The translations under genes were made by a program, and so were the position numbers. From Streptomyces sp. AM 2-1-1 (GTDB lineage Bacteria; Actinomycetota; Actinomycetes; Streptomycetales; Streptomycetaceae): a stretch of DNA of 64,000 bases. This document shows positions 1-64,000 of this stretch, one piece after another. The notes beneath the pieces are model-generated. The model worked only from the letters and a program-made list of their open reading frames with translations, did no database searches and was not told where the DNA came from. Location: the NCBI RefSeq assembly GCF_029167645.1, contig NZ_CP119147.1:2728001-2792000 (forward strand). The letters are read 5' to 3'. Numbering within the stretch: the stretch's first letter is position 1; every line of letters starts with the position of its first letter.

Positions 1-143
1 CGGGGCGGCGGGGGCGCGTCGAAGATGCCCGCGAAGAGGCCCTCGGGCTCCTCCTCGGACGCGTGGTCCTCGGGCGGCGGCGGGGGCGTCTCCTCCGCGG
101 GCTGGAGGCCGGTCAGGAAACTGTCGTCAAAGAGGCTGCTCAT
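1..143 (-). CDS. pcrA: ATP-dependent DNA helicase PcrA/UvrD, N-terminal fragment
   Basis: The reverse strand has an ATG at 143 reading MSSLFDDSFLTGLQPAEE and then an acidic, proline-rich stretch that runs off the window edge. This N-terminal leader resembles that of Streptomyces PcrA/UvrD-type superfamily 1 helicases, which unwind DNA in excision repair and in clearing stalled forks. Only about 47 codons are present, so no helicase motif (Walker A, Q-motif) is visible. The call rests on the distinctive leader and on the downstream NlpC/P60 neighbourhood. The gene diverges from the wall hydrolase that starts at 426. Confidence 0.6.
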   Translation of the reverse strand, partial: MSSLFDDSFLTGLQPAEETPPPPPEDHASEEEPEGLFAGIFDAPPPP

Positions 144-299
144 CGCTTGTCGAGTTTAGAGGGCTCCACCGACACTCCGGGCAGCCTTGGCACAACCGCC
201 GGCCGTACGGTCACCGGGCGTCAGGAGCCGTGCGCGGCGCGCGAGGGAAACGTCCCCCCGCCGCACCCCTGCGACCAAGGTCACGAAAATGTATCGGGC

Positions 300-410
300 A
301 TATCGCTCACCGCCCTTCCCAGCCGCCCCGCCGCTTGGCTACCGTGCTCAGCCGGGCGACCCGCAACCCCGGACAGGTCGAACGACGCAGGTCTGGCAGG
401 CGGTCCACGG
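300..410 (+). promoter_or_regulatory. Candidate structured 5' leader (possibly ydaO/c-di-AMP type)
   Basis: The leader of the NlpC/P60 gene contains a compact segment that can close on itself: CCGCC at 328-332 pairs with GGCGG at 399-403. The inner segment contains CCGCTTGGCTACCGTGCTCAG and ends just before the ribosome binding site AAGGAG at 411-416. Its ends recall the ydaO (c-di-AMP) riboswitch, which controls wall hydrolase genes in Streptomyces, but the element is shorter than a full ydaO domain. The similarity is from memory and unverified. Confidence 0.35.
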
Positions 411-425
411 AAGGAGATGCCTCTC

Positions 426-1604
426 TTGGCATCGCATCGCAAACCGCGCACCCCGGTGCGCATCCCGTCTTCGGCCGTGGGCTTCACCACGGTGGCACTG
501 GCCTCGGTGACGCTGCTCTCCACGCAGAGCGCGACGGCCGCCCCCTCGGCGCCCAAGCCGAGCATCGAGGACGTGCAGAAGAGGGTCGACACCCTTTACC
601 GCGAGGCGGGTTCGGCCACGCAGGAGTACAACCGGGCGAAGGACGCCACGGCCGAGCAGCAGGACCGGATGGACACCCTGCTGGAGGAGGCGGCCCAGCG
701 GGCGGACAAGGTCAACGAGGCCCGCCGCGCGCTCGGCAACTATGCGGCGGCCCAGTACCGCACCGGCGGTCTGGCGTCCTCGATGACGTTCTTCCTGGCG
801 GACGACCCGCAGTCGTACTTCGACCAGGACCAGCTGATGAAGCGGCGGAGCAGCCAGCAGCAGAAGGCGGTCGACGACTTCCGTACGCAGCAGCTGGCGG
901 CGGCCGAGAAGCGCACCGAGGCGATGGAGAGCCTCCGGACGCTGACCGCGTCCCAGGCCGATCTGCGCAGCAGCAAGCAGGACGTGCAGGACAAGCTCTC
1001 CGAGGCGCGCACGCTGCTCTCCGAGCTGACCGCCCAGGAGAAGGCGCGCCTCGCGGAGCTGGAGCGGAAGAAGGAAGCCGAGGCCCGGAAGAAGGCGGAG
1101 AAGCTCGCCGCCGAGCAGGCCGCCGCGAAGGAGGCGGCCGACGAGGCGGCCGCCGATGCCGCCACTGCTGCCGCCGCCGCGGTCTCCACCCGGACGCCGG
1201 CGGACACCACCGCCACCGGCTCGACGCCGGCCCCGGCCCCGGCCCCGACGGCGTCCGGCAAGGGCGCCCAGGCCCTGGCGTTCGCCGAGTCCCAGATCGG
1301 CAAGCCGTACGTCTGGGGGGCCACCGGCCCCGCGTCGTACGACTGCTCCGGGCTGACCCAGGCCGCCTGGCGGGAGGCGGGCGTCGACCTGCCGCGGACC
1401 ACCTGGGACCAGGTGAACGTCGGCACGGCGGTCGCGACGGCGGACCTCCGGCCCGGGGACCTGGTCTTCTTCTACGACGACATCAGCCACGTCGGCATCT
1501 ACAAGGGTGACGGGATGATGGTCCACGCGCCGAAGCCGGGTGCGTACGTCCGCGAGGAGTCGATCTTCTACATGCCGATCTACGGCAGCGTCCGCCCGGG
1601 CTGA
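426..1604 (+). CDS. Secreted NlpC/P60 family peptidoglycan hydrolase
   Basis: A 392-residue exported C40-family peptidase that should cut cell-wall peptides. The TTG at 426 (MASHRKPRTP) is preferred because AAGGAG at 411-416 lies 9 nt upstream; the in-frame ATG at 417 would touch the Shine-Dalgarno. The N-terminus is a signal peptide ending near STQSATAAPS. Residues about 40-230 are a long charged coiled coil rich in Glu, Lys and Ala. A low-complexity Ala/Thr/Pro linker follows, then the NlpC/P60 domain with Cys307 (YDCSGLTQ), His355 (ISHVGIY) and a third polar residue, His367. A second copy of the architecture lies at 2428. The coiled coil suggests an RipA/CwlO-like hydrolase needing activation, which is inference. 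Confidence 0.9.
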   Translation: MASHRKPRTPVRIPSSAVGFTTVALASVTLLSTQSATAAPSAPKPSIEDVQKRVDTLYREAGSATQEYNRAKDATAEQQDRMDTLLEEAAQRADKVNEARRALGNYAAAQYRTGGLASSMTFFLADDPQSYFDQDQLMKRRSSQQQKAVDDFRTQQLAAAEKRTEAMESLRTLTASQADLRSSKQDVQDKLSEARTLLSELTAQEKARLAELERKKEAEARKKAEKLAAEQAAAKEAADEAAADAATAAAAAVSTRTPADTTATGSTPAPAPAPTASGKGAQALAFAESQIGKPYVWGATGPASYDCSGLTQAAWREAGVDLPRTTWDQVNVGTAVATADLRPGDLVFFYDDISHVGIYKGDGMMVHAPKPGAYVREESIFYMPIYGSVRPG

Positions 1605-1640
1605 CCGGAGGGTTCGCCCGTGCCCTCCCGGGCACCGGCC

Positions 1641-1686
1641 GGATCAGGTCCAGAGGGTGGCGGGGGATCAGGTCCAGAGGGTGGCG
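1641..1686. repeat. 22-bp tandem duplication across a stop codon
   Basis: Two identical 22-nt copies (GGATCAGGTCCAGAGGGTGGCG at 1641-1662 and 1665-1686) are separated by 2 nt. The second copy contains the stop and last codons of the reverse-strand membrane protein, so the 3' end of that gene has been duplicated just outside its stop. Confidence 0.85.
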
Positions 1687-2021
1687 ATGAAGATGTTGGC
1701 GACGGTCAGTCCGCCCACGGCCGCGAAGGCGCCCTTGGACACCTTCTCCTCGTCCCGCTTGAGGTAGACGAGGGCGAGGATCACGACGAGGACCAGCAGC
1801 TTGACGCCGATCTTGACGTTGTTCACCGGGTTGTCGTCGGCCTGGTGGAAGCCGACGAGGGCGACACCGGTGACCAGCATGGTGAGCGCGCCGTGCAGCA
1901 TCGCGGGGACGAACCGGGCGGTTCCGGCGCCCATCGCCTTCATCTGCGTCAGGAAGCCGCCCAGCAGGGAGGCGATACCGATGATGTGCAGGGCGACGAA
2001 GACGTGGATGAGTACAGACAT
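1668..2021 (-). CDS. Small conserved four-helix membrane protein
   Basis: A 117-residue integral membrane protein with no domain I recognise by name. Four hydrophobic stretches are visible: about residues 5-25, 40-60, 70-87 and 98-115. Short polar loops include QADDNPVNN and a Lys/Glu-rich loop KRDEEKVSK before the last helix. The ATG at 2021 starts MSVLIHVFVALH. It lies convergent to the first NlpC/P60 gene (64-nt gap) and is followed on the other side by a second NlpC/P60 gene, so it may be linked to envelope function; that is inference only. Confidence 0.8.
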   Translation of the reverse strand: MSVLIHVFVALHIIGIASLLGGFLTQMKAMGAGTARFVPAMLHGALTMLVTGVALVGFHQADDNPVNNVKIGVKLLVLVVILALVYLKRDEEKVSKGAFAAVGGLTVANIFIATLWT

Positions 2022-2427
2022 GTCCGCAGCCTAACGACGGCGGTGGCACCCCTTCGCCGTCAGGTGGGGCTTACCCGGCTCAGGCGGGCCTGCCTTGCCC
2101 GGCCGGCCCGGCCGACCCGCGCACCTGACGCGCTTCTCCGAAGCTGCACGGATGTGACCGCTTCACCCCCGCCGAGCTGGTCGGGAGAGGTGGACGAAAC
2201 GTCACCGGGGGTCATTTCCGATCATGGCGCCTTCCGGCGGTTCTCCGGGGTTAGCGTCCCTCCCAGGTGACCGGCCCGCCTTGCCGCCCCGTGACGGGGT
2301 GGCACCGGTCGCCTGGCCGGAAGATTCCGGTGGTGCCCGCCCTCCCCCGTGCGGCGCGCGCCGCCGGGGTCCGACGGGCCCGCCGGTATCCCCCGGGCGG
2401 GCAGTCGACAGAAAGGATGCAGCCCTC
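2022..2427. other. 406-bp intergenic region, no gene seen
   Basis: This is the divergent space between the small membrane protein and the second NlpC/P60 gene. No reading frame here looks coding. A long-range inverted repeat (CGTCAGGTG at 2058-2066 and CACCTGACG at 2122-2130) could fold in a leader transcript. The ribosome binding site GAAAGGA for the downstream GTG start lies at 2411-2417. Confidence 0.6.
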
Positions 2428-3537
2428 GTGGCCGCGCACCGCAAAGCCGCTCACCGCAAACCCGGGCAGCGCCTGTTCAGCGGCGCCGCCGCCCGCTCCG
2501 CCGCCGCCCTGGCACTCGCCGGAGCGGCCACCGCGACCGCCGCGACCGGCTCCGCCCAGGCCGAGCCCCGGCGGACGGCGGCGCAGGTGAAGGCCGAGGT
2601 GGACCAGCTCTACCGGGACGCCGAGGCCGCCACCGAGCGGTACAACGGGGCCAGGGAGAAGGCCACCGCCGCCGCCCGGTCCGTGGACGCGCTCCGCGAC
2701 GAGGCGGCCCGCCGCACCGAGCAGCTCAACACCTCACGCGCCGCCCTGGGTTCGCTCGCCGCCGCGCAGTACCGCGCCGGGGGCCTGGATCCCGCGCTCC
2801 AGCTGGCGCTCTCCTCCGACCCCGACGAGTACCTGGAGCGCTCCTCGTACGTGGAGCTGGCGGGCGACCGCCAGGCGGGGGCCCTCAGCGGCATCCAGCG
2901 CCGGATCAACGGGATCAGCCAAATCCGGGCCCGCGCCGAGGGCGAGTCCGCCGTACTCGCCGCCCGCGAGGCCGAACTGGCGCGGCACAAGAAGGAGATC
3001 ACCTCCAGCCTCGCCGATGCCCGGCGCCTGCTGCAGACGCTCACCGCCGCCGAACGCGCCCGTTACGAGGCGGCCCAGCGAGCCGACGAGGCGGTCCCGG
3101 CCACCGGCGCCTCCGCCACCGGCTCGCCCTCCGCCACGGCGTCCGGCGCGTCCGCCACTCCGTCCGCCGGCGCCCCGTCCGCCCCGAACGGCCGCGCCGC
3201 GCAGGCGGTCGCCTTCGCGTACGGGGCGCTCGGCAAGCCGTACGTCTGGGGGGCCACCGGCCCGTCCGCGTTCGACTGCTCCGGCCTCACCCAGGCCGCC
3301 TGGAGGGCCGCAGGCGTCTCGCTGCCGCGCACCACCTACACCCAGATCAACGCCGGGCAGCGGGTCTCCCGCGCTCGGCTCGCCCCCGGCGACCTGGTGT
3401 TCTTCTACTCCGGGATCAGCCACGTCGGCCTGTACGTCGGCGACGGCAAGATGATCCACGCCCCGCGCCCGGGTGCCCCGGTACGCGTCGCCCCGATCGA
3501 CGAGATGCCGTTCGCGGGGGCGACCCGGGTGGCGTGA
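2428..3537 (+). CDS. Secreted NlpC/P60 family peptidoglycan hydrolase (second copy)
   Basis: A 369-residue paralogue of the hydrolase at 426. The GTG at 2428 (MAAHRKAAHRKPGQ) has GAAAGGA 10 nt upstream, which fits better than any ATG. A signal peptide spans about residues 1-50 and ends near GSAQAEPR. A coiled coil covers about 50-215 and a Ser/Ala/Pro linker follows. The catalytic domain carries Cys284 (FDCSGLTQ), His332 (ISHVGLY) and His344. Catalytic blocks are nearly identical to the first copy, but the coiled-coil halves differ, suggesting an old duplication with different targeting. Likely role: wall remodelling during growth or septation. Confidence 0.9.
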   Translation: MAAHRKAAHRKPGQRLFSGAAARSAAALALAGAATATAATGSAQAEPRRTAAQVKAEVDQLYRDAEAATERYNGAREKATAAARSVDALRDEAARRTEQLNTSRAALGSLAAAQYRAGGLDPALQLALSSDPDEYLERSSYVELAGDRQAGALSGIQRRINGISQIRARAEGESAVLAAREAELARHKKEITSSLADARRLLQTLTAAERARYEAAQRADEAVPATGASATGSPSATASGASATPSAGAPSAPNGRAAQAVAFAYGALGKPYVWGATGPSAFDCSGLTQAAWRAAGVSLPRTTYTQINAGQRVSRARLAPGDLVFFYSGISHVGLYVGDGKMIHAPRPGAPVRVAPIDEMPFAGATRVA

Positions 3538-3607
3538 GAACGACGTGCCCCGGGCGGTGACACCGGCCAGCCGTGACGGGCCGGTCCGGTCCCGGGGCGT
3601 ACGCCCG

Positions 3608-4306
3608 TCAGACCAGGCGGCGGGCGGTCGCCCAGCGGGTCAGCTCGTGACGGTTCGACAGCTGGAGCTTGCGCAGCACCGCCGAGACGTGCGACTCCAC
3701 CGTCTTCACCGAGATGAAGAGCTGCTTGGCGATCTCCTTGTACGCGTACCCCCGGGCGATCAGCCGCAGCACCTCGCGCTCGCGCTGGGTGAGCCGGTCC
3801 AGGTCCTCGTCGACCGGCGGGGCGTCGGTGGAGGCGAAGGCGTCCAGCACGAAGCCGGCCAGCCGGGGCGAGAAGACGGCGTCGCCCTCCTGGACCCGGA
3901 AGACGGAGTTCACGAGGTCGGCGCCGGTGATCGTCTTGGTGACGTAGCCGCGGGCGCCGCCCCGGATGACCCCGATGACGTCCTCGGCCGCGTCGGAGAC
4001 GGAGAGGGCGAGGAAGCGGACCGGGTTCTCGGCGGCCGACATCAGCGGGGCGCAGCGGCGCAGCACCTCGACCCCGCCGCCGCCGGGAAGGTGGACGTCG
4101 AGGAGGACGACCTCGGGGCGCGTGGCCGTGATGACGGTGACCGCCTGGTCGACGTCGGCGGCCTCGCCGACGACCTCCACGCCGGTCTCCTCGGTGCGGC
4201 CGATCTCTGCCTGGACCCCCGTGCGGAACATCCGGTGGTCGTCGACGAGGACGACCCGTACCCGGCGTTCGGGTCCCTGGGTCGTCGTCTCGGTGTTCTC
4301 GGTCAT
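3608..4306 (-). CDS. LuxR/NarL-type response regulator paired with the PspC kinase
   Basis: A 232-residue two-component regulator. The receiver domain (about 16-140) has the acidic pair Asp22-Asp23, phospho-acceptor Asp70 (VVLLDVHLP) and the conserved Lys in YVTKTITG. A LuxR helix-turn-helix follows at about 170-230 (LTQREREVLRLIARGYAYKE). The ATG at 4306 overlaps the stop of the upstream kinase gene in an ATGA arrangement, so translation is probably coupled. By analogy with LiaR/CseB-like partners of PspC kinases it probably answers envelope stress; the target genes are unknown. Confidence 0.9.
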   Translation of the reverse strand: MTENTETTTQGPERRVRVVLVDDHRMFRTGVQAEIGRTEETGVEVVGEAADVDQAVTVITATRPEVVLLDVHLPGGGGVEVLRRCAPLMSAAENPVRFLALSVSDAAEDVIGVIRGGARGYVTKTITGADLVNSVFRVQEGDAVFSPRLAGFVLDAFASTDAPPVDEDLDRLTQREREVLRLIARGYAYKEIAKQLFISVKTVESHVSAVLRKLQLSNRHELTRWATARRLV

Positions 4307-5589
4307 TCGCCCGCCCTCTCCATCTCCAGCTCGACTTCCGTGCCGCCGCCGGGCACCGACCGGAGCCGGGCCGTACCGCCGTTGCGCCGCATCCGGCCGA
4401 TGATCGATTCTCGTACGCCCATGCGGTCCTCGGGAACCGCGTCCAGGTCGAATCCGGGGCCCCGGTCGCGTACGGAGACGAAGACCGTCCGGCCCTCGAC
4501 CTCCGCGTAGACCTGGACCGCGCCGCCCTCGCCACCGTACTTGGCGGCGTTCACCATCGCCTCGCGCGCGGCCTGGAGCTGGGCGGTGAGCTTCTCGTCC
4601 AGCGGGCAGTCGCCGACGACGACCACCTCCAGCGGTACGCCGTGCTTGTCCTCGACCTCGGCGGCGGCGCGCTTCACCGCCTCCGCGAGGGTGGCCGGTT
4701 CGTCGTCGGTGTCCTTGCCGGTGCCGCCGGGGTCGTACAGCCAGTTGCGCAGCTCGCGCTCCTGGGCCCGGGCCAGTCTGCGGACCTCGCCGGCGTCCTC
4801 GGCGTTGCGCTGGATCAGGGTGAGGGTGTGCAGCACGGAGTCGTGGACGTGGGCCGCGACCTCGGCGCGTTCCTGGGCGCGGATGCGCATCAGGCGTTCC
4901 TCGGAGAGGTCCTGCGTCATGCGGACGAGGTACGGGCCGGCGAGCAGCGCGATGCCGGTGAGGACCGCGATGGCGGCGGTGAGGACGTTGCCGAGCTGGG
5001 CGGCCGAACCGCGCACCACCATGAACGCGGCGAGCCCGAGGCCGACGAGCGCGACTCCGGCGAGGCCGCGCGCGAGGTGCAGCATGCCCCGGCGGCGGCC
5101 CACCTCCATCCACTGCGCGCGGCGGGCGTTGTCGGCCTGCCGCCACACCAGGACGGAGCCGGCGCCGATGAGGAGGATCGGCCAGATGTAGCGGTCGGCG
5201 CCGCTGCCCATGTTCACGTTGGCGACGAAGATCAGGGCCCCGACGAAGAGTGCGACGAGCGCGAAGACCTGTCCCGCGTCGGGCTTGCGCAGCCGGCGGC
5301 TGCCGTCGGGAGCCGTCTCGAAGAGGGAGTGCGCGGTCGCGACGCCGCCGACGCCGAGGGGGACGACGATCCAGAACACCGCGTAGAGCAGGGCGCCGAG
5401 ACCGTCCGCGAGGAAGAGCCCGAGGAAGACGATCCGTACCCAGGCGACCGGCAGTCCGAGGTGACCGGCGAGGCCGCGCGCGACACCGCCCAGCATCCGC
5501 CCTTCGGCGCTGCGGTACAGCTTGCGCACCGGTGGCTCCTCCGGGTCGGTGACCGGTGCACCGGCGGCTCGGGACGTGGCGGTTGGCAT
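4303..5589 (-). CDS. PspC-domain membrane histidine kinase
   Basis: A 428-residue sensor kinase if read from the ATG at 5589. A start at 5625 with AGGGGA upstream is an alternative and adds 12 residues. A PspC domain lies at about 22-82 (LYRSAEGRMLGGVARGLAG, then a hydrophobic helix), followed by further membrane segments to about residue 222. The dimerisation helix holds the phospho-acceptor His249 in AAHVHDSVLHTL (HisKA_3 type). The ATPase domain has an N box in VNAAKYG and a G box in DRGPGF. PspC fused to a kinase is typical of actinobacterial envelope-stress sensors. It is co-translated with the regulator and divergent from another PspC protein at 5711. Confidence 0.9.
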   Translation of the reverse strand: MPTATSRAAGAPVTDPEEPPVRKLYRSAEGRMLGGVARGLAGHLGLPVAWVRIVFLGLFLADGLGALLYAVFWIVVPLGVGGVATAHSLFETAPDGSRRLRKPDAGQVFALVALFVGALIFVANVNMGSGADRYIWPILLIGAGSVLVWRQADNARRAQWMEVGRRRGMLHLARGLAGVALVGLGLAAFMVVRGSAAQLGNVLTAAIAVLTGIALLAGPYLVRMTQDLSEERLMRIRAQERAEVAAHVHDSVLHTLTLIQRNAEDAGEVRRLARAQERELRNWLYDPGGTGKDTDDEPATLAEAVKRAAAEVEDKHGVPLEVVVVGDCPLDEKLTAQLQAAREAMVNAAKYGGEGGAVQVYAEVEGRTVFVSVRDRGPGFDLDAVPEDRMGVRESIIGRMRRNGGTARLRSVPGGGTEVELEMERAGE

Positions 5590-5710
5590 GGACCGATCGT
5601 CACACGTCCGGGTGGGGCGGGGCATCAGGGCCGTCCCCTACTCCCATATCAGGGAACGACCAGGGTCGCCGGGGGTGCCGCGGGCGCCCGCGGGTCGTCA
5701 CCATGGAGCC

Positions 5711-7087
5711 ATGACCCCTTCCACCGCCGCCGCGCCCCCCGGCGAAGCTCCCCCGGGCGCGCAGAGACCGCAGCTGAGGCGGAGTCCCCGGCAGAAGGTG
5801 GTGGCGGGGGTGTGCGGCGGGCTCGGCCGGTACTTCGACGTCGATCCGGTCATCTTCCGCGTCGTGCTCGGGGTACTCGCCGTCGCGGGCGGCACCGGTC
5901 TGATCCTCTACGGCTTCGCGTGGCTGCTGCTCCCGGTGGAGGGCGAGGAGGAGAACGAGGTCCGCAGGCTGCTCTCCGGCCGGGTCGAGGGCGCCTCGCT
6001 GGTGGCGCTCCTCCTCGCGCTGGTCGGCTGCGGGCTCTTCCTCGCGATGATCGGCAACAGCGGGGTGCTGGCGTTCGCCGCGCTGCTGGTACTGGCCGTC
6101 GCCGGGTTCGGAGTGTGGACGCGGCACGGCCGGCCGGCCGCGCCGGAGGGGGCGCCGGGCGCGGCCGACGGGGGCGCGGCTCCGCCCGCACCGGGTACGG
6201 CCCCGACCGCGCCGCCCTCCGGTCTCGGCACGGTGCCGCCCGAGGTCAAGGCGCCCCCCACGCCGTCCGGCCCGTCCTGGTGGCGCGACCCGATCGTCAA
6301 GGACGGCACCACGGGGCCGATGGGCGAGGGGTACCTCTGGGGCCCGGCGGACGCGCTGCCCGACCGGGACGACCGGCAGGCGGGCGCGGGCCGGGGGCGC
6401 GACGGGACCTTCGCACCGCGCGGCGCCACCGGGGCGAGGGAGCGGCGGGACCGGCCGCACGCCTTCGGCGGGCTGGTGCGGTTCCTCGCCGTCCTCGCCG
6501 GGGTGGCCGCCGCATGGCCGGGATGGCACACCCGCCCGCTGGGCGAGAGCCTGCAGATCGGGGCCGTCGCGGCCCTCGCGGTCCTCGGGCTGGGGCTGCT
6601 GATCTCGTCGTTCCTCGGCCGGACCGGTTTCGGGACGCTGGTGTTCGCACTGATCGTCACCGGGGTGCTCGCGGCGGCCTCCGTACTCCCCCGGGACATC
6701 GGGACGGCGTGGGCGCGGGCCCAGTGGCGCCCCACCACACCCGCCGCCCTCCAGCCGTCCTACGACATCGGCGCCGGCTCCGCCCGGCTCGACCTGTCCG
6801 GACTGGCGGTCCCGCCCGCGGCCACCCTGTCCACCCGGGTGGAGGCGGGGGCGGGTCGCGTGGTGGTCGTCGTACCCCGGGACGCCACGGTCCGGGTCCG
6901 GGCCGAGGTGGGGCTCGGGGACGTGACCCTGCCGGGGGACCCGGCCGGGCAGGACATCGACATCGCCCCGGACCGGCAGGCCACCCGCACCCTCGCGCCC
7001 CCGAAGGGCGCGGATCCGGCCGGCACGATCGAGCTGCGCCTGGAAGTCGGACTCGGACAGGTGGAGGTCACCCGTGCTGCTTCATGA
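5711..7087 (+). CDS. PspC domain-containing membrane protein
   Basis: A 458-residue membrane protein. The PspC domain (about 22-80, SPRQKVVAGVCGGLGRYF followed by a helix) matches the sensor half of the divergent kinase, suggesting one envelope-stress module. Two further helices lie at about 95-140. A long Pro/Ala/Gly-rich cytoplasmic or linker region is followed by more helices (about 255-330). The C-terminal 130 residues look like an adhesin-like beta domain often found after PspC (SARLDLSGLAVPP and GLGQVEVTRAAS). The ATG at 5711 has GGAG just upstream. The function is unproven. Confidence 0.85.
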   Translation: MTPSTAAAPPGEAPPGAQRPQLRRSPRQKVVAGVCGGLGRYFDVDPVIFRVVLGVLAVAGGTGLILYGFAWLLLPVEGEEENEVRRLLSGRVEGASLVALLLALVGCGLFLAMIGNSGVLAFAALLVLAVAGFGVWTRHGRPAAPEGAPGAADGGAAPPAPGTAPTAPPSGLGTVPPEVKAPPTPSGPSWWRDPIVKDGTTGPMGEGYLWGPADALPDRDDRQAGAGRGRDGTFAPRGATGARERRDRPHAFGGLVRFLAVLAGVAAAWPGWHTRPLGESLQIGAVAALAVLGLGLLISSFLGRTGFGTLVFALIVTGVLAAASVLPRDIGTAWARAQWRPTTPAALQPSYDIGAGSARLDLSGLAVPPAATLSTRVEAGAGRVVVVVPRDATVRVRAEVGLGDVTLPGDPAGQDIDIAPDRQATRTLAPPKGADPAGTIELRLEVGLGQVEVTRAAS

Positions 7088-7337
7088 GTTCCAGCCCGGC
7101 CGGGCGGTGACGGGCCTGACCATGCTGGCCCTGTCGGGCGGTTACGCGGCCGACTGGACCGGCGCCTGGCACGCGCCCCGGATCTTCTTCGTGGCGGTGC
7201 TGGGCGGCGGTCTCGTTCTCGCCGCGGCGGCCGCGGCGGTCGCCTACATGCTCCGGCGCCGGCGCGGCGGCAGGAGCGTGTCCAGCGAGAAGGGGCCCGA
7301 CCCGGCGAGCAGCAGCGGCAGCCAGGCCATGAGGTAG
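7074..7337 (+). CDS. Small two-helix membrane protein
   Basis: An 87-residue hydrophobic protein starting with GTG at 7074, which overlaps the end of the PspC gene by 14 nt in another frame. Two membrane helices are likely (about 13-25 and 38-60), followed by an Arg-rich stop-transfer (MLRRRRGGRS). Its last 30 codons run antisense over the 3' end of the convergent doxX-like gene (7244-7337), so that tail is probably unconstrained read-through. I do not recognise a family. It is likely co-expressed with the PspC protein. Confidence 0.6.
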   Translation: MLLHEFQPGRAVTGLTMLALSGGYAADWTGAWHAPRIFFVAVLGGGLVLAAAAAAVAYMLRRRRGGRSVSSEKGPDPASSSGSQAMR

Positions 7338-7759
7338 ACGAGGTCGTTGCCGTAGTAGTACGGGGTGGCCTGCCAGCTCACGGTCAGCCAGAGGCTCAGC
7401 GAGATCAGCGCGCCGCCGAGGGCGGCGATGCGGCCCCAGAGGCCGAGCAGGGTGCCGATGCCCACGGCGAGTTCGCCGAGCGCGAGGGCGTACCCGAAGC
7501 CGACCGGGCTGTGCAGCGCCAGATCGACGAGCCAGGGAGCACCGGCGGAGTCGCGGATCCCGCGCATCTGCTCACCGAGCGAACCGGCGCCGTTCGCGGA
7601 CAGGAAGGCGCTGTCCGTCAGCTTGTCGAGCCCGGCGTAGATGAAGGTCACCCCGAGGAAGACGCGCAGCGGCAGCAGCGCGTACTGGCGCGCCTGCTCC
7701 CGCAGCCCCCTGGCCTCGCCGGGGACGCGTCCGTAACCGTTGTTTCCGTAGCCCTGCAT
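7244..7759 (-). CDS. DoxX family membrane protein
   Basis: A 171-residue DoxX-type protein with four membrane helices. Visible family features are PLRVFLGVTFIYAGLDKL near the N-terminus, GYALALGELAVGIGTLLGL in the middle and LVYLMAWLPLLLAGSGPFSLD at the end. Relatives include thiosulfate:quinone oxidoreductase subunits and redox-linked membrane proteins, but most actinobacterial members are uncharacterised. I took the ATG at 7759 (MQGYGNNGYG); ATG 7771 is possible. It is convergent with and overlaps the small gene at 7074. Confidence 0.85.
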   Translation of the reverse strand: MQGYGNNGYGRVPGEARGLREQARQYALLPLRVFLGVTFIYAGLDKLTDSAFLSANGAGSLGEQMRGIRDSAGAPWLVDLALHSPVGFGYALALGELAVGIGTLLGLWGRIAALGGALISLSLWLTVSWQATPYYYGNDLVYLMAWLPLLLAGSGPFSLDTLLPPRRRRSM

Positions 7760-7943
7760 GCACTGCCCCATCTTCCGTGGTCCCGTCAAGAGACCATACG
7801 TAAGAACACCCGTACGGGGTGGCTTGGGGCTGAGCATTTCCGCCGCTCGGGCTTGTTCAGCAGTCGGTGGGCCGGGAGGTCCGGGCCGCCGCGGCCGGCC
7901 TCCTCCGCCACCGGCGGCCGCGCGCTCGTACGTACGGCGGGAT

Positions 7944-8324
7944 TCAGGACCTGAGGTCCAGGACGCGGACCGGCTCACCCGCCCACCGGGCAGGTGCCGT
8001 GGTCGCGATGATCGCCCCGTCCGGGCGGTCCGGTGTCGGCTGCGCCGTGTGACGGCTGTGAGCGGCGGCCCACGTCTCCTCCCGGGCCACGGCGAGCGCG
8101 GCGGCGAGGTCAAGGTCGAGGACCGTGATGCCGGGGAGCGAGGCGAGGTGTTCGGCGGTGCCGGGCCGGGCCCGGTCGGCTTCGACGAGCGCGCACGCCG
8201 GAACGTAGAGGAACCAGCCCGACTCGGCGTGCGCCCGGTGGATCAGGCGGGAAGCGAGGACGTTGCCCTGACCGGCCGCCGCCATCGCCGTGTCGTCCAG
8301 GACGATGTGCACGGGGTCGCTCAC
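7944..8324 (-). CDS. VapC-like PIN domain toxin
   Basis: A 126-residue protein with a PIN-domain pattern: Asp10/Asp11 in VLDDTAM, Glu48 in ALVEAD, Asp102 in RPDGAIIATTA and Asp123 near the end. PIN toxins are Mg-dependent ribonucleases, commonly attacking tRNA or rRNA. The GTG start at 8324 overlaps the upstream antitoxin stop by 4 nt (GTGA), the usual antitoxin-first, coupled arrangement. Activity is inferred from motifs and pairing. Confidence 0.8.
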   Translation of the reverse strand: MSDPVHIVLDDTAMAAAGQGNVLASRLIHRAHAESGWFLYVPACALVEADRARPGTAEHLASLPGITVLDLDLAAALAVAREETWAAAHSRHTAQPTPDRPDGAIIATTAPARWAGEPVRVLDLRS

Positions 8325-8578
8325 CGGCCGGTCACCCGCGCCAGACGCCGGTCGAGCTCGAGGTCCAGGTCGTCCTGCTCGGACGGCGTCGGGGCGTACC
8401 CGCTCCACTCCTTCAGCGCCGCCCTGGCCTGCTCCGCCCGCTCGGCCCGCTCCGCCGGCGTCAGCAGTGTTTCCGCCAGCCGCGCCAGGTACGCGCGCAG
8501 CGACAGACCCTCCGCCGCCGCGATCGCGGCCAGCCGGTCCTTGGCTTCCTCGGAGATACGGACATTGGCATCGGACAT
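8321..8578 (-). CDS. VapB-like antitoxin
   Basis: An 85-residue protein whose N-terminus (MSDANVRISEEAKDRLAAIA) resembles a ribbon-helix-helix DNA-binding antitoxin. It is followed by a charged C-terminal segment (residues about 45-80, rich in Glu, Arg and Asp) suited to cover the toxin. The ATG at 8578 is set by AAGGAG 7 nt upstream. The toxin gene overlaps its stop by 4 nt. A perfect 24-bp palindrome 25 bp upstream is the obvious autoregulatory operator. Confidence 0.8.
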   Translation of the reverse strand: MSDANVRISEEAKDRLAAIAAAEGLSLRAYLARLAETLLTPAERAERAEQARAALKEWSGYAPTPSEQDDLDLELDRRLARVTGR

Positions 8579-8603
8579 CGTCGTGCTCCTTCCCACCCAC
8601 CTA

Positions 8604-8627
8604 GGGTACGGGTACGTACCCGTACCC
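8604..8627. promoter_or_regulatory. 24-bp perfect palindrome, probable antitoxin operator
   Basis: GGGTACGGGTAC at 8604-8615 is followed directly by its exact reverse complement to 8627. Each arm itself contains two GGGTAC units, so two dimers could bind side by side. It lies 25-49 bp upstream of the antitoxin start, where a ribbon-helix-helix antitoxin would autorepress. Confidence 0.75.
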
Positions 8628-8777
8628 CTACTTCTGCGGCATCCGGCCAGCCGCTGTGGGGCGGGCCCTGGGCGCCGTGCGGCGGGTGGGTGATGGGGCG
8701 CCGTGCGATCCGTGACCCGGGGTGCGGCCGGCAGCGTTCCTGGCCTGCGGGGCTGCGGGTGGGGAAAGCGTTCCGGC

Positions 8778-10091
8778 TCAGTCCGTCACGTCGATCCGGC
8801 AGCTGTTGGTCTCCACGCCGGCGGCCGTCACCACCTGGACGTCGACCGAGCCCGGCTCGACCTCCACCGGGACGGGCACGGTGAGGACGGTGTCGGTCGG
8901 GTTGGCGAAGCCGCCGGTGACCGGGATCAGCGGCACGTGGACGTGGACCGTCCCTATCCGGACGACGAGCCGGGCCAGTTCGCCGGGGCCGCCCGAGCCG
9001 GGGGGTACGAAGCCCGCGCCGCGGATCTCGATGTCGTCACCGGTACGGACGGGGGCGTCCAGGTCGCCGGCCTCGCGGGCCCGGACGACGGAGTGGACCA
9101 CCGGCCGGCCGCCCTCCGCGTACTTCCCCGCGAAGTAGGTCGCCGCCGAGACCGCCACCAGCAGCGCGAGTCCCCACGGCAGGTCCGGGAGCTGCTCGGG
9201 CCTGCGGGCGAGGCGGACCGCCGCGAAGAGCACGGCGACGCCGCTCACCAGCACGTACTGCACGTCCGTGAAACTGCCGCGCCCGGAGTCGTCGGTCAGC
9301 AGGTCGGCGGCGCGCGGCCGGTCGGCCCGCAGCTTCTGGAGCCGCCGCTCCAGGACGCGTACGGAGACGACCCTGCGGACCACGACGGCGACCGCGCACA
9401 CCAGCGCCAGCACCGTCAGCACTCCCGCCGAGCGCATCAGGTCCAGCCCTTCGACGAGCGCGTCGCGCTCGCCGTGGTCGGAGGCGCCGGCGAGCTGGAG
9501 GGAGAGGACGAGGACGGCGAAGACGGCGAGCAGCACCCAGACGGCGGCGACGGTCCGCGAGGTGGAGAGCCGGTTGTCCTCGCCGATGAGCGGGGCGAGC
9601 AGACCGCCGCGCGCCCGGTGGTACGAGGCGGCGACGGCGAGCAGCGCCGCGGTCACCGCTCCGGCGATCAGCCCGGCGGTCCGGGCGGTGGACCAGCCGG
9701 CCCCCACGGCGGTGGCCGTCTCCCCGAGGACGAGCACGACGAGGGCGCCCGCGAGGACCACCAGGGTCCGCTGCCGTACCTGGTGGAGCCAGGCGTCCCC
9801 GGCCTCCCGGCCGCGGTCGGCGACCGCCCGGGCGGAACCGGTGAGCTCGTCGGAGACCCACTGCCGGGAGGCCGAGGGCGACTGGGCCACCCCGGCGGGC
9901 AACCCCTTGCCGGCGGCGAACGCGTCCCGTTGTGCGAGGAAGGCGGCGACCGCGCGCCGGTGTCCCTCGTGTGCTCCGTGCGGGCAGTCGCCGCACGTAC
10001 AGCCCCCGCCGTGCGCCCTGCCGGGCCTCGCCTCGTCCAACGCCACGACGTACGCCGCCCTTTCCCGCCCCGGTGGAACCAACTCACCCAC
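8778..10091 (-). CDS. Unknown multi-pass membrane protein with Cys-rich N-terminus
   Basis: A 437-residue protein that I do not assign to a named family. The GTG at 10091 is chosen for AGGGA 6 nt upstream. Near the N-terminus is a short Cys/His cluster, CTCGDCPHGAHEGHRR, that could bind metal. Hydrophobic helices follow: a pair around residues 105-150, a pair around 180-265, and a pair around 310-345. After the last helix a soluble domain (about 360-437) contains GDDIEIRGAGFVPPG, similar in feel to IPT/TIG beta-sandwich domains. It ends upstream of the VapBC operator and is divergent from nothing obvious. Confidence 0.75.
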   Translation of the reverse strand: MGELVPPGRERAAYVVALDEARPGRAHGGGCTCGDCPHGAHEGHRRAVAAFLAQRDAFAAGKGLPAGVAQSPSASRQWVSDELTGSARAVADRGREAGDAWLHQVRQRTLVVLAGALVVLVLGETATAVGAGWSTARTAGLIAGAVTAALLAVAASYHRARGGLLAPLIGEDNRLSTSRTVAAVWVLLAVFAVLVLSLQLAGASDHGERDALVEGLDLMRSAGVLTVLALVCAVAVVVRRVVSVRVLERRLQKLRADRPRAADLLTDDSGRGSFTDVQYVLVSGVAVLFAAVRLARRPEQLPDLPWGLALLVAVSAATYFAGKYAEGGRPVVHSVVRAREAGDLDAPVRTGDDIEIRGAGFVPPGSGGPGELARLVVRIGTVHVHVPLIPVTGGFANPTDTVLTVPVPVEVEPGSVDVQVVTAAGVETNSCRIDVTD

Positions 10092-10194
10092 GATGTCCCT
10101 GGATTGTGCCGTACCGGACGCCGCTCGGCCGCATCGGGTTTGCCGGGTGACCGATCCGGGCAACGGCGATCGTGCCGGGGAGGTCCGGACGCGG

Positions 10195-10231
10195 CGATGC
10201 CGCCGCTCCCACGGGGGGTGCGGCGGCATCG
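10195..10231 (-). terminator. guaA terminator hairpin
   Basis: CGATGCCGCCGC (10195-10206) pairs perfectly with GCGGCGGCATCG (10220-10231) across a 13-nt loop. It lies 18 nt beyond the guaA stop on the reverse strand. Confidence 0.7.
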
Positions 10232-10248
10232 TCAGGGACCCGGGAGGA

Positions 10249-11844
10249 CTACTCCCACTCGATGGTCCCCGGCGGCTTGCTCGTCACGTCGAGGACGACG
10301 CGGTTGACGTCGGCGACCTCGTTGGTGATGCGGGTGGAGATCTTCGCCAGCGTCTCGTACGGCAGGCGCGACCAGTCGGCCGTCATGGCGTCCTCGGAGG
10401 AGACCGGGCGCAGCACGATCGGGTGGCCGTAGGTGCGGCCGTCGCCCTGGACGCCGACCGAGCGGACGTCGGCGAGGAGGACCACCGGGCACTGCCAGAT
10501 CTCGCGGTCGAGACCGGCCGCCGTCAGCTCCTCGCGGGCGATGGCGTCGGCCTCGCGCAGGAGGTCGAGGCGCTCCTTGGTGACGTCGCCGACGATGCGG
10601 ATGCCGAGGCCGGGGCCGGGGAACGGCTGGCGCTGGACGATCTCCTCCGGCAGGCCGAGCTCCTGCCCGACCATCCGGACCTCGTCCTTGAAGAGCTGGC
10701 GCAGCGGCTCGATGAGCTCGAACTCGATGTCGTCGGGGAGACCGCCGACGTTGTGGTGGGACTTGATGTTGGCGGTGCCGGTGCCGCCGCCGGACTCGAC
10801 GACGTCCGGGTAGAGGGTGCCCTGCACGAGGAAGGCGACCTGCTCGCCGTCGGCAGCGCCCTCGGCGACGATCTCGGCCTGCGCCTGCTCGAAGACGCGG
10901 ATGAACTCGCGGCCGATGATCTTGCGCTTCTGCTCCGGGTCGGAGACTCCGGCGAGCGCGTCGAGGAAGCGCTTCTCGGCGTCGACGACCTTCAGCTGGA
11001 CGCCGGTGGCGGCCACGAAGTCCTTCTCGACCTGCTCGGTCTCGCCCTTGCGCATCAGACCGTGGTCGACGTAGACGCAGGTCAGCTGCGAGCCGATGGC
11101 CTTCTGCACGAGGGCCGCGGCAACCGCGGAGTCCACGCCGCCGGAGAGGCCGCAGATGGCGCGCTTGGTGCCGACCTGCTCGCGGATGAGTGCGACCTGC
11201 TCGTCGACGACGTTGGTCGTCGTCCAGGTCGGCTCGATGCCGGCGCCCCGGTAGAGGAAGTGCTCCAGGACCTGCTGCCCGTGGGTCGAGTGCATGACCT
11301 CGGGGTGGTACTGGACGCCGTAGAGCTTCTTCTCGTCGTTCTCGAAGGCGGCGACGGGGACGACGTCGGTGGACGCGGTCACGGTGAAGCCCTCGGGGGC
11401 GGCGGAGCAGGCGTCACCGTGCGACATCCACACGGCCTGCTCGTCGGGCGTGCCCTCGAAGAGGGTGGAGCCCGACTTGCTGACGGTCAGCGGGGTGCGG
11501 CCGTACTCGCGGGCGCCGTTGTCGTCGACGGTGCCGCCGAGCGTGGTCGCCATCAGCTGGAAGCCGTAACACATGCCGAAGACCGGCACCCCGGCCTCGA
11601 ACAGCGAACGGTCGATCGAGGGCGCCCCCTCCGCGTACACCGAGGACGGACCGCCGGACAGGATGATCGCGCGCGGGTTCTTGGCCAGCATCTCGGCCAC
11701 CGGCATGGTGGACGGCACGATCTCGCTGTAGACCCGGGCCTCGCGGACGCGGCGGGCGATGAGCTGGGCGTACTGCGCGCCGAAGTCGACGACGAGAACC
11801 ACGTCGGTGGTCATGTCGGGGGCGGCGGGGGGTGCTGCTGGCAC
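10249..11844 (-). CDS. guaA: GMP synthase (glutamine-hydrolysing)
   Basis: A 531-residue enzyme that aminates XMP to GMP with glutamine and ATP, the last step of GMP synthesis. The class I amidotransferase domain (about 15-205) carries nucleophile Cys92 in GMCYGFQ and the His-Pro-Glu of YGVQYHPEV. The ATP pyrophosphatase domain begins with the P-loop [11 protein letters not shown], and the C-terminal dimerisation domain ends in KPPGTIEWE. The GTG at 11844 has GGAAGG 7 nt upstream; the Met ten codons later is less well placed. The matching guaB and guaB3 genes lie at 28588-31358. Confidence 0.97.
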
Positions 11845-11975
11845 GAGGCGGCCTTCCGGCGGTGAGAGGGGTCGGTCCTTCCATGCTACCGGCCTCGTCG
11901 AAGAGCCTTCCTCCTCCCGTTCCCGCCGCCGTCTCACCATCCGGGCTCCCGTGCGGGTGCGGCACGGGGCGGGTC

Positions 11976-12040
11976 CATACTGGCTGCCATGCGTCAGCAC
12001 ACGATCTCCGTCTTTACCTATGGCACCCGGCCCGCCGGGT
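11976..12040 (+). promoter_or_regulatory. Leader promoter and pause hairpin before chorismate mutase
   Basis: CATACT at 11976-11981 resembles a -10 element and would place the transcription start at or next to the ATG at 11989, giving a leaderless leader peptide. Downstream, ACCCGG (12025-12030) and CCGGGT (12035-12040) form a small hairpin. CGGCCC inside it (12028-12033) can instead pair with GGGCCG at 12091-12096, which would break the terminator. Confidence 0.4.
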
Positions 12041-12060
12041 GTCATGGTCGTGCTGCTTGA
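11989..12060 (+). CDS. Candidate attenuator leader peptide
   Basis: A 23-codon open frame ([20 protein letters not shown] and three more residues) precedes the chorismate mutase gene. It contains TTT (Phe) and TAT (Tyr) two codons apart at 12013-12021; both codons are rarely used in such DNA, where TTC and TAC dominate. A strong terminator hairpin starts 23 nt after its stop. Chorismate mutase commits chorismate to Phe and Tyr, so ribosome stalling at these codons would be a sensible sensor. There is no Shine-Dalgarno; the frame may be leaderless. Confidence 0.5.
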
Positions 12061-12082
12061 GCAACTGACGAGCACCCTTCCG

Positions 12083-12112
12083 GACGCCCCGGGCCGACAG
12101 GCCCGGGGCGTC
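12083..12112 (+). terminator. Strong hairpin inside the chorismate mutase leader (attenuator)
   Basis: GACGCCCCGGGCC (12083-12095) pairs perfectly with GGCCCGGGGCGTC (12100-12112) across the loop GACA, followed by TTGGCGTT. No gene ends here: guaA and the mutase gene diverge. The hairpin must therefore lie in the mutase leader transcript, as an attenuator would. Confidence 0.65.
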
Positions 12113-12165
12113 TTGGCGTTCGGGGGCCGTCGGCCGGGGCCCGTACCCCGATCAGGAGTCCGACC

Positions 12166-12501
12166 ATGACCCTCACCACCACCCCGGCCACCACCCCCAC
12201 CGCGAAGACGACGGCCATGAAGACCGCGACCGAGGCGACCGGCGCGCGCACCGAGGAGGCCGCCGAGCTGATCGGGGGCGCCCGCGAGCGGATCGACGCC
12301 CTGGACGACCGGATCATCGGTCTCGTGCAGGAGCGGATGGCGGTGTCCGCGGTCATCCAGGAGGCGCGGATCACCTCAGGGGGCCGCCGGGTGAACCTCT
12401 CCCGCGAGATGGAGGTGCTCGGCCGCTTCCGCGACGCGCTCGGGAAGCCCGGCACCCCGCTCGCGATGACGCTGCTGGAACTCTGCCGCGGCCGGGTGTG
12501 A
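12166..12501 (+). CDS. Chorismate mutase (AroQ type)
   Basis: A 111-residue protein whose last 75 residues match the AroQ chorismate mutase helix pattern: [22 protein letters not shown], the basic [19 protein letters not shown] stretch and a C-terminal helix. It would convert chorismate to prephenate for phenylalanine and tyrosine synthesis in the cytoplasm. The first 35 residues are Thr/Ala-rich and probably disordered. The ATG at 12166 was taken, and AGGAG at 12154-12158 gives a suitable ribosome binding site. The gene stands alone behind a leader with a hairpin, so attenuation is likely. Confidence 0.85.
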
Positions 12502-12849
12502 CCCCGGCGCGGTGCCGGGGTGCGGAGCGCGCCCGCGCGGCCGCACCCCGTTCGGGCCCGGTCTCACCCGTACGGAGGGTGACCGGGCCGGGGCGGCCCT
12601 CGCCGTCCGGGGTGTCCGCGCCGGCCGGGGGCGGCATCGGCAGGACGGCGCGGGGCCCCGTCGGGACGTGTGACGTGTCCCGGGTGCGTCGTGGGACCGC
12701 GTTCCGGCGTTGGTGACCGGCCGGCGAGGGACAGCAGCCCGGTCACCCCGAGGGGGGCCGGCTCCGGGCACGCCCGGGGCCGGCCCCCACCCGCTTCCAC
12801 GCCCACGGCTCCGGGCCCCGGCCTCTCGGAGAAGCCGGGACCCCGTTGC
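12502..12849. other. 348-bp convergent intergenic region with terminator
   Basis: No gene is seen between the convergent chorismate mutase and GMC oxidoreductase genes. A large hairpin occupies 12753-12788: a GGGGGCCGGC arm followed by TCCGGGC pairs with GCCCGGGGCCGGCCCCC with one G-T wobble. It would terminate transcription from either side. Confidence 0.7.
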
Positions 12850-14742
12850 TCAGACCTTCGGCGGTACGGCCGGGATGCCCAGGAACGGCAGCCGCAGCGC
12901 GCCGAACGCCTCCTGGGGGACCACCGGGGCGGCCGGCTTCACCGCCGCCAGCCGCTCGTACGCCGCACCCTGGGCGGGTCGCGGGTCCGGCTCCCCCTTG
13001 TTGGGCCAGAAGGACATGGCCCGCTCGGCCTGTGCGGTGATCGTCAGCGACGGGTTGACGCCGAGGTTGGCGGAGACCGCCGAACCGTCGACGACCGAGA
13101 TGCCGGGGTGGCCGTGCAGCCGGTGGTACGGGTCGATGACGCCCTCGCCCGCGCTCGCCCCGATCGGGCAGCCGCCGAGGAAGTGGGCGGTGAGCGGGGT
13201 GCCCATCAGCTCGCCGATGTTGGAGCCGGCGAATCCGTTGATCTCCGCCGCGAGCAGCGAGGCGGCCCGGGTGGCTTCCGCGATCTGCGTCGGGTTCGGG
13301 GCGCCGTGGCCCTGCCGGGCGGTGAGCAGGCCCTTGCCGAGGCCGCTCGGCTTGCGGTAGGCGGTCAGCGAGTTGTCGAGCGACTGCATGACGAGCCCGA
13401 TGATGGTCCGCTCCGACCACTTGCGGTTGGAGAGCGAGCGGACCGCGAGCGCCGGGTGCTTGACGACGCTGCCGAACCAGGCCAGGACCCGCCGCCGGGC
13501 GTACGGCACCTGGAGGATGGTGAGGCCACCCATGGCGTTGGAGCCCTTGCCGTAGCGGACGGGCTCGATGTGGGTGCTGGCGTCCGGGTGGATCGACGAG
13601 GTGATGGCGACGCCCTTGGTGAAGTCGGGCTTCGTGCCGTGCCGTCGGCGGTAGCGCCGGTCGCTGGTCTGCGCCCCGACCAGCCCCTCGGAGTTGGTAC
13701 GGGTCAGTTCGCCGAGGCGGTCCGAGAGCCGGGGCAGCCGCCCCTCGTCCTTCATCCGGTGCAGCAGGGTCTGGGTGCCGTACGTGCCCGCCGCGACCAC
13801 CACGTGACGGGCCCGGAGCGTCCGGGGCTTCGCCCTGCGGCGGTGGGTGGGGACGATCTCGACGCGGTGGCCGCCTCCCGGTGAGGCCGGGTCCTCGGTG
13901 ACGGAGACCACGGTGGTCATGGGGTGGACGACCGCACCGGCCTTCTCGGCGAGGTGGAGGTAGTTCTCGGTGAGGGTGTTCTTCGCTCCGTGGCGGCAGC
14001 CGGTCATGCAGGCGCCGCACTCGGTGCAGGCCTTGCGGTCGGGCCCGGCGCCGCCGAAGTACGGGTCGGCGACCGTGCCGCCGGGCTCCGCCTTCGCGGT
14101 GCCGTCGGCGTCCCGGCCGTCGCCGAAGAACACCCCGACCGGCGCCAGGTGGAAGGTGTCGCCGACGCCCATCGCCTCGGCGGCCGCCTTGAGGTGCTGG
14201 TCGGAGGGGGTGATCGTCGGGTTGAGCCGGACCCCGAGCATGCGGGTCGCCTGGTCGTAGTAGGGCCGCAGCTCCTCCTGCCAGTCGGTGATGCCGGCCC
14301 ACTGGCGGTCCTCGAAGAAGGCCGCGGGCGGGACGTACAGCGTGTTCGCGTAGTTCAGCGAGCCGCCGCCGACGCCGGCGCCGGCCAGCACCATGACCTT
14401 GCCGAGGAGGTGCACCCGCTGGATGCCGTAGAGGCCGAGGGCGGGGGCCCAGAGGTAGTTCTTCAGGTCCCAGGAGGTCTTGGGGAGCGTCTGGGGGGTG
14501 AAGCGGCGGCCCGCCTCCAGGACACCGACCCGGTACCCCTTCTCGGTCAGCCGGAGCGCCGAGACCGCGCCGCCGAAGCCCGAGCCGACGACCAGCACGT
14601 CGTAGTCGAAGGCGGTGTCGTCGGTGACCGGCGCATCGGCGACCGGCTCACCGGCGGCCGTCCCGCCGGTGACCGGCGCACCGGTGACCGGCGCACCGGT
14701 GACCGGGAGGTCCCGGTTCGGGGCATGGCTGTCCTCGGGCAT
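12850..14742 (-). CDS. GMC-type oxidoreductase (cholesterol-oxidase-like) with Cys cluster
   Basis: A 630-residue flavoprotein. After a repetitive leader (PVTG repeated, residues 13-40) comes the FAD-binding motif VVGSGFGGA (G53, G55, G58) and the AGAGVGGGSLNYAN block typical of cholesterol-oxidase-like GMC enzymes. Residues 239-249 hold CTECGACMTGC, a CX2CX2CX3C set resembling a ferredoxin cluster ligand pattern, which is unusual for GMC oxidases. The C-terminal GMC block ends with VDGSAVSANLGVNPSLTITAQAERAM. It probably oxidises a hydrophobic alcohol or sterol; the substrate is unknown. The dehydrogenase at 14855 is directly upstream on the same strand. Confidence 0.85.
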   Translation of the reverse strand: MPEDSHAPNRDLPVTGAPVTGAPVTGGTAAGEPVADAPVTDDTAFDYDVLVVGSGFGGAVSALRLTEKGYRVGVLEAGRRFTPQTLPKTSWDLKNYLWAPALGLYGIQRVHLLGKVMVLAGAGVGGGSLNYANTLYVPPAAFFEDRQWAGITDWQEELRPYYDQATRMLGVRLNPTITPSDQHLKAAAEAMGVGDTFHLAPVGVFFGDGRDADGTAKAEPGGTVADPYFGGAGPDRKACTECGACMTGCRHGAKNTLTENYLHLAEKAGAVVHPMTTVVSVTEDPASPGGGHRVEIVPTHRRRAKPRTLRARHVVVAAGTYGTQTLLHRMKDEGRLPRLSDRLGELTRTNSEGLVGAQTSDRRYRRRHGTKPDFTKGVAITSSIHPDASTHIEPVRYGKGSNAMGGLTILQVPYARRRVLAWFGSVVKHPALAVRSLSNRKWSERTIIGLVMQSLDNSLTAYRKPSGLGKGLLTARQGHGAPNPTQIAEATRAASLLAAEINGFAGSNIGELMGTPLTAHFLGGCPIGASAGEGVIDPYHRLHGHPGISVVDGSAVSANLGVNPSLTITAQAERAMSFWPNKGEPDPRPAQGAAYERLAAVKPAAPVVPQEAFGALRLPFLGIPAVPPKV

Positions 14743-14854
14743 GGCTCTCCTCGTTCTCGTCGCTGCGTCGTTCCCGCCGCCCGCGCCCTCGCGGTGCCGC
14801 GCGGCGCGGGCGGCGGTCGGGACCTGCTGGTCGTCGTGGACGGCGGCGCGCGGG

Positions 14855-16492
14855 TCAGCGCAGCCGGAACGCCTTCATCACCTTCAGGCTGCTGCTCATG
14901 AACGCCGCGTACTTCTCGTCGTCCATGCCGAACGACGGGGCGAGCGGGATGAGCCGCTGCTGGGCGACGGTCTGGGCCTCGGTGTATTTGAGGATGCCCT
15001 CGGAGCCGTGGCGGCGGCCGAGACCTGAGTCCTTCATGCCGCCCATCGGGGACTGCACGCTGCCGTAGGCGGGGGCGTACCCCTCGTTGATGTTGACGGT
15101 GCCGGTGCGCAGCCGGGCGGCGACCTGGTGGCCGCGACGGCCGTCCTTGGTCCAGACGCTCGCGTTGAGACCGTACGGGGTGGCGTTGGCGAGCTCCACC
15201 GCCTCGTCCTCGTCGCGGAAGCGGTAGACCGAGACGACCGGGCCGAAGGTCTCCTGGGTGCAGACCTCCATCGGCGCCTCGACGCCGTCGAGGATGGTCG
15301 GCTCGTAGAAGAGCGGGCCGATGTCGGGGCGCGCCCGGCCGCCCGCGACGAGGGTGGCGCCCTTGGCGACGGCCTCGTCCACGTGCCGGACGACGGCCTC
15401 CAGCTGGCGTTCCCCGGCGAGCGAACCCATGTCGGCGCCGTAGGTGAGGGAGCCGCCGAGCCGCATCGCCCTGGTGCGGGCGGCGAACCGGGCCAGGAAG
15501 TCGTCGGCGACGGACTCGTGGACGTAGAGCCGTTCGATGGAGATGCAGAGCTGCCCGGCGGAGGAGAAGCAGGCGCGGACGGCGCCGGCGGCGGCCTTCT
15601 CGACGTCCGCGTCGGCGAGCACCAGCATGGCGTTCTTGCCGCCGAGCTCCAGCGAGACGCCGACGAGCCGGGCCGCCGCGCCTTGTGCGACCTCCCGGCC
15701 GGTGCGGGTGGAGCCGGTGAAGGAGACGTAGTCGGCGCGCTGCACGACCTCCGGGCCGACGACCGGTCCCTCGCCGAGCACCACCTGGAAGACCTCGGCG
15801 GGGAGGCCGGCCTCGATCAGCAGGTCACGGGCCCAGAGCGCGGTCAGCGCGGTCTCGGTGTCGGGCTTCATCACCACGGCGTTGCCGGCGACGAAGGCGG
15901 GCAGCGCGTCGCCGACGGAGAGCTCCAGCGGGTAGTTCCAGGGGGCGATCTGGCCGATGACCCCGCGCGGCTGGCGCAGTTCGGTGACCTTGGTGAGGGT
16001 CGGTACGACCCCGGTGTGCCGCTTCGGGCGCAGGTAGGCGGGGGCCTTGCGCCCGTAGTGGCGGGAGGCGACGGCGACCGCCAGCACCTCCTCGTGGGCG
16101 TGCAGCCGGGCCTTGCCGGTCTCCAGCTGGATGAGGTCGAGCACCTCGGCCTGGCGCTGGAGGACGAGGTCGTGGAAGCGGAGCAGGACGGCGGCCCGGG
16201 TGCGTACCGGGGTGGCGGCCCAGACGGGCTGGGCGGCGCGGGCCCGTTCGAAGGCGGTAGCCACGTCCTCGGGGGTGGACTCCGGCAGGTCGGCCAGCTT
16301 CTCGCCGGTCAGCGGGGTGTGGTTGGCGGTCCGTCCGGATCCGACGACTCCGCGGACCAGCCGGGCGACCAGGTCGGGGGTGACCACGTCGGCCGCCGTG
16401 CGCGCGCCCGCGGGGGCCGCCGCGACCGGATTGGTGCCCGCCGCCGCCCGCGCTCCGGCCGCCTGTGTTTCCGTTGCCTGCGAGTCCGTCAT
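14855..16492 (-). CDS. Succinate-semialdehyde dehydrogenase (NAD(P)+)
   Basis: A 545-residue aldehyde dehydrogenase. Residues 184-188 are PWNYP, Glu282 lies in LELGGKNAM, and catalytic Cys316 lies in SSAGQLCISIERLYV. The C-terminal TVNINEGYAPAYGSVQSPMGGMKDSG block fits the GabD2-type succinate-semialdehyde dehydrogenase group, which oxidises the semialdehyde to succinate. The first 40 residues are an Ala/Thr-rich extension with little conservation. The ATG at 16492 begins MTDSQATETQ. It is probably co-transcribed with the GMC oxidoreductase 112 nt downstream, suggesting alcohol then aldehyde oxidation, but the physiological substrate is inference. Confidence 0.85.
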   Translation of the reverse strand: MTDSQATETQAAGARAAAGTNPVAAAPAGARTAADVVTPDLVARLVRGVVGSGRTANHTPLTGEKLADLPESTPEDVATAFERARAAQPVWAATPVRTRAAVLLRFHDLVLQRQAEVLDLIQLETGKARLHAHEEVLAVAVASRHYGRKAPAYLRPKRHTGVVPTLTKVTELRQPRGVIGQIAPWNYPLELSVGDALPAFVAGNAVVMKPDTETALTALWARDLLIEAGLPAEVFQVVLGEGPVVGPEVVQRADYVSFTGSTRTGREVAQGAAARLVGVSLELGGKNAMLVLADADVEKAAAGAVRACFSSAGQLCISIERLYVHESVADDFLARFAARTRAMRLGGSLTYGADMGSLAGERQLEAVVRHVDEAVAKGATLVAGGRARPDIGPLFYEPTILDGVEAPMEVCTQETFGPVVSVYRFRDEDEAVELANATPYGLNASVWTKDGRRGHQVAARLRTGTVNINEGYAPAYGSVQSPMGGMKDSGLGRRHGSEGILKYTEAQTVAQQRLIPLAPSFGMDDEKYAAFMSSSLKVMKAFRLR

Positions 16493-16523
16493 GAGGCCGA
16501 GGGTAAGTGCACCGGCGGCCTTT

Positions 16524-16600
16524 GGGTACCCGTGGGTAACGGCCTTTTCACACTCCTCCCATGCAGCCAGTGATCGCTGGCGACATAACCGCTGATCAGC
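16524..16600. promoter_or_regulatory. Palindrome cluster upstream of the dehydrogenase
   Basis: Three symmetric elements lie upstream of the gene starting at 16492: TACCCGTGGGTA at 16527-16538 (overlapping GGGTACCC at 16524-16531), CCAGTGATCGCTGG at 16568-16581, and GCTGATCAGC at 16591-16600. They are plausible operators for an unknown regulator. Confidence 0.4.
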
Positions 16601-16631
16601 TCCGTTCCGGATGCGAAAGCGAAAATCCGGG

Positions 16632-16661
16632 GCGGGGGCCCTGTCGGCGCGCAGCCCCCGC
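16632..16661 (-). terminator. Hairpin after the first Ser/Thr kinase gene
   Basis: GCGGGGGC (16632-16639) pairs with GCCCCCGC (16654-16661) a short way beyond the kinase stop at 16685 on the reverse strand. Confidence 0.5.
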
Positions 16662-16684
16662 GCCCGCCGTGGGCCGCTCCCGTC

Positions 16685-18598
16685 TCACTCGTCGCCGGAG
16701 GGCGGGGTCCAGCTCCTGAGCATCGTGTCGAAGAGATCCCGGGTGTTCTCCCAGTCGTCCACCGGCGCGGTCAGGTAGAGCGCGTACTCCGGGCCTCCGG
16801 TGCCGCCGAAGTACATCTGGTCGATCCCCCGCCGCTCCCCCGGATGGTCCTTCGTCTCCGTCCAGGTGAAGTCCCAGAGTGAGCCGGAGTGGTCGCGGAA
16901 GGTGTTCTGCTCCAGGGAGACGCGCGCGTACCCGGGGAGCCGGTCCTCGAGGTTCTTCTCCATGGCGAGCATGTGGGCGTACGGGGTGTCGAAGTCGGGT
17001 TCCCCGTCGACGCTGATGCGGATGCGGTGTCCGCCCCCGTCCGGGGTGTAGTCGATCTGGGTGCCCTCGGTCCGGCGCTCCCAGCCCTCCGGCACGGCGA
17101 GACTGAAGCCGGCCGGGTCGTCCACCCGCTTCCACCCCGGTGGTGTCACGGCGTCCACCGAACCGGTGCCCCCGGACGACGCGGCGACGTCGCTCGGGTC
17201 GTCGCTCGGGTCGGTGGAGGGGCCGTCGGACGGGCCGGCGGTGGACCCCCGCGCGGTGACGGTGGGCGTGGGCGGTCCGGCCTCGTCGTCGGCGCGGTTC
17301 ACGTACCGCACGGCACCGAGTCCGGCTCCGGCGCCGAGCACCACCGCCACCACCACGGCCACCAGAGTGCGGCGCCGCCGCGACCGGCTCCCCGGGCCCG
17401 CGCCCGGGCCGGTGGGGGGCCGGGGCGCTCCGAACGCACCGGTGCCGGCCGGTGGCGCGGCCACGCCGTACCCGGGCGCGGGGGCGCCGGACACGGGGGC
17501 GGGCGAGGAGTACGCGGGCGTGGCGGACGTCTGCCCGGACGGCCCCGGCGGGGTGGGCGCACTCTGTGCCGCCGGTCCCGGCTGCCGCGTGGTCGGCGCG
17601 GTCCGGTCCCGCTGCCCGGACGGCCCTTCCCGATCCGTCCGCGCGTACGGCGCGCCCGGTCCGGGCGGCGTCCCACCCGGGTAGGGCCGCGTGTCCACGT
17701 ACACCTGCGCGGTGCGCGGCTCGCGGCCCGTCAGCACGCTCCGCAGCATCCGCTCGGTCTCGGCGGCCGAGGGCCGCCCGGCCGGGTCCTTGCGGAGCAG
17801 GGCGGCGATCACCGGCCCGAGGGTCCCGGCCGTCGCGGGCATCGACGGTTCGTCCGAGACGATCGCCTGCATGGTCACGAGGGGGGACGACCGGCGGAAG
17901 GGGGACCGGCCGTCGATCGCCGCGTACAGCGTGGCGCCCAGCGACCAGAGGTCCGACGCCGGCCCGGGGTCGTGGCCCTGCACCCGCTCCGGCGCCAGGT
18001 AGTCGATGGAGCCAATGAGTTCGCCAGTCCGGGTGATCGTCGAGTCGCCCTCGATGGCGGCGATGCCGAAGTCGGTGAGGAGGACCTGTCCGTTGCGGGC
18101 GAGCAGCACGTTGCCGGGCTTGACGTCCCGGTGCAGCACCCCCGCCGCGTGCGCGGCACCGAGCGCGCCCAGCACACCGAGGCCGATCCGCGCCGCTTCG
18201 TGCGGGGTGACCTCACCGTTCTCCTTGGCGGAGTCGGCGAGCGACGGGCCGTCGACGTACTGCATGACGATCCACGGCCGGTCGTCGTGGTCGAGGACGT
18301 CGTGGACGGTGACGACGCCGGGGTGGCTGATCCGCGCGGCGGCCCGCGCCTCCTTGCGGGTGCGCGCGTGCAGCACCGCCCGGTCGGCCTCGGCGACGTA
18401 CAGGCCCGCGGTCAACTCCTTGACGGCGACCGTGCGGTGGAGCACCTCGTCCTCCGCCCGCCACACCTTGCCCATGCCGCCCCGGCCCAGCACGTCCACC
18501 AGGCGGTACCGCCCCGCGAGCACCAGGCCGGCCGCCGTCGCCGCGACCCTTCCGGTGCGCCTGCCGTCGCCGCTGCCGCTGTTCGATGAGTGATCCAC
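16685..18598 (-). CDS. Membrane Ser/Thr protein kinase (PknB-like)
   Basis: A 637-residue Hanks-type kinase. The catalytic domain (about 30-290) is intact: glycine loop GRGGMG at 38-43, Lys60 in VAVKEL, HRD at 156-158, DFG at 176-178 and APE-like LAPERV. A 110-residue Pro/Gly/Ala linker leads to one membrane helix at about 411-431. The extracellular C-terminus (about 475-637) is a compact domain with GWKRVDDPAGFSLAVPEGWERR, a pattern shared with the two neighbouring genes. No PASTA repeats are present. It is the last of three tandem, similarly built genes. The likely role is sensing at the cell surface; the ligand is unknown. Confidence 0.9.
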   Translation of the reverse strand: MDHSSNSGSGDGRRTGRVAATAAGLVLAGRYRLVDVLGRGGMGKVWRAEDEVLHRTVAVKELTAGLYVAEADRAVLHARTRKEARAAARISHPGVVTVHDVLDHDDRPWIVMQYVDGPSLADSAKENGEVTPHEAARIGLGVLGALGAAHAAGVLHRDVKPGNVLLARNGQVLLTDFGIAAIEGDSTITRTGELIGSIDYLAPERVQGHDPGPASDLWSLGATLYAAIDGRSPFRRSSPLVTMQAIVSDEPSMPATAGTLGPVIAALLRKDPAGRPSAAETERMLRSVLTGREPRTAQVYVDTRPYPGGTPPGPGAPYARTDREGPSGQRDRTAPTTRQPGPAAQSAPTPPGPSGQTSATPAYSSPAPVSGAPAPGYGVAAPPAGTGAFGAPRPPTGPGAGPGSRSRRRRTLVAVVVAVVLGAGAGLGAVRYVNRADDEAGPPTPTVTARGSTAGPSDGPSTDPSDDPSDVAASSGGTGSVDAVTPPGWKRVDDPAGFSLAVPEGWERRTEGTQIDYTPDGGGHRIRISVDGEPDFDTPYAHMLAMEKNLEDRLPGYARVSLEQNTFRDHSGSLWDFTWTETKDHPGERRGIDQMYFGGTGGPEYALYLTAPVDDWENTRDLFDTMLRSWTPPSGDE

Positions 18599-18725
18599 GT
18601 CTCGTCCCCGCCCCGTTCCTCGGGTGCCAGGTTACGGAGGGCCCCGGAGCCGGGGAACCTCGCACCGCCTCACGAGACCGCACTGTGATGCCCCGGAGGG
18701 CGTCGTACCGGAACATTCCGGACCG

Positions 18726-21700
18726 TCAGGAGGTGACCTTGTACGAGGAGATGACCTGTTGGTAGATCGAGGTGACCTGGTCGCGCTCGTTGACGGGGCC
18801 GATGACCTGGATGATGTGGTAGCGGCCGTCGACGACCATCGCGAGGTTGCGGACGTACACCTCACGGCCGTTTACGTCCTGCCAGGTGTACTGCCCCTCG
18901 GCCATGGCCTGCCGACCGACGTCGACCCGGCGGAGCCCGGTCGCCGTCGACCAGGAGGAGTCGCGGAAGGGCTGCAACTCGGCCTCCCTGTCCCGCTGGT
19001 ACGCCAGCGGGTCGGCGCCGTTGGCCCGCACGGTGTCCCGGCCCGGCACGATCAGCAGGCTGAACCCGTCGCTGCCGTAGCGGACCTGCCGGTCCGCGTT
19101 GGCGGGGCTGCGCTGCCAGTCCTTCAACACGCCCACCTCGAACCCCTCCGGGTCCTTGCGGAGCGTGTACCCCGGCGGGAGCGCGACGGCGGAGCGGCTC
19201 GTCTGCGGATCCTGGGTGCCGGGCGCCGACGAGGCCGCGTCGGAGGCGGACGGGGAGGGCTTCTCCGCCGGCGGCGCGGAGCCCGAGGGCGCCGCCGAGC
19301 CGGTGGCCGCCGGGGTGGGCGCGGCGCCCGTGCGGGTGGCGTCCTCGTTCTTCGGCAGGAACGCGACCGCGTAGACCACGGCCCCGGCCAGCGCCAGCAG
19401 GATGAGCAGGAGGAGCAGCCTGCCGAGGCGGCGCGGCGGCCTGCCGCCCTTGTCGCGCAGCACCTTGGGCTCGCGCGGCTCCCGGGGCGGACGTCGCTCC
19501 TGGGGCTCCGGAGGCTGGTGGTACGCCTGTGGCCGGGGCGGCTCGCGGTAGGCCCGCTCGTCCGGCTCCGGGTGGGCGCGCAGCCCCAGGGACTCCAGCC
19601 CGCCCTCCTCCTGGAGGCCCGGGCCGCCCTGCCGGCCCTGGCGGTGCCGGCCCTGGGACGCGGAGCGGAAACGGCCCCTGCGCCTGCGGACGAGTTCGCC
19701 CTTGCGGCGGACGATGGGCAGCTTGCCGGCGTCGGCGGCGGGCAGCGGGACGACGTCCGCTCCGGCCTCGGGCTCCGGCGCGGAGCGGACGAGGGAGCGC
19801 AGCCAGCCCCGCAGCTCCTCGAAGTCGGGCCGCTCGGCGGGGTCCTGGCGCAGCAGGGACTCCACGACGGGGCGCAGCGCCCCGCACTCCTCCGCGAAGG
19901 CGGGCGGTTCCCCGCACACCATCTGGACCAGCTCGGCGGCGTTCTCCTCCGGGTAGGGGGCGTGCCCCTGGACCGCGCGGTAGAGCAGGGCGCCGAGCGC
20001 CCAGAGGTCGGTGGCGGGGCCGATGGGCGGGGCGAGCTGCCAGTTCTCGTGGACCGGTCCGGCCTGCTCCGGCGCCCACCGCTCGGTGACGGCACCGACG
20101 ACGGCGATCCGGGCCTGCCGGGCGCGCTCGGCGGCGAGCGGGGTGGCCGGCCCCCGGTACACGGGCCCCTGGTCGCCGGAGGCGACGACGGAGTCCCAGC
20201 CCCCGGCCGGGACGCGCTCGACATCGGCCCGGGTCCGTGCGGCGGGCGACGACTCGCGGTGGGCGTCCGCCCGCAGGGCGTCGGCACCGGAACCGCCCGC
20301 GGACACGGGGCGGCCCGAGTGGCCGTCCTCCCAGGACCCCGCGAGGTGGACGCGGCGGCCCGGCGCGGCCGGGCCCGGGTCCTGCGGGTCGTCGTCGTCC
20401 TCGTCGTCCTCGTCGTCGTAGCGGTCGGGGTAGAGGTCCGCGGACGAGCGGCCCCACCCACTGGGCAGCGGCGGCAGCGCTCCGGCGGCGGGGCGCGGCG
20501 GAACATGCGGCTCCGGCTCCTCGGCCGCCCGCTGCTCCTCCTCGGCCGCCCGCTCCTCTTCGGCCAGGCGCTGCTCCTCCTCGGCCCGGCGGCGTTCCTC
20601 GGCGCGCAGCTGCTCCTCGGTGACGCGGGCCGTTGCCGCCCGGGTACCCGCCCGGTAGGCCGCTATCGCGCCGGCCCGGGCGGCCCGCAACTGGGCGGAG
20701 GACCCCGCGCCGGGCTCGGCGGGCGGCAGCGCGGCGCCTGCGGGCGCGGCGGACTCCGGGGGCAGGTGGCGCGGGACCGCGGGGGCGGCCGGACGGGGCA
20801 CCAGCTCCTGCCCCCCGCCCTCCGGGCGCGGGAACGCCTCCGGCTCGTACCCGGCGGGCCGCGCCGGGGCTCCCTGCGCGTACGGGTCGCGGGCTTCGTG
20901 CTCCGGCGCGTACGGGTCGGGTCCGGCGGGCCGCGCCGGGGGGAGCGCGGCGGGGAGGTACCCGCCGCCGTACCCGGCGTCCTCGGCGGCCGGCAGCGCA
21001 GGGGGGAGCGGGGCGGGCGGCGCGGTGGCGCGTCCGCCCCGGTCGCCGTGTCCGGGGCCGTCGGGGTCCCGGCCGTCGTCGTCCTCGTCCCCGCCGTCGC
21101 CGGTTCCCTCGCCACCGTCGTCGAAGGGCTCGCCGGACGTGTCGCCGAAGCCGTCGTCGCCTTCGTGCCGCTGGAGCGGGATCCCCGGATCGTCCTGGTC
21201 GGGCCGGGGCACGGTGACGTACCCGCAGAGGGCCTCCTCGGCGGCGCCCGCCGCGAGGCCGGTCAGCATCACCCGGCCGTCGTCGCAGACCAGCACCGTG
21301 CGCACGGTGATGTTGCGGTGGGTCCAGCCGTGCGCGTGCAGCACCCGCAGGGCGGTGAGCACGTCGGAGCCGATCTCGGCGGCGCGGTACGGGTTGAGGG
21401 GGCGTTCCGCCAGGAGCGCGGCGAGCGGCCGGGCCGGGACGAGTTCGCTGACGATCCAGAGCGAGCCCGCCTCGGCGAACACGTCGAAGACCTGGTCCAG
21501 CCGCGGGTGGTCCGGCACCTGGGCGGCGGTCTGCGCCGCCTCTATCGCCCGGCGGACCGCGGGGTCGGAGGAGCGGCGTACGGCCCGGCCGGAGGCCCTG
21601 CGCACCGGCGAGGGGTGTCCGTCGCCGTCGAGCACCTCGGCGTCGACGACCTCGGGCAGCGGGACCTGCCGGACCAGGACCTCCTGGCCGCTGTAGGTGT

Positions 21701-21794
21701 CGAAGGCCCGCGTCTCGACGAGTTCGTAGGCGTCGGAAGGCGGCAGCGGAAGGCGGTAGCGGTCGGCGAGCACCCGACCCGCGTAGTCATCCAC
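18726..21794 (-). CDS. Membrane pseudokinase of the Ser/Thr kinase family
   Basis: A 1022-residue protein with a kinase fold that lacks catalytic residues. The glycine loop is absent (residues 10-30), the ATP-binding Lys site reads LVRQVPL, the HRD is His159-Arg160-Asn161 with the following Lys replaced (HRNITVRT), and DFG is replaced by TGLAAG at about 178-183. A low-complexity insert of nearly 400 residues, rich in Pro, Ala, Glu and Arg with an EERRRAEEEQRLAEEE coiled coil, separates this from a recognisable C-lobe (WAPEQAGP, GPATDLWALGALLYRAVQG). A membrane helix lies at about 790-812, then an extracellular domain. It probably scaffolds or regulates a neighbouring kinase, which is inference. 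Confidence 0.85.
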   Translation of the reverse strand: MDDYAGRVLADRYRLPLPPSDAYELVETRAFDTYSGQEVLVRQVPLPEVVDAEVLDGDGHPSPVRRASGRAVRRSSDPAVRRAIEAAQTAAQVPDHPRLDQVFDVFAEAGSLWIVSELVPARPLAALLAERPLNPYRAAEIGSDVLTALRVLHAHGWTHRNITVRTVLVCDDGRVMLTGLAAGAAEEALCGYVTVPRPDQDDPGIPLQRHEGDDGFGDTSGEPFDDGGEGTGDGGDEDDDGRDPDGPGHGDRGGRATAPPAPLPPALPAAEDAGYGGGYLPAALPPARPAGPDPYAPEHEARDPYAQGAPARPAGYEPEAFPRPEGGGQELVPRPAAPAVPRHLPPESAAPAGAALPPAEPGAGSSAQLRAARAGAIAAYRAGTRAATARVTEEQLRAEERRRAEEEQRLAEEERAAEEEQRAAEEPEPHVPPRPAAGALPPLPSGWGRSSADLYPDRYDDEDDEDDDDPQDPGPAAPGRRVHLAGSWEDGHSGRPVSAGGSGADALRADAHRESSPAARTRADVERVPAGGWDSVVASGDQGPVYRGPATPLAAERARQARIAVVGAVTERWAPEQAGPVHENWQLAPPIGPATDLWALGALLYRAVQGHAPYPEENAAELVQMVCGEPPAFAEECGALRPVVESLLRQDPAERPDFEELRGWLRSLVRSAPEPEAGADVVPLPAADAGKLPIVRRKGELVRRRRGRFRSASQGRHRQGRQGGPGLQEEGGLESLGLRAHPEPDERAYREPPRPQAYHQPPEPQERRPPREPREPKVLRDKGGRPPRRLGRLLLLLILLALAGAVVYAVAFLPKNEDATRTGAAPTPAATGSAAPSGSAPPAEKPSPSASDAASSAPGTQDPQTSRSAVALPPGYTLRKDPEGFEVGVLKDWQRSPANADRQVRYGSDGFSLLIVPGRDTVRANGADPLAYQRDREAELQPFRDSSWSTATGLRRVDVGRQAMAEGQYTWQDVNGREVYVRNLAMVVDGRYHIIQVIGPVNERDQVTSIYQQVISSYKVTS

Positions 21795-22029
21795 GACGCC
21801 TCCCCAGAGCGCACGGTCCCCCGGTCATGAGATCCGCACGACCTGTCGTCCCACGGTCGTTTCCGTACATATGACACGCCCTCACGGCTGCGCACGGTTC
21901 TCGCCCTCTTACGATACGTGGCAGGACGCGGCGGTGCGTCCGGGTCGCGCCAACCCGGACGGTCCGGGCCCCCGCGGGCGGGGGCCGACGGCGCGGTGAC
22001 CGCCCGCCGGAGGCGGTCACCGCGTGGCC

Positions 22030-24003
22030 TCAGTCCTTCTGCGCGAAGGTGGCGAACGCCGTCTCGCGCAGGGTGCGGCACTCCTTCGCGTCCCACTCGG
22101 CGGCCGGGCAGCTCACCATGATCGAGTAACCGTGGGTGGAGTCGGCCCGGAAGCCGCGGTTGAGGACGTGGATCCGCTCACCGTTCTGGGTGCGCTCGAA
22201 CTCCCAGTCCGCGACGGTCGGATAACCGCGGTAGTCGACCTTCTCGATGCCGATGTGCCGGTAGTCGTTGCTCATGGCCCGCGTCCCCGCGACCGCCGCC
22301 GACCAGGCCGCGGCGGCGTCCTTGCCGGGCGAGCTGTTGTAGTCGACCTGGACGCGCGGGAAGTCGCCCTTCGAGGCGTTGTAGACGCCGCCGGAACTGG
22401 TGCCGGCTATGTCGGTGCGCCGGTAGGAGGCGGGCATCGCCATGGAGAAGTGGAAGCGGCTGTCGGTGACCTTCGCGTACCCCTGCGGCAGCGCGTCGGG
22501 GTCCTCGCTCCGCGGGGGCGCGCTCTTCGACGGCGTGGGGGACGCCGACGGGGTACCGGCCGGGGAGGGGGTTGCGGAGTCCTCGGACTTCCCCTGCCCC
22601 TCCGTACCGTCGTCGTCCTTGCCGGAGGCGTCGGCCCCACCGGTGGATGCGGCCGGACTCCCCTGCGTCCCCGCGCCCTTGGTGTCGGAGTCGTCTCCGC
22701 CGAGGTTGAGCGCGAGCACCGTGCCGACGACGGCCAGCACCACGACACCGGCGATGATCGCCAGGGTCCGGCGCGGCACCACGTCGGTGAGCGAGGCACG
22801 GGGGGACGCACCGGTCCCGCGCGGCGGCACCGGTCCGGACGCCGAGGCCGTGACGACACCGGCGCCGGCCGCCGTACGGCCGGCGGCGGGCCGCTCGCCG
22901 GTGGCGGTCGGGCCGGACGGGGCCGCCTCGGCCGGGGTCGCGGCGGACGCACCCGCCGCCCCCGCGGCGGCGGCCTTCGAGTTGCGCACCGAGCGCAGCG
23001 CGCCGCGCAGACGGTCGCGGGTGCCCTCGCCGGCCGGGGTGGGCGCCGGCGTCCGCGCGTCGGCCGGGGGCGGGGTGGGCCCGTCCGCGGAGGCCGGCCC
23101 CACCCCGGTGGGCAGCGACATGATCCGGGTGGCGTCGGCGGCCGGCTGCTCCGGCGCGTTGACGACGGCGGTGAGCAGGGCCCGCGCACCGGCGTCGTCG
23201 AGCCGCTGCTCGGGGTCGCGGGCGAGGAGGCCGTAGATGACGTCCTTCAGCGGCCCGGCGTTCTTCGGCGGGTCGAGCGGTTCGGTCATCACGGCGGTCA
23301 GCGTCGCGATGGCCGAGCCCTTGTCGTACGGAGGGCTGCCCTCGACGCTCGCGTAGAGCAGACCGCCGAGCGACCAGAGGTCGGCGGGCGGTCCGGGCTT
23401 GTGGCCGCGGGCGCGCTCCGGCGAGATGTACGAGGGGGCGCCGACCAGCATCCCGGTGGAGGTCACCGAGGGGTCGCCTTCGACCTGCGCGATGCCGAAG
23501 TCGGTGAGGACCACCCGGCCTTCCTGGGACATCAGCACGTTGGACGGCTTCACGTCCCGGTGCAGGATCCCCTCGCGGTGCGCGGAGCGCAGCACGTCGA
23601 GGATGGCGAGTCCGACCTCCGCCGCCCGTCGGGGCGTCAGCGTGCCGTCCTCACGGATCACTTCGGCGAGGGACTTGCCCTCGACCAGTTCCATGACGAT
23701 CCACGGCCGGTCGTCCTCGTCGACCACGTCGTAGACGGTGATGGCGCTGGTGTTGCGGATGCGCGCGATCGCCTTCGCCTCGCGCAGCGTGCGCGTGATC
23801 AGCCGTCGCTTCTCGTCCTCGTCGATGGCCGTGGGGAACCGGAGTTCCTTCACCGCGACCGTACGGCCGAGGGTCTCGTCCTCGGCGCGCCAGACGGTAC
23901 CCATGCCGCCCCGGCCGAGCACCTTCCCGAGCCGGTACCGCCCCGCGAGAAGACGTCCCTCGGTGTCCCGTTGGGGCCCGTTTGCCTGCTCCGCCTCCGA
24001 CAT
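22030..24003 (-). CDS. Membrane Ser/Thr protein kinase (PknB-like)
   Basis: A 657-residue Hanks-type kinase with intact motifs: GRGGMG at 30-35, Lys52 in VAVKEL, HRD at 148-150, DFG at 168-170 and SPERARG. A Pro/Ala linker with AAPSGPTATGE-type low complexity precedes one membrane helix at about 413-433 (LAIIAGVVVLAVVGTVLAL). The extracellular region starts with a Ser/Thr/Pro-rich stalk and ends in a domain (GYAKVTDSRFHFSMAMPASYRR) like those of the two downstream genes. The ATG at 24003 starts MSEAEQANGP. It is first of three consecutive same-strand genes, so it may phosphorylate or be controlled by the pseudokinase next to it. Confidence 0.9.
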   Translation of the reverse strand: MSEAEQANGPQRDTEGRLLAGRYRLGKVLGRGGMGTVWRAEDETLGRTVAVKELRFPTAIDEDEKRRLITRTLREAKAIARIRNTSAITVYDVVDEDDRPWIVMELVEGKSLAEVIREDGTLTPRRAAEVGLAILDVLRSAHREGILHRDVKPSNVLMSQEGRVVLTDFGIAQVEGDPSVTSTGMLVGAPSYISPERARGHKPGPPADLWSLGGLLYASVEGSPPYDKGSAIATLTAVMTEPLDPPKNAGPLKDVIYGLLARDPEQRLDDAGARALLTAVVNAPEQPAADATRIMSLPTGVGPASADGPTPPPADARTPAPTPAGEGTRDRLRGALRSVRNSKAAAAGAAGASAATPAEAAPSGPTATGERPAAGRTAAGAGVVTASASGPVPPRGTGASPRASLTDVVPRRTLAIIAGVVVLAVVGTVLALNLGGDDSDTKGAGTQGSPAASTGGADASGKDDDGTEGQGKSEDSATPSPAGTPSASPTPSKSAPPRSEDPDALPQGYAKVTDSRFHFSMAMPASYRRTDIAGTSSGGVYNASKGDFPRVQVDYNSSPGKDAAAAWSAAVAGTRAMSNDYRHIGIEKVDYRGYPTVADWEFERTQNGERIHVLNRGFRADSTHGYSIMVSCPAAEWDAKECRTLRETAFATFAQKD

Positions 24004-24441
24004 GCGTCCCCTCTGCGATCAACCCGCCCTGGCAGAGCGTTCATTGTCCCTCACCCCGGGACCGGTTCTGGTGCCGGGTCCGGGCTCGGCCACGACTCGG
24101 CCGACGACGGTATGTCCGCGGGCGGCCGGCCGGGCTCCGGCGCCGCCCGGACCGTACTCCGTCCGCTCGGGCGCCGCGACCAGCGAACCACAGATCTCCG
24201 GCGCACTCCGCCTCTTCGTCCTCCGGGCCGGGAACCGGCCCGCAGGCGCGCTCCATTGTGCGCTCGGGTGCCCGCTCGTCGCCCTCCCATGCGTCGACGG
24301 GCCGACGACCGGAGGCGACGGCCGGGCGACAGGAAGGCGCGCGACGGTGACGGAGACCGGCGGGCGCACGGGAAGGAGGACGCGACACGGCGGAACCGGC
24401 CGCCCGGCGCGCGGGTCGGCGCCGGGCCGCGGGACGCCCCG
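24004..24441. other. 438-bp intergenic region, no gene supported
   Basis: This lies between the kinase start and the glpD stop. No frame shows recognisable protein. A hairpin (CGGGCCGG at 24224-24231 with CCGGCCCG at 24235-24242) may end the glpD transcript. The remainder should include the promoter of the kinase gene, but I see no convincing -10/-35 pair. Confidence 0.5.
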
Positions 24442-26148
24442 TCAGATCGGCACGATGTCCGGGGCGCCGAGCCGTGCCGCGTCGGCGGTCAGGTCGTCGG
24501 GCTGGCGCTGCGACTCCCGTTCGGCCTCGACCCGCTTCTCGTAGTGCTCCACCTCGCGGTCGACCCGGTCGGTGTCCCAGCCCAGCACCGGGGCCATCAG
24601 CTCCGCGCAGACACGGGCGCTCAGGGTGCCCCGGTCGAAGGTCTCGATGGAGATCCGGGTCCGCCGGGTGAGCACGTCGTCGAGGTGGCGGGCGCCTTCG
24701 TGCGAGGCGGCGTAGACGATCTCGGCGCGAAGGTAGTCGTCGGCCGCGGGCAGCGGTTCGCCCAGCGACGGGTCCTCCCCGATGAGCGCGAGGACCTCCT
24801 CCGCCATCGAGCCGTACCGGTTGAGCAGGTGCTCCACCCGCACCACGTGGAGTCCGGTGGCGGCGGCGATCCGGGCGCGGGCGTTCCACAGGGCGCGGTA
24901 CCCCTCGGCGCCCAGCAGCGGGATGTCCTCCGTGACGCACTCGGCGACCCGCTGGTCGAGCCCGTGCACGGCCTCGTCCACGGCGTCCTTCGCCATCACC
25001 CGGTACGTCGTGTACTTGCCGCCCGCGACCACCACCAGGCCGGGCACCGGGTGCGCCACCGTGTGCTCGCGGGAGAGCTTGCTGGTGGCGTCCGACTCGC
25101 CGGCCAGCAGCGGGCGCAGCCCGGCGTAGACGCCTTCGACGTCGTCCCTGGTGAGGGGGGTGGAGAGCACGGTGTTGACGTGTTCGAGGAGGTAGTCGAT
25201 GTCGGCGCTGGAGGCGGCCGGGTGGGCCTTGTCGAGGCTCCAGTCGGTGTCCGTGGTGCCGACGATCCAGTGGCGCCCCCAGGGGATGACGAAGAGGACG
25301 GACTTCTCGGTCCGCAGGATCAGGCCGGTCGAGGAGTGGATGCGGTCCTTCGGCACGACGAGGTGGATGCCCTTGGAGGCACGGACGTGGAACTGCCCGC
25401 GCTCGGCGATCAGCGCCTGGGTGTCGTCGGTCCACACGCCGGTCGCGTTGACCACCTGCCTGGCCCGGACCTCGTAGCGGCCGCCGGTCTCGACGTCCTC
25501 GACGAGGGCGCCGACGACGCGTTCGCCCTCCCGGAGGAATCCGGACACCCGCGCGCGGTTGGCGGCGTGCGCGCCGTAGCTGACCGCGGTACGCACCAGG
25601 GTGGCGGTGAAGCGGGCGTCGTCCATCTGGGCGTCGTAGTACTGCAAGGCTCCGACCAGGGCGTCCTTGCGGAGCGCGGGGGCGACGCGCAGGGCGCTGC
25701 GGCGGGAGAGGTGGCGGTGGACGGGGAGGCCGCGGCCGTGCCCGGAGGAGAGCGACATCGCGTCGTAGAGCGCCACGCCGGAACCCGCGTACAGCCGCTC
25801 CCACCCCTTGTGCTGCAGGGGGTAGAGGAAGGGGACCGGTTTCACCAGATGGGGCGCGAGGCGTTCCAGCAGGAGTCCGCGTTCCTTGAGCGCCTCGCGG
25901 ACCAGGGCGAAGTCGAGCATCTCCAGGTAGCGCAGGCCGCCGTGGATGAGCTTGCTGGATCGGCTGGAGGTGCCGGAGGCCCAGTCGCGGGCTTCCACCA
26001 GGCCGGTGGCGAGGCCGCGGGTGGCGGCGTCCAGTGCCGTGCCGGCACCGACCACGCCGGCCCCGACGACGAGCACGTCCAGTTCGCGCTCGGCCATCGC
26101 GGCGAGCGCCTCGGCCCGCTCGGCGGGTCCCAGTGTCGATGTCCTCAA
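24442..26148 (-). CDS. glpD: Glycerol-3-phosphate dehydrogenase (FAD, aerobic)
   Basis: A 568-residue flavoenzyme that oxidises glycerol 3-phosphate to dihydroxyacetone phosphate at the membrane and passes electrons to quinone. FAD motif: LDVLVVGAGVVGAGTALDAATRG near residue 24. Family blocks include SSRSSKLIHGGLRYLE, GQFHVRASKGIHLVV, IVGTTDTDW and AGGKYTTYRVMAKDAVD. The C-terminal DUF/DAO_C helical domain contains EHLLNRYGSMAEEVLALI. It starts with TTG at 26148, which has GGGAGG 5 nt upstream; no nearby ATG fits. It diverges from the dehydrogenase-like gene at 26424, sharing an AT-rich control region. Confidence 0.95.
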   Translation of the reverse strand: MRTSTLGPAERAEALAAMAERELDVLVVGAGVVGAGTALDAATRGLATGLVEARDWASGTSSRSSKLIHGGLRYLEMLDFALVREALKERGLLLERLAPHLVKPVPFLYPLQHKGWERLYAGSGVALYDAMSLSSGHGRGLPVHRHLSRRSALRVAPALRKDALVGALQYYDAQMDDARFTATLVRTAVSYGAHAANRARVSGFLREGERVVGALVEDVETGGRYEVRARQVVNATGVWTDDTQALIAERGQFHVRASKGIHLVVPKDRIHSSTGLILRTEKSVLFVIPWGRHWIVGTTDTDWSLDKAHPAASSADIDYLLEHVNTVLSTPLTRDDVEGVYAGLRPLLAGESDATSKLSREHTVAHPVPGLVVVAGGKYTTYRVMAKDAVDEAVHGLDQRVAECVTEDIPLLGAEGYRALWNARARIAAATGLHVVRVEHLLNRYGSMAEEVLALIGEDPSLGEPLPAADDYLRAEIVYAASHEGARHLDDVLTRRTRISIETFDRGTLSARVCAELMAPVLGWDTDRVDREVEHYEKRVEAERESQRQPDDLTADAARLGAPDIVPI

Positions 26149-26423
26149 CTCTGCCTCCCGGTGGATCGGGGTGGGCGGGTGCCCGGGCGATGCGTCCGGT
26201 CACCGTGGGGCCGGGACGGCCGTGCCCACGTCCCGATTCTGTCCGCGTACCGCGACTTCAGCCACCGCCTGTGGACGGCACCCGGGGGACGGGGGACGAC
26301 AGCGGTCATCCCGTACGACATAAATGCGACATACAGGTCATATTTACGCCTAGTCTGAACTGGCACAGCCCACAGCGGTTGCGCTTCCGGTCCTCATGGT
26401 CCTCTGGGAAGGACGACCCCCGC
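26149..26423. promoter_or_regulatory. Divergent control region, glpD and dehydrogenase-like gene
   Basis: The segment 26310-26360 is much richer in A and T than its surroundings. TAGTCT at 26351-26356 is a fair -10 for the rightward gene, with a weak GCGACA -35-like match at 26326-26331. Repeated GACATA half-sites (from 26317 and 26328) could bind a regulator. GGAAGGA at 26407-26413 is the rightward ribosome binding site. Confidence 0.4.
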
Positions 26424-27680
26424 ATGCCCGCAGACCTCGCCGTCATCGGACTCGGTCACCTCGGCCTGCCCCTCGCCCGAGCGGCGGTCGCCGCCGGCAT
26501 CGACACCCTCGGCTACGACACCGATCCCGGCCCGTACGCCGACCTCAGCGCCGGGCGCACCCCGGTCGAGGGCTCCCTCACCGCGTCCGAGGTCCGCCGG
26601 ATGCTCTCCCGGGGCTTCCGCCCCACCACCAACGCCACCGAACTCGGCCGGGTCCGCACCGCGGTGATCTGCTCCCCCACCCCCCAGCGGAGCGACCGCA
26701 CCGTCGACCTGACCGCCCTCGGCGACGCGGCCCGCGCCCTGGCGGCCCGGCTGCGCCCGCACACCACGGTGCTGCTGGAGTCGGCCGTACCGCCCGGCAC
26801 CACCGAGACCTTCCTGCGCGGGCTGCTCGAAGAGGGGTCCGGGCTCCGCGCGGGACGCGACTTCCACCTCGCCTGCTCCCCCGGCCGCCTGGACCCCGGC
26901 AACCGCACCCACACCTACGCGAGCACCCCGAAGGTCATCGGCGGTCTCACCCCTGCCTGCACCGAGTCCGCCGCCGCGTTCTACGGCCGGCTGACCGACA
27001 AGGTGGTACGGGCCAGGGGCCCGCGCGAGGCGGAGATGACCAAGGTGCTGGAGACAAACTTCCGGCACGTGAACATCGCCCTCGTCAACGAGATGGCGGT
27101 GCTCTGCCACGACCTCGGCGTCGACCTCTGGGACGTCATCCGGTGCGCCGAGACCAAGCCCTTCGGCTTCCAGGCGTTCCGCCCCGGCCCCGGCGTCGGC
27201 GGCCACGGCGTCGCCCTCGACCCCGGCACCGTCCCGGGCCACACCCCCGCCACCCCGCTTCGCCTGGTCGCCATGGCGCAGGAGATCAACGACCGCATGC
27301 CGAACTACGTCATCCGGCGCAGCGCCACCCTGCTCAACGAGCACGGCAAATCGGTGCGGGGCGCCCGCATCCTCCTGCTCGGCGTCACCTACAAACCGGA
27401 CAACGCCGACCAGGAGGCGGCACCGGCCCGCGAGATCGCGAGCCGGCTGACGGACCTGGGCGCCCAGATCGGCTACCACGACCCGCACGTCCTGGACTGG
27501 CGCGTCCGCGACGTCCCCGTCCCCCGGGCCGACTCGCTGTACGAGGCGGCGGCAGCGGCCGACCTGACGCTGCTCCTCCAGCACCACCGGACGTACGACC
27601 TCCAGGGCCTCGCGGTGAAGGCGCAGCTGCTCCTCGACACCCGGGGCGCCACCCCTGCGGGGGCCGCGCACCGGCTGTGA
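26424..27680 (+). CDS. UDP-glucose/GDP-mannose dehydrogenase family protein lacking the catalytic Cys
   Basis: A 418-residue protein with all three dehydrogenase regions: the N-terminal NAD-binding motif VIGLGHLGLPLA, the central helix with TKVLETNFRHVNIALVNEMA, and the C-terminal UDP-binding domain with LLLGVTYKPDNADQEAAPA. Family members oxidise a nucleotide sugar C6 alcohol twice using a Cys in the GGHC(I/L)P motif. Here that site reads GVGGHGVALDP, with Gly262 in place of Cys and Pro also lost. It should not work as a normal four-electron dehydrogenase. It may bind sugar nucleotide, epimerise, or act once. GGAAGGA lies 10 nt before the ATG at 26424. Confidence 0.85.
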   Translation: MPADLAVIGLGHLGLPLARAAVAAGIDTLGYDTDPGPYADLSAGRTPVEGSLTASEVRRMLSRGFRPTTNATELGRVRTAVICSPTPQRSDRTVDLTALGDAARALAARLRPHTTVLLESAVPPGTTETFLRGLLEEGSGLRAGRDFHLACSPGRLDPGNRTHTYASTPKVIGGLTPACTESAAAFYGRLTDKVVRARGPREAEMTKVLETNFRHVNIALVNEMAVLCHDLGVDLWDVIRCAETKPFGFQAFRPGPGVGGHGVALDPGTVPGHTPATPLRLVAMAQEINDRMPNYVIRRSATLLNEHGKSVRGARILLLGVTYKPDNADQEAAPAREIASRLTDLGAQIGYHDPHVLDWRVRDVPVPRADSLYEAAAAADLTLLLQHHRTYDLQGLAVKAQLLLDTRGATPAGAAHRL

Positions 27681-27830
27681 GGCGGAGGGAGCGGGTGCGG
27701 GCGGCAGAAGGGTCGGGATTTCACTGGGCGGTGTCGTAAGGGGCTGCTAGCCTGCGGCGTCACCTTTCGCACAGTCGTGCGCATCCGTCGCACACTCGTG
27801 CGCGCATTCGTCCCAGGGGGGATCTCCACC

Positions 27831-28514
27831 ATGAGCCAGCCCGTGCCGCCGTCCCACCAGCCCCAGCAGCCCGCCGACGGGCAGCCCGTCGCCGGCAACC
27901 CGTACGCGGCCGAGCAGCCCACGGCACCGACCACCGACGCTCCGCCGGCGCCTCCGCACGGCGCGCCGGCCGCCCCCGCCCCGGGCGCCCCCACCGGAAA
28001 CCCCTTCGCCGCCCAGCAGCCCGGAGCGCCGACCGGAAACCCGTTCGCGGGCGGTCAGCCGGGGCAGAACGGCCCGTTCCCCGGCGCGCCCTTCGCACCG
28101 GCGGCTCCGGCCCGCAACAACCTGGGCCTCGGCCTGCTCGGCGCCCTCGTCGCGGCCGTCGTCGCCGCCGGCCTCTACGGCGCGATCATCGGAGCCACCA
28201 AGCACGAGATCGGCTACGCGGCCATCGGTGTCGGCTTCGTCGTCGGCCTCGCCTCGGGCAAGCTCGGCGGCCGCAACCCGGTGCTGCCGGTGGTCAGCGC
28301 GGTCTTCGCCCTCGTCGCGGTCTACTTCGGCCAGCTGCTCGGCGAGGCGATGATCGCCGCCAAGGACCTTCCGGTCACCGTCTCGGAGCTGTTCTTCGAC
28401 CACTTCGCCCTGCTGAACGAGGCCTGGAAGGCCGATTTCGACTTCATGGGCCTCGTCTTCTTCGTGATCGCCGCGTTCGCCGCGTTCTCCGCCGCCAAGA
28501 AGGTCTCCGACTGA
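27831..28514 (+). CDS. Membrane protein with Pro/Gln/Gly-rich N-terminus
   Basis: A 227-residue protein. The first 95 residues are a disordered repeat region rich in Pro, Ala and Gln, including GAPTGNPFA twice. Then come four membrane helices at about 97-120, 122-140, 148-165 and 200-218, with KHEIGYAAIGVGFVVGLASGKLGG as the best-defined block. The ATG at 27831 has AGGGGGG about 10 nt upstream. I do not assign a family. It is followed by a strong terminator and stands alone. Confidence 0.75.
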   Translation: MSQPVPPSHQPQQPADGQPVAGNPYAAEQPTAPTTDAPPAPPHGAPAAPAPGAPTGNPFAAQQPGAPTGNPFAGGQPGQNGPFPGAPFAPAAPARNNLGLGLLGALVAAVVAAGLYGAIIGATKHEIGYAAIGVGFVVGLASGKLGGRNPVLPVVSAVFALVAVYFGQLLGEAMIAAKDLPVTVSELFFDHFALLNEAWKADFDFMGLVFFVIAAFAAFSAAKKVSD

Positions 28515-28529
28515 CCCGGCGGGCACGGC

Positions 28530-28567
28530 GAGGAGGGCCCCGACCATCTGCGGTCGGGGCCCTCCTC
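28530..28567. terminator. Bidirectional terminator between convergent genes
   Basis: GAGGAGGGCCCCGACC (28530-28545) pairs perfectly with GGTCGGGGCCCTCCTC (28552-28567) across a 6-nt loop. It separates the membrane protein gene from the convergent guaB3. Confidence 0.85.
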
Positions 28568-28587
28568 CGTGCGGATGCGGTGCGGGA

Positions 28588-29712
28588 TCAGCGGCGGTGC
28601 TGCGAGTCCGCCACGGTGACCTCGACGCGCTGGAACTCCTTGAGGTCGCTGTAGCCGGTCGTGGCCATCGCGCGGCGCAGGGCGCCGAAGATGTTCATCG
28701 AGCCGTCCGGGGTGTGCGACGGACCGGTCAGCACCTCCTCGGTCGTACCGACCGGACCCAGGTCCACCAGCTTGCCGCGCGGCACGTCCTCGTGGACGGC
28801 CTCCATGCCCCAGTGGCGGCCGCGGCCCGGAGCGTCGGTGGCGCGGGCCAGCGGGGAGCCCATCATGACAGCGTCCGCGCCGCAGGCGATGGCCTTCGGG
28901 AGGTCGCCGGACCAGCCGACGCCACCGTCCGCGATGACGTGCACGTACCGGCCGCCGGACTCGTCCATGTAGTCGCGGCGGGCACCCGCCACGTCCGCCA
29001 CCGCGGTCGCCATCGGCACCTGGATGCCGAAGACGTTGCGGGTGGTGTGGGCGGCGCCGCCGCCGAAGCCGACCAGCACACCCGCCGCGCCGGTGCGCAT
29101 CAGGTGCAGGGCGGCGGTGTACGTGGCGCAGCCGCCGACGATCACCGGGACGTCGAGCTCGTAGATGAACTGCTTGAGGTTGAGCGGCTCGGCGGCACCG
29201 GAGACGTGCTCGGCGGAGACGGTCGTGCCGCGGATGACGAAGATGTCCACCCCGGCGTCGACGACGGCCTTGGAGAACTGGGCGGTGCGCTGCGGCGAGA
29301 GCGCGGCGGCGGTGACGACACCGGAATCGCGCACCTCCTTGATGCGCTGCCCGATCAGCTCCTCCTGGATCGGCGCGGAGTAGATCTCCTGGAGGCGGCG
29401 GGTCGCGGACTCGACCGGCATCTCGGCGATCTCGTCGAGCAGCGGCTGCGGGTCCTCGTGGCGGGTCCAGAGACCTTCCAGGTTGAGGACGCCGAGTCCG
29501 CCGAGCTCACCGATGCGGATGGCGTGCTGGGGGGACACGACGGAGTCCATGGGAGCGGCCAGGAACGGCAGCTCGAAGCGGTAGGCGTCGATCTGCCAGG
29601 CGATCGAGACCTCCTTCGGGTCCCGGGTCCGGCGGCTCGGTACGACAGCGATGTCGTCGAATGCGTATGCCCGGCGGCCGCGCTTGCCGCGCCCGATCTC
29701 GATCTCAGTCAC
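28588..29712 (-). CDS. guaB3: GuaB3 family IMP dehydrogenase-related protein
   Basis: A 374-residue TIM-barrel protein of the IMP dehydrogenase/GMP reductase superfamily. It starts MTEIEIGRGKRGRRAYAFDDI and has FLAAPMDSVVS and a phosphate-binding ADGGVGWSGDLPKAIACGADAVM block. It lacks CBS domains. The catalytic loop, GSICTTR in GuaB, reads VGFGGGAAHTTRNVFG at about 214-229 with no Cys. The enzymatic role of the GuaB3 branch in actinobacteria is not settled as far as I know. It lies 143 nt downstream of guaB on the same strand and may be co-transcribed despite a hairpin between. Confidence 0.9.
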   Translation of the reverse strand: MTEIEIGRGKRGRRAYAFDDIAVVPSRRTRDPKEVSIAWQIDAYRFELPFLAAPMDSVVSPQHAIRIGELGGLGVLNLEGLWTRHEDPQPLLDEIAEMPVESATRRLQEIYSAPIQEELIGQRIKEVRDSGVVTAAALSPQRTAQFSKAVVDAGVDIFVIRGTTVSAEHVSGAAEPLNLKQFIYELDVPVIVGGCATYTAALHLMRTGAAGVLVGFGGGAAHTTRNVFGIQVPMATAVADVAGARRDYMDESGGRYVHVIADGGVGWSGDLPKAIACGADAVMMGSPLARATDAPGRGRHWGMEAVHEDVPRGKLVDLGPVGTTEEVLTGPSHTPDGSMNIFGALRRAMATTGYSDLKEFQRVEVTVADSQHRR

Positions 29713-29803
29713 GATGTGTGGCCTTTCCCTCTACGTCTGCGCTGACCAGTATCCCCGACACGTGTCGGAGGCGGCGTCCGGCCATGATCCGCCAGACACC
29801 GCT

Positions 29804-29835
29804 GAGGGGCGGCCCGGGAAACCCGGCCGCCCCTC
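29804..29835 (-). terminator. Hairpin after guaB
   Basis: GAGGGGCGGCCCGGG (29804-29818) and CCCGGCCGCCCCTC (29822-29835) form a stem with one bulged C and an AAA loop, just beyond the guaB stop on the reverse strand. Confidence 0.7.
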
Positions 29836-29855
29836 CCGCACCCCGTCGGTGGGTG

Positions 29856-31400
<1,545 letters not shown>

Positions 31401-31529
31401 CTAACGGCCTTCCGGGGTGTCTCATTCCACGAGCAAGATCACCCGCGCTTTCCGTAGCTTCCTACGGGGAGCCGGGCGCCGTGCGTGCCCGGGCCCGCTC
31501 CCGCCGGGCACCCACCGGTGAGGTGGGGA

Positions 31530-32195
31530 TCACTGCTCCGCGAGGGCCCGGAGCCGGCTGAGCGCGCGGTGCTGGGCGACGCGGACCGCGCCGGGGGACA
31601 TGCCCAGCATCTGTCCGGTCTCCTCGGCGGTCAGGCCGACCGCGACCCGCAGGACGAGCAGCTCGCGCTGGTTCTCCGGGAGGTTGGCGAGGAGCTTCTT
31701 GGCCCAGGCCGCGTCGCTGCTGAGCAGGGCGCGCTCCTCCGGGCCGAGGGAGTCGTCGGGGCGTTCGGGCATCTCGTCGGACGGGACGGCCGTGGAACCC
31801 GGGTGGCGCATCGCGGCGCGCTGCAGGTCGGCGACCTTGTGCCCGGCGATGGCGAAGACGAACGCCTCGAAGGGGCGGCCGGTGTCACGGTAGCGGGGCA
31901 GCGCCATGAGGACGGCGACGCACACCTCCTGCGCGAGGTCCTCGCCGAAGTGACGGGCGTCACCGGGCAGCCGGTTCAGCCGGGACCGGCAGTACCGCAG
32001 GGCGAGAGGGTGGACGAGGGCGAGCAGATCGTGGGTGGCCTGCGCGTCGCCGTCCACGGCCCGGTGCACCAGGGCAGCGATCACCGTCGTCTCGTCGTCA
32101 CGCATCGGACCATGGTGCCCCGGTGCCGACCGGTCCGCGTCATCGCGTTCCGAGTTGTGCACCGAAGCGTTACGAGCGGGTGCGCCGGATGTCAT
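31530..32195 (-). CDS. RNA polymerase sigma factor (SigD-like)
   Basis: A 221-residue sigma-70 family factor of the small, two-domain kind. Region 2 includes [46 protein letters not shown]. Region 4 has a helix-turn-helix [29 protein letters not shown]. The ATG at 32195 was chosen because GGGGAGG lies about 9 nt upstream; the Met at 32105 is an alternative that would remove a poorly conserved leader of 30 residues. Its position next to bldM resembles the sigD-bldM arrangement I remember from S. coelicolor. No anti-sigma factor gene is adjacent. Confidence 0.85.
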
Positions 32196-32567
32196 GTCCT
32201 GCGCCCTCCCCTTCCGCTGGATCCGCTGGACCGAATCGTTCCCGAGGAACTCCACAGTTCAAGGATGCGTCATCGGCCGGGAAGCGTCACCCATCGCCTC
32301 CGCGACCGTTCCGCCACGGGTGGGCCGCCCCGTCCGCGCCGTCCGTGGCCCCGTCCGCGGGTCGGCGGACGGGGACGGCTCCGGCACGGGGGACGGTCAC
32401 GCCCAGAACCTGTCGGGTGGCCTCCGACCGGCCGGCCGCGCCCGGGCACGCACGCTTCCCACCGGGTCGAAAAGCCCTGATGGCTCCGGCTACGAGGCCG
32501 TCCCGGCGCCTCGGCCCCGTACGCACCCGACCGCGTCCACCACCCGGTCGGAGGGCGCCCGACAGTC
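32196..32567. other. 372-bp intergenic region between sigma factor and bldM
   Basis: Both neighbours are on the reverse strand. A hairpin (CCCCGTCCGC at 32349-32358 with GCGGACGGGG at 32365-32374) could terminate the bldM transcript. No coding frame or convincing promoter was identified. Confidence 0.5.
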
Positions 32568-33179
32568 TCAGCGCACCAGACCCCAGCGGAATCCGAGGGC
32601 CACCGCGTGGGCGCGGTCCGAGGCCCCGAGTTTCTTGAAGAGTCTGCGGGCGTGGGTCTTGACCGTGTCCTCGGAGAGGAAGAGCTCGCGCCCGATCTCC
32701 GCGTTGGATCGGCCGTGGCTCATGCCCTCGAGCACCTGGATCTCCCGCGCGGTGAGCGTGGGGGCCGCGCCCATCTCCGCGGACCGCAGCCGGCGCGGGG
32801 CGAGCCGCCACGTCGGATCGGCCAGCGCCTGGGTCACGGTGGCCCGCAGCTCGGCACGCGAGGCGTCCTTGTGCAGGTAGCCGCGGGCGCCGGCGGCGAC
32901 CGCGAGCGCGACCCCGTCCAGGTCCTCGGCAACCGTCAGCATGATGATCCGCGCCCCGGGGTCGGCGGAGAGCAGCCGCCGGACGGTCTCCACTCCCCCC
33001 AGGCCGGGCATGCGCACGTCCATCAGAATCAAATCCGAACGGTCGGCTCCCCAGCGGCGGAGGACTTCCTCGCCGTTGGCCGCCGTCGTCACTCGCTCGA
33101 CGCCGGGCACGGTCGCAACCGCACGACGGAGCGCCTCTCGGGCGAGCGGGGAGTCGTCGCAGACGAGGACGGATGTCAT
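32568..33179 (-). CDS. bldM: Developmental orphan response regulator BldM
   Basis: A 203-residue regulator that matches BldM as I remember it, from MTSVLVCDDSPLAREALRRA to HAVALGFRWGLVR. The receiver has Asp8-Asp9 and Asp54 (LILMDVRMP). The LuxR helix-turn-helix occupies about 140-200 (LTAREIQVLEGMSHGRSNAE). BldM controls aerial hyphae and sporulation genes as a homodimer or with WhiI, and no kinase is known to be needed. No kinase gene lies beside it. The ATG at 33179 begins the conserved protein; a long divergent control region separates it from the WhiB-like gene. Confidence 0.95.
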   Translation of the reverse strand: MTSVLVCDDSPLAREALRRAVATVPGVERVTTAANGEEVLRRWGADRSDLILMDVRMPGLGGVETVRRLLSADPGARIIMLTVAEDLDGVALAVAAGARGYLHKDASRAELRATVTQALADPTWRLAPRRLRSAEMGAAPTLTAREIQVLEGMSHGRSNAEIGRELFLSEDTVKTHARRLFKKLGASDRAHAVALGFRWGLVR

Positions 33180-33647
33180 GACCGTCCTCCGCAGCTGATG
33201 CGCGTCACCTTGAGCCTCCAGGCTGATACAAGTCGTCACCTGTGCGGTTGACCCCCTCGGACATGTGCCCGAGCCGGTTCGTCGCCAACCGCCTCCGCAC
33301 TCTCAACGATGGTCACTCGAAAGAGTTACGGGTCGGACCGTAGGGTTCGGCACTCTACGTGAAGGGCCGCACACGGAGCGGATCGGCGCGGGCCCTTCAC
33401 TCTTCAACCGAAACTTCACGGGTCGGCGTGCCCTATTTGGCGGCTTTTCTTCCCTTTTGCTGGTGTCTGTGACTAGATTCGCAATCAGTCATATTTACAT
33501 CTACTACGACCGTAGATGTGCGGTCGCGGCTCGGTCACTGAGGAACTGAGGAACCGAGGAACCGAGGATCGGCCACCGACGGACGACGACGGACTGCGAT
33601 TGCCGGGACGACGTCTCCGGCAGAGCACGGTTTCGAGGGGACAAGCA
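33180..33647. promoter_or_regulatory. 468-bp divergent control region, bldM and WhiB-like gene
   Basis: This AT-rich stretch (33420-33520) should hold the promoters of two developmental genes. ACATCTAC (33497-33504) and GTAGATGT (33512-33519) form a perfect inverted repeat with a 7-nt spacer. Downstream, an 8-bp unit close to GAGGAACC is repeated four times at 33540-33571 in what is probably the leader of the WhiB-like gene. GAGGGGACA before 33648 is its ribosome binding site. No protein is encoded. Confidence 0.6.
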
Positions 33648-34025
33648 ATGGCAGATTTCTCCCGCCTTCCCGGGCCCAACGCGGACCTGTGGGACTGGCA
33701 GCTGCTCGCGGCCTGCCGAGGGGTCGACAGCTCACTCTTCTTCCACCCCGAGGGCGAACGCGGAGCCGCCCGGAGCGCCCGCGAGACCTCGGCGAAAGAG
33801 GTGTGCATGCGCTGCCCGGTACGCGCCGAGTGCGCCGCCCACGCGCTGGCGGTGCGCGAGCCCTACGGCGTGTGGGGCGGCCTGACCGAGGACGAACGCG
33901 AGGAGTTGATGGGCCGGGCCCGCAACCGGCTGATCACGGCCGCGCACGCCGCCCCGCCCGCTGCGGCCGTGCACGCCGCCGCCGCGGACGACGCCGGCCC
34001 GGCCGACGGCGCGCATCAGGACTGA
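33648..34025 (+). CDS. WhiB-like iron-sulphur transcription factor
   Basis: A 125-residue Wbl protein. Four Cys (23, 53, 56 and 62) form the CX29CX2CX5C set that holds a [4Fe-4S] cluster, and GVWGG at 74-78 is the turn that contacts the principal sigma factor. A short basic patch (RARNRLITAAH) follows, then an Ala-rich tail. Wbl proteins act with a partner sigma factor rather than alone. The ATG at 33648 has GAGGGG about 7 nt upstream. Being divergent from bldM suggests a developmental or redox role; I do not name it with confidence. Confidence 0.92.
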   Translation: MADFSRLPGPNADLWDWQLLAACRGVDSSLFFHPEGERGAARSARETSAKEVCMRCPVRAECAAHALAVREPYGVWGGLTEDEREELMGRARNRLITAAHAAPPAAAVHAAAADDAGPADGAHQD

Positions 34026-34129
34026 CCCGCTCGCCGTCCCGTACCGCAGTAACGTTTCCGCAGTTCCGCGCCCACCCTCCGTGACCGGGCACCCGCACGG
34101 CTCGCACGGAAGGGCGCTCCGTCGTGCGT

Positions 34130-35020
34130 TCAGCGGGCCGCGGCCAGGGAGAGCTGGTCCAGGGTGGCCGCCACCGCCGGGACCCGCGCCAGGTCCGGCA
34201 GGGTCAGGGCCACGATCTCGCGCTCGATGGCCGGCTCCACCGTCACGGTCACGGCCCCCTTGGGGCGTACCGACTCGATCGCCAGTGCGGGCAGCACCGC
34301 CACGCCGAGACCGGCGCCGACCAGTCCGATCACGGCGGGGTAGTCGTCGGTGGCGAAGTCGATGCGCGGGGTGAAGCCGGACTCCTCGCACACTTCCACG
34401 AGCTGGCGGCGGCAGCGGGGGCAGCCGGCGATCCAGGGTTCGCCGGCGAGTTCGCCGATGCCGATCGCGTCCGTCCCGGCCAGCCGGTGGTCCTCGGGCA
34501 GCAGCCCGATCAGCCGGTCCGCGAGCAGCGGGCGGACCACCAGGTCGTCCCACTCCACGCCCGGGTCGCCGTACCGGAACGCCAGGGCGATGTCGCAGTC
34601 TCCGTCCCGGAGCATCTCCACCGATCGCGGCGGTTCCGCCTCCACCAGCGAGACCTGGGTGCCGGGGTGCTCGGCGCGCAGCGCGGCCAGCGCACTCGGG
34701 ACGAGGGTGGAGCTCCCACTGGGGAACGAGACGAGCCGCACCCGCCCCGCGCGCAGCCCGGCGATGGCGGCGACCTCCTCCTCGGCGGCGGTCAGCCCCG
34801 CGAGGATGCCGGAGGCGTGCCGCACGAGGGCCTCGCCCGCCTGCGTGAGCCGCATCTCCCGGCCGGTACGGATCAGCAGCGGCGTGCCGGCCGACGTTTC
34901 CAGCGCCTTCATCTGCTGGCTGATGGCCGGCTGGGTGAAGCCCAGTTCGCGGGCGGCGGCGGAGAACGAGCCGGTGGTGGCGACGGCGCGCAGGACACGG
35001 AGATGGCGGGCTTCGATCAC
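34130..35020 (-). CDS. LysR family transcriptional regulator
   Basis: A 296-residue LysR-type regulator. The N-terminal winged helix-turn-helix (residues 1-60) reads LRVLRAVATTGSFSAAARELGFTQPAISQQM. The effector-binding domain (about 90-290) includes RVRLVSFPSGSSTLVPSALAALRAEHPG and GIGELAGEPWIAGCPRCRRQL. It uses GTG at 35020 with GGAGAG directly upstream. Such genes usually control a divergent neighbour; here the divergent position holds only a short frame that stops (35073), beyond which the DUF262-HipA cassette begins. The original target may have been lost. Confidence 0.9.
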   Translation of the reverse strand: MIEARHLRVLRAVATTGSFSAAARELGFTQPAISQQMKALETSAGTPLLIRTGREMRLTQAGEALVRHASGILAGLTAAEEEVAAIAGLRAGRVRLVSFPSGSSTLVPSALAALRAEHPGTQVSLVEAEPPRSVEMLRDGDCDIALAFRYGDPGVEWDDLVVRPLLADRLIGLLPEDHRLAGTDAIGIGELAGEPWIAGCPRCRRQLVEVCEESGFTPRIDFATDDYPAVIGLVGAGLGVAVLPALAIESVRPKGAVTVTVEPAIEREIVALTLPDLARVPAVAATLDQLSLAAAR

Positions 35021-35218
35021 CTCTCCACCATAAGCGTCGCTTCTGAACGTCGCGAATAATGGGGAGGTGACTTTGAGTGCCGCAGCGCCGCCGCCTGCGA
35101 TCCACTGCGGACATACTCAATGGCTCGAAGTTCATGGATCGGCTCGGATGCCGCGTGAAAGGATCTGCTTGCCGCAGGCCACACGGTCGAGATGAGCGCA
35201 CATGCCCTGGAGACAGCT
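35021..35218 (+). promoter_or_regulatory. LysR-side promoter region and truncated frame before the DUF262 gene
   Basis: AAGCG-T-CGCTT at 35032-35042 is a small inverted repeat of the kind LysR regulators bind. A strong ribosome binding site, GGGGAGGTGA at 35061-35070, precedes a TTG at 35073 that opens a frame of about 40 codons (MSAAAPPPAIHCGHTQWL and on) with no recognisable domain before its stop near 35195. This looks like the 5' stub of a former divergent gene cut off by the incoming cassette. GGAGA at 35209-35213 serves the DUF262 gene. Confidence 0.45.
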
Positions 35219-36952
35219 ATGACGACCGGCCCCGGCGGGCTCGACGCACAGCCCACTGCCACCACCTACGAGCTCGGCGACCTGATCCCTCTGGCGTGGG
35301 GCGGGCGAATCCGCGTGCCCCACTTCCAGCGCGACTTCCGCTGGCAGAGCAAGGACGTCCTCCGCCTGTTCGACAGCATCGTCAAGGGGTATCCCATCGG
35401 CAACCTGCTGCTGTGGGTCCGCAGGCAGCAGTCGGAGAAGTTCATGCTCGGCAAGCTCCGGCTGACGGCTCCGGCGCACGACGAGTCGCTGTGGGTCGTG
35501 GACGGTCAGCAGCGCCTGACGAGTCTCGCGAACGCGCTGAGCCCGGTGGGTCACGAGTACAAGCCCTTCAACGTGTACTACGACCTCGCGGAGAGGGAGT
35601 TCGTGGAGAGCCCCCACTCCCTGGAAGCGCACCACATCGCTCTCCCCGTGCTTTTCGATCTCAAGAAACTGCTCACCTGGTTCCGGACCGACGGCCTGGG
35701 CGCCGCCGATCACTTCGACGAAGCCGAGCGGGTGGCCACCGCACTGCGGCAGTACAAAGTCCCCGCCTACCTCGTCCGCCACGACGACAGAGCTGTCCTG
35801 ACCGACATCTTCGACCGCATGAACAACTTCGGCCGCAAGCTGAACCGCGGCGAGATCTTCTCCGCCCTGTACTCAGGTGAGGAAAAGGGCTCGGACGAGC
35901 GCCTGACTCTGGCCAAGATCTCCGACAACGTGGCCGCCAGGACCGGCTTCGGCAGTATCGATACCGGAACCATCCTCGCGTCGGTCCTCGCGCGTCGCGG
36001 CCCGGATCCCATGAGGGACATCCGTGTCGAATTCTCCCTGACCGGCCGCCGCACACAGTCGGAATTCCCGGACGAAGACGAGCCCACGGCCTTCTCCCAG
36101 GGAGAGGAAGCTCTGGTTCGCGCAGCCAATTTCCTGATCCAGGAAGCCGGAGTCCCCCACATCTCCCTGTTGCCCTACAGGGCCCTGCTCGTCACCCTCA
36201 CCCGGTTCTTCGCGCACTTCCCGCATCCGGGAAGGAACAACATCAGGCTGCTGCGAAGGCTGTACTGGCGGCTCTCCCTGGTCGGGCCCATGGTCTTCAG
36301 AGGGAGTTTCACGCAGTTCAGTCGCACCCTCGGCGGGAAGATCCGGCCCGGCGACGAGGAGGGCTCTCTCCACGCCATGCTGGCCACGATCGCCGATGCG
36401 GCCCCGGTCCGTCCCAGCGCCGATCGCTTCCGCACCAACGAGGCGACGACGAAGATCATTCTGAGTGCGTGGTGGTCGCTGGGCCCGCGTTCGCTCACCA
36501 CCGGCGAGGAACTGGACGCCCAGAGTCTGAACGCCCTGCTGGAGCAGGACAGGACGGCGGCGAATGCCGCTCCCATGATCTACCCCCGCTTCGGGGATGC
36601 GCGGTCCCGGTTGTCGCCCGCCAACCGCCTCTTCCTGCCGACCAACATGGACCCCGTATCAGAACTCCCGGCGGCCCTGGCGATGCAGCCGCCGGAAATC
36701 GAGGACAGGGATTGGGACGCGGTACTGGCCTCGCACCAGCTCAACCGCGAGGTCGCGGAGCTGGCCAACCGGGATCGCGATTCTTTTCTGGCGAAGCGCC
36801 AGGACACCATCCGGGAACAGTTGGTCCGCTTCATCGACCACATGGCGGAGTGGGACTACGAGGACACGCCCACGTTGGATTCTCTCGACTTGGACGATGA
36901 ATTCAACGAGAGCGAAGAGCCCGACATTCCGATTGTGCCCGAGGGGTACTGA
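35219..36952 (+). CDS. DUF262 (ParB/GmrS-like NTPase-nuclease) protein
   Basis: A 577-residue protein. Residues about 10-240 carry the DUF262 signature: RVPHFQRDFRWQSKDVLRLFDSI, GYPIGNLLLW, DGQQRLTSLANA at 95 onward, and FDRMNNFGRKLNRGEIFSAL. DUF262 is the ParB-like nucleotide-binding domain found in GmrSD type IV restriction and other defence proteins. The C-terminal half recalls DUF1524 helices (SRLSPANRLFLP), but the usual metal-binding HxxP reads MIYP, so nuclease function through HNH is doubtful. ATG 35219 has GGAGA 5 nt upstream; ATG 35192 would add nine residues. Base use is less GC-biased than neighbours. The HipA gene follows after 45 nt. Confidence 0.85.
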   Translation: MTTGPGGLDAQPTATTYELGDLIPLAWGGRIRVPHFQRDFRWQSKDVLRLFDSIVKGYPIGNLLLWVRRQQSEKFMLGKLRLTAPAHDESLWVVDGQQRLTSLANALSPVGHEYKPFNVYYDLAEREFVESPHSLEAHHIALPVLFDLKKLLTWFRTDGLGAADHFDEAERVATALRQYKVPAYLVRHDDRAVLTDIFDRMNNFGRKLNRGEIFSALYSGEEKGSDERLTLAKISDNVAARTGFGSIDTGTILASVLARRGPDPMRDIRVEFSLTGRRTQSEFPDEDEPTAFSQGEEALVRAANFLIQEAGVPHISLLPYRALLVTLTRFFAHFPHPGRNNIRLLRRLYWRLSLVGPMVFRGSFTQFSRTLGGKIRPGDEEGSLHAMLATIADAAPVRPSADRFRTNEATTKIILSAWWSLGPRSLTTGEELDAQSLNALLEQDRTAANAAPMIYPRFGDARSRLSPANRLFLPTNMDPVSELPAALAMQPPEIEDRDWDAVLASHQLNREVAELANRDRDSFLAKRQDTIREQLVRFIDHMAEWDYEDTPTLDSLDLDDEFNESEEPDIPIVPEGY

Positions 36953-36997
36953 TCGCCGTACGGAGACCGATCGACAACCGAACGGACAACTAGGATC

Positions 36998-38257
36998 ATG
37001 GGCGCCACCAGCGAGAATTATTATGCGGTTCTCCTTCATGGGCTACGCGTCGGGACGCTGTGTCAGAAGGGTGACTACACACGCTTCGTCATGAGCGATC
37101 GCTACCTTGACGACCCCCAGCGTTCCGTTCTGGGACTGCGATTCGAGGAGAATCTCAGAGCGCCCTACGCATCCGCCCTGCGGCTGCCCAAATGGTTCTC
37201 CAACCTCCTCCCCGAGGGTCCCCTTCGCGAATGGATCGCGGACGATCGGGGGGTCTCGCTGGATCGGGAGATGGAGCTCCTGGCCCAGGTCGGCCACGAT
37301 CTGCCGGGAGCCGTCCAGATCCTGAAGGCGGAGGGGCCCGAAGAGGACTGGGAGTGGCAGGACCCCTCCGCAGGAGGAGACGTGTCCGCGGGAGGAGCGG
37401 ACGGACCTTCGCCGTGGCGCTTCTCGCTGGCAGGGGTGGCGCTCAAGTTCTCGATGCTGTCGCACGGAGACCGGCTCACGGTGCCGACGGGGGGTGAGAT
37501 CGGCGACTGGCTGGTCAAGTTCCCCGACTACCGGCACGCCGATGTCCCGCGCAACGAGTACGCGATCATGTCACTCGCCAAGTCCGTCGGCATCGACGCG
37601 CCCGAGGTACGTCTGCTCCACCGTGACCAGCTCGAAGGGCTGCCCCATCGCATGTGGCCCAACTCCGAGGTGTGGGCGTACGCGGTGCGGCGTTTCGATC
37701 GCACGGCGGACAGGAAGCGCACCCGTATCCACATCGAGGACTTCGCACAGGTACGGGACAAGTACCCGCAGGACAAGTACATGTCGTCCTTCGAAACCGT
37801 CGCCGCCATCTCCTACCGCAAGCGGGACGTGGCCTCCCTTCGTGAGGCCGCGCGTCGAATCGCCTTCTCCGTGGCCGTCGGGAACGGCGATGCGCACCTC
37901 AAGAACTGGTCCCTCATCTATGCGGACGGCCGCAACCCTTCGCTGTCCCCGGTCTACGACCTGGTCTCGACCGTTCCGTACGCCCCGGGAGACGAGACGG
38001 AGGATCTGGGACTGAAATTCGGCGGAAGCAAGCGCTTCGACCGTGTCGGACTCTCCGCCTTCGAGCGGCTGGAGGGCGCCCTGGACCGGAGATTCGGCAC
38101 CACCGACGCCCATCTCGCCGCAGTCGCGGGCGACGTGGCACGAGCGGTCCGCGAGAACTGGGGCTCCCACGAAGAGGTGCTGACGACCAATCCCTCGCTG
38201 CACAGCGCAGTGAGTTCCTGGATCACCGAGTCGACCGCCCGTCTGCTTGCCGTCTGA
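36998..38257 (+). CDS. HipA family Ser/Thr kinase without a HipB partner
   Basis: A 419-residue full-length HipA homologue. The N-terminal subdomain (about 8-112) has VLLHGLRVGTL and WFSNLLPEGPLREWI. The kinase part has KFPDYRHADVPRNEYAIMSLAKSVGI, catalytic Asp298 in GNGDAHLKNWSL and metal-binding Asp321 in PVYDLVST, so it should be active. HipA kinases phosphorylate targets such as glutamyl-tRNA synthetase to arrest growth, and are normally checked by HipB, an HTH repressor encoded just upstream. Here no HipB-like frame exists; the upstream gene is DUF262. Codons such as AAT TAT TAT and CTA near the start are atypical for this genome, pointing to transfer. Confidence 0.9.
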   Translation: MGATSENYYAVLLHGLRVGTLCQKGDYTRFVMSDRYLDDPQRSVLGLRFEENLRAPYASALRLPKWFSNLLPEGPLREWIADDRGVSLDREMELLAQVGHDLPGAVQILKAEGPEEDWEWQDPSAGGDVSAGGADGPSPWRFSLAGVALKFSMLSHGDRLTVPTGGEIGDWLVKFPDYRHADVPRNEYAIMSLAKSVGIDAPEVRLLHRDQLEGLPHRMWPNSEVWAYAVRRFDRTADRKRTRIHIEDFAQVRDKYPQDKYMSSFETVAAISYRKRDVASLREAARRIAFSVAVGNGDAHLKNWSLIYADGRNPSLSPVYDLVSTVPYAPGDETEDLGLKFGGSKRFDRVGLSAFERLEGALDRRFGTTDAHLAAVAGDVARAVRENWGSHEEVLTTNPSLHSAVSSWITESTARLLAV

Positions 38258-38428
38258 CAGGACGATCGGACGCGGGCGCGGCTCCGCGTCGAGCGCCTTC
38301 CGCGATCGAGACGGCACTTCTGAGAAGACGCTCTCCCCAGCGGTCGTCCGCGTGCTGGTCGATGGGTGCGCCCGGCGGGTGGGGCCACCCTGCTCCGAAC
38401 GACTCACCCCGTACGACGCGCACGGTCT

Positions 38429-38440
38429 TAGCATCTCCCC
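38429..38440 (+). promoter_or_regulatory. Probable leaderless promoter of the MOSC gene
   Basis: TAGCAT at 38429-38434 is a good -10 element only 6 nt before the ATG at 38441, so transcription would begin at the start codon. There is no ribosome binding site upstream, in keeping with a leaderless message. Confidence 0.45.
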
Positions 38441-39121
38441 ATGCAGCTGCTGACCGTGAACCTCGGAACGCCCCGGTACTCCGCGCACTCCAGCGCTCCC
38501 GACGGCCTCACCGGCATCGACAAGCGGCCGGCCGCGGGCCCGGTACGGGTGACCGACCCCGGCCCCAAGGGGACCGGCGGCAGCGGTCTGGCCGGGGACG
38601 CGGTGTGCGACCTGCGCCACCACGGCGGGAGCGACCAGGCGGTGTACGCCTACGCACGGGAGGAGCTCGACGCCTGGGAGGAGAAGCTCGGCAAGCCGCT
38701 GCCCAACGGCATCTTCGGCGAGAACCTGACGACCCGCGGCGTGGTGGTCAGCGAGGCGCTGGTCGGCGAGCGGTGGCGGATCGGCCCGGACCTGGTCCTG
38801 GAGGTGACCGACGGCCGTATCCCGTGCCGGACCTTCGCGGGGCACCTCACGGAGGAGCGCTGGGTGAAGCGCTTCAGCGAGGAGGCCGCGACCGGCGCCT
38901 ACCTGCGGGTCATCACCCCGGGCTCCGTCCGGGCCGGGGATCCGGTCGAGATCGTCCACCGCCCGGACCACACGGTGACCGCGGCCCTGGCGTTCCGCGC
39001 GTTCACCGACCGCACCTTGCTCCCGAGCCTCCTCCCGGCGGGCGAGGCGCTGCACGCGGAGGCGCTGGCGGCGGCGCGGGAGTACGTGGCGGAGCAGGAG
39101 CTCCGAGGGGCCGTCGGCTGA
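38441..39121 (+). CDS. MOSC domain protein (YiiM-like)
   Basis: A 226-residue protein with the MOSC core: DAVCDLRHHGGSDQAVYAYAREEL, NGIFGENLTTRGV, LEVTDGRIPCRTFAGHL with the conserved Cys, and a basic C-terminal helix. MOSC domains bind the molybdenum cofactor and carry sulphur. YiiM-type proteins reduce N-hydroxylated bases in other bacteria. The ATG at 38441 has no Shine-Dalgarno but a -10 at the right place for a leaderless message. A strong terminator follows and separates it from the convergent transporter gene. Confidence 0.88.
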   Translation: MQLLTVNLGTPRYSAHSSAPDGLTGIDKRPAAGPVRVTDPGPKGTGGSGLAGDAVCDLRHHGGSDQAVYAYAREELDAWEEKLGKPLPNGIFGENLTTRGVVVSEALVGERWRIGPDLVLEVTDGRIPCRTFAGHLTEERWVKRFSEEAATGAYLRVITPGSVRAGDPVEIVHRPDHTVTAALAFRAFTDRTLLPSLLPAGEALHAEALAAAREYVAEQELRGAVG

Positions 39122-39126
39122 GACGG

Positions 39127-39163
39127 AAGGGGTCCCCGCACACGCGGTGTGCGGGGACCCCTT
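39127..39163. terminator. Bidirectional terminator between MOSC and MFS genes
   Basis: AAGGGGTCCCCGCACAC (39127-39143) pairs perfectly with GTGTGCGGGGACCCCTT (39147-39163) across a GCG loop, with A and T tracts closing both ends. Confidence 0.9.
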
Positions 39164-39177
39164 CGTACGGCTGCGGG

Positions 39178-40635
39178 TCAGGCGGCCTCGACGGCGGTCT
39201 TCCCGGGCGAGGCGGCCGGGTCGGTCCCGCTCTCCGCGGCCGGGCGGACGAGGCCCGGGATGAAGGCGGCGACGGCGGCGGCGACGAGGGCGACCGCGCA
39301 GCCGATGGTCAGGCCGACGCGGAAGCCGTCCTCGGAGGCGAGCGAGTGGCCGCCCAGGTCGATGGTCATCTGCGCGAGGACCACACCGATGACGGCCGAG
39401 CCGATGGTCGTACCGAGCGAGCGCATCAGGGTGTTGAACCCGTTGGCGGCAGCGGTCTCGGAGATCGGGACCGAGCTCATGATCAGGGCGGGCATGGCGC
39501 CGTAGGCGAGGCCGACGCCGCTGTTGATGACGATGCCGACGATCATCAGGCCCCAGGCGGAACCCATCAGCAGGAGGGAGATGCCGTAACCCGCGGAGAT
39601 GACCAGGGCGCCGAGGACGAGCGCGATCTTCGGGCCGCGGGCGTTGATCAGCTTTCCACCGAGCGGCGAGACGATCATCATCATCACGCCGCCGGGAGCC
39701 ATCCAGAGGCCGCAGGCCAGCATCGACTGCCCGAGGCCGTAACCGGTGGCCTCGGGGAACTGGAGCAGCTGGGGCGCGATCAGCATGAAGGAGTACATGC
39801 CGACGCCGACCAGGATCGAGGAGATGTTGGTCATGAGGACGCGTGGGCGCGCGGTGGTCCGCAGGTCGACCAGCGGGTCGCGGGTGCGGAGCTCGTAGAA
39901 GCCCCAGACACCCAGCGCGACGACCGCCAGAGCGAGGAGACCGAGCGTGGTGCCCGAGCCCCAGCCCCAGTCGGCGCCCTTGGAGATCGCGAGCAGCAGC
40001 GAGACGAGTCCTATGGCGAGCCCGATCGCTCCGGGAGCGTCGAAGCGCTGGCCCTTCGCGGCGGCCGGGACGTCGGGGACGAAGGTGTAGATCATCCCGG
40101 CGACGATCGTCGCGAGGACCGCGGCACCCCAGAACAGGACGCGCCAGCTGGCGTACTCGGCGACGGCGGCGGAGATCGGCAGGCCGAGGGCGCCGCCGAT
40201 GCCCATGGAGGCGCTGACCAGGGCGATCGAGCCGCTCAGCTTCTCGGTGGGGACCACGTCACGGAGCAGCGCGATGCCGAGGGGCACCATGCCCATGCCC
40301 ATGCCCTGGAGTCCGCGTCCGACGATCATCGGGACGAGGGAGGAGGCCAGTGCGCAGACCACGGATCCGATGATCAGCGGAACGCTGCACGCGAGAAGCA
40401 TCCGGCGCTTGCCGATGAGGTCGCCGAGGCGGCCCGAGACCGGCACGCACACGCCCGAGACGAGAAGCGTGATGGTGATGACCCAGGCCGCGTTGGATGA
40501 CGAGGTGTGCAGGATCTGCGGGAGTTCCGCGATCAGGGGGGTCACCAGGGTCTGCATGACCGCGGCGACGGTGCCGGCCAGGGCCAGCGTCGTGATCACG
40601 CCGCCTGCGCGGGCCGTGGGCTGGGGGGCGTCCAT
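39178..40635 (-). CDS. MFS efflux transporter (DHA2/EmrB-QacA type)
   Basis: A 485-residue major facilitator with about 14 membrane helices, the DHA2 drug-efflux layout. Motif A reads GRLGDLIGKRRMLL, and motif C-like GALGLPISAAVAEYASWRVLFW follows. DHA2 pumps export drugs, dyes or secondary metabolites using the proton gradient. The ATG at 40635 has GAGGAA 8 nt upstream. A divergent MarR gene with strong palindromes between them is the classic regulator-pump pair, so induction by the exported compound is likely. The substrate is unknown. Confidence 0.9.
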   Translation of the reverse strand: MDAPQPTARAGGVITTLALAGTVAAVMQTLVTPLIAELPQILHTSSSNAAWVITITLLVSGVCVPVSGRLGDLIGKRRMLLACSVPLIIGSVVCALASSLVPMIVGRGLQGMGMGMVPLGIALLRDVVPTEKLSGSIALVSASMGIGGALGLPISAAVAEYASWRVLFWGAAVLATIVAGMIYTFVPDVPAAAKGQRFDAPGAIGLAIGLVSLLLAISKGADWGWGSGTTLGLLALAVVALGVWGFYELRTRDPLVDLRTTARPRVLMTNISSILVGVGMYSFMLIAPQLLQFPEATGYGLGQSMLACGLWMAPGGVMMMIVSPLGGKLINARGPKIALVLGALVISAGYGISLLLMGSAWGLMIVGIVINSGVGLAYGAMPALIMSSVPISETAAANGFNTLMRSLGTTIGSAVIGVVLAQMTIDLGGHSLASEDGFRVGLTIGCAVALVAAAVAAFIPGLVRPAAESGTDPAASPGKTAVEAA

Positions 40636-40689
40636 AACGCGATTCCTCGATGTGGGTCGGGGCCGTGGGCCGGGGCCTGCGGGGTGCAA

Positions 40690-40763
40690 AGAATGAGCAT
40701 CGTACAGGCCTATTGCATCATGCATGTGATGTGCCCGATGCATATCTTTGTGCAAAGATATGC
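40690..40763. promoter_or_regulatory. MarR operator region
   Basis: GCATATCTTTG (40740-40750) and CAAAGATATGC (40753-40763) form a perfect inverted repeat with a TG spacer. A second, weaker one (CATCA, 6 nt, TGATG) lies at about 40716-40731. Both sit in the divergent MFS/MarR space, as expected for a MarR dimer repressing both genes. Confidence 0.65.
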
Positions 40764-40822
40764 CCGGGACGCCCTCGGGGCACGGGGCAGCGGCCCGGCA
40801 GGAGACTGGAGGCATCCCGCTC

Positions 40823-41275
40823 ATGGACAGGGCCGTCGAAGACGTCGAGTACGAGCAGATGCTGCTCAACCGCCACGGACTGAACCAGCGGAAGGGACGC
40901 CGTGAGAACGGCGTCCTGGAGCGCAGCGCGTACATCCTGCTCAGTCGCATCCGCGTCCAGGGGCCCATGTCCGTCGGGGAGTTGAGCGAGGCCTTCGATC
41001 TCGACGCCTCCACGCTCAACCGCCAGACCGCGGCTGCCGTGCGTGCCGGACTCGTGGAGCGCATCCCCGACCCGGCGGGCGGCGTGGCCCGCAAGTTCCG
41101 CATCACCGCCGAGGGCAGACGCATCCTCGACGAGGAGCGCGAGGGAACGGTCGCCTCCCTGGGCCGGGTCATGGCCGACTGGCCGTACCAGGACGTCGCC
41201 GCCTTCGCCGGCTACCTCCGCCGCTTCAACACCGACCTCGAACGGCTCGGCGGACGACCCTGGCCCAGGCCCTGA
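40823..41275 (+). CDS. MarR family transcriptional regulator
   Basis: A 150-residue MarR-type regulator with a winged helix-turn-helix: GVLERSAYILLSRIRVQGPMSVGELSEAF, DLDASTLNRQTAAAVRAGLVERI and the wing DPAGGVARKFRITAEGRR. The ATG at 40823 starts MDRAVEDVEYE. It is divergent from the efflux gene, with a perfect inverted repeat 60-83 bp upstream of its start. It probably represses itself and the pump until a ligand binds. Confidence 0.9.
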   Translation: MDRAVEDVEYEQMLLNRHGLNQRKGRRENGVLERSAYILLSRIRVQGPMSVGELSEAFDLDASTLNRQTAAAVRAGLVERIPDPAGGVARKFRITAEGRRILDEEREGTVASLGRVMADWPYQDVAAFAGYLRRFNTDLERLGGRPWPRP

Positions 41276-41308
41276 GCGCGGGGCGGCACGACGGGGCGCC
41301 AGGGCCTG

Positions 41309-41394
41309 CCGGGTGCGGGGTCCGCCTGCTCCGGTGCGGGGTCCGCCCGCTCCGGTGCTGGGTCCGCCCGCTCCGGTGCTGGGGTTCGCCCGCC
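41309..41394. repeat. 21-bp tandem repeat, four copies
   Basis: Four near-identical units of about 21 bp, close to CCGGTGCGGGGTCCGCCCGCT, begin at 41309, 41331, 41352 and 41373. They lie between the MarR gene and bldA, with no frame that looks coding. Confidence 0.8.
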
Positions 41395-41478
41395 GGAGCG
41401 CCCTCCTGTCGCTCCCCGTGGTCGATGAGGTGTCGCGGCGATCGGAGGCGCGCGATGCGTCCGCACGGGGCCGCGCCG

Positions 41479-41515
41479 CCGCGGCTCCGACCCCTTCGGG
41501 AGGTCGGAGCCGCGG
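41479..41515 (-). terminator. bldA terminator
   Basis: CCGCGGCTCCGACC (41479-41492) pairs perfectly with GGTCGGAGCCGCGG (41502-41515), 8 nt beyond the tRNA 3' end on the reverse strand. Confidence 0.8.
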
Positions 41516-41522
41516 ACGGTGT

Positions 41523-41608
41523 TGGTGCCCGGAGCCGGACTCGAACCGGCACGCCCCCGAGGGGCAGCGAGGTTTAAGCTCGCCGTGTCTGCGTTCCACC
41601 ACCCGGGC
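41523..41608 (-). tRNA. bldA: tRNA-Leu (UAA), bldA
   Basis: Reading the reverse strand gives a class II tRNA with encoded CCA. It begins GCCCGGGTGGTGG, has anticodon loop CTTAAAC with anticodon TAA at 41574-41576, a long variable arm (GCCCCTCGGGGGC region) and T-arm GGTTCGAGTCC. The acceptor stem closes with one G-U at the seventh pair. In Streptomyces the only tRNA reading UUA is bldA, whose maturation gates aerial growth and antibiotic genes that contain TTA codons. I saw no in-frame TTA among the genes of this window that I read closely. Confidence 0.95.
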
Positions 41609-42004
41609 TGGCGCGCGGCTCCGCGTCGGGTCTCGACCCTATCCGGGGGCGTCCCCCACCAGCGGAGCGGTAGCGCGATGTTGTCTTATTTTATTGACCG
41701 CTTGATGGGTCGTCAGACCACGTCCCGAGGTCATGACCATGGACCCGTCCCGATCATGGTCCCCAGCCCCGGCACACGGGATTGACGGAAAGTCGCCGCA
41801 CTCTTACGGACCAATGCGCCGGATCTCCACCACCGTTCGCCAGGGCCCCGCCACCCCCGCACCACCCCGGTCCCCGCCCCCGTGCTCCCCGGGCGCCCCG
41901 ACCGCGCCTCCCCGCCGCCCGTCCGGGGACCGCCCGGGGACCGCCCGGGGGCCGTTCAACGGCCCGTCCGGCACCTCCCCGGCACCTCCCCGGCGCCTCT
42001 CCCG
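41609..42004. promoter_or_regulatory. bldA promoter side and downstream region of the GH2 operon
   Basis: On the reverse strand TAGGGT (+ strand 41636-41641) is a good -10 about 28 nt before the tRNA. An AT-rich patch at 41683-41698 could hold a second promoter. Nearer the GH2 gene, GGGCCG and CGGCCC around TTCAA (41949-41965) form a terminator-like hairpin. No gene is seen. Confidence 0.5.
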
Positions 42005-44449
42005 TCAGCAGCCGACGGTGTCGTTCACGCAGCGCAGCACCGGCTTCCTCGTCAGGGCGTCCGGGTCGGCGAGCCGTGCCCCGGTGACCCGGAAGACGGT
42101 GGTCTCGCCGGGGAGCAGGGTCACCAGCATCCTGTCCACCCGGGCTGCCGGGGCCAGGCGGTCGGGGAAGAGCGCGAGGTCGCGCAGGAGGGTGCGGGCG
42201 GTCACCCGGACCTCGTACCCCTCCGGGGCCGCGCCGTCCTCGGGGTACGGAGTGACGGTCGCCGTCCAGCGGGCCGGGGGGAGGTCCAGGGCGGTGTCCT
42301 CCGCGTAGAACTCCACGGTCCGCTCCTCCCCCAGCCGTACCACCAGGAGTTCGCGCGCCGGGTCGGCCGGCTGTGCGACGGACGGTGGGAGGGGTACCCG
42401 GGTGGCGTCCCGGGCGGCCGTGGCGACGGGCAGCCGCTCCTCGGCCAGCACCGTGCCGTCCAGCGCGTGCCGGGTCAGGTGGAGGGTGCCGTCCCAGGGT
42501 GCGGCGGCGTCGTTGACCAGGTGAAGGGCGGAGTCGCGGAGGACGGCGAGGCGGTCGGCGTAGACGGAACGCAGGGCGTACCACAAGGGCTTGCGGCGGC
42601 CGTCACCGTCGAGGGCGGACCAGGAGACGACCGGCCAGCAGTCGTTGAGCTGCCAGACGATCGCGCCCGTGCAGTACGGGGCCTGGGAACGGAAGTGGCG
42701 GATGCCGAAGGCGACGGCGCGGGCCTGGTTGAGCTGGGTGAGCCAGTGCCAGTCGTCGAAGGCGTCCGTACCGGTGCCGCCCGGTCGCGGGAGGTGGTCG
42801 CCGAGACCCCGCAGCAGTTTGGCGTCGCCGTCCTCCGCCTTCTGGTGGTGGCGTACGTACGGGGCGTCGGGCGCCAGTTCGCCGCTGACCGCGCGCCGGA
42901 GGGTGGCGTACGCGGGCGGGCCCTGGAACCCGAACTCGGCGACGAAGCGGTGGGCGTGGTCGGCGTAGTGCCGGTAGTCCACCCGGTTCCACACGTCCCA
43001 GAGGTGGACGGTGCCCAGCGACGGTTCGTTCGGGGGGAGTTCGGGCGACCCGGAATAGGGGGAACCGGGCCAGTACGGGCGGGTGGGGTCGAGTTCGGCG
43101 CAGATCGCGGGGAGCAGGTCGTGGTAGTAGCCGTGGCCCCAGGTACGGTCGCCGAGCTCCTCGGCCCAGCCCCAGTCGGCGTGGCCCTCCAGGTTCTCGT
43201 TGTTGCCGCACCACAGGACCAGCGAGGGGTGCGGGGCGAGCCGGTCGACGTTCTCCCGGGCCTCGGCGGCGACCTCGTCGTACAGCGGCTGCTCCTCCGG
43301 GTAGGCGGCGCAGGCGAAGGGGAAATCCTGCCAGACCAACAGGCCCTTCTCGTCCGCGAGTTCGTAGAAGTCGTCACTCTCGTAGAGGCCGCCTCCCCAG
43401 ACCCGTACGAGGTTGACCCCTGCCGCGACCGCTTCGTCGAGGCGGTCGGAGAGGTGGTGCCGGGTGATCCGGGACGGGAAGCAGTCGTCGGGGATCCAGT
43501 TCACCCCGCGGACGAAGACCGGCTCGTCGTTGACCGCGATCCGGAACGCCTCACGCTCCAGCGAGACCGTGCGGAAGCCGGTCCTGCCCTGCCAGGTGTG
43601 GTCGCCGAGCCGGACGGTGACGGTGTGGAGCGGCTGGTCACCGTGGCTGTGCGGCCACCACCGCTCGGCCCGCGGGACGGCCACCACCAGGGTGGCGGCG
43701 GACTCGCCGGCCGGGACCGTGAAGGGGTGCCGCTCCCCGGCGACGTCGGCGTACGCGGTGAGGGCCCCGCCCTCCTCGCCCCCGGCACCCCGGCGGTCCA
43801 CCGTGAGGGTCGCCGAGAGTCTCGGCACCCCGTCCGGGTCCACGTCGCCGAGGAGCTTGACCCCGGCGATCCGGGGGCCGGTCCAGCTCTCCAGGGCGGC
43901 CGGGCGCCAGATGCCGGAGGTGACCAGGGTCGGCCCCCAGTCCCAGCCGAAGTTGCACGCCATCTTCCGGATGAAGGCGTACGGCTCCGCATAGGCGCCG
44001 GGCCGGTCGCCGAGCCGCTCGCGCAGGGCCTCCGCGTAGGCGTACGGGGCGGTGAAGCGGACTTCCAGGGTGTTGGCCCCCTCGCGGAGCAGGTGTTCGG
44101 CCGGGAAGCGGTAGGAGCGGTGCTGGTTGGCGGTGCGGCCGAGCTCGGTGCCGTTGAGGGTGAGCGTGGCGACGGTGTCGAGACCGTCGAAGCAGAGGTC
44201 GGCGCGGTGCTCAGCGGCGGCCGGCCGGTGGAAGGTGGTGGTGTACGTCCAGTCGGTGCGGCCGATCCAGCCGAGCCGGTTCTCGTTGTCGTCCAGGTAC
44301 GGATCGTCGATGAGCCCCGCGGCGAGGAGATCGGTGTGGACGCAGCCGGGGACCGTGGCGGGTACGCCGTCGGCCGGGAGGGACACGGGGACGGGGCCGC
44401 CCGCGCGGAGCGTCCAGCCTTCGGCGAGGGGCAGTCGGTGGAGTGTCAC
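42005..44449 (-). CDS. Beta-mannosidase, glycoside hydrolase family 2
   Basis: An 814-residue GH2 enzyme without signal peptide, so cytoplasmic. The N-terminal sugar-binding domain begins GWTLRAGG and includes MACNFGWDWGPTLVTSGIWRP, a block typical of beta-mannosidases. The barrel contains VNWIPDDCFPSRIT, acid/base Glu418 in LWCGNNENLEGH and nucleophile Glu505 in VAEFGFQGPP. It would trim mannose from imported beta-manno-oligosaccharides. The GTG at 44449 overlaps the preceding ATPase gene by 4 nt, so it is translated with the transporter. A LacI gene at 50376 is the likely regulator. Confidence 0.9.
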   Translation of the reverse strand: MTLHRLPLAEGWTLRAGGPVPVSLPADGVPATVPGCVHTDLLAAGLIDDPYLDDNENRLGWIGRTDWTYTTTFHRPAAAEHRADLCFDGLDTVATLTLNGTELGRTANQHRSYRFPAEHLLREGANTLEVRFTAPYAYAEALRERLGDRPGAYAEPYAFIRKMACNFGWDWGPTLVTSGIWRPAALESWTGPRIAGVKLLGDVDPDGVPRLSATLTVDRRGAGGEEGGALTAYADVAGERHPFTVPAGESAATLVVAVPRAERWWPHSHGDQPLHTVTVRLGDHTWQGRTGFRTVSLEREAFRIAVNDEPVFVRGVNWIPDDCFPSRITRHHLSDRLDEAVAAGVNLVRVWGGGLYESDDFYELADEKGLLVWQDFPFACAAYPEEQPLYDEVAAEARENVDRLAPHPSLVLWCGNNENLEGHADWGWAEELGDRTWGHGYYHDLLPAICAELDPTRPYWPGSPYSGSPELPPNEPSLGTVHLWDVWNRVDYRHYADHAHRFVAEFGFQGPPAYATLRRAVSGELAPDAPYVRHHQKAEDGDAKLLRGLGDHLPRPGGTGTDAFDDWHWLTQLNQARAVAFGIRHFRSQAPYCTGAIVWQLNDCWPVVSWSALDGDGRRKPLWYALRSVYADRLAVLRDSALHLVNDAAAPWDGTLHLTRHALDGTVLAEERLPVATAARDATRVPLPPSVAQPADPARELLVVRLGEERTVEFYAEDTALDLPPARWTATVTPYPEDGAAPEGYEVRVTARTLLRDLALFPDRLAPAARVDRMLVTLLPGETTVFRVTGARLADPDALTRKPVLRCVNDTVGC

Positions 44450-45351
44450 GCGGGGGTCCTTCCGCAGTCGGGGAGTCCGGCGCAGGCCACGAAGTGGTCG
44501 TCCTCCGCCTCGTGGAGACCGGCGGAGTCACCGGGGTCCGCCGCGCCCCGGTGGTACGCGCAGCTCTCCACCGGCTCCGGCGGGTCCCAGGGGGTGTTGA
44601 GCCGGGGGACGGCGGCCAGCAGCGTCCGGGTGTACGGGTGCAGGGGGTTGCCGAACACCTTCTGGGTGTCGCCGCGTTCGACGACCCGGCCGCGGCGGAG
44701 CACCACGGTCCGCTCGGCGAGGTAGGTGCCGAGGGAGAGGTCGTGGGTGATGTAGAGGACGCCCAGCCCGCGTTCCTTCAGCCCGGCCAGCAGGTTGAGG
44801 ACGTCGATGCGGGTGGAGGCGTCGAGCATGCTGGTGATCTCGTCGGCGACCAGGAAGCTCAGGTCGAGCAGGAGGGCGCGGGCGATGAGGAGGCGCTGGA
44901 GCTGGCCACCGCTGAGCTGGTGGGGGTAGCGGCCGAGCACCTGCCCGGGGTCGAGGCGTACGTCCCGGACGGCCTTCTCGACGCGCTGCTCCCACTCCCG
45001 GTCGGGGACTCCGGGATGGTAGGCGCGGCGGATCATGGCGAAGACGCGGTCGGCCTTGAAGACGGGGTTGTAGCAGGAGAAGGGGTCCTGGAAGACGCCC
45101 TGGACGCGGCGGTAGAAGTCCTTGCCGGGGCGGACGGGGGTGCCGTCCAGGGTGAGGCTGCCGCCGGAGACCCCGGTGAGGCCGAGGACCATGCGGCCGA
45201 TGGTCGATTTTCCGCTGCCGCTCTCGCCGATGAGGGAGACGACCTCACCGGGCGCGGCGTCGAAGGAGACCCGGTCGACGGCGGTGACCGAGCCGCCGCC
45301 GAAGGCGCCCGCGCGGTAGGTCTTGGTGACTCGGTCCAGGGTCAGCATCAT
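44446..45351 (-). CDS. Opp/Dpp-type ABC transporter ATP-binding protein (second)
   Basis: A 301-residue ATPase: Walker A GESGSGKST, Q-loop FQDPFSCYNP, signature LSGGQLQR and Walker B LSFLVADE. The C-terminal oligo-HPY region has NPLHPYTRTLLAAVP followed by a short Cys-containing tail. ATG 45351 overlaps the stop of the previous ATPase gene (ATGA). With the other ATPase, two permeases and lipoprotein it makes a complete importer. Next gene is a cytoplasmic beta-mannosidase, so the cargo is probably an oligosaccharide rather than a peptide. Confidence 0.92.
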   Translation of the reverse strand: MMLTLDRVTKTYRAGAFGGGSVTAVDRVSFDAAPGEVVSLIGESGSGKSTIGRMVLGLTGVSGGSLTLDGTPVRPGKDFYRRVQGVFQDPFSCYNPVFKADRVFAMIRRAYHPGVPDREWEQRVEKAVRDVRLDPGQVLGRYPHQLSGGQLQRLLIARALLLDLSFLVADEITSMLDASTRIDVLNLLAGLKERGLGVLYITHDLSLGTYLAERTVVLRRGRVVERGDTQKVFGNPLHPYTRTLLAAVPRLNTPWDPPEPVESCAYHRGAADPGDSAGLHEAEDDHFVACAGLPDCGRTPA

Positions 45352-46289
45352 GCCTTCCAGCACGCGACGGAGTGGCGGGGGGCGATCTCGACGACCGGCG
45401 GCTCCTCGGCGCACCGGGCGTCGGCGAGCGGGCAGCGGTCGCGGAAGCGGCAGCCGGCCGGCGGGTCGAGCAGGGAGGGCGGGGAGCCGGCGATCCCGCT
45501 GAGCGGCCGGTCGCGGTGGCGTACGCCGACCTGGGGCAGCGAGCCGAGCAGCATCCGGGTGTACGGGTGGCGGGGCTCGGCGGTGAGGGTCCTGGTCGGC
45601 GCCTTCTCGGCGAGCTTCCCCGCGTACATCACCATGATCGAGTCGGCGATCTGCGAGGTGAGGGCCAGGTCGTGGGTGATGAAGAGCATGCTGGTGACGA
45701 GGCCCGCGTCGCGGAGCCCGGTGAGCGCGGTGACGACGGCCTTCTGGGTGGAGACGTCGAGGGCGGAGGTCACCTCGTCGGCGATCAGGACGGCCGGGTC
45801 GAGCAGGGTGGAGATCACCATGACGGTGCGCTGCTTCATGCCGCCGGAGAGCTCGATCGGGTAGCGGTCCAGCACGTCCCGGTCCAGGCCCACCAGGTCG
45901 AGCCGGCGGTGGAGTTCGGCGGTGTCCACGCCCACCCCGCGCGAGGCGAGGAGTTCGCGGATCATGCGGCCGATGCGCCGGGTCGGGTTGAGGGCGCTCA
46001 TCGAGTACTGCGGTACGAGCGAGATCCGGTGGAAGCGGAAGGCGTTCATCGCCCGGTCGTCGGCGATCGGCACGGCGTCGCCGTCGAGGGTGACAGTGCC
46101 GCCGGCGTGGCGCATCCGTCCGTCCAGCCGGATCAGCGACTTGCCGAGGGTGGTCTTGCCGCAGCCCGACTCGCCCGCCAGGCCGAGGATCTCGCCGTCG
46201 GCCACGTCGAAGCCGACGCCGTCCAGCGCCCGGACCTCGCCGCGCAGGGTGCGGTAGTGGACCCGCAGGTCGGTGACGGTCAGCGTCAT
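45348..46289 (-). CDS. Opp/Dpp-type ABC transporter ATP-binding protein (first)
   Basis: A 313-residue ATPase: Walker A AGESGCGKTT at 38-47, Q-loop VPQYSMSALNPT, signature LSGGMKQR and Walker B AVLIADEVTSALD. The C-terminal oligo-HPY extension, HPYTRMLLGSLP, ends in a Cys-rich tail (CRFRDRC, CAEE, CWKA) common in this subfamily. The ATG at 46289 begins MTLTVTDLRVHY and lies just 4 nt after the permease stop. It powers import through the two permeases encoded upstream. Confidence 0.92.
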   Translation of the reverse strand: MTLTVTDLRVHYRTLRGEVRALDGVGFDVADGEILGLAGESGCGKTTLGKSLIRLDGRMRHAGGTVTLDGDAVPIADDRAMNAFRFHRISLVPQYSMSALNPTRRIGRMIRELLASRGVGVDTAELHRRLDLVGLDRDVLDRYPIELSGGMKQRTVMVISTLLDPAVLIADEVTSALDVSTQKAVVTALTGLRDAGLVTSMLFITHDLALTSQIADSIMVMYAGKLAEKAPTRTLTAEPRHPYTRMLLGSLPQVGVRHRDRPLSGIAGSPPSLLDPPAGCRFRDRCPLADARCAEEPPVVEIAPRHSVACWKA

Positions 46290-46293
46290 GTGC

Positions 46294-47223
46294 TCAGGAC
46301 TCCCTCAGCTTCGGGTTGAAGACCTCGTCGAGGCCGACGTTGGCGATGTACAGGGCGCCGACGATCGCGGTGATCCCGGCGCCGGGCGGCACGAACCACC
46401 ACCACATGCCGAGGCTGAGCGCGCTCCACTGCTGGGCGCTCTGGAGCATCAGGCCGAGCGAGACGCCGCCGGTCGGACCGAGGCCGATGAAGTCGAGCGA
46501 GGAGGCGATGAGGACGGAGCCGCCGAAGAGCAGGATGAACATCATGAAGAGGTAGGAGCTCATGTTGGGCGCGATCTCGCGGAACACGATCCGCCAGGTG
46601 CCGTTGCCGCTGAGCCGGGCCAGGTCCACGAACTCGCGGGTGCGCAGGGTGAAGGTCTGGGCCCGGATGGCGCGCGCCGCCCAGGGCCAGGAGGTGAGCC
46701 CGATGAAGACGCCCTGCACGGGTACGGAGCGCACCCCCAGGTACGCGTTGATGATGAGCAGCACGGCGAGCGCCGGGATCACCAGCACCACGTTGGTGAC
46801 CATGGTGAGGAGCTCGTCCAGCACGCCGCCCCGGTAGCCGGCGAAGAAGCCGACGAGCATCGCGACGACGGCGGCGATGGCCCCGCCCACCACGCCCACC
46901 AGGAAGGTGGCGCGCAGCCCGTGGACGAACTGCGCGTACACGTCCTGGCCGAAGGTGGTGGTGCCCATCCAGTACGTGGAGTCGGGCGGCGCGGCCTGCG
47001 GGCCGCCGTAGGCGTTCGGGTCGGTGGTGTCGAGCAGGGGCGGGCCGATCAGCCCGAGGAGGAGCAGGGCCAGGACGACGGCGGAGCCGATGAGCAGTTT
47101 CGGGTTGCGGACGGCGTAGTGCAGGGTCTCGCGGACGGAGCCGGCCGGCTTCTTCTCCGCGGTGGGTGCGGTGGGTGCGGAGGGGCCGGCGTCGCCGCCG
47201 GCCGGTCCGGGCGGCGCGCTCAT
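46294..47223 (-). CDS. ABC transporter permease (DppC-like)
   Basis: A 309-residue inner-membrane permease with six helices and the binding-protein-dependent transport signature around WAARAIRAQTFTLRTREFVDLARLSG. The N-terminus is a proline-rich leader followed by the extra OppC/DppC helix (LLIGSAVVLALLLLGLIG). The ATG at 47223 overlaps the first permease stop by 4 nt. It pairs with the DppB-like permease to form the channel of the saccharide importer. Confidence 0.92.
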   Translation of the reverse strand: MSAPPGPAGGDAGPSAPTAPTAEKKPAGSVRETLHYAVRNPKLLIGSAVVLALLLLGLIGPPLLDTTDPNAYGGPQAAPPDSTYWMGTTTFGQDVYAQFVHGLRATFLVGVVGGAIAAVVAMLVGFFAGYRGGVLDELLTMVTNVVLVIPALAVLLIINAYLGVRSVPVQGVFIGLTSWPWAARAIRAQTFTLRTREFVDLARLSGNGTWRIVFREIAPNMSSYLFMMFILLFGGSVLIASSLDFIGLGPTGGVSLGLMLQSAQQWSALSLGMWWWFVPPGAGITAIVGALYIANVGLDEVFNPKLRES

Positions 47224-48215
47224 GACTGGCCTCCTGCCATGCCGGTACGGGTCCGGGGGTCCACGAGGACGTAGACGACGTCGATGACGAAGTTGGCGAT
47301 CAGTACGCCGATGACGATGAAGAGGAACGCCCCCTGGAGCAGGAAGAAGTCCTGGTTCTGGATGGCGGCGAGGATGAGCGAGCCGAGTCCGGGATAGGCG
47401 AAGACGATCTCGGTGACCAGCGCTCCGGCCACCAGTACGCCCAACTGCAGGGCGAGGCCGGTGATCTGGGGCAGCACCGCGTTGCGGAACGCGTAGCGCC
47501 GGATGAGCCGCTGCGGTGCGCCGAGGGCGGAGAGGTAGGAGGAGTAGTCGGACTCCAGCTCGTAGATGATCATGTTGCGCATGCCGATGGCCCAGCCGCC
47601 GAGGGCGACGAGGAAGAGCGAGAGGAACGGCAGTACCCAGTGGTGCGCCAGGTCGGCCACGAAGTCCAGGCTCCAGCTGGGCTGGATGTCCAGGCTGTAG
47701 CCGCCGGAGATCGGGAACCATCCGGCCTTGGAGCCGAGGGCCCAGGCGAGGATCACCGCGATCCACATGTACGGCATCGCGGTCAGCAGGTAGCCGGCCG
47801 GCAGCACGGTGTTGTCGAGCACCTTGCGGCGGGCCGCGAGCGCGCCGGCCCAGTTGCCGGCGATCCAGCTGAGCAGCACCGCCGGGAGCATCAGCCCCAG
47901 GGTGTACGGGAGGGCGTCGAGCAGTACGTCGGAGACGGGGGTCGGGAAGACCCATACGGAGATCCCGAAGTCGCCCTGGAGCAGGGCGCCCCAGAAGTGG
48001 AGGTACTGCTGCCAGACGGGTTCGTCGAAGCCGAAGAGGTTGTTGTAGTAGCCGCGCATCGCCTCGGCCGCCTCCGGCTGGGAGACGCGGGCGCGGGAGA
48101 CCATGGACGCCACCGGGTCGCCCGGCATGAAGCGCGGGATCATCCAGTTGACGGTGACGGCGACGACGAACGTCAGCGCGTAGACCAGGAGTTTTCGGGC
48201 GAAGTAGCGGCGCAA
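47220..48215 (-). CDS. ABC transporter permease (DppB-like)
   Basis: A 331-residue permease starting with TTG at 48215 (MRRYFARKLLVYAL), with GGGAG 5 nt upstream. It has the DppB pattern: an N-terminal helix, a large extracytoplasmic loop (MPGDPVASMVSRARV and GDFGISVWVFPTPVS), then five helices with the signature YLSALGAPQRLIRRYAFRNAVLPQ. It is the first permease after the lipoprotein gene and shares a 4-nt overlap with the next one. Confidence 0.92.
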   Translation of the reverse strand: MRRYFARKLLVYALTFVVAVTVNWMIPRFMPGDPVASMVSRARVSQPEAAEAMRGYYNNLFGFDEPVWQQYLHFWGALLQGDFGISVWVFPTPVSDVLLDALPYTLGLMLPAVLLSWIAGNWAGALAARRKVLDNTVLPAGYLLTAMPYMWIAVILAWALGSKAGWFPISGGYSLDIQPSWSLDFVADLAHHWVLPFLSLFLVALGGWAIGMRNMIIYELESDYSSYLSALGAPQRLIRRYAFRNAVLPQITGLALQLGVLVAGALVTEIVFAYPGLGSLILAAIQNQDFFLLQGAFLFIVIGVLIANFVIDVVYVLVDPRTRTGMAGGQS

Positions 48216-48389
48216 GGGAGCTCCCGTCGAGGTGCCCCGCCGGGCGCGCGCGTGTCAGGGCGGCGCGCGCGGCGGGGCGGTCAAAAGGCCGGGCGGCGGC
48301 GTGGGCGCCGGGCGGCGTGAGGGCGGCGAAGGCGGGGCGGCCGGGGCGGTACGGGCGCTGGGGCCCGCGGTACCGGACCGGCCGCGGGG

Positions 48390-50120
48390 CTACTTCGCCG
48401 GCTTGAGCTGGGTCAGCATCTCGAAGCCGCCCATCTCCAGCCAGTTGCGCCAGAGCGCCGGCGCGTGGGTGGGCGCTCCCTCGGCGTCCGAGGGCCAGTT
48501 GGTCCAGGTGCCGGTGGTGGACTGCGACCAGAGGCCGTTGTACCAGAGCGGGATGATCGGCATCTCGTCCAGCTGGATCTTCTGGAGCCGGCTCGTCACC
48601 GCCTTCATCCCGGCGGCGTCGTCGGTCGGCACCCCGCCGAGCCGCTGGACCAGCTTCCACGCCTCCGGGTTCTCGTACCGTCCGAAGTTCACCGTGTTCT
48701 GCTGCTTCTGGACGGGGAGCTGGAACATGTACTCGTAGTACGTCCACGGGGTGTTGGAGAGCTGGCGGTCGTTGTTGATGACGAGGTCGAAGTCGCCCTT
48801 CGCGCGCTGCTCGCTGAGGGCGTTCTGGTCGGGGAACTCCGTGGTGACCGAGATGCCCGCCGCCTTGGCGCCGGCGGCGATGACCTTGGCTGCTTCCATC
48901 CAGTCGGTCCAGCCGGTGGGCACGGCCAGCTTGAGGCTGATCTTCGACCCGTCCTTGTTCTCGACCAGTCCGTCGCCGTCCTTGTCACGGTACCCGGCGT
49001 CGGCGAGGGTCCGCTTCGCGCCGGCGGTGTCGTACGAGAACCCGTCGGAGGCCACCACGCCCTTGTCGACGTAACTGTCCCACTGCGGGAGCAGACCGGT
49101 CGGGTCGGCCTTCTTGACCAGGTCGCCGTAGACGCCCTTCACGATCTTGTCGATGTCCACGGAGGCGGCGAGCGCCTTGCGGAAGGCGGCGTCGTCCAGC
49201 GGCGTGCGGGTGGTGTTGGGGACCAGCCAGGCGGTGTTGGCGGAGAGCATGTAGGGGGGCTCGTCGTAGTACGACACGACCTTCTTGGACTTGACCAGCG
49301 AGGAGGCACCGGGCAGGAAGTTGTTGCTCAGGTCGAGCTGCCCCTGGCCGAGCTGGCCGATGACGACCTCGTTGCTCGGGTTGGAGACGTCGACGATGTA
49401 GCGCGGCGCGGGCGTCATGCCGAGCGCCTTCGTGCCCCACCAGTCGTCACGCCGCTGCCAGACCACCCGGTCCTGGGACTTGCTCTTGAGGGTGTACGCC
49501 CCGCTGCCGACCGGCTTGTCGTTGACCCCGTTGAGGATCTCCTCCTCGGAGCGGCCGCTCCACACGTGCTCGGGGACGACCGGCTGGCCGTAGAGGGTGA
49601 AGTCCCACTCCTGGTAGTGGGCCTCCTCGAAGGTGAACCGGACGGTCGTGGCGTCGACCGCCTCGGCGCCGGAGAGCCAGCTCCACAGGGAGTGGAAGGA
49701 GGACGCCTCGATCTTTCCGAGGCCGTAGGAGTAGGCGACGTCCTTCGCGGTGAGCGGTTCGCCGTCGGCCCAGGTGATACCGGCCCGCAGCTTCACCTCG
49801 TAGGTCTTCGCGTCCTTCCAGCCGCCGGACTCGGCGAGCCAGGGGTTCAGCTTCCCGGTGTTCGGGTCGAAGTGGAACAGCGTCTCGTAGACCAGCCCTT
49901 TGGTGCCGGTGGCGTGGTCCCAGCTGCGCAGCGGGTTGTAGTTGGCCGGAGGCCCCCACTGCGTACCGGTGGTGTAGAGCGTCTCCTCGCGCGGTAACGC
50001 TCCGCCCTGCGTGCCGCCCGGACCCTTGCCCGTCACCGGACTCCCCCCGGTGCACGCGGTGGCGGTGAGCGCGATCACGGCGAGTGCGGTGGCGATCCGC
50101 ACCCGGATACCCGTCCCCAT
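48390..50120 (-). CDS. Extracellular solute-binding lipoprotein (family 5)
   Basis: A 576-residue family 5 binding protein. It has a lipoprotein signal peptide with lipobox LTATAC and acylated Cys23. The mature part begins with a Gly/Pro linker and then TTGTQWGPPANYNPLRSW. Family blocks include YVVGLAYSYG-like DVAYSYGLGKIEASSFHSLW and GSGAYTLKSKSQDRVVW. Family 5 proteins bind peptides, but members in Thermotoga and actinobacteria bind cello- and manno-oligosaccharides. The adjacent mannosidase and LacI gene favour a sugar ligand. ATG 50120 has AGGAAGGG just upstream. A TTGACA-17-TACCTT promoter drives it. Confidence 0.9.
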   Translation of the reverse strand: MGTGIRVRIATALAVIALTATACTGGSPVTGKGPGGTQGGALPREETLYTTGTQWGPPANYNPLRSWDHATGTKGLVYETLFHFDPNTGKLNPWLAESGGWKDAKTYEVKLRAGITWADGEPLTAKDVAYSYGLGKIEASSFHSLWSWLSGAEAVDATTVRFTFEEAHYQEWDFTLYGQPVVPEHVWSGRSEEEILNGVNDKPVGSGAYTLKSKSQDRVVWQRRDDWWGTKALGMTPAPRYIVDVSNPSNEVVIGQLGQGQLDLSNNFLPGASSLVKSKKVVSYYDEPPYMLSANTAWLVPNTTRTPLDDAAFRKALAASVDIDKIVKGVYGDLVKKADPTGLLPQWDSYVDKGVVASDGFSYDTAGAKRTLADAGYRDKDGDGLVENKDGSKISLKLAVPTGWTDWMEAAKVIAAGAKAAGISVTTEFPDQNALSEQRAKGDFDLVINNDRQLSNTPWTYYEYMFQLPVQKQQNTVNFGRYENPEAWKLVQRLGGVPTDDAAGMKAVTSRLQKIQLDEMPIIPLWYNGLWSQSTTGTWTNWPSDAEGAPTHAPALWRNWLEMGGFEMLTQLKPAK

Positions 50121-50160
50121 AGCCCTTCCTCTCCCCGCCGTTCCTGCGAGCGGAGTCACT

Positions 50161-50231
50161 GAACCGGGTAAGTGCCGTGAAGGTATGAGGGCCCGGGAAG
50201 CGTGTCAAGGGTGTGCGCGGGAGCGCTCCCA
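50161..50231 (-). promoter_or_regulatory. Saccharide operon promoter and LacI operators
   Basis: On the reverse strand TTGACA (50208-50203), a 17-nt spacer and TACCTT (50185-50180) make a near-consensus promoter, starting at about 50173. GAACCGGGTAAGTG at 50161-50174 covers the start site, and a 13-of-14 match lies before the LacI gene at 50354-50367. CGGGAGCGCTCCCA at 50218-50231 just upstream of the -35 matches the CebR-type box TGGGAGCGCTCCCA at 13 of 14 positions as I remember it. Confidence 0.65.
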
Positions 50232-50375
50232 CCCTTGCCGGTCAAAGGAGTTGACGGTACCTTCGAGCCCGGACGGGGGTCCCGGGGAGGCATTCGGGCA
50301 GGCGGGGGCGACACGGTCCGGCGAGGGCCGACGGCTACGATGCCGGTCGACACGAACCGGTTAAGTGAGGTCCCC

Positions 50376-51410
50376 TTGCCCAAGAACCGCCCGACGATCG
50401 CCGACATCGCGCTGCGCGCCGGGGTCTCCAAGGTCGCGGTGTCCTACGCGCTCAACGACCGCCCGGGGGTCTCCCCCACCACGCGTGCCGCCATCAAGGC
50501 CATTGCCGAGGAGATCGGCTGGCAGCCCAACAGCGCGGCCCGCGCGCTCACCCGCGCCCGCGCCGAAACGGTCGGCCTCGCGCTCTCCCGCCCCGCCCGG
50601 ATGCTCGGGGTGGAGCCGTTCTTCATGGAGCTGATCAGCGGCATCGAGAGCGAACTCTCGGCGCGGGGCTGTGCGCTGCTGCTGCAGATGGTGAGCGGCC
50701 CGAGGCAGGAGCTGGAGGTGTACCGGCGCTGGTGGGGCGAGGGACGGGTGGACGGGATCTTCCTCGCCGATCTGCGGGAGCCGGCCCCGGGCGAACCGGA
50801 CCCGCGCGTCACCGGCGTCGCCGGTCTCGGGCTGCCGGCCGTCGCGATCGGCCACCCGTCCGCGGCCGGACCGCTGACCCCGGTGTGGTCCGACGACGCG
50901 GCGGCGCTCCGCGACACGTGGTCCTATCTGCACGCGCTCGGCCACCGCCGGGTGGCGCGCGTCGCCGGGCTGGCGGAGCTGACCCACACCCTGCTGCGGG
51001 ACCGGGCGCAGCGGGAGATCTGCGCCGACCTCGGCCTGGGGGCCCCGGTGGTGGTGCACACCGACTACTCGGGCGACGAGGGCGCGCACGCGACCCGCCG
51101 GCTCGTCAGCTCCCCCGAGCGGCCGACCGCGATCGTCTACGACAACGACATCATGGCCGTCGCGGGTCTCTCCGTCGCCCAGGAGATGGGGCTGGACGTG
51201 CCCGCCGACCTCTCGCTCGTCGCCTGGGACGACTCGCAGCTCTCCCAGGTGGTCCGGCCGCCGCTGACCGCACTGGGCCGGGACGTCGCGGCGTACGGGG
51301 CGCTGGCCGCGCGGACCCTGCTGACGCTGGTGACCGAGGGCGCGGCCGAGGGCCGCGAGGACGCCACCGCCCGGCTCGTGCCACGCGGATCGACGGCGCC
51401 GCCGCGCTGA
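50376..51410 (+). CDS. LacI family transcriptional regulator
   Basis: A 344-residue LacI-type repressor. The N-terminal helix-turn-helix reads PTIADIALRAGVSKVAVSYALNDRPGVSPTTRAAI, with hinge helix NSAARALTRAR. The sugar-binding core has ETVGLALSRPARM and ends with the AIVYDNDIMAVAGLSVAQEMGLDVPADLSLVAWDDS block. The TTG at 50376 has GTGAGG 5 nt upstream; an ATG at 50340 has no such site. It diverges from the transporter-mannosidase operon and shares operator-like motifs with it, so it probably represses that operon and itself until a sugar binds. Confidence 0.9.
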   Translation: MPKNRPTIADIALRAGVSKVAVSYALNDRPGVSPTTRAAIKAIAEEIGWQPNSAARALTRARAETVGLALSRPARMLGVEPFFMELISGIESELSARGCALLLQMVSGPRQELEVYRRWWGEGRVDGIFLADLREPAPGEPDPRVTGVAGLGLPAVAIGHPSAAGPLTPVWSDDAAALRDTWSYLHALGHRRVARVAGLAELTHTLLRDRAQREICADLGLGAPVVVHTDYSGDEGAHATRRLVSSPERPTAIVYDNDIMAVAGLSVAQEMGLDVPADLSLVAWDDSQLSQVVRPPLTALGRDVAAYGALAARTLLTLVTEGAAEGREDATARLVPRGSTAPPR

Positions 51411-51657
51411 CCTGCCCTGATGGCCGGCGGTGGGGATGTCATACCGCAGGAGGAGACGGGGCCCGCGCCGTGCGACTCAAGTGGGCCACCGAACGGGCAC
51501 CGGGGCTGACGACCGGAGCACCGGGGACACGGAGGATGGAAGGGCCCGAAGGTGCCGCCGGTACCGGGGCGCCGGCCCGGTGCGTCCTCCCGGGCAGGCG
51601 GCCGGTGCGGGGGTGCCCGGGAGTCCTCCCCGTCCCCGTCCTCCCAGGAGCGCCCCC

Positions 51658-52428
51658 ATGACCACCGCACCCCCCGTCCCCCGTGCCACCGGCGTCGCCG
51701 CGCGCGCCACGGAGCTGTCGAAGGTCTACGGCCAGGGCGAGACCCAGGTGGTCGCCCTGGACCGGGTCTCCGTGGACTTCCCGCAGGGTGAGTTCACCGC
51801 GATCATGGGGCCGTCCGGCTCCGGCAAGTCCACGCTGATGCACTGCGTGGCCGGGCTCGACACGTTCAGCTCCGGGTCAGTGCGAATCGGCGGGACCGAG
51901 CTGGGCTCGCTCAAGGACAAGCAGCTCACCCAGCTCCGCCGGGACAAGATCGGCTTCATCTTCCAGGCGTTCAACCTGCTGCCGACGCTCACCGCGCTGG
52001 AGAACATCACGCTGCCGATGGACATCGCGGGCCGCAAGCCGGACGCGGCCTGGCTCCAGCAGGTCATCGACATGGTGGGACTCTCGGACCGGCTCAAGCA
52101 CCGGCCGACCCAGCTCTCCGGCGGCCAGCAGCAGCGCGTCGCGGTCGCCCGCGCCCTCGCCTCGCAGCCCGAGATCATCTTCGGCGACGAGCCGACCGGC
52201 AACCTCGACTCGCGGTCCGGTGCGGAAGTCCTGGGCTTCCTGCGCAACTCCGTGCGCGAACTGGGCCAGACCGTCGTGATGGTGACCCACGACCCGGTGG
52301 CCGCCTCCTACGCGGACCGGGTCGTCTTCCTCGCGGACGGCGCGGTCGTCGACGAGATGGCGCGGCCCACGGCCGACGGGGTGCTGGACCGGATGAAGGC
52401 GTTCGACGCCAAGGGCCGCACCAGCTGA
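51658..52428 (+). CDS. ABC transporter ATP-binding protein (LolD/MacB type)
   Basis: A 256-residue ATPase: Walker A GPSGSGKST at 51-59, Q-loop FQAFNLLPTLTALENITLPM, signature LSGGQQQR and Walker B EIIFGDEPTGNLD, the last typical of the LolD/MacB/FtsE branch. It begins with a short Pro/Ala leader; ATG 51658 has AGGAG about 8 nt upstream. It works with the FtsX-type permease encoded 85 nt downstream, probably extruding or mobilising a lipid, lipoprotein or drug at the membrane by mechanotransmission. Confidence 0.93.
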   Translation: MTTAPPVPRATGVAARATELSKVYGQGETQVVALDRVSVDFPQGEFTAIMGPSGSGKSTLMHCVAGLDTFSSGSVRIGGTELGSLKDKQLTQLRRDKIGFIFQAFNLLPTLTALENITLPMDIAGRKPDAAWLQQVIDMVGLSDRLKHRPTQLSGGQQQRVAVARALASQPEIIFGDEPTGNLDSRSGAEVLGFLRNSVRELGQTVVMVTHDPVAASYADRVVFLADGAVVDEMARPTADGVLDRMKAFDAKGRTS

Positions 52429-52513
52429 GCCGGGGACCGGCCCGGTCCCGTACTCCGTAACGCCCCCCCGGGCACGCCACGCCCTCCTTCGGACCTCATC
52501 CCAGGACACCCAC

Positions 52514-55045
52514 ATGTTCCGTACCGCCCTGCGCAATGTGCTCGCGCACAAGGCCAGGCTGTTGATGACCGTGCTCGCGGTCATGCTCGGCGTCGCCTTC
52601 GTCTCCGGCACGCTGATCTTCACCGACACCCTCGGCAACGCCTTCCGCAACCAGTCCGCCAAGAGCTACGACGACGTGGCCGTGGCCGTGTCGACGGCTT
52701 CCGGCCGCCATGACGACAGCGCCGCCGGCCTCGACGCCACGACCCTGGAGAGGATCCGGGCGCTGGACGGCGTGGCCGGCGCCACCGGGCGGGTGTCCGG
52801 CTTCGCCGGGGTCGCCGACCGGGACGGCAAGCTCATCGGCAACGGCTGGTCGACCACCGGCGGCAACTTCGCCCCCGGCGAGGACGGCGAGGACGCCTCC
52901 TACACCTTCACCTCCGGCGGCGGCCCGGCGAAGGACGGCCAGATCGCCCTGGACGCCTCCTCCGCCGGCAAGGGCCGCTACCACGTGGGCGACCGGGTGC
53001 GGGTGGCGACCAACGGGCCGGTGAAGGAGTACACCCTCACCGGCGTCTTCACCACCGAGGACGGGGCGGTCAACGCGGGCGGCAGCCTGGTCCTCTTCGA
53101 GGAGGCCACCGCGCAGCGGCTGTTCCTGCGGCCCGGGGAGTTCCAGGAGGCCACGGTCGCCGCGGCGCCCGGCGCCTCGGACGCGCAGCTGCTCGCCGAG
53201 GTGAAGACCCTGCTGCCGGAGGGCGCGGAGGCCCGGACCGGACAGGCCCTCGCCGACGAGCAGGCGGAGCAGATCGAGGACGGGCTGGGCAACCTCGACA
53301 CGATCCTGCTGGTCTTCGCCGGCATCGCGCTCTTCGTGGGCGTCTTCCTCATCGCCAACACCTTCAGCATGCTGATCGCCCAGCGCACCCGTGAGCTGGC
53401 CCTGATGCGCGCCGTCGGCGCCTCGCGCCGGCAGGTCAAGCGCTCGGTGCTGACGGAGGCGGCCCTGGTGGGGCTCATCGCCTCGGCGATCGGCTTCGCC
53501 CTGGGTGTCGGCCTCGCCGCCGCGCTGCGCTCGGCGATGGGCGTGATCGGCGGGAAGATTCCGGCGGGACCGCTGGTGGTCGCGCCGGGCACGGTGCTCG
53601 CCGCGTTCGGCGTGGGTGTCGTGATCACGGTCCTCGCCGCCTGGCTGCCCGCCCGACGGGCGGCGAAGATCGCCCCGGTGGCCGCCATGAGCAGTGTGCA
53701 CGCGGTGGCGAGCACCCGTTCCCTGGTCGTGCGGAACTCGATCGGCGGCGCCGTCACCCTGCTGGGTACCGCCGGGATCGTCGGCGGCGCGGCGACGGGG
53801 GGCACGAACGGCCGGGTGCTGATCGCGGGCGGCGCCTTCCTGGCGCTGATCGGCATCATCGTGCTGATCCCGCTGCTGTCGCGGCCTGCCGTCGCGCTGG
53901 TGCGCCCGCTGCTGACCAGGGTGTTCGGGGTCTCCGGGAAGCTGGCCGCACAGAACGCGGTGCGCAACCCGCGCCGTACCGGGGCCACCGCCTCCGCCCT
54001 GGCGATCGGGCTGACGCTGGTCACCGGCATCTCGGTGCTGGGCGTCACGCTCGGCCAGGCGGTCGACCGGATGACGACGGACAACATCAAGGCCGACTAC
54101 ATGGTCTCGATGGCGAGCGGCGACGCGCTGGACCCGGCCGCCCTGGAGGCGCTGCGGAAGGCGGACGGCGTCACCGCCGTCTCCCCGCAGCAGGCGAACT
54201 GGCTGACGCTCGGCGGCGAACAGCACGCGGCGTCCGGTGTCACCCCGGGGGACATCGAAGAGGTCTTCGCCCTCAAGACGGTCACCGGCTCGCTGGACTC
54301 GCTCGCCGCGGGCCGGATCGCGGTCGATGCGGACACCGCGCGGACCAACCACTGGAAGACCGGTGACACGCTGCCGGCGACCTTCGAGGACGAGAAGAAG
54401 GGCGAGGTGACGATCGGGGCGACCTACGAGTCGAACGAGTTCCTCTCCTCCCCCGTCCTGCTCCCGGAGGAACTGGCGAACGCCCACAGCGAGGTCCCCG
54501 ACATCCGGGAGATCTGGCTGACGACGGACGGCGGCGCCTCGGCCGCGAACGAGCGGGCCGTGGTGGACGCGCTCGGCGACAACCCGGCGATGAGCGTGAT
54601 GGACCGCCAGGACATGCGGGACATGTTCGGCGGCTTCATCAACCTGGCGCTGAACATCATGTACGGCCTGCTGGCGATGGCACTGCTCATCGCGGTGCTC
54701 GGGGTGGTCAACACCCTGGCCATGTCGGTCTTCGAACGCAAGCAGGAGATCGGGATGCTGCGGGCGATCGGCCTGGACCGGGCCCGGATCAAGCGCATGA
54801 TCAGGCTGGAGGCCGTGGTCATCTCGCTCTTCGGCGCGGTGGTCGGCGTGCTCCTGGGGACGTTCCTGGGCTGGGCGATCGGCCGTACGATCGCCTCCGC
54901 GATCCCGCACTACGAGCTGGTGATCCCGTGGGCCCGCATCGGGATCTTCCTGGTGCTCGCCGCGCTGGTGGGTGTCCTCGCGTCCCTCTGGCCCGCCCGC
55001 AGCGCCGCGCGGCTGAACATGCTGACGGCGATCAAGACGGAGTGA
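52514..55045 (+). CDS. FtsX-like ABC transporter permease
   Basis: An 843-residue permease. It has an N-terminal helix (LLMTVLAVMLGVAFVSGTLIF), a first extracytoplasmic domain (about 40-250), three helices with the FtsX block around MLIAQRTRELALMRAVGASRRQVKRSVLTEAALVG, a central set of helices, then a second large external domain and a final FtsX block (SVFERKQEIGMLRAIGLDRARIKRMI). Two FtsX domains in one chain mean a single protein supplies the whole membrane part. It pairs with the ATPase upstream. Confidence 0.93.
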   Translation: MFRTALRNVLAHKARLLMTVLAVMLGVAFVSGTLIFTDTLGNAFRNQSAKSYDDVAVAVSTASGRHDDSAAGLDATTLERIRALDGVAGATGRVSGFAGVADRDGKLIGNGWSTTGGNFAPGEDGEDASYTFTSGGGPAKDGQIALDASSAGKGRYHVGDRVRVATNGPVKEYTLTGVFTTEDGAVNAGGSLVLFEEATAQRLFLRPGEFQEATVAAAPGASDAQLLAEVKTLLPEGAEARTGQALADEQAEQIEDGLGNLDTILLVFAGIALFVGVFLIANTFSMLIAQRTRELALMRAVGASRRQVKRSVLTEAALVGLIASAIGFALGVGLAAALRSAMGVIGGKIPAGPLVVAPGTVLAAFGVGVVITVLAAWLPARRAAKIAPVAAMSSVHAVASTRSLVVRNSIGGAVTLLGTAGIVGGAATGGTNGRVLIAGGAFLALIGIIVLIPLLSRPAVALVRPLLTRVFGVSGKLAAQNAVRNPRRTGATASALAIGLTLVTGISVLGVTLGQAVDRMTTDNIKADYMVSMASGDALDPAALEALRKADGVTAVSPQQANWLTLGGEQHAASGVTPGDIEEVFALKTVTGSLDSLAAGRIAVDADTARTNHWKTGDTLPATFEDEKKGEVTIGATYESNEFLSSPVLLPEELANAHSEVPDIREIWLTTDGGASAANERAVVDALGDNPAMSVMDRQDMRDMFGGFINLALNIMYGLLAMALLIAVLGVVNTLAMSVFERKQEIGMLRAIGLDRARIKRMIRLEAVVISLFGAVVGVLLGTFLGWAIGRTIASAIPHYELVIPWARIGIFLVLAALVGVLASLWPARSAARLNMLTAIKTE

Positions 55046-55051
55046 CGGGAC

Positions 55052-55131
55052 GGCCGTCGGGGAGAACCGGCGGCCGTGGGGGAGAACTGGGGGCCGTCGG
55101 GGAGAACCGGCGGCCGTGATGGAGGACCGGG
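55052..55131. repeat. 20-bp tandem repeat, four copies
   Basis: Four units of 20 bp, close to GGCCGTCGGGGAGAACCGGC, begin at 55052, 55072, 55092 and 55112. Units 1 and 3 are identical; 2 and 4 differ. The array sits between the permease stop and its terminator. Confidence 0.85.
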
Positions 55132-55165
55132 GGCCGGAGACCGCGTGGGACGCGGTCTCCGGCCC
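55131..55165. terminator. Terminator after the FtsX permease
   Basis: GGGCCGGAGACCGCG (55131-55145) pairs perfectly with CGCGGTCTCCGGCCC (55151-55165) across a 5-nt loop. It lies between the permease gene and the convergent methyltransferase gene. Confidence 0.85.
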
Positions 55166-55214
55166 TTGTGCGCGGGGCGACCGGCAGTGATCGGTACGTG
55201 CGCGGGCAGGTGGG

Positions 55215-56522
55215 TCAGTCGGTGGCGGAAGCCGTCCAGCGGCGGGCGCGGGCGGGCATGCCGGAGTGTCCGGTGTCGGTCGGCCGGACGGCGAGGATCT
55301 GGTTGACGCCGATCTTGTTGTGCTCGAAGGAGAGCGCGGAAGCGGCCATGTAGAGCCGCCAGACCCGGGCCCGTCCGGGCGAGGTGGCCGCCACCGCGGC
55401 GGCCCAGTTCCCCTCCAGGTTGGCCACCCACTGACGCAGCGTCAACGCGTAGTGCTCGCGCAGCGCTTCGACGTCCCGCGCCTCGAAGCCGGCCTCCTCC
55501 AGGATGCCGAGCGTCCGCCCCACCGGGGCGAGTTCACCGTCCGGGAAGACATAGGCGTCGATGAACTCGTCGATGTGATAGGCCTCTTCGTCCTTCTCGG
55601 GCCGACGGGCGATCTGGTGGTTGAGCAGGCGGCCACCGGGCTTGAGGAGGGCGAAGAGGTCGTCGGCGTACTCCCGGTAGCGGACGGATCCGACGTGTTC
55701 GGCCATACCGATGGAGGAGATGGCGTCGTACGGTCCGTCGCGCACGTCCCGGTAGTCCTGCACCCGGATCTCGACCCGGTCCGTCAGCCCTTCCTCGGCG
55801 ACCCGCTTGCGGGCGTAGGTGGCCTGTTCGGCGGAGAGGGTCACGCCGGTGACGACGGCGCCGTACTCGCGGGCGGCGTGGACGGCCATCGAACCCCAGC
55901 CGCATCCGACGTCCAGGAGGCGGTCGCCCTCCTTGAGGGCGAGCTTGCGGCAGACCAGGTCGAGCTTGTCGCGCTGGGCGTCCTCCAGGGTGCCGCCGTC
56001 CTCCCAGTAGGCGCAGGAGTAGACCATCGACGGGCCGAGGACCAACGCGTAGAAGTCGTTGCCCACGTCGTAGTGGTGGCTGATGGCCTCCCTGTCCCGG
56101 CGCCGGGTGTGCAGCGGGCCGGTGCGGCGGAGGTGCATCTCCTCGCGGGGCGGGGCGGGCGGGGGGTAGGGGCCCGCGAGCCGGGCGAGGCCCTTGGCGA
56201 AGGCCCGGACCTTCGGATCGCGCAGCGGGTGGACGGTGTCCTTGGCGTCGGCGCCCCGGTCCCAGAGGAGGGAGGCGATGCGGTCGAGGGCCTCGTACAG
56301 ATTGCCCTCGACGTCGATCTCCCCGGCCACCCAGCCCCGGGCCAGCCCCAGTTCGCCCGGCTTCCACAGCAGCCGGCGCAGCGCGCGGCGGTGGCGGACG
56401 ACGAGAGTGGGGGCATCGGGCGGTCCGGCTTCACTGCCGTCCCAGGCCCGGATCCGAACCGGAAGGGGTTCTCCGAGCAGTTCCGTAAAAAGAGCGGTCA
56501 GCCGCGACGCGGCGTCTGCCAT
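55215..56522 (-). CDS. Cyclopropane-fatty-acid synthase family methyltransferase
   Basis: A 435-residue enzyme that would transfer a methylene or methyl group from S-adenosylmethionine to unsaturated lipid chains. An N-terminal lipid-binding region (about 1-140) includes LGLARGWVAGEIDVEGNLYEALD. The active-site block ISHHYDVGNDFYALVLGPSMVYSCAYW is followed by the SAM-binding motif LLDVGCGWGSMA at 202-213 and GMAEHVG. ATG 56522 has GGAGGT 7 nt upstream. It lies between the exporter genes and ndh. Confidence 0.92.
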   Translation of the reverse strand: MADAASRLTALFTELLGEPLPVRIRAWDGSEAGPPDAPTLVVRHRRALRRLLWKPGELGLARGWVAGEIDVEGNLYEALDRIASLLWDRGADAKDTVHPLRDPKVRAFAKGLARLAGPYPPPAPPREEMHLRRTGPLHTRRRDREAISHHYDVGNDFYALVLGPSMVYSCAYWEDGGTLEDAQRDKLDLVCRKLALKEGDRLLDVGCGWGSMAVHAAREYGAVVTGVTLSAEQATYARKRVAEEGLTDRVEIRVQDYRDVRDGPYDAISSIGMAEHVGSVRYREYADDLFALLKPGGRLLNHQIARRPEKDEEAYHIDEFIDAYVFPDGELAPVGRTLGILEEAGFEARDVEALREHYALTLRQWVANLEGNWAAAVAATSPGRARVWRLYMAASALSFEHNKIGVNQILAVRPTDTGHSGMPARARRWTASATD

Positions 56523-56886
56523 GGCGCACACCTCCGTGGTGGTGTTTCCCAAAAATGCCCATATGCGTGCACATGCATCATCGCCTCGCCGATGAGCGCC
56601 AGCGCCACGGCGGGGTGACACCTGCGTCAACTGTGGCCGGGACGGCCCTCATCCCGCTACCGGGCAATACTTGAGCAAAGTACATGTAACAGCCAAGGAC
56701 TTCTGGGGGCCTCTCCCCGATCCGGACGCGAGATCCACGCCCCGCTCCGGGCCCGTCCCGTCACGCCCGGAGACGCCGAAGGGGCCGCCCGCACCACGGA
56801 TGGCGGGCGGCCCCTTCGGGCGTCGTACGGGTACGGCTACCGGCGGCCGGCACCGACGCGCGGTGACGGAACCGGGTGGGGCGGGG
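56523..56886. other. 364-bp intergenic region with ndh terminator
   Basis: CGAAGGGGCCGCCCGC (56777-56792) and GCGGGCGGCCCCTTCG (56803-56818) form a perfect 16-bp stem beyond the ndh stop. The remainder upstream of the methyltransferase gene (56523-56700) is relatively AT-rich and should hold its promoter, which I could not fix. No gene is seen. Confidence 0.6.
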
Positions 56887-58269
56887 TCAGGCCTTCGCCT
56901 TCTCGCCTTCGGCCTTCACGGCGGCGGGAGCCGGAGCCGGCTTCGCGGCCTCGTAGAACTCCTCGCGCGGCGTCTCCATGGCGCCCAGCGAGACGACCTC
57001 ACGCTTGAGGAACATCGCGAGGGTCCAGTCGGCGAAGACACGGATCTTGCGGTTGAACGTCGGCATCGCCATGCCGTGGTAGCCACGGTGCATGTACCAG
57101 GCGAGACGGCCCTTGAGCTTGATCTTCACCTTGCCCAGGACGATCATCGCGACGCCCTTGTGCAGGCCGAGACCGGCGACCGCACCCTTGTTGGCGTGCT
57201 CGTACGTCTTCTGCGGGAAGCCGCGCATGCCCGAGACGACGTTGTCGCCGAGGACCTTGGCCTGGCGCAGCGCGTGCTGGGCGTTCGGCGGGCACCAGGC
57301 GTTCGGGTTGCCGGCCTTGCGGCCGACCATGTCCGGGACCTGGGCGTTGTCGCCGGCGGCCCAGATGTAGTCGGTGCCCTGCACCTGGAGCTTCTCGCTG
57401 GTGTCCACGTGACCACGCGGGCCGAGCGGCAGGCCGAAGCGGGAGAGCGCCGGGTTCGGCTTCACACCGGCGGTCCACACGATGGTGCTGGAGTCGACCT
57501 CCAGGCCGTTCTTCAGCACGACGTGACCGTCGACGCAGCTGTCCATGGAGGTGGAGAGGTAGATCTCCACGCCACGGCTCTCGAGGTGCTCCTTGCCGTA
57601 CGCACCCAGCTTCGGGCCGACCTCGGGAAGGATCTTGTCGGCGGCGTCGACGAGGACGAAGCGCATGTCCTCGCGCTTGACGTTCGTGTAGTACTTGGCC
57701 GCGTCCCGGGCCATGTCCTCGACCTCACCGACGGTCTCCGCACCGGCGAAGCCACCGCCGACGAAGACGAAGGTCAGCGCCTTGCGGCGGATCTCCTCGT
57801 CGGTCGTGGAGTCGGCCTTGTCCAGCTGCTCCAGGACGTGGTTGCGCAGGCCGATGGCCTCCTCGATGCCCTTCATGCCGATGCCCTGCTCGGCGAGGCC
57901 GGGGATCGGGAAGGTGCGGGAGACCGCGCCCATCGCGATGACGAGGTAGTCGAAGGGCAGCTCGTAGGCCTCGCCGACGATCGGCGCGACCGTGGCGACC
58001 TTGCGGTCCTGGTCGATGGTCGTCACACGACCGGTGAGAACCTCAGCCTTGGGCAGCACGCGTCGCAAGGGGACGACGACGTGCCGAGGCGAGATGCTGC
58101 CTGCAGCAGCTTCGGGAAGAAAGGGCTGGTACGTCATGTACGAGCGCGGGTCGACGACCGTGACGGTCGCCTCTCCGTAGCGCATCTTCTTGAGAATGCG
58201 TCGAGCTGCGTACAGGCCTACGTACCCACCGCCTACAACGAGGATCCTGGGACGCTCCGTGGTGCTCAT
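56887..58269 (-). CDS. ndh: Type II NADH dehydrogenase
   Basis: A 460-residue single-subunit flavoenzyme that passes electrons from NADH to menaquinone without pumping protons. FAD motif RILVVGGGYVGLYAARRI at the N-terminus; NAD motif TFVFVGGGFAGAETVGE near residue 165; second FAD contact YIWAAGDNAQVPD. The C-terminal region (LKGRLAWYMHRGYHGMAMPTFNRKIRVFADWTLAMFL) is the membrane-anchoring amphipathic part. ATG 58269 begins MSTTERPRILV. A Rex-like redox operator lies 320 bp upstream. Confidence 0.95.
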   Translation of the reverse strand: MSTTERPRILVVGGGYVGLYAARRILKKMRYGEATVTVVDPRSYMTYQPFLPEAAAGSISPRHVVVPLRRVLPKAEVLTGRVTTIDQDRKVATVAPIVGEAYELPFDYLVIAMGAVSRTFPIPGLAEQGIGMKGIEEAIGLRNHVLEQLDKADSTTDEEIRRKALTFVFVGGGFAGAETVGEVEDMARDAAKYYTNVKREDMRFVLVDAADKILPEVGPKLGAYGKEHLESRGVEIYLSTSMDSCVDGHVVLKNGLEVDSSTIVWTAGVKPNPALSRFGLPLGPRGHVDTSEKLQVQGTDYIWAAGDNAQVPDMVGRKAGNPNAWCPPNAQHALRQAKVLGDNVVSGMRGFPQKTYEHANKGAVAGLGLHKGVAMIVLGKVKIKLKGRLAWYMHRGYHGMAMPTFNRKIRVFADWTLAMFLKREVVSLGAMETPREEFYEAAKPAPAPAAVKAEGEKAKA

Positions 58270-58820
58270 GCAATCGAGTATCCACCCCACCCGGGGGGGT
58301 AGCTCGTGAGCCCCTTCACAAGGTACCCGGCCCCCTCTGCTACACTGCGCCGCCCGCGTGACCCAGATCATGGTCAACACGGGGAACCCCAGCACTGCGG
58401 AGAACGTTGTTCACCACTTGTGAGCTGGTCCTTGGCCCCGCCGCGACAGCCCCGCGCCCGCCTCCCACCCGTTCCACTCCTCCCGCGCGCGGGAGGAGTG
58501 GGACGCCCGCGCGTACCGCACGAAACCTCCTCACGGGCCCATTCGCACCCCGGAGAGGGAAGAACTTGCCCCGCACGGGCCGAAATCCTTGTGAAGAAGT
58601 TCACGAACCTCGTTCCGACGCCTCCCCGAACGCCTCTGCGAAGGCCGCCCGAGCGCCCAGTAAAGCATCAGAGGTGCAGGCCGGGACCCATGTGAGCGCG
58701 CGAATCCCGGGAGGTGAGCGTGCACCCGGGGAACGCCCGCGACGGTGGCCCCGCGGGGGTCCGGCAGCGGGAGCGCCGCCGGACGAGCGGGCCCGCCGGG
58801 GACGCCCGCACACTGGAGGT
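58270..58820. promoter_or_regulatory. 551-bp divergent region: ndh leader, palindrome and Rex-like site
   Basis: No protein gene is supported. A 28-nt perfect palindrome occupies 58474-58501 (CCACTCCTCCCGCG followed by its reverse complement). TTGTGAAGAAGTTCACGA at 58589-58606 matches the Rex operator form TGTGAA-N4-TTCACA with one mismatch. GGAGGT at 58815-58820 directly precedes the antitoxin-like ATG. Confidence 0.55.
58589..58606. promoter_or_regulatory. Candidate Rex (NADH/NAD+) operator
   Basis: TTGTGAAGAAGTTCACGA fits the Streptomyces Rex consensus (TGTGAACGCGTTCACA) in both half-sites except the last base. Rex represses respiratory genes including ndh when NADH is low. It lies well upstream of the ndh start, implying a long leader or an upstream promoter. 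Confidence 0.55.
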
Positions 58821-59084
58821 ATGACGAAGCGAACCGTCACGGTCCAGGACGCCTGCGCCGACCCCGCGGCCTCCATCGGCCACGCCGAGCGGGGCGAACC
58901 CACCGTGATCACGCGCGACGGCGAGCCGGTGGCGGCCGTGGTGCCGATCGCGGACTTCGAGGCCCTGGAGGAAGCGGCCGACGTCCTCGACATGGAAGCG
59001 GTGCTGGCGGGGGTCGACCCCACCACGACCGTGGCCGAACTGCTCACGGACGTCCTCACCGAGCGACCGGACGAGAAGCGGTGA
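58821..59084 (+). CDS. Phd/YefM-like antitoxin, orphan copy
   Basis: An 87-residue protein (MTKRTVTVQDACADPAASIG) with the Phd/YefM core GEPTVITRDGEPVAAVVPIADFEALEEAADV. It is paralogous to the antitoxin at 59601, which shares the PTVITRNGEPVAAVVPISDF block. Antitoxins of this family neutralise RelE/YoeB or Doc toxins and autoregulate. No intact toxin follows; only a toxin fragment 300 nt on. GGAGGT abuts the ATG at 58821, an unusually short spacing. Confidence 0.75.
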   Translation: MTKRTVTVQDACADPAASIGHAERGEPTVITRDGEPVAAVVPIADFEALEEAADVLDMEAVLAGVDPTTTVAELLTDVLTERPDEKR

Positions 59085-59392
59085 GCCGGGCACCGGGGCC
59101 CTGACCCGTAACCACCCGGAGGGGGCAGTGTCCGCGTACCCCCGACACGCCGGCCCGACGAACGGCCGCAGCGGTACGGAAAGCCCGCACCAGACCGGTC
59201 CCGTCCCTCCGCGTCCCCGTCACGGCACCCCGACCGGGCGGTGTCCACCGCCGTGACTGAGGACGGGCGGCCCCGAGTGATGCCTCCGGGGCCGCCCGCT
59301 CACTCGTGGGACCCCGTTCACTCAGCGGGTCGGCTCACCGAGCGGGCCGCTCACCGCTGCGGGCTGCTGTCGAGAAGACGATCCCGTCGGTT
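59085..59392. other. 308-bp region where a toxin 5' half should be
   Basis: Nothing here resembles the first 40 codons of the RelE-like toxin. Unrelated GC-rich sequence separates the orphan antitoxin from the toxin fragment. Confidence 0.5.
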
Positions 59393-59523
59393 GAACTTGT
59401 CGGCTCCTCAGGTCTCCACCGGCTACGGGTCGGGAAGCACCGGGTCGCCTACCAGGTCGAGAACGACCGACTCGTGATCCTCGTCGTCAAGGTCGGTGAC
59501 CGGCGCGACGTCTGCCGGAGCAT
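59393..59523 (+). pseudogene. 3' fragment of a RelE/ParE-like toxin gene
   Basis: The segment encodes ELVGSSGLHRLRVGKHRVAYQ and on to GDRRDVCRS, matching the second half of the intact toxin at 59870. From the codons for HRVAYQ to RRDV about 75 nt are identical to 60049-60125. The catalytic-fold N-terminal half is missing, so this copy is dead. Near-identity, while the paired antitoxins have diverged, suggests a recent duplication or gene conversion of the toxin end. Confidence 0.8.
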
Positions 59524-59571
59524 CGGATCGCTCCCAATCGCTTCCAAAGTGCTCTTCGCCCGACCCGGCGG

Positions 59572-59594
59572 GTGTACACACTTGCGCGTACACT
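59572..59594 (+). promoter_or_regulatory. Operator and leaderless promoter of the intact TA pair
   Basis: GTGTAC (59572-59577) and GTACAC (59588-59593) form an inverted repeat. TACACT at 59589-59594 is a -10 element placed 6 nt before the ATG at 59601, so the message is likely leaderless and the operator covers the -10, allowing autorepression. Confidence 0.55.
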
Positions 59595-59600
59595 TTTCTC

Positions 59601-59873
59601 ATGACTGAGACGACCGCTACCGTGCGAGAAGCCCGCGCTCACCTTGCGGACCACATCAATCGCGCCGAGGAGGGCACGCCCACGGTGATCACCCGCAACG
59701 GGGAGCCTGTTGCCGCTGTGGTCCCGATCTCCGACTTCTACGCACTGGAGGATGCGGCGGACGTCCTGCTGACGAGGGAAGCGGAAGCGGTCCTGGCCCA
59801 AGGCGGCCCGACCGTGACCATGGCCGAGCTGCTGGCCGATCTCTTCACCGAACGCTCCGAAGGCGCGGCGTGA
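59601..59873 (+). CDS. Phd/YefM-like antitoxin
   Basis: A 90-residue antitoxin (MTETTATVREARAHLADHIN) with the Phd/YefM fold motif TPTVITRNGEPVAAVVPISDFYALEDAADV and an acidic C-terminal helix that should block the toxin. No Shine-Dalgarno is present; a -10 sits just upstream. The toxin gene overlaps its stop by 4 nt. It is probably autoregulated through the GTGTAC/GTACAC operator. Confidence 0.88.
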   Translation: MTETTATVREARAHLADHINRAEEGTPTVITRNGEPVAAVVPISDFYALEDAADVLLTREAEAVLAQGGPTVTMAELLADLFTERSEGAA

Positions 59874-60139
59874 AGTACGCGTTCCGGTTCACCGCCACGG
59901 CGCAGCGACAACTCCGCGCCATCGACCGGCCTGCCGCCATGCGCATCCTGGCCGCGCTGACCGCACTCGGCGAAGACCCGTACCGCGAGGACGCCGACGT
60001 CAAGGAACTTGTCGGCTCCTCAGGTCTCTACCGGCTGCGGGTGGGGAACTACCGGGTCGCCTACCAGGTCGAGAACGACCGACTCGTGATCCTCGTCGTC
60101 AAGGTCGGTGACCGGCGCGACGTCTACCGGAACGTCTGA
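59870..60139 (+). CDS. RelE/ParE-superfamily toxin
   Basis: An 89-residue toxin starting with GTG at 59870 (MKYAFRFTATAQRQLRAIDR). RelE-like features: N-terminal two-helix segment, GEDPYREDADVKELVGSSGLYRLRVGNYRVAYQVENDRLVILVVKVGDRRDVYRNV with basic residues and the terminal Tyr. RelE toxins cut mRNA on the ribosome. The overlap with the antitoxin couples synthesis. A decayed copy of its 3' half lies 480 nt upstream. Confidence 0.9.
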   Translation: MKYAFRFTATAQRQLRAIDRPAAMRILAALTALGEDPYREDADVKELVGSSGLYRLRVGNYRVAYQVENDRLVILVVKVGDRRDVYRNV

Positions 60140-60198
60140 GACGCCGGACGGGCCCGGGAGCACCGTGGTGCCCCGAGCCCGCCCCCCGCCGGCCTCCG

Positions 60199-60258
60199 CT
60201 CAGCAGCTCATTCGCCGCAGAGCGTCGCCTCAGCAGATCATTCGCCGCCGCGCGTCGC
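60199..60258. repeat. 30-bp direct repeat duplicating the 3' end of the ppx-like gene
   Basis: CTCAGCAGCTCATTCGCCGC plus ten more bases (60199-60228) repeats as 60229-60258 with a few changes. The second copy carries the stop and last seven codons of the reverse-strand gene ending at 60238. Confidence 0.8.
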
Positions 60259-61221
60259 CGCGCCCAGGGCGATCCCGTCCAGGATGTCGTGCTCGCTGAC
60301 CACGATCTCCTGGGCGCCCGTGCGGCGCATCAGCGCCTGGAGGATCAGGGCGCCCGAGGCGATCACGTCGACCCGGCCGGGGTGCATCGAGGGGATCGCG
60401 GCGCGGTCGGCGTGGGTGGAGGCGAGCAGGCTGGTGGTGATCCGCTCCACGCGGGCGAGGGAGATCCGGGAGTGGTGGATGGCCTCGGAGTCGTACTCCT
60501 GGAGGTCCAGCGCGATGGCGGCGATCGTGGTGACCGTGCCGGCGAGGCCGACGAGGGTGGCGGCCTCGGTGAGCGGGACGGTCTCGGCGGCGAGGTCGAG
60601 GGCGGCCTCGACGTCGGCGCGGATCGCGGCGATCCGCGCCTCGGTCGGCGGGTCGATCCTCGCCCCGTCCTGGACGAGGTGGCGCTCCGTCATCCGTACG
60701 CAGCCGATGTCGACCGAGCGGGCCGCGCGGACCGTCTCGTCGCCGAGGACGAACTCGGTGGAGCCGCCGCCGATGTCGACCACCAGGTACGGGGAGGCGA
60801 GGCCGTGGCCGCTGTCGCGGTGGAGTTCGGTGGTGGCCCCGTCGAAGGAGAGCTGGGCTTCCTGGTCGCCGGTGATCACCTCGGGCTCGACGCCCAGGAT
60901 CTCGTGGACGCCCCGGACGAAGTCGGCGCTGTTCTCGGCGTCGCGGGAGGCGGAGGTGGCGACGAAGCGGACGGTCCGGGCGCCGAGTTCCCCGATCACT
61001 CCGGCGTACTCGCGGCAGGCGGCGAACGTACGCTCCAGCGCCTCGGGCGCGAGACGGCCGGTGCGGTCGACTCCCTGGCCGAGGCGGACGATCCGCATCC
61101 GCCGGTCCAGCTCGGTGAAGCTGCCGGTGGCGGGGTCGACGTCGGCCACGAGCAGCCGGATGGAGTTGGTGCCGCAGTCGATGGCCGCGACCCGGGTCGC
61201 GGTCGTGCCGGTCGCGCTCAC
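60238..61221 (-). CDS. Exopolyphosphatase / pppGpp phosphatase (Ppx/GppA)
   Basis: A 327-residue member of the actin-fold Ppx/GppA family, which removes phosphate from polyphosphate or converts pppGpp to ppGpp. Phosphate-binding motifs: AIDCGTNSIRLL at the N-terminus and LVVDIGGGSTEFVLG near residue 135; AGTVTTIAAI near residue 220. It is the short form without an HD domain. GTG 61221 overlaps the DUF501 stop by 4 nt, so these two are translated together. In the conserved eno-divIC-DUF501-ppx order it is the last gene. Confidence 0.92.
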   Translation of the reverse strand: MSATGTTATRVAAIDCGTNSIRLLVADVDPATGSFTELDRRMRIVRLGQGVDRTGRLAPEALERTFAACREYAGVIGELGARTVRFVATSASRDAENSADFVRGVHEILGVEPEVITGDQEAQLSFDGATTELHRDSGHGLASPYLVVDIGGGSTEFVLGDETVRAARSVDIGCVRMTERHLVQDGARIDPPTEARIAAIRADVEAALDLAAETVPLTEAATLVGLAGTVTTIAAIALDLQEYDSEAIHHSRISLARVERITTSLLASTHADRAAIPSMHPGRVDVIASGALILQALMRRTGAQEIVVSEHDILDGIALGAATRGGE

Positions 61222-61763
61222 GCGGGCCCCCCGGCCGGCTTCCCGGCTGCGCACGGCGTGACGCAGGGACCCTTCGCCCACCACTCGGGGAGCAGGGCGA
61301 TGGCCTCGTCGCCGAGCGGGTTCACGCCGGGGCCGGCGGCCAGCGAGTGGCCGACCAGGACGTGCAGGCACTTGACCCGGTCCGGCATGCCGCCGGCGCT
61401 CGGGAAGCCCTCCAGGACCTCGATGGCGTCGCGGCGGGCGAGGTAGTCCTCGTGCGCGGCGCGGTAGGCGGCGGCCAGCTCCGGGTCGCTGCCCAGACGG
61501 TCGGTCATCTCCCTCATGACGCCGTTCGCCTCCAGCGTGCCGATCGCGGAGGCGGCGCGCGGGCACGTCAGGTAGAACGTCGTGGGGAACGGCGTGCCGT
61601 CCTCCAGACGGGGCTGGGTCTCCACCACGTCCGGATTGCCGCAGGGGCAGCGGTGCGCGATGGCGCGCAGCCCGCGCGGCGGCCGTCCGAGCTGCTGCTC
61701 GAACGCGGCGATGTCCGCGTCGGTGGGCGGAGTGGATTCGGTCTGCGGAGGGGGCGTGTCCAT
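61218..61763 (-). CDS. DUF501 domain protein
   Basis: A 181-residue cytoplasmic protein of the DUF501 family, found next to divIC and ppx across actinobacteria. Visible features: LGRPPRGLRAIAHRCPCGNPDVVETQPRL with a CxC pair, FYLTCPRA, and MPDRVKCLHVLVGHSLAAGPGVNPLGDEA. Several conserved Cys suggest metal binding, but no function is known. The ATG at 61763 starts MDTPPPQTES. Confidence 0.9.
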   Translation of the reverse strand: MDTPPPQTESTPPTDADIAAFEQQLGRPPRGLRAIAHRCPCGNPDVVETQPRLEDGTPFPTTFYLTCPRAASAIGTLEANGVMREMTDRLGSDPELAAAYRAAHEDYLARRDAIEVLEGFPSAGGMPDRVKCLHVLVGHSLAAGPGVNPLGDEAIALLPEWWAKGPCVTPCAAGKPAGGPA

Positions 61764-61918
61764 GCCTGCCTTGGTTCTGCTCGAAGGTACCGCTGCGAAC
61801 TGCTGCGAGGTGGTGCTGCTGCCAGGTGGTGCTGGGGGTGCGGTGCTGCTGCGGGTCCGGCGGGGCGCCGGGGCGCGGTGCCGCTCGGACCAGTGTGCCT
61901 GGCCCCGGAGGTCGCGCC

Positions 61919-62425
61919 TCAGTCGCCGTCGGAGCCGGCGGACTCGCCGGACGTGCGGGAGCCGTCCGCGCTGTCCACGCCGTCCCAGAGGTTGGAGTGC
62001 CAGGGCCGGCCGCCCGCGCCGGGCTCGCCCCGGTCGTCGCCGGCCGCGTCGGGGTCGACCACGGTGTAGCCGGTCTCGCCGGGGAGCACGTAGTGCAGGT
62101 GCTCGCGGGCGAGGCGCCGGATGTAGGCGTCGTCCTGGAGGCGGGCCTTCTCGTCCCGCAACTCCTCGGCGCGCTCCCCCGCGTCCGACAGCATCCGCTG
62201 CTGGTCGGCGATCTCCTCGCGCTGGGAGACGTACTGACGCATGGGGTAGGCGAGCGCCACGATCAAGGTGCAGACGATCAGTGCCAGGAACGCGGCCCGG
62301 CCGGTGAGGCGGGAGCGGTGGGCCTGGCGGCGGTTCTGGGAGCGGTAGACGCGGGCCGCCGTCTGCTCGCCCAGCAACCGCAGTCTCGTCGCGGTCGAGA
62401 ACCGGTCGCGGTCCTTCACGGCCAT
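61919..62425 (-). CDS. Septum formation initiator (DivIC/FtsB family)
   Basis: A 168-residue bitopic division protein. A basic cytoplasmic N-terminus is followed by one membrane helix (about 44-62, AAFLALIVCTLIVALAYP), a coiled coil (REEIADQQRMLSDAGERAEELRDEKARLQDD) and the DivIC motif YIRRLAREHLHYVLPGETGY. The tail is disordered. DivIC/FtsB works with FtsL and FtsQ at the septum. ATG 62425 has GGAGG 7 nt upstream. Confidence 0.92.
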   Translation of the reverse strand: MAVKDRDRFSTATRLRLLGEQTAARVYRSQNRRQAHRSRLTGRAAFLALIVCTLIVALAYPMRQYVSQREEIADQQRMLSDAGERAEELRDEKARLQDDAYIRRLAREHLHYVLPGETGYTVVDPDAAGDDRGEPGAGGRPWHSNLWDGVDSADGSRTSGESAGSDGD

Positions 62426-62447
62426 GTTCACGCCTCCCCGTCACGCA

Positions 62448-62492
62448 CGTCCGTCCCCGCACACGGTACGGGACCGAGTGCGGGGACGGACG
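62448..62492 (-). terminator. Hairpin between eno and divIC
   Basis: CGTCCGTCCCCGCAC (62448-62462) pairs perfectly with GTGCGGGGACGGACG (62478-62492) across a 15-nt loop, upstream of the divIC start. Confidence 0.6.
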
Positions 62493-62520
62493 GAGGCTGG
62501 TGGACCGGGCCCTCGGAGGG

Positions 62521-62549
62521 TGTCCCGCGGAACGGCATTCCGCGGGACA
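62521..62549 (-). terminator. eno terminator
   Basis: TGTCCCGCGGAA (62521-62532) and TTCCGCGGGACA (62538-62549) form a perfect 12-bp stem with loop CGGCA, 20 nt beyond the eno stop on the reverse strand. Confidence 0.75.
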
Positions 62550-62568
62550 TTTCCGTACGGGCCCGGGA

Positions 62569-64000
<1,432 letters not shown>

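Follow-up and report, generated by a model that had tools for sequence, protein, structure and literature searches.

A DUF262 protein gene in the slot of hipB: a recurrent two-gene module with a HipA kinase, proposed as a toxin-antitoxin-like switch

In the HipAD system (also DS-6 or PDC-M66), a HipA-like kinase is encoded together with a DUF3037/DUF1829 protein, and excerpts of two reports (PMC13092281, PMC12548924) describe experimental anti-phage activity and a kinase restrained by its partner. Ten gene organizations of HipA-like kinases are distinguished in an excerpt of the Hip kinase survey PMC8262856; DUF262 is in none of them, and the main text of that survey nowhere contains the word DUF. 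DUF262, the domain found next to HipA in the locus described here, is shared with the defence proteins GmrSD, BrxU, SspE, ptuX and PDC-M55. According to excerpts of PMC4619093 and PMC8565348, its DGQQR motif has a predicted role in NTP binding and hydrolysis; the excerpt of PMC8565348 also names RLFDS as a nucleotide-binding motif and states for BrxU that nucleotide binding can alter the oligomeric state of such proteins. As excerpted, the GmrSD neighbourhood study PMC4619093 contains no HipA in its main-text table. No description of a DUF262-HipA pair was found in open PubMed Central papers, and in the single paper there in which DUF262 or GmrSD co-occurs with HipA, the latter is confined to the references. 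The statement in the preliminary description of this locus that no described system has this pairing thus stands for open PubMed Central, but the kind of system has a precedent in HipAD, as far as the excerpts of its reports go.

The window (the whole stretch of Streptomyces sp. AM 2-1-1 DNA that was analyzed, 64,000 nucleotides) carries the following genes and site.

35219..36952, + strand: DUF262 (GmrSD_N) protein of 577 aa, proposed antitoxin/sensor (GmrSD_N and PDC-M55C matches; start from relatives)
36998..38257, + strand: HipA Ser/Thr kinase of 419 aa, proposed toxin/effector (HipA_C and Couple_hipA matches)
35080..38427 (approximate, by eye), no strand assigned: inserted cassette, two genes only, between the LysR and MOSC genes (intergenic comparison with relatives)
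34130..35020, - strand: LysR regulator, left neighbour, ancestral site, outside the module (HTH_1 and LysR_substrate; synteny)
38441..39121, + strand: MOSC-domain protein, right neighbour, ancestral site, outside the module (PF03473; synteny)

Both frames of the pair are open, and the arrangement originally described, a DUF262 gene followed 45 nt downstream by a complete hipA with no hipB beside it, was confirmed. An alternative upstream ATG at 35192 would yield a DUF262 protein of 586 aa; the ATG at 35219 was retained because most of 17 relatives begin near that position. Less accurate was the claim that no HTH-type frame lies within several hundred bases, as a LysR regulator (HTH_1) begins approximately 200 nt upstream. 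This regulator is no HipB; it is part of the ancestral site, since it adjoins the MOSC gene in 17 relatives that lack the pair there. The GC content of the DUF262 gene and hipA (65.2% and 65.6%, respectively) is below that of all seven neighbouring genes (69.1-74.6%), among which the MFS gene entered the comparison as a frame without its true start. As to the less GC-biased codon use reported earlier, the difference in GC3 (0.86 for DUF262 and 0.81 for hipA versus 0.83-0.96 in the neighbours) is moderate, with overlap at the lowest neighbour, WhiB (0.83).

Counting the genome of the window itself, 31 relatives were compared, and the MOSC gene was found in 24. It is adjacent to the LysR gene in 17 of the 23 others, about 80 bp apart in 15 of them, and the remaining six relatives, whose MOSC genes are more distant, gave no LysR match in the stretch examined. 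In view of this adjacency, the cassette is most simply interpreted as having arrived as two genes alone, apparently into the MOSC promoter region. G014, one of the relatives with adjacent LysR and MOSC genes, carries the module elsewhere. No repeats were listed at the cassette edges, those inside being short, chance-like pairs only. Likewise, no conserved upstream operator was seen; a short stretch is common to the window and two close relatives and is not palindromic by eye.

At the protein level, the following domain and motifs were located and compared with homologues.

37025..37321, + strand: HipA N-terminal domain (Couple_hipA), residues 10-108
37424..37447, + strand: Gly-rich loop of HipA, Ser143 to Lys150, both residues in 72/72 homologues
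37889..37891, + strand: catalytic Asp298 of HipA in NGDAHLKN, 70/70 homologues covering the region
37958..37960, + strand: metal-binding Asp321 of HipA in YDLVST, 70/70 homologues covering the region
35363..35377, + strand: RLFDS motif of DUF262, residues 49-53; last Ser in 72/72, Asp in 71/72 and exact RLFDS in 41/72 homologues
35501..35515, + strand: DGQQR motif of DUF262, residues 95-99, kept in 72/72 homologues
36572..36586, + strand: PMIYP of DUF262, residues 452-456, matched by motif to the BrxU nuclease motif DHIYP, Asp-His replaced

The kinase matches HipA_C (E 5.9e-44) and Couple_hipA (E 7e-20) in Pfam, and Asp298 and Asp321, noted previously as intact, are indeed so in the window and in every homologue covering the region. 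Its best match in PADLOC is a weak one to PDC-M03A (E 1.5e-5); no PDC-M66 row was obtained at E values up to 1 and no PDC-M55 match either, while an Azospirillum HipA had no PADLOC match at E 1e-8. The identity of the upstream protein as a DUF262 protein with a DGQQR motif was also borne out by Pfam, where GmrSD_N (E 2.5e-26) is the sole significant family: the only other row is sub-threshold (E 0.052), and neither DUF3037 nor DUF1829 was matched. In PADLOC, PDC-M55C covers residues 27-552, nearly the full length (E 1.2e-59), and it does so nearly end to end in 32/32 DUF262 homologues tested. GmrSD_N was detected in all 32 and GmrSD_C in 0/32 at E 0.01. No system name is common to the matches of DUF262 and HipA among the PADLOC protein models.

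The C-terminal half of the DUF262 protein deviates from its nuclease relatives. At the column of PMIYP, which was matched by motif and not by residue-level structural alignment, His occurs in 0/72 homologues and a preceding Asp/Glu in 3/72; a [DE]H[ILVMF]xP motif is absent from the C-terminal half of all 72. Confidence in the predicted models was intermediate (mean pLDDT 72.9 and 64.2), and the DUF262 model matches BrxU loosely (rmsd 13.7, Foldseek TM-score 0.33-0.35). Because the predicted fold resembles BrxU though the motif is absent, this half is likely a decayed HNH domain that has lost its catalytic motif.

The preliminary description suggested a survey of other genomes for the pair, and the pair proved to recur. 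A scan with the DUF262 alignment, taking one genome per species, returned 165 relatives, and the analysis covered the best 80. In 73 of these 80 DUF262 loci, spread over six phyla, the next gene downstream encodes HipA on the same strand. Apart from Actinomycetota, the hosts of pairs are a Leptolyngbya, a Thiosymbion symbiont, two Myxococcota, an acidobacterium and a Thermomicrobiales bin. Of the 73 paired loci, 69 are clean pairs, and in four HipA is in pieces (L036, L041 and L049, and L070 with both genes in pieces); the remaining seven of the 80 are two near contig ends (L035, L080) and five with DUF262 alone (L037, L038, L051, L082, L086). These eleven were skipped in the overlap and co-evolution counts, L031, in which HipA runs into a contig end, being kept; L064, with a match that ran beyond a stop, and L094 were left out of analysis A4. 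Two Azospirillum plasmids, one of them typed as conjugative, also carry the pair, at approximately 31% DUF262 identity. A third conserved gene was not found, as no cluster occurs in more than six of the 80 loci (578 genes around the loci, at most four on either side, predicted with a simple gene caller). No natural DUF262-HipA fusion was seen among the 120 matches listed of 448, the listed ones being DUF262-sized. Of 77 informative loci, 8 retain DUF262 where HipA is lost or broken; the converse was seen in 0 of 14. An antitoxin should give an asymmetry of this direction, but the difference is not significant (p = 0.35), and some of the breaks in HipA genes may stem from assembly errors.

Starting from the kinase leads to the same association. 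A member of the kinase group (E ≤ 1e-50) is present in 13 of 392 same-genus genomes, and DUF262 is encoded within 1.5 kb upstream in 13/13. In a set of 199 same-genus genomes, five have HipA relatives (E ≤ 1e-30) and six have DUF262 relatives; in all five HipA genomes DUF262 is adjacent, and the sixth DUF262 genome, G084, contains just a DUF262 of 30% identity. Across 296 genomes of the phylum, two full-length HipA members were found, in the genome of the window and in G252, each accompanied by DUF262, and four other HipA matches are short and C-terminal; G013, G325 and G371 lack a HipA of this kind but have DUF262 matches, which are weaker and mostly partial.

The two genes are also coupled in position and in evolution. 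With start codons chosen by rule, the median distance from the DUF262 stop to the hipA start is -4 nt among the 69 clean pairs, with overlap in 50/69 and a distance within 60 nt in 66/69. Pairwise distances of the DUF262 and HipA proteins correlate across 72 pairs (the 69 clean ones, the window and the two Azospirillum pairs) with r = 0.892, a value that includes shared species history, against a maximum of 0.16 in 1000 permutations. The pairing recurs from the DUF262 side and from the HipA side, beyond what chance would give, and chance neighbours are rejected by this two-way recurrence together with the co-evolution of the proteins. Being neighbours in six phyla, usually overlapping, co-evolving and apparently inserted alone, DUF262 and hipA form one unit, a conserved module, a conclusion that is supported.

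Streptomyces genomes encode many HTH proteins, and an unlinked HipB might control the kinase, with the DUF262 neighbour incidental. We regard this as highly improbable: the window hipA is the sole HipA_C match in its genome, the insertion consists of two genes, and the partners co-occur in both directions with r = 0.89.

The relationship to HTH-paired kinases was addressed with 15 plasmid hipA genes lacking DUF262, picked non-exhaustively from 234 matching plasmid records (two more loci had no annotation). An HTH gene lies immediately upstream in 15/15 (two of the proteins are identical), so that DUF262 occupies the slot of the HTH gene in the related hipA operons examined. A tree was built of 71 DUF262-paired and 16 HipB-paired kinases, leaving out the truncated L031 and the unannotated plasmid loci L145 and L149. 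In it, 65 DUF262-paired kinases, including that of the window, form one group (support 100/99), and six others fall apart from the main group in the best tree, with weak resolution. The best tree requires two partner changes, and 22% of 200 bootstrap trees require one; the placement of two long branches, E. coli HipA and L153, is unsure. Given the weakly resolved position of these six kinases, DUF262 was acquired as HipA partner once or twice.

Gene order also bears on which of the two proteins acts. DUF262 could be the effector, a nuclease or NTPase acting via its ParB/Srx-like half, with HipA as a regulator that switches it by phosphorylation. That half keeps its motif, the excerpt of PMC4619093 allows that the DGQQR residues could share in cleavage, and DUF262 occurs without HipA in five of the best 80 of 165 loci. 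This assignment of roles is nevertheless improbable in our view, as the HNH His is missing in 72/72 homologues and hipA comes second, as the toxin does in hipBA, the 15 annotated relatives being HTH-hipA operons.

We slightly favour a reading of the pair as a two-gene toxin-antitoxin-like switch, probably for abortive anti-phage defence. The binding, inhibition, trigger, target and defence role that we infer for it would be as follows. HipA would be the effector and arrest growth through phosphorylation of an essential host protein; judging from the known HipA and HipT, its target would most likely be an aminoacyl-tRNA synthetase. DUF262 would stand in for HipB: made first, from a gene that usually overlaps hipA, it would bind HipA and keep it inactive. 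Its architecture would be that of a GmrSD/BrxU-type type IV restriction protein with an intact ParB/Srx-like nucleotide-binding half and an HNH half without the catalytic motif, and since that motif is lost, DUF262 is proposed to sense instead of cutting. A trigger, modified or foreign DNA or an altered nucleotide pool, would drive a nucleotide-dependent rearrangement of DUF262 and thereby release HipA. Control of growth arrest by DUF262 is the part of this scheme that we consider quite probable, and for the defence role of the pair the chances seem even. More tentatively, and with the balance somewhat against it, a type IV restriction enzyme minus its nuclease may have become a HipA antitoxin, such that recognition of modified or foreign DNA, sensed via the nucleotide binding of DUF262, leads to kinase release and growth arrest, not DNA cutting; in that case DUF262 would be a general-purpose sensor with exchangeable effectors (HNH nuclease, ATPase plus RNase, HipA kinase).

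The case for defence is drawn from the kinship of the parts, DUF262 being found in defence proteins and HipA plus DUF3037 being anti-phage. Co-occurrence of the pairs with defence islands, for which a check had been proposed, showed little signal: among 129 genes flanking the 73 paired loci most closely, genes above 700 aa left out, ten PADLOC models were matched with one gene each (raw count), and PDC-M55A or PDC-M55B was absent at E 1e-15. No relatives were found in viral contigs, and a phage collection searched with DUF262 gave one weak partial match only. Alternatively, the pair could be no more than a type II-like toxin-antitoxin or addiction module, in which DUF262 neutralizes HipA for self-maintenance or dormancy and no phage is sensed. 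Few defence genes among the nearest neighbours, mostly ordinary Pfam families there (among 25 listed of 119), presence on the two Azospirillum plasmids, one typed as conjugative, and a patchy spread over 13 of 392 same-genus genomes all agree with it. Still, we think such a module rather unlikely, because DUF262 is common to type IV restriction and defence proteins and exceeds what a neutralizer needs, and because the nearest functional precedent, HipAD, is anti-phage according to its excerpted reports.

If DUF262 does restrain HipA, as in the switch that we favour, modified-DNA sensing would be tied to translation-targeting kinases, and the pair would offer a testable example of one sensor domain swapping effectors; it may also account for some HipA genes annotated without HipB. 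Compared with the canonical hipBA of E. coli and Shewanella, the window kinase shares the HipA N-terminal and kinase domains, the loop Ser, intact catalytic motifs and its second position, but an adjacent HTH antitoxin gene is replaced by that of DUF262. HipBST differs in having a separate HipS, whereas the window HipA contains Couple_hipA itself. GmrSD and BrxU likewise have a DUF262 domain with DGQQR; in contrast to them, the window family lacks the HNH His, has no detected GmrSD_C and is followed by a separate kinase gene. PDC-M55 (AAA ATPase, PDC-M55B and DUF262) resembles the pair in that the window DUF262 matches PDC-M55C nearly end to end, but with about half the score (200 bits versus 417 bits for Paracoccus PDC-M55C), and PDC-M55A and PDC-M55B, which adjoin DUF262 in Paracoccus yeei and on Leclercia plasmids, are replaced by HipA in the window. 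In the excerpt of PMC11980606, which calls for experimental validation, ptuXYZ also combines a DUF262 protein without a DUF1524 domain with a toxin-like protein, yet it comprises three genes, with a P-loop ATPase and a BECR-fold RNase and no kinase. HipAD, as excerpted, is similar in having two genes, a HipA-family kinase and a partner other than HipB, and differs in that partner, which in the window is DUF262/GmrSD_N and not DUF3037/DUF1829, and in PDC-M66, for which the window HipA has no row. HipAD and ptuXYZ/PDC-M55 are thus the closest precedents. Because PDC-M55 partners are missing here, the PADLOC match of HipA is weak and the excerpted Hip survey has no DUF262, the pair is best called a HipA kinase joined to a partner of a new kind; it would be an eleventh gene organization beside the ten of that excerpt, with a partner unlike the HipA antitoxins given there and a distribution over at least six phyla.

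The LysR and MOSC genes point away from each other, and, judging by eye from the intergenic regions, the promoter region that separates them seems to be interrupted by the DUF262-HipA cassette (window 35070-35079 and 38428-38441), so that the MOSC gene may have lost its promoter or may now be expressed from an altered one. Upstream of the DUF262 gene, a short conserved stretch (window 35140-35180) is common to three close relatives, namely the window, L015 and L016, and may be a promoter or operator.

In HipA kinases, Gln is the usual residue at one position of the Gly-rich loop (residues 143-150; window 37424-37447). At this position, occupied by Gln in members with the motif LAGVQLKFS, most of the listed loop variants carry Ala or Gly.

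DUF262 proteins of the module's family are also encoded at L037, L038, L051, L082 and L086, five of the compared DUF262 loci, with no HipA gene within the stretch examined at each locus. Another DUF262 gene is present in the host genome itself (G000:C1:3945318-3945752, L002), with an open frame of 375 aa.

A small Sulfitobacter plasmid (L136) encodes a DUF262 protein (2114-3766) whose C-terminal part gives a weak match, short of the cut-off (E 0.018), to GmrSD_C, the HNH-nuclease (DUF1524) domain. This is the part that has seemingly decayed in the HipA-linked DUF262 proteins.

PDC-M55 proper, consisting of an AAA ATPase, PDC-M55B and a DUF262 protein, is carried by two further plasmids, and an IS1 element sits inside the middle gene of the Leclercia copy.

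PDC-M55 loci on the Paracoccus yeei and Leclercia plasmids
L134, 1663-5662
L135, 1015-5515

Their gene layout is similar to that of the published ptuXYZ system (DUF262 protein, ATPase and RNase), and PDC-M55 and ptuXYZ may be one and the same system.
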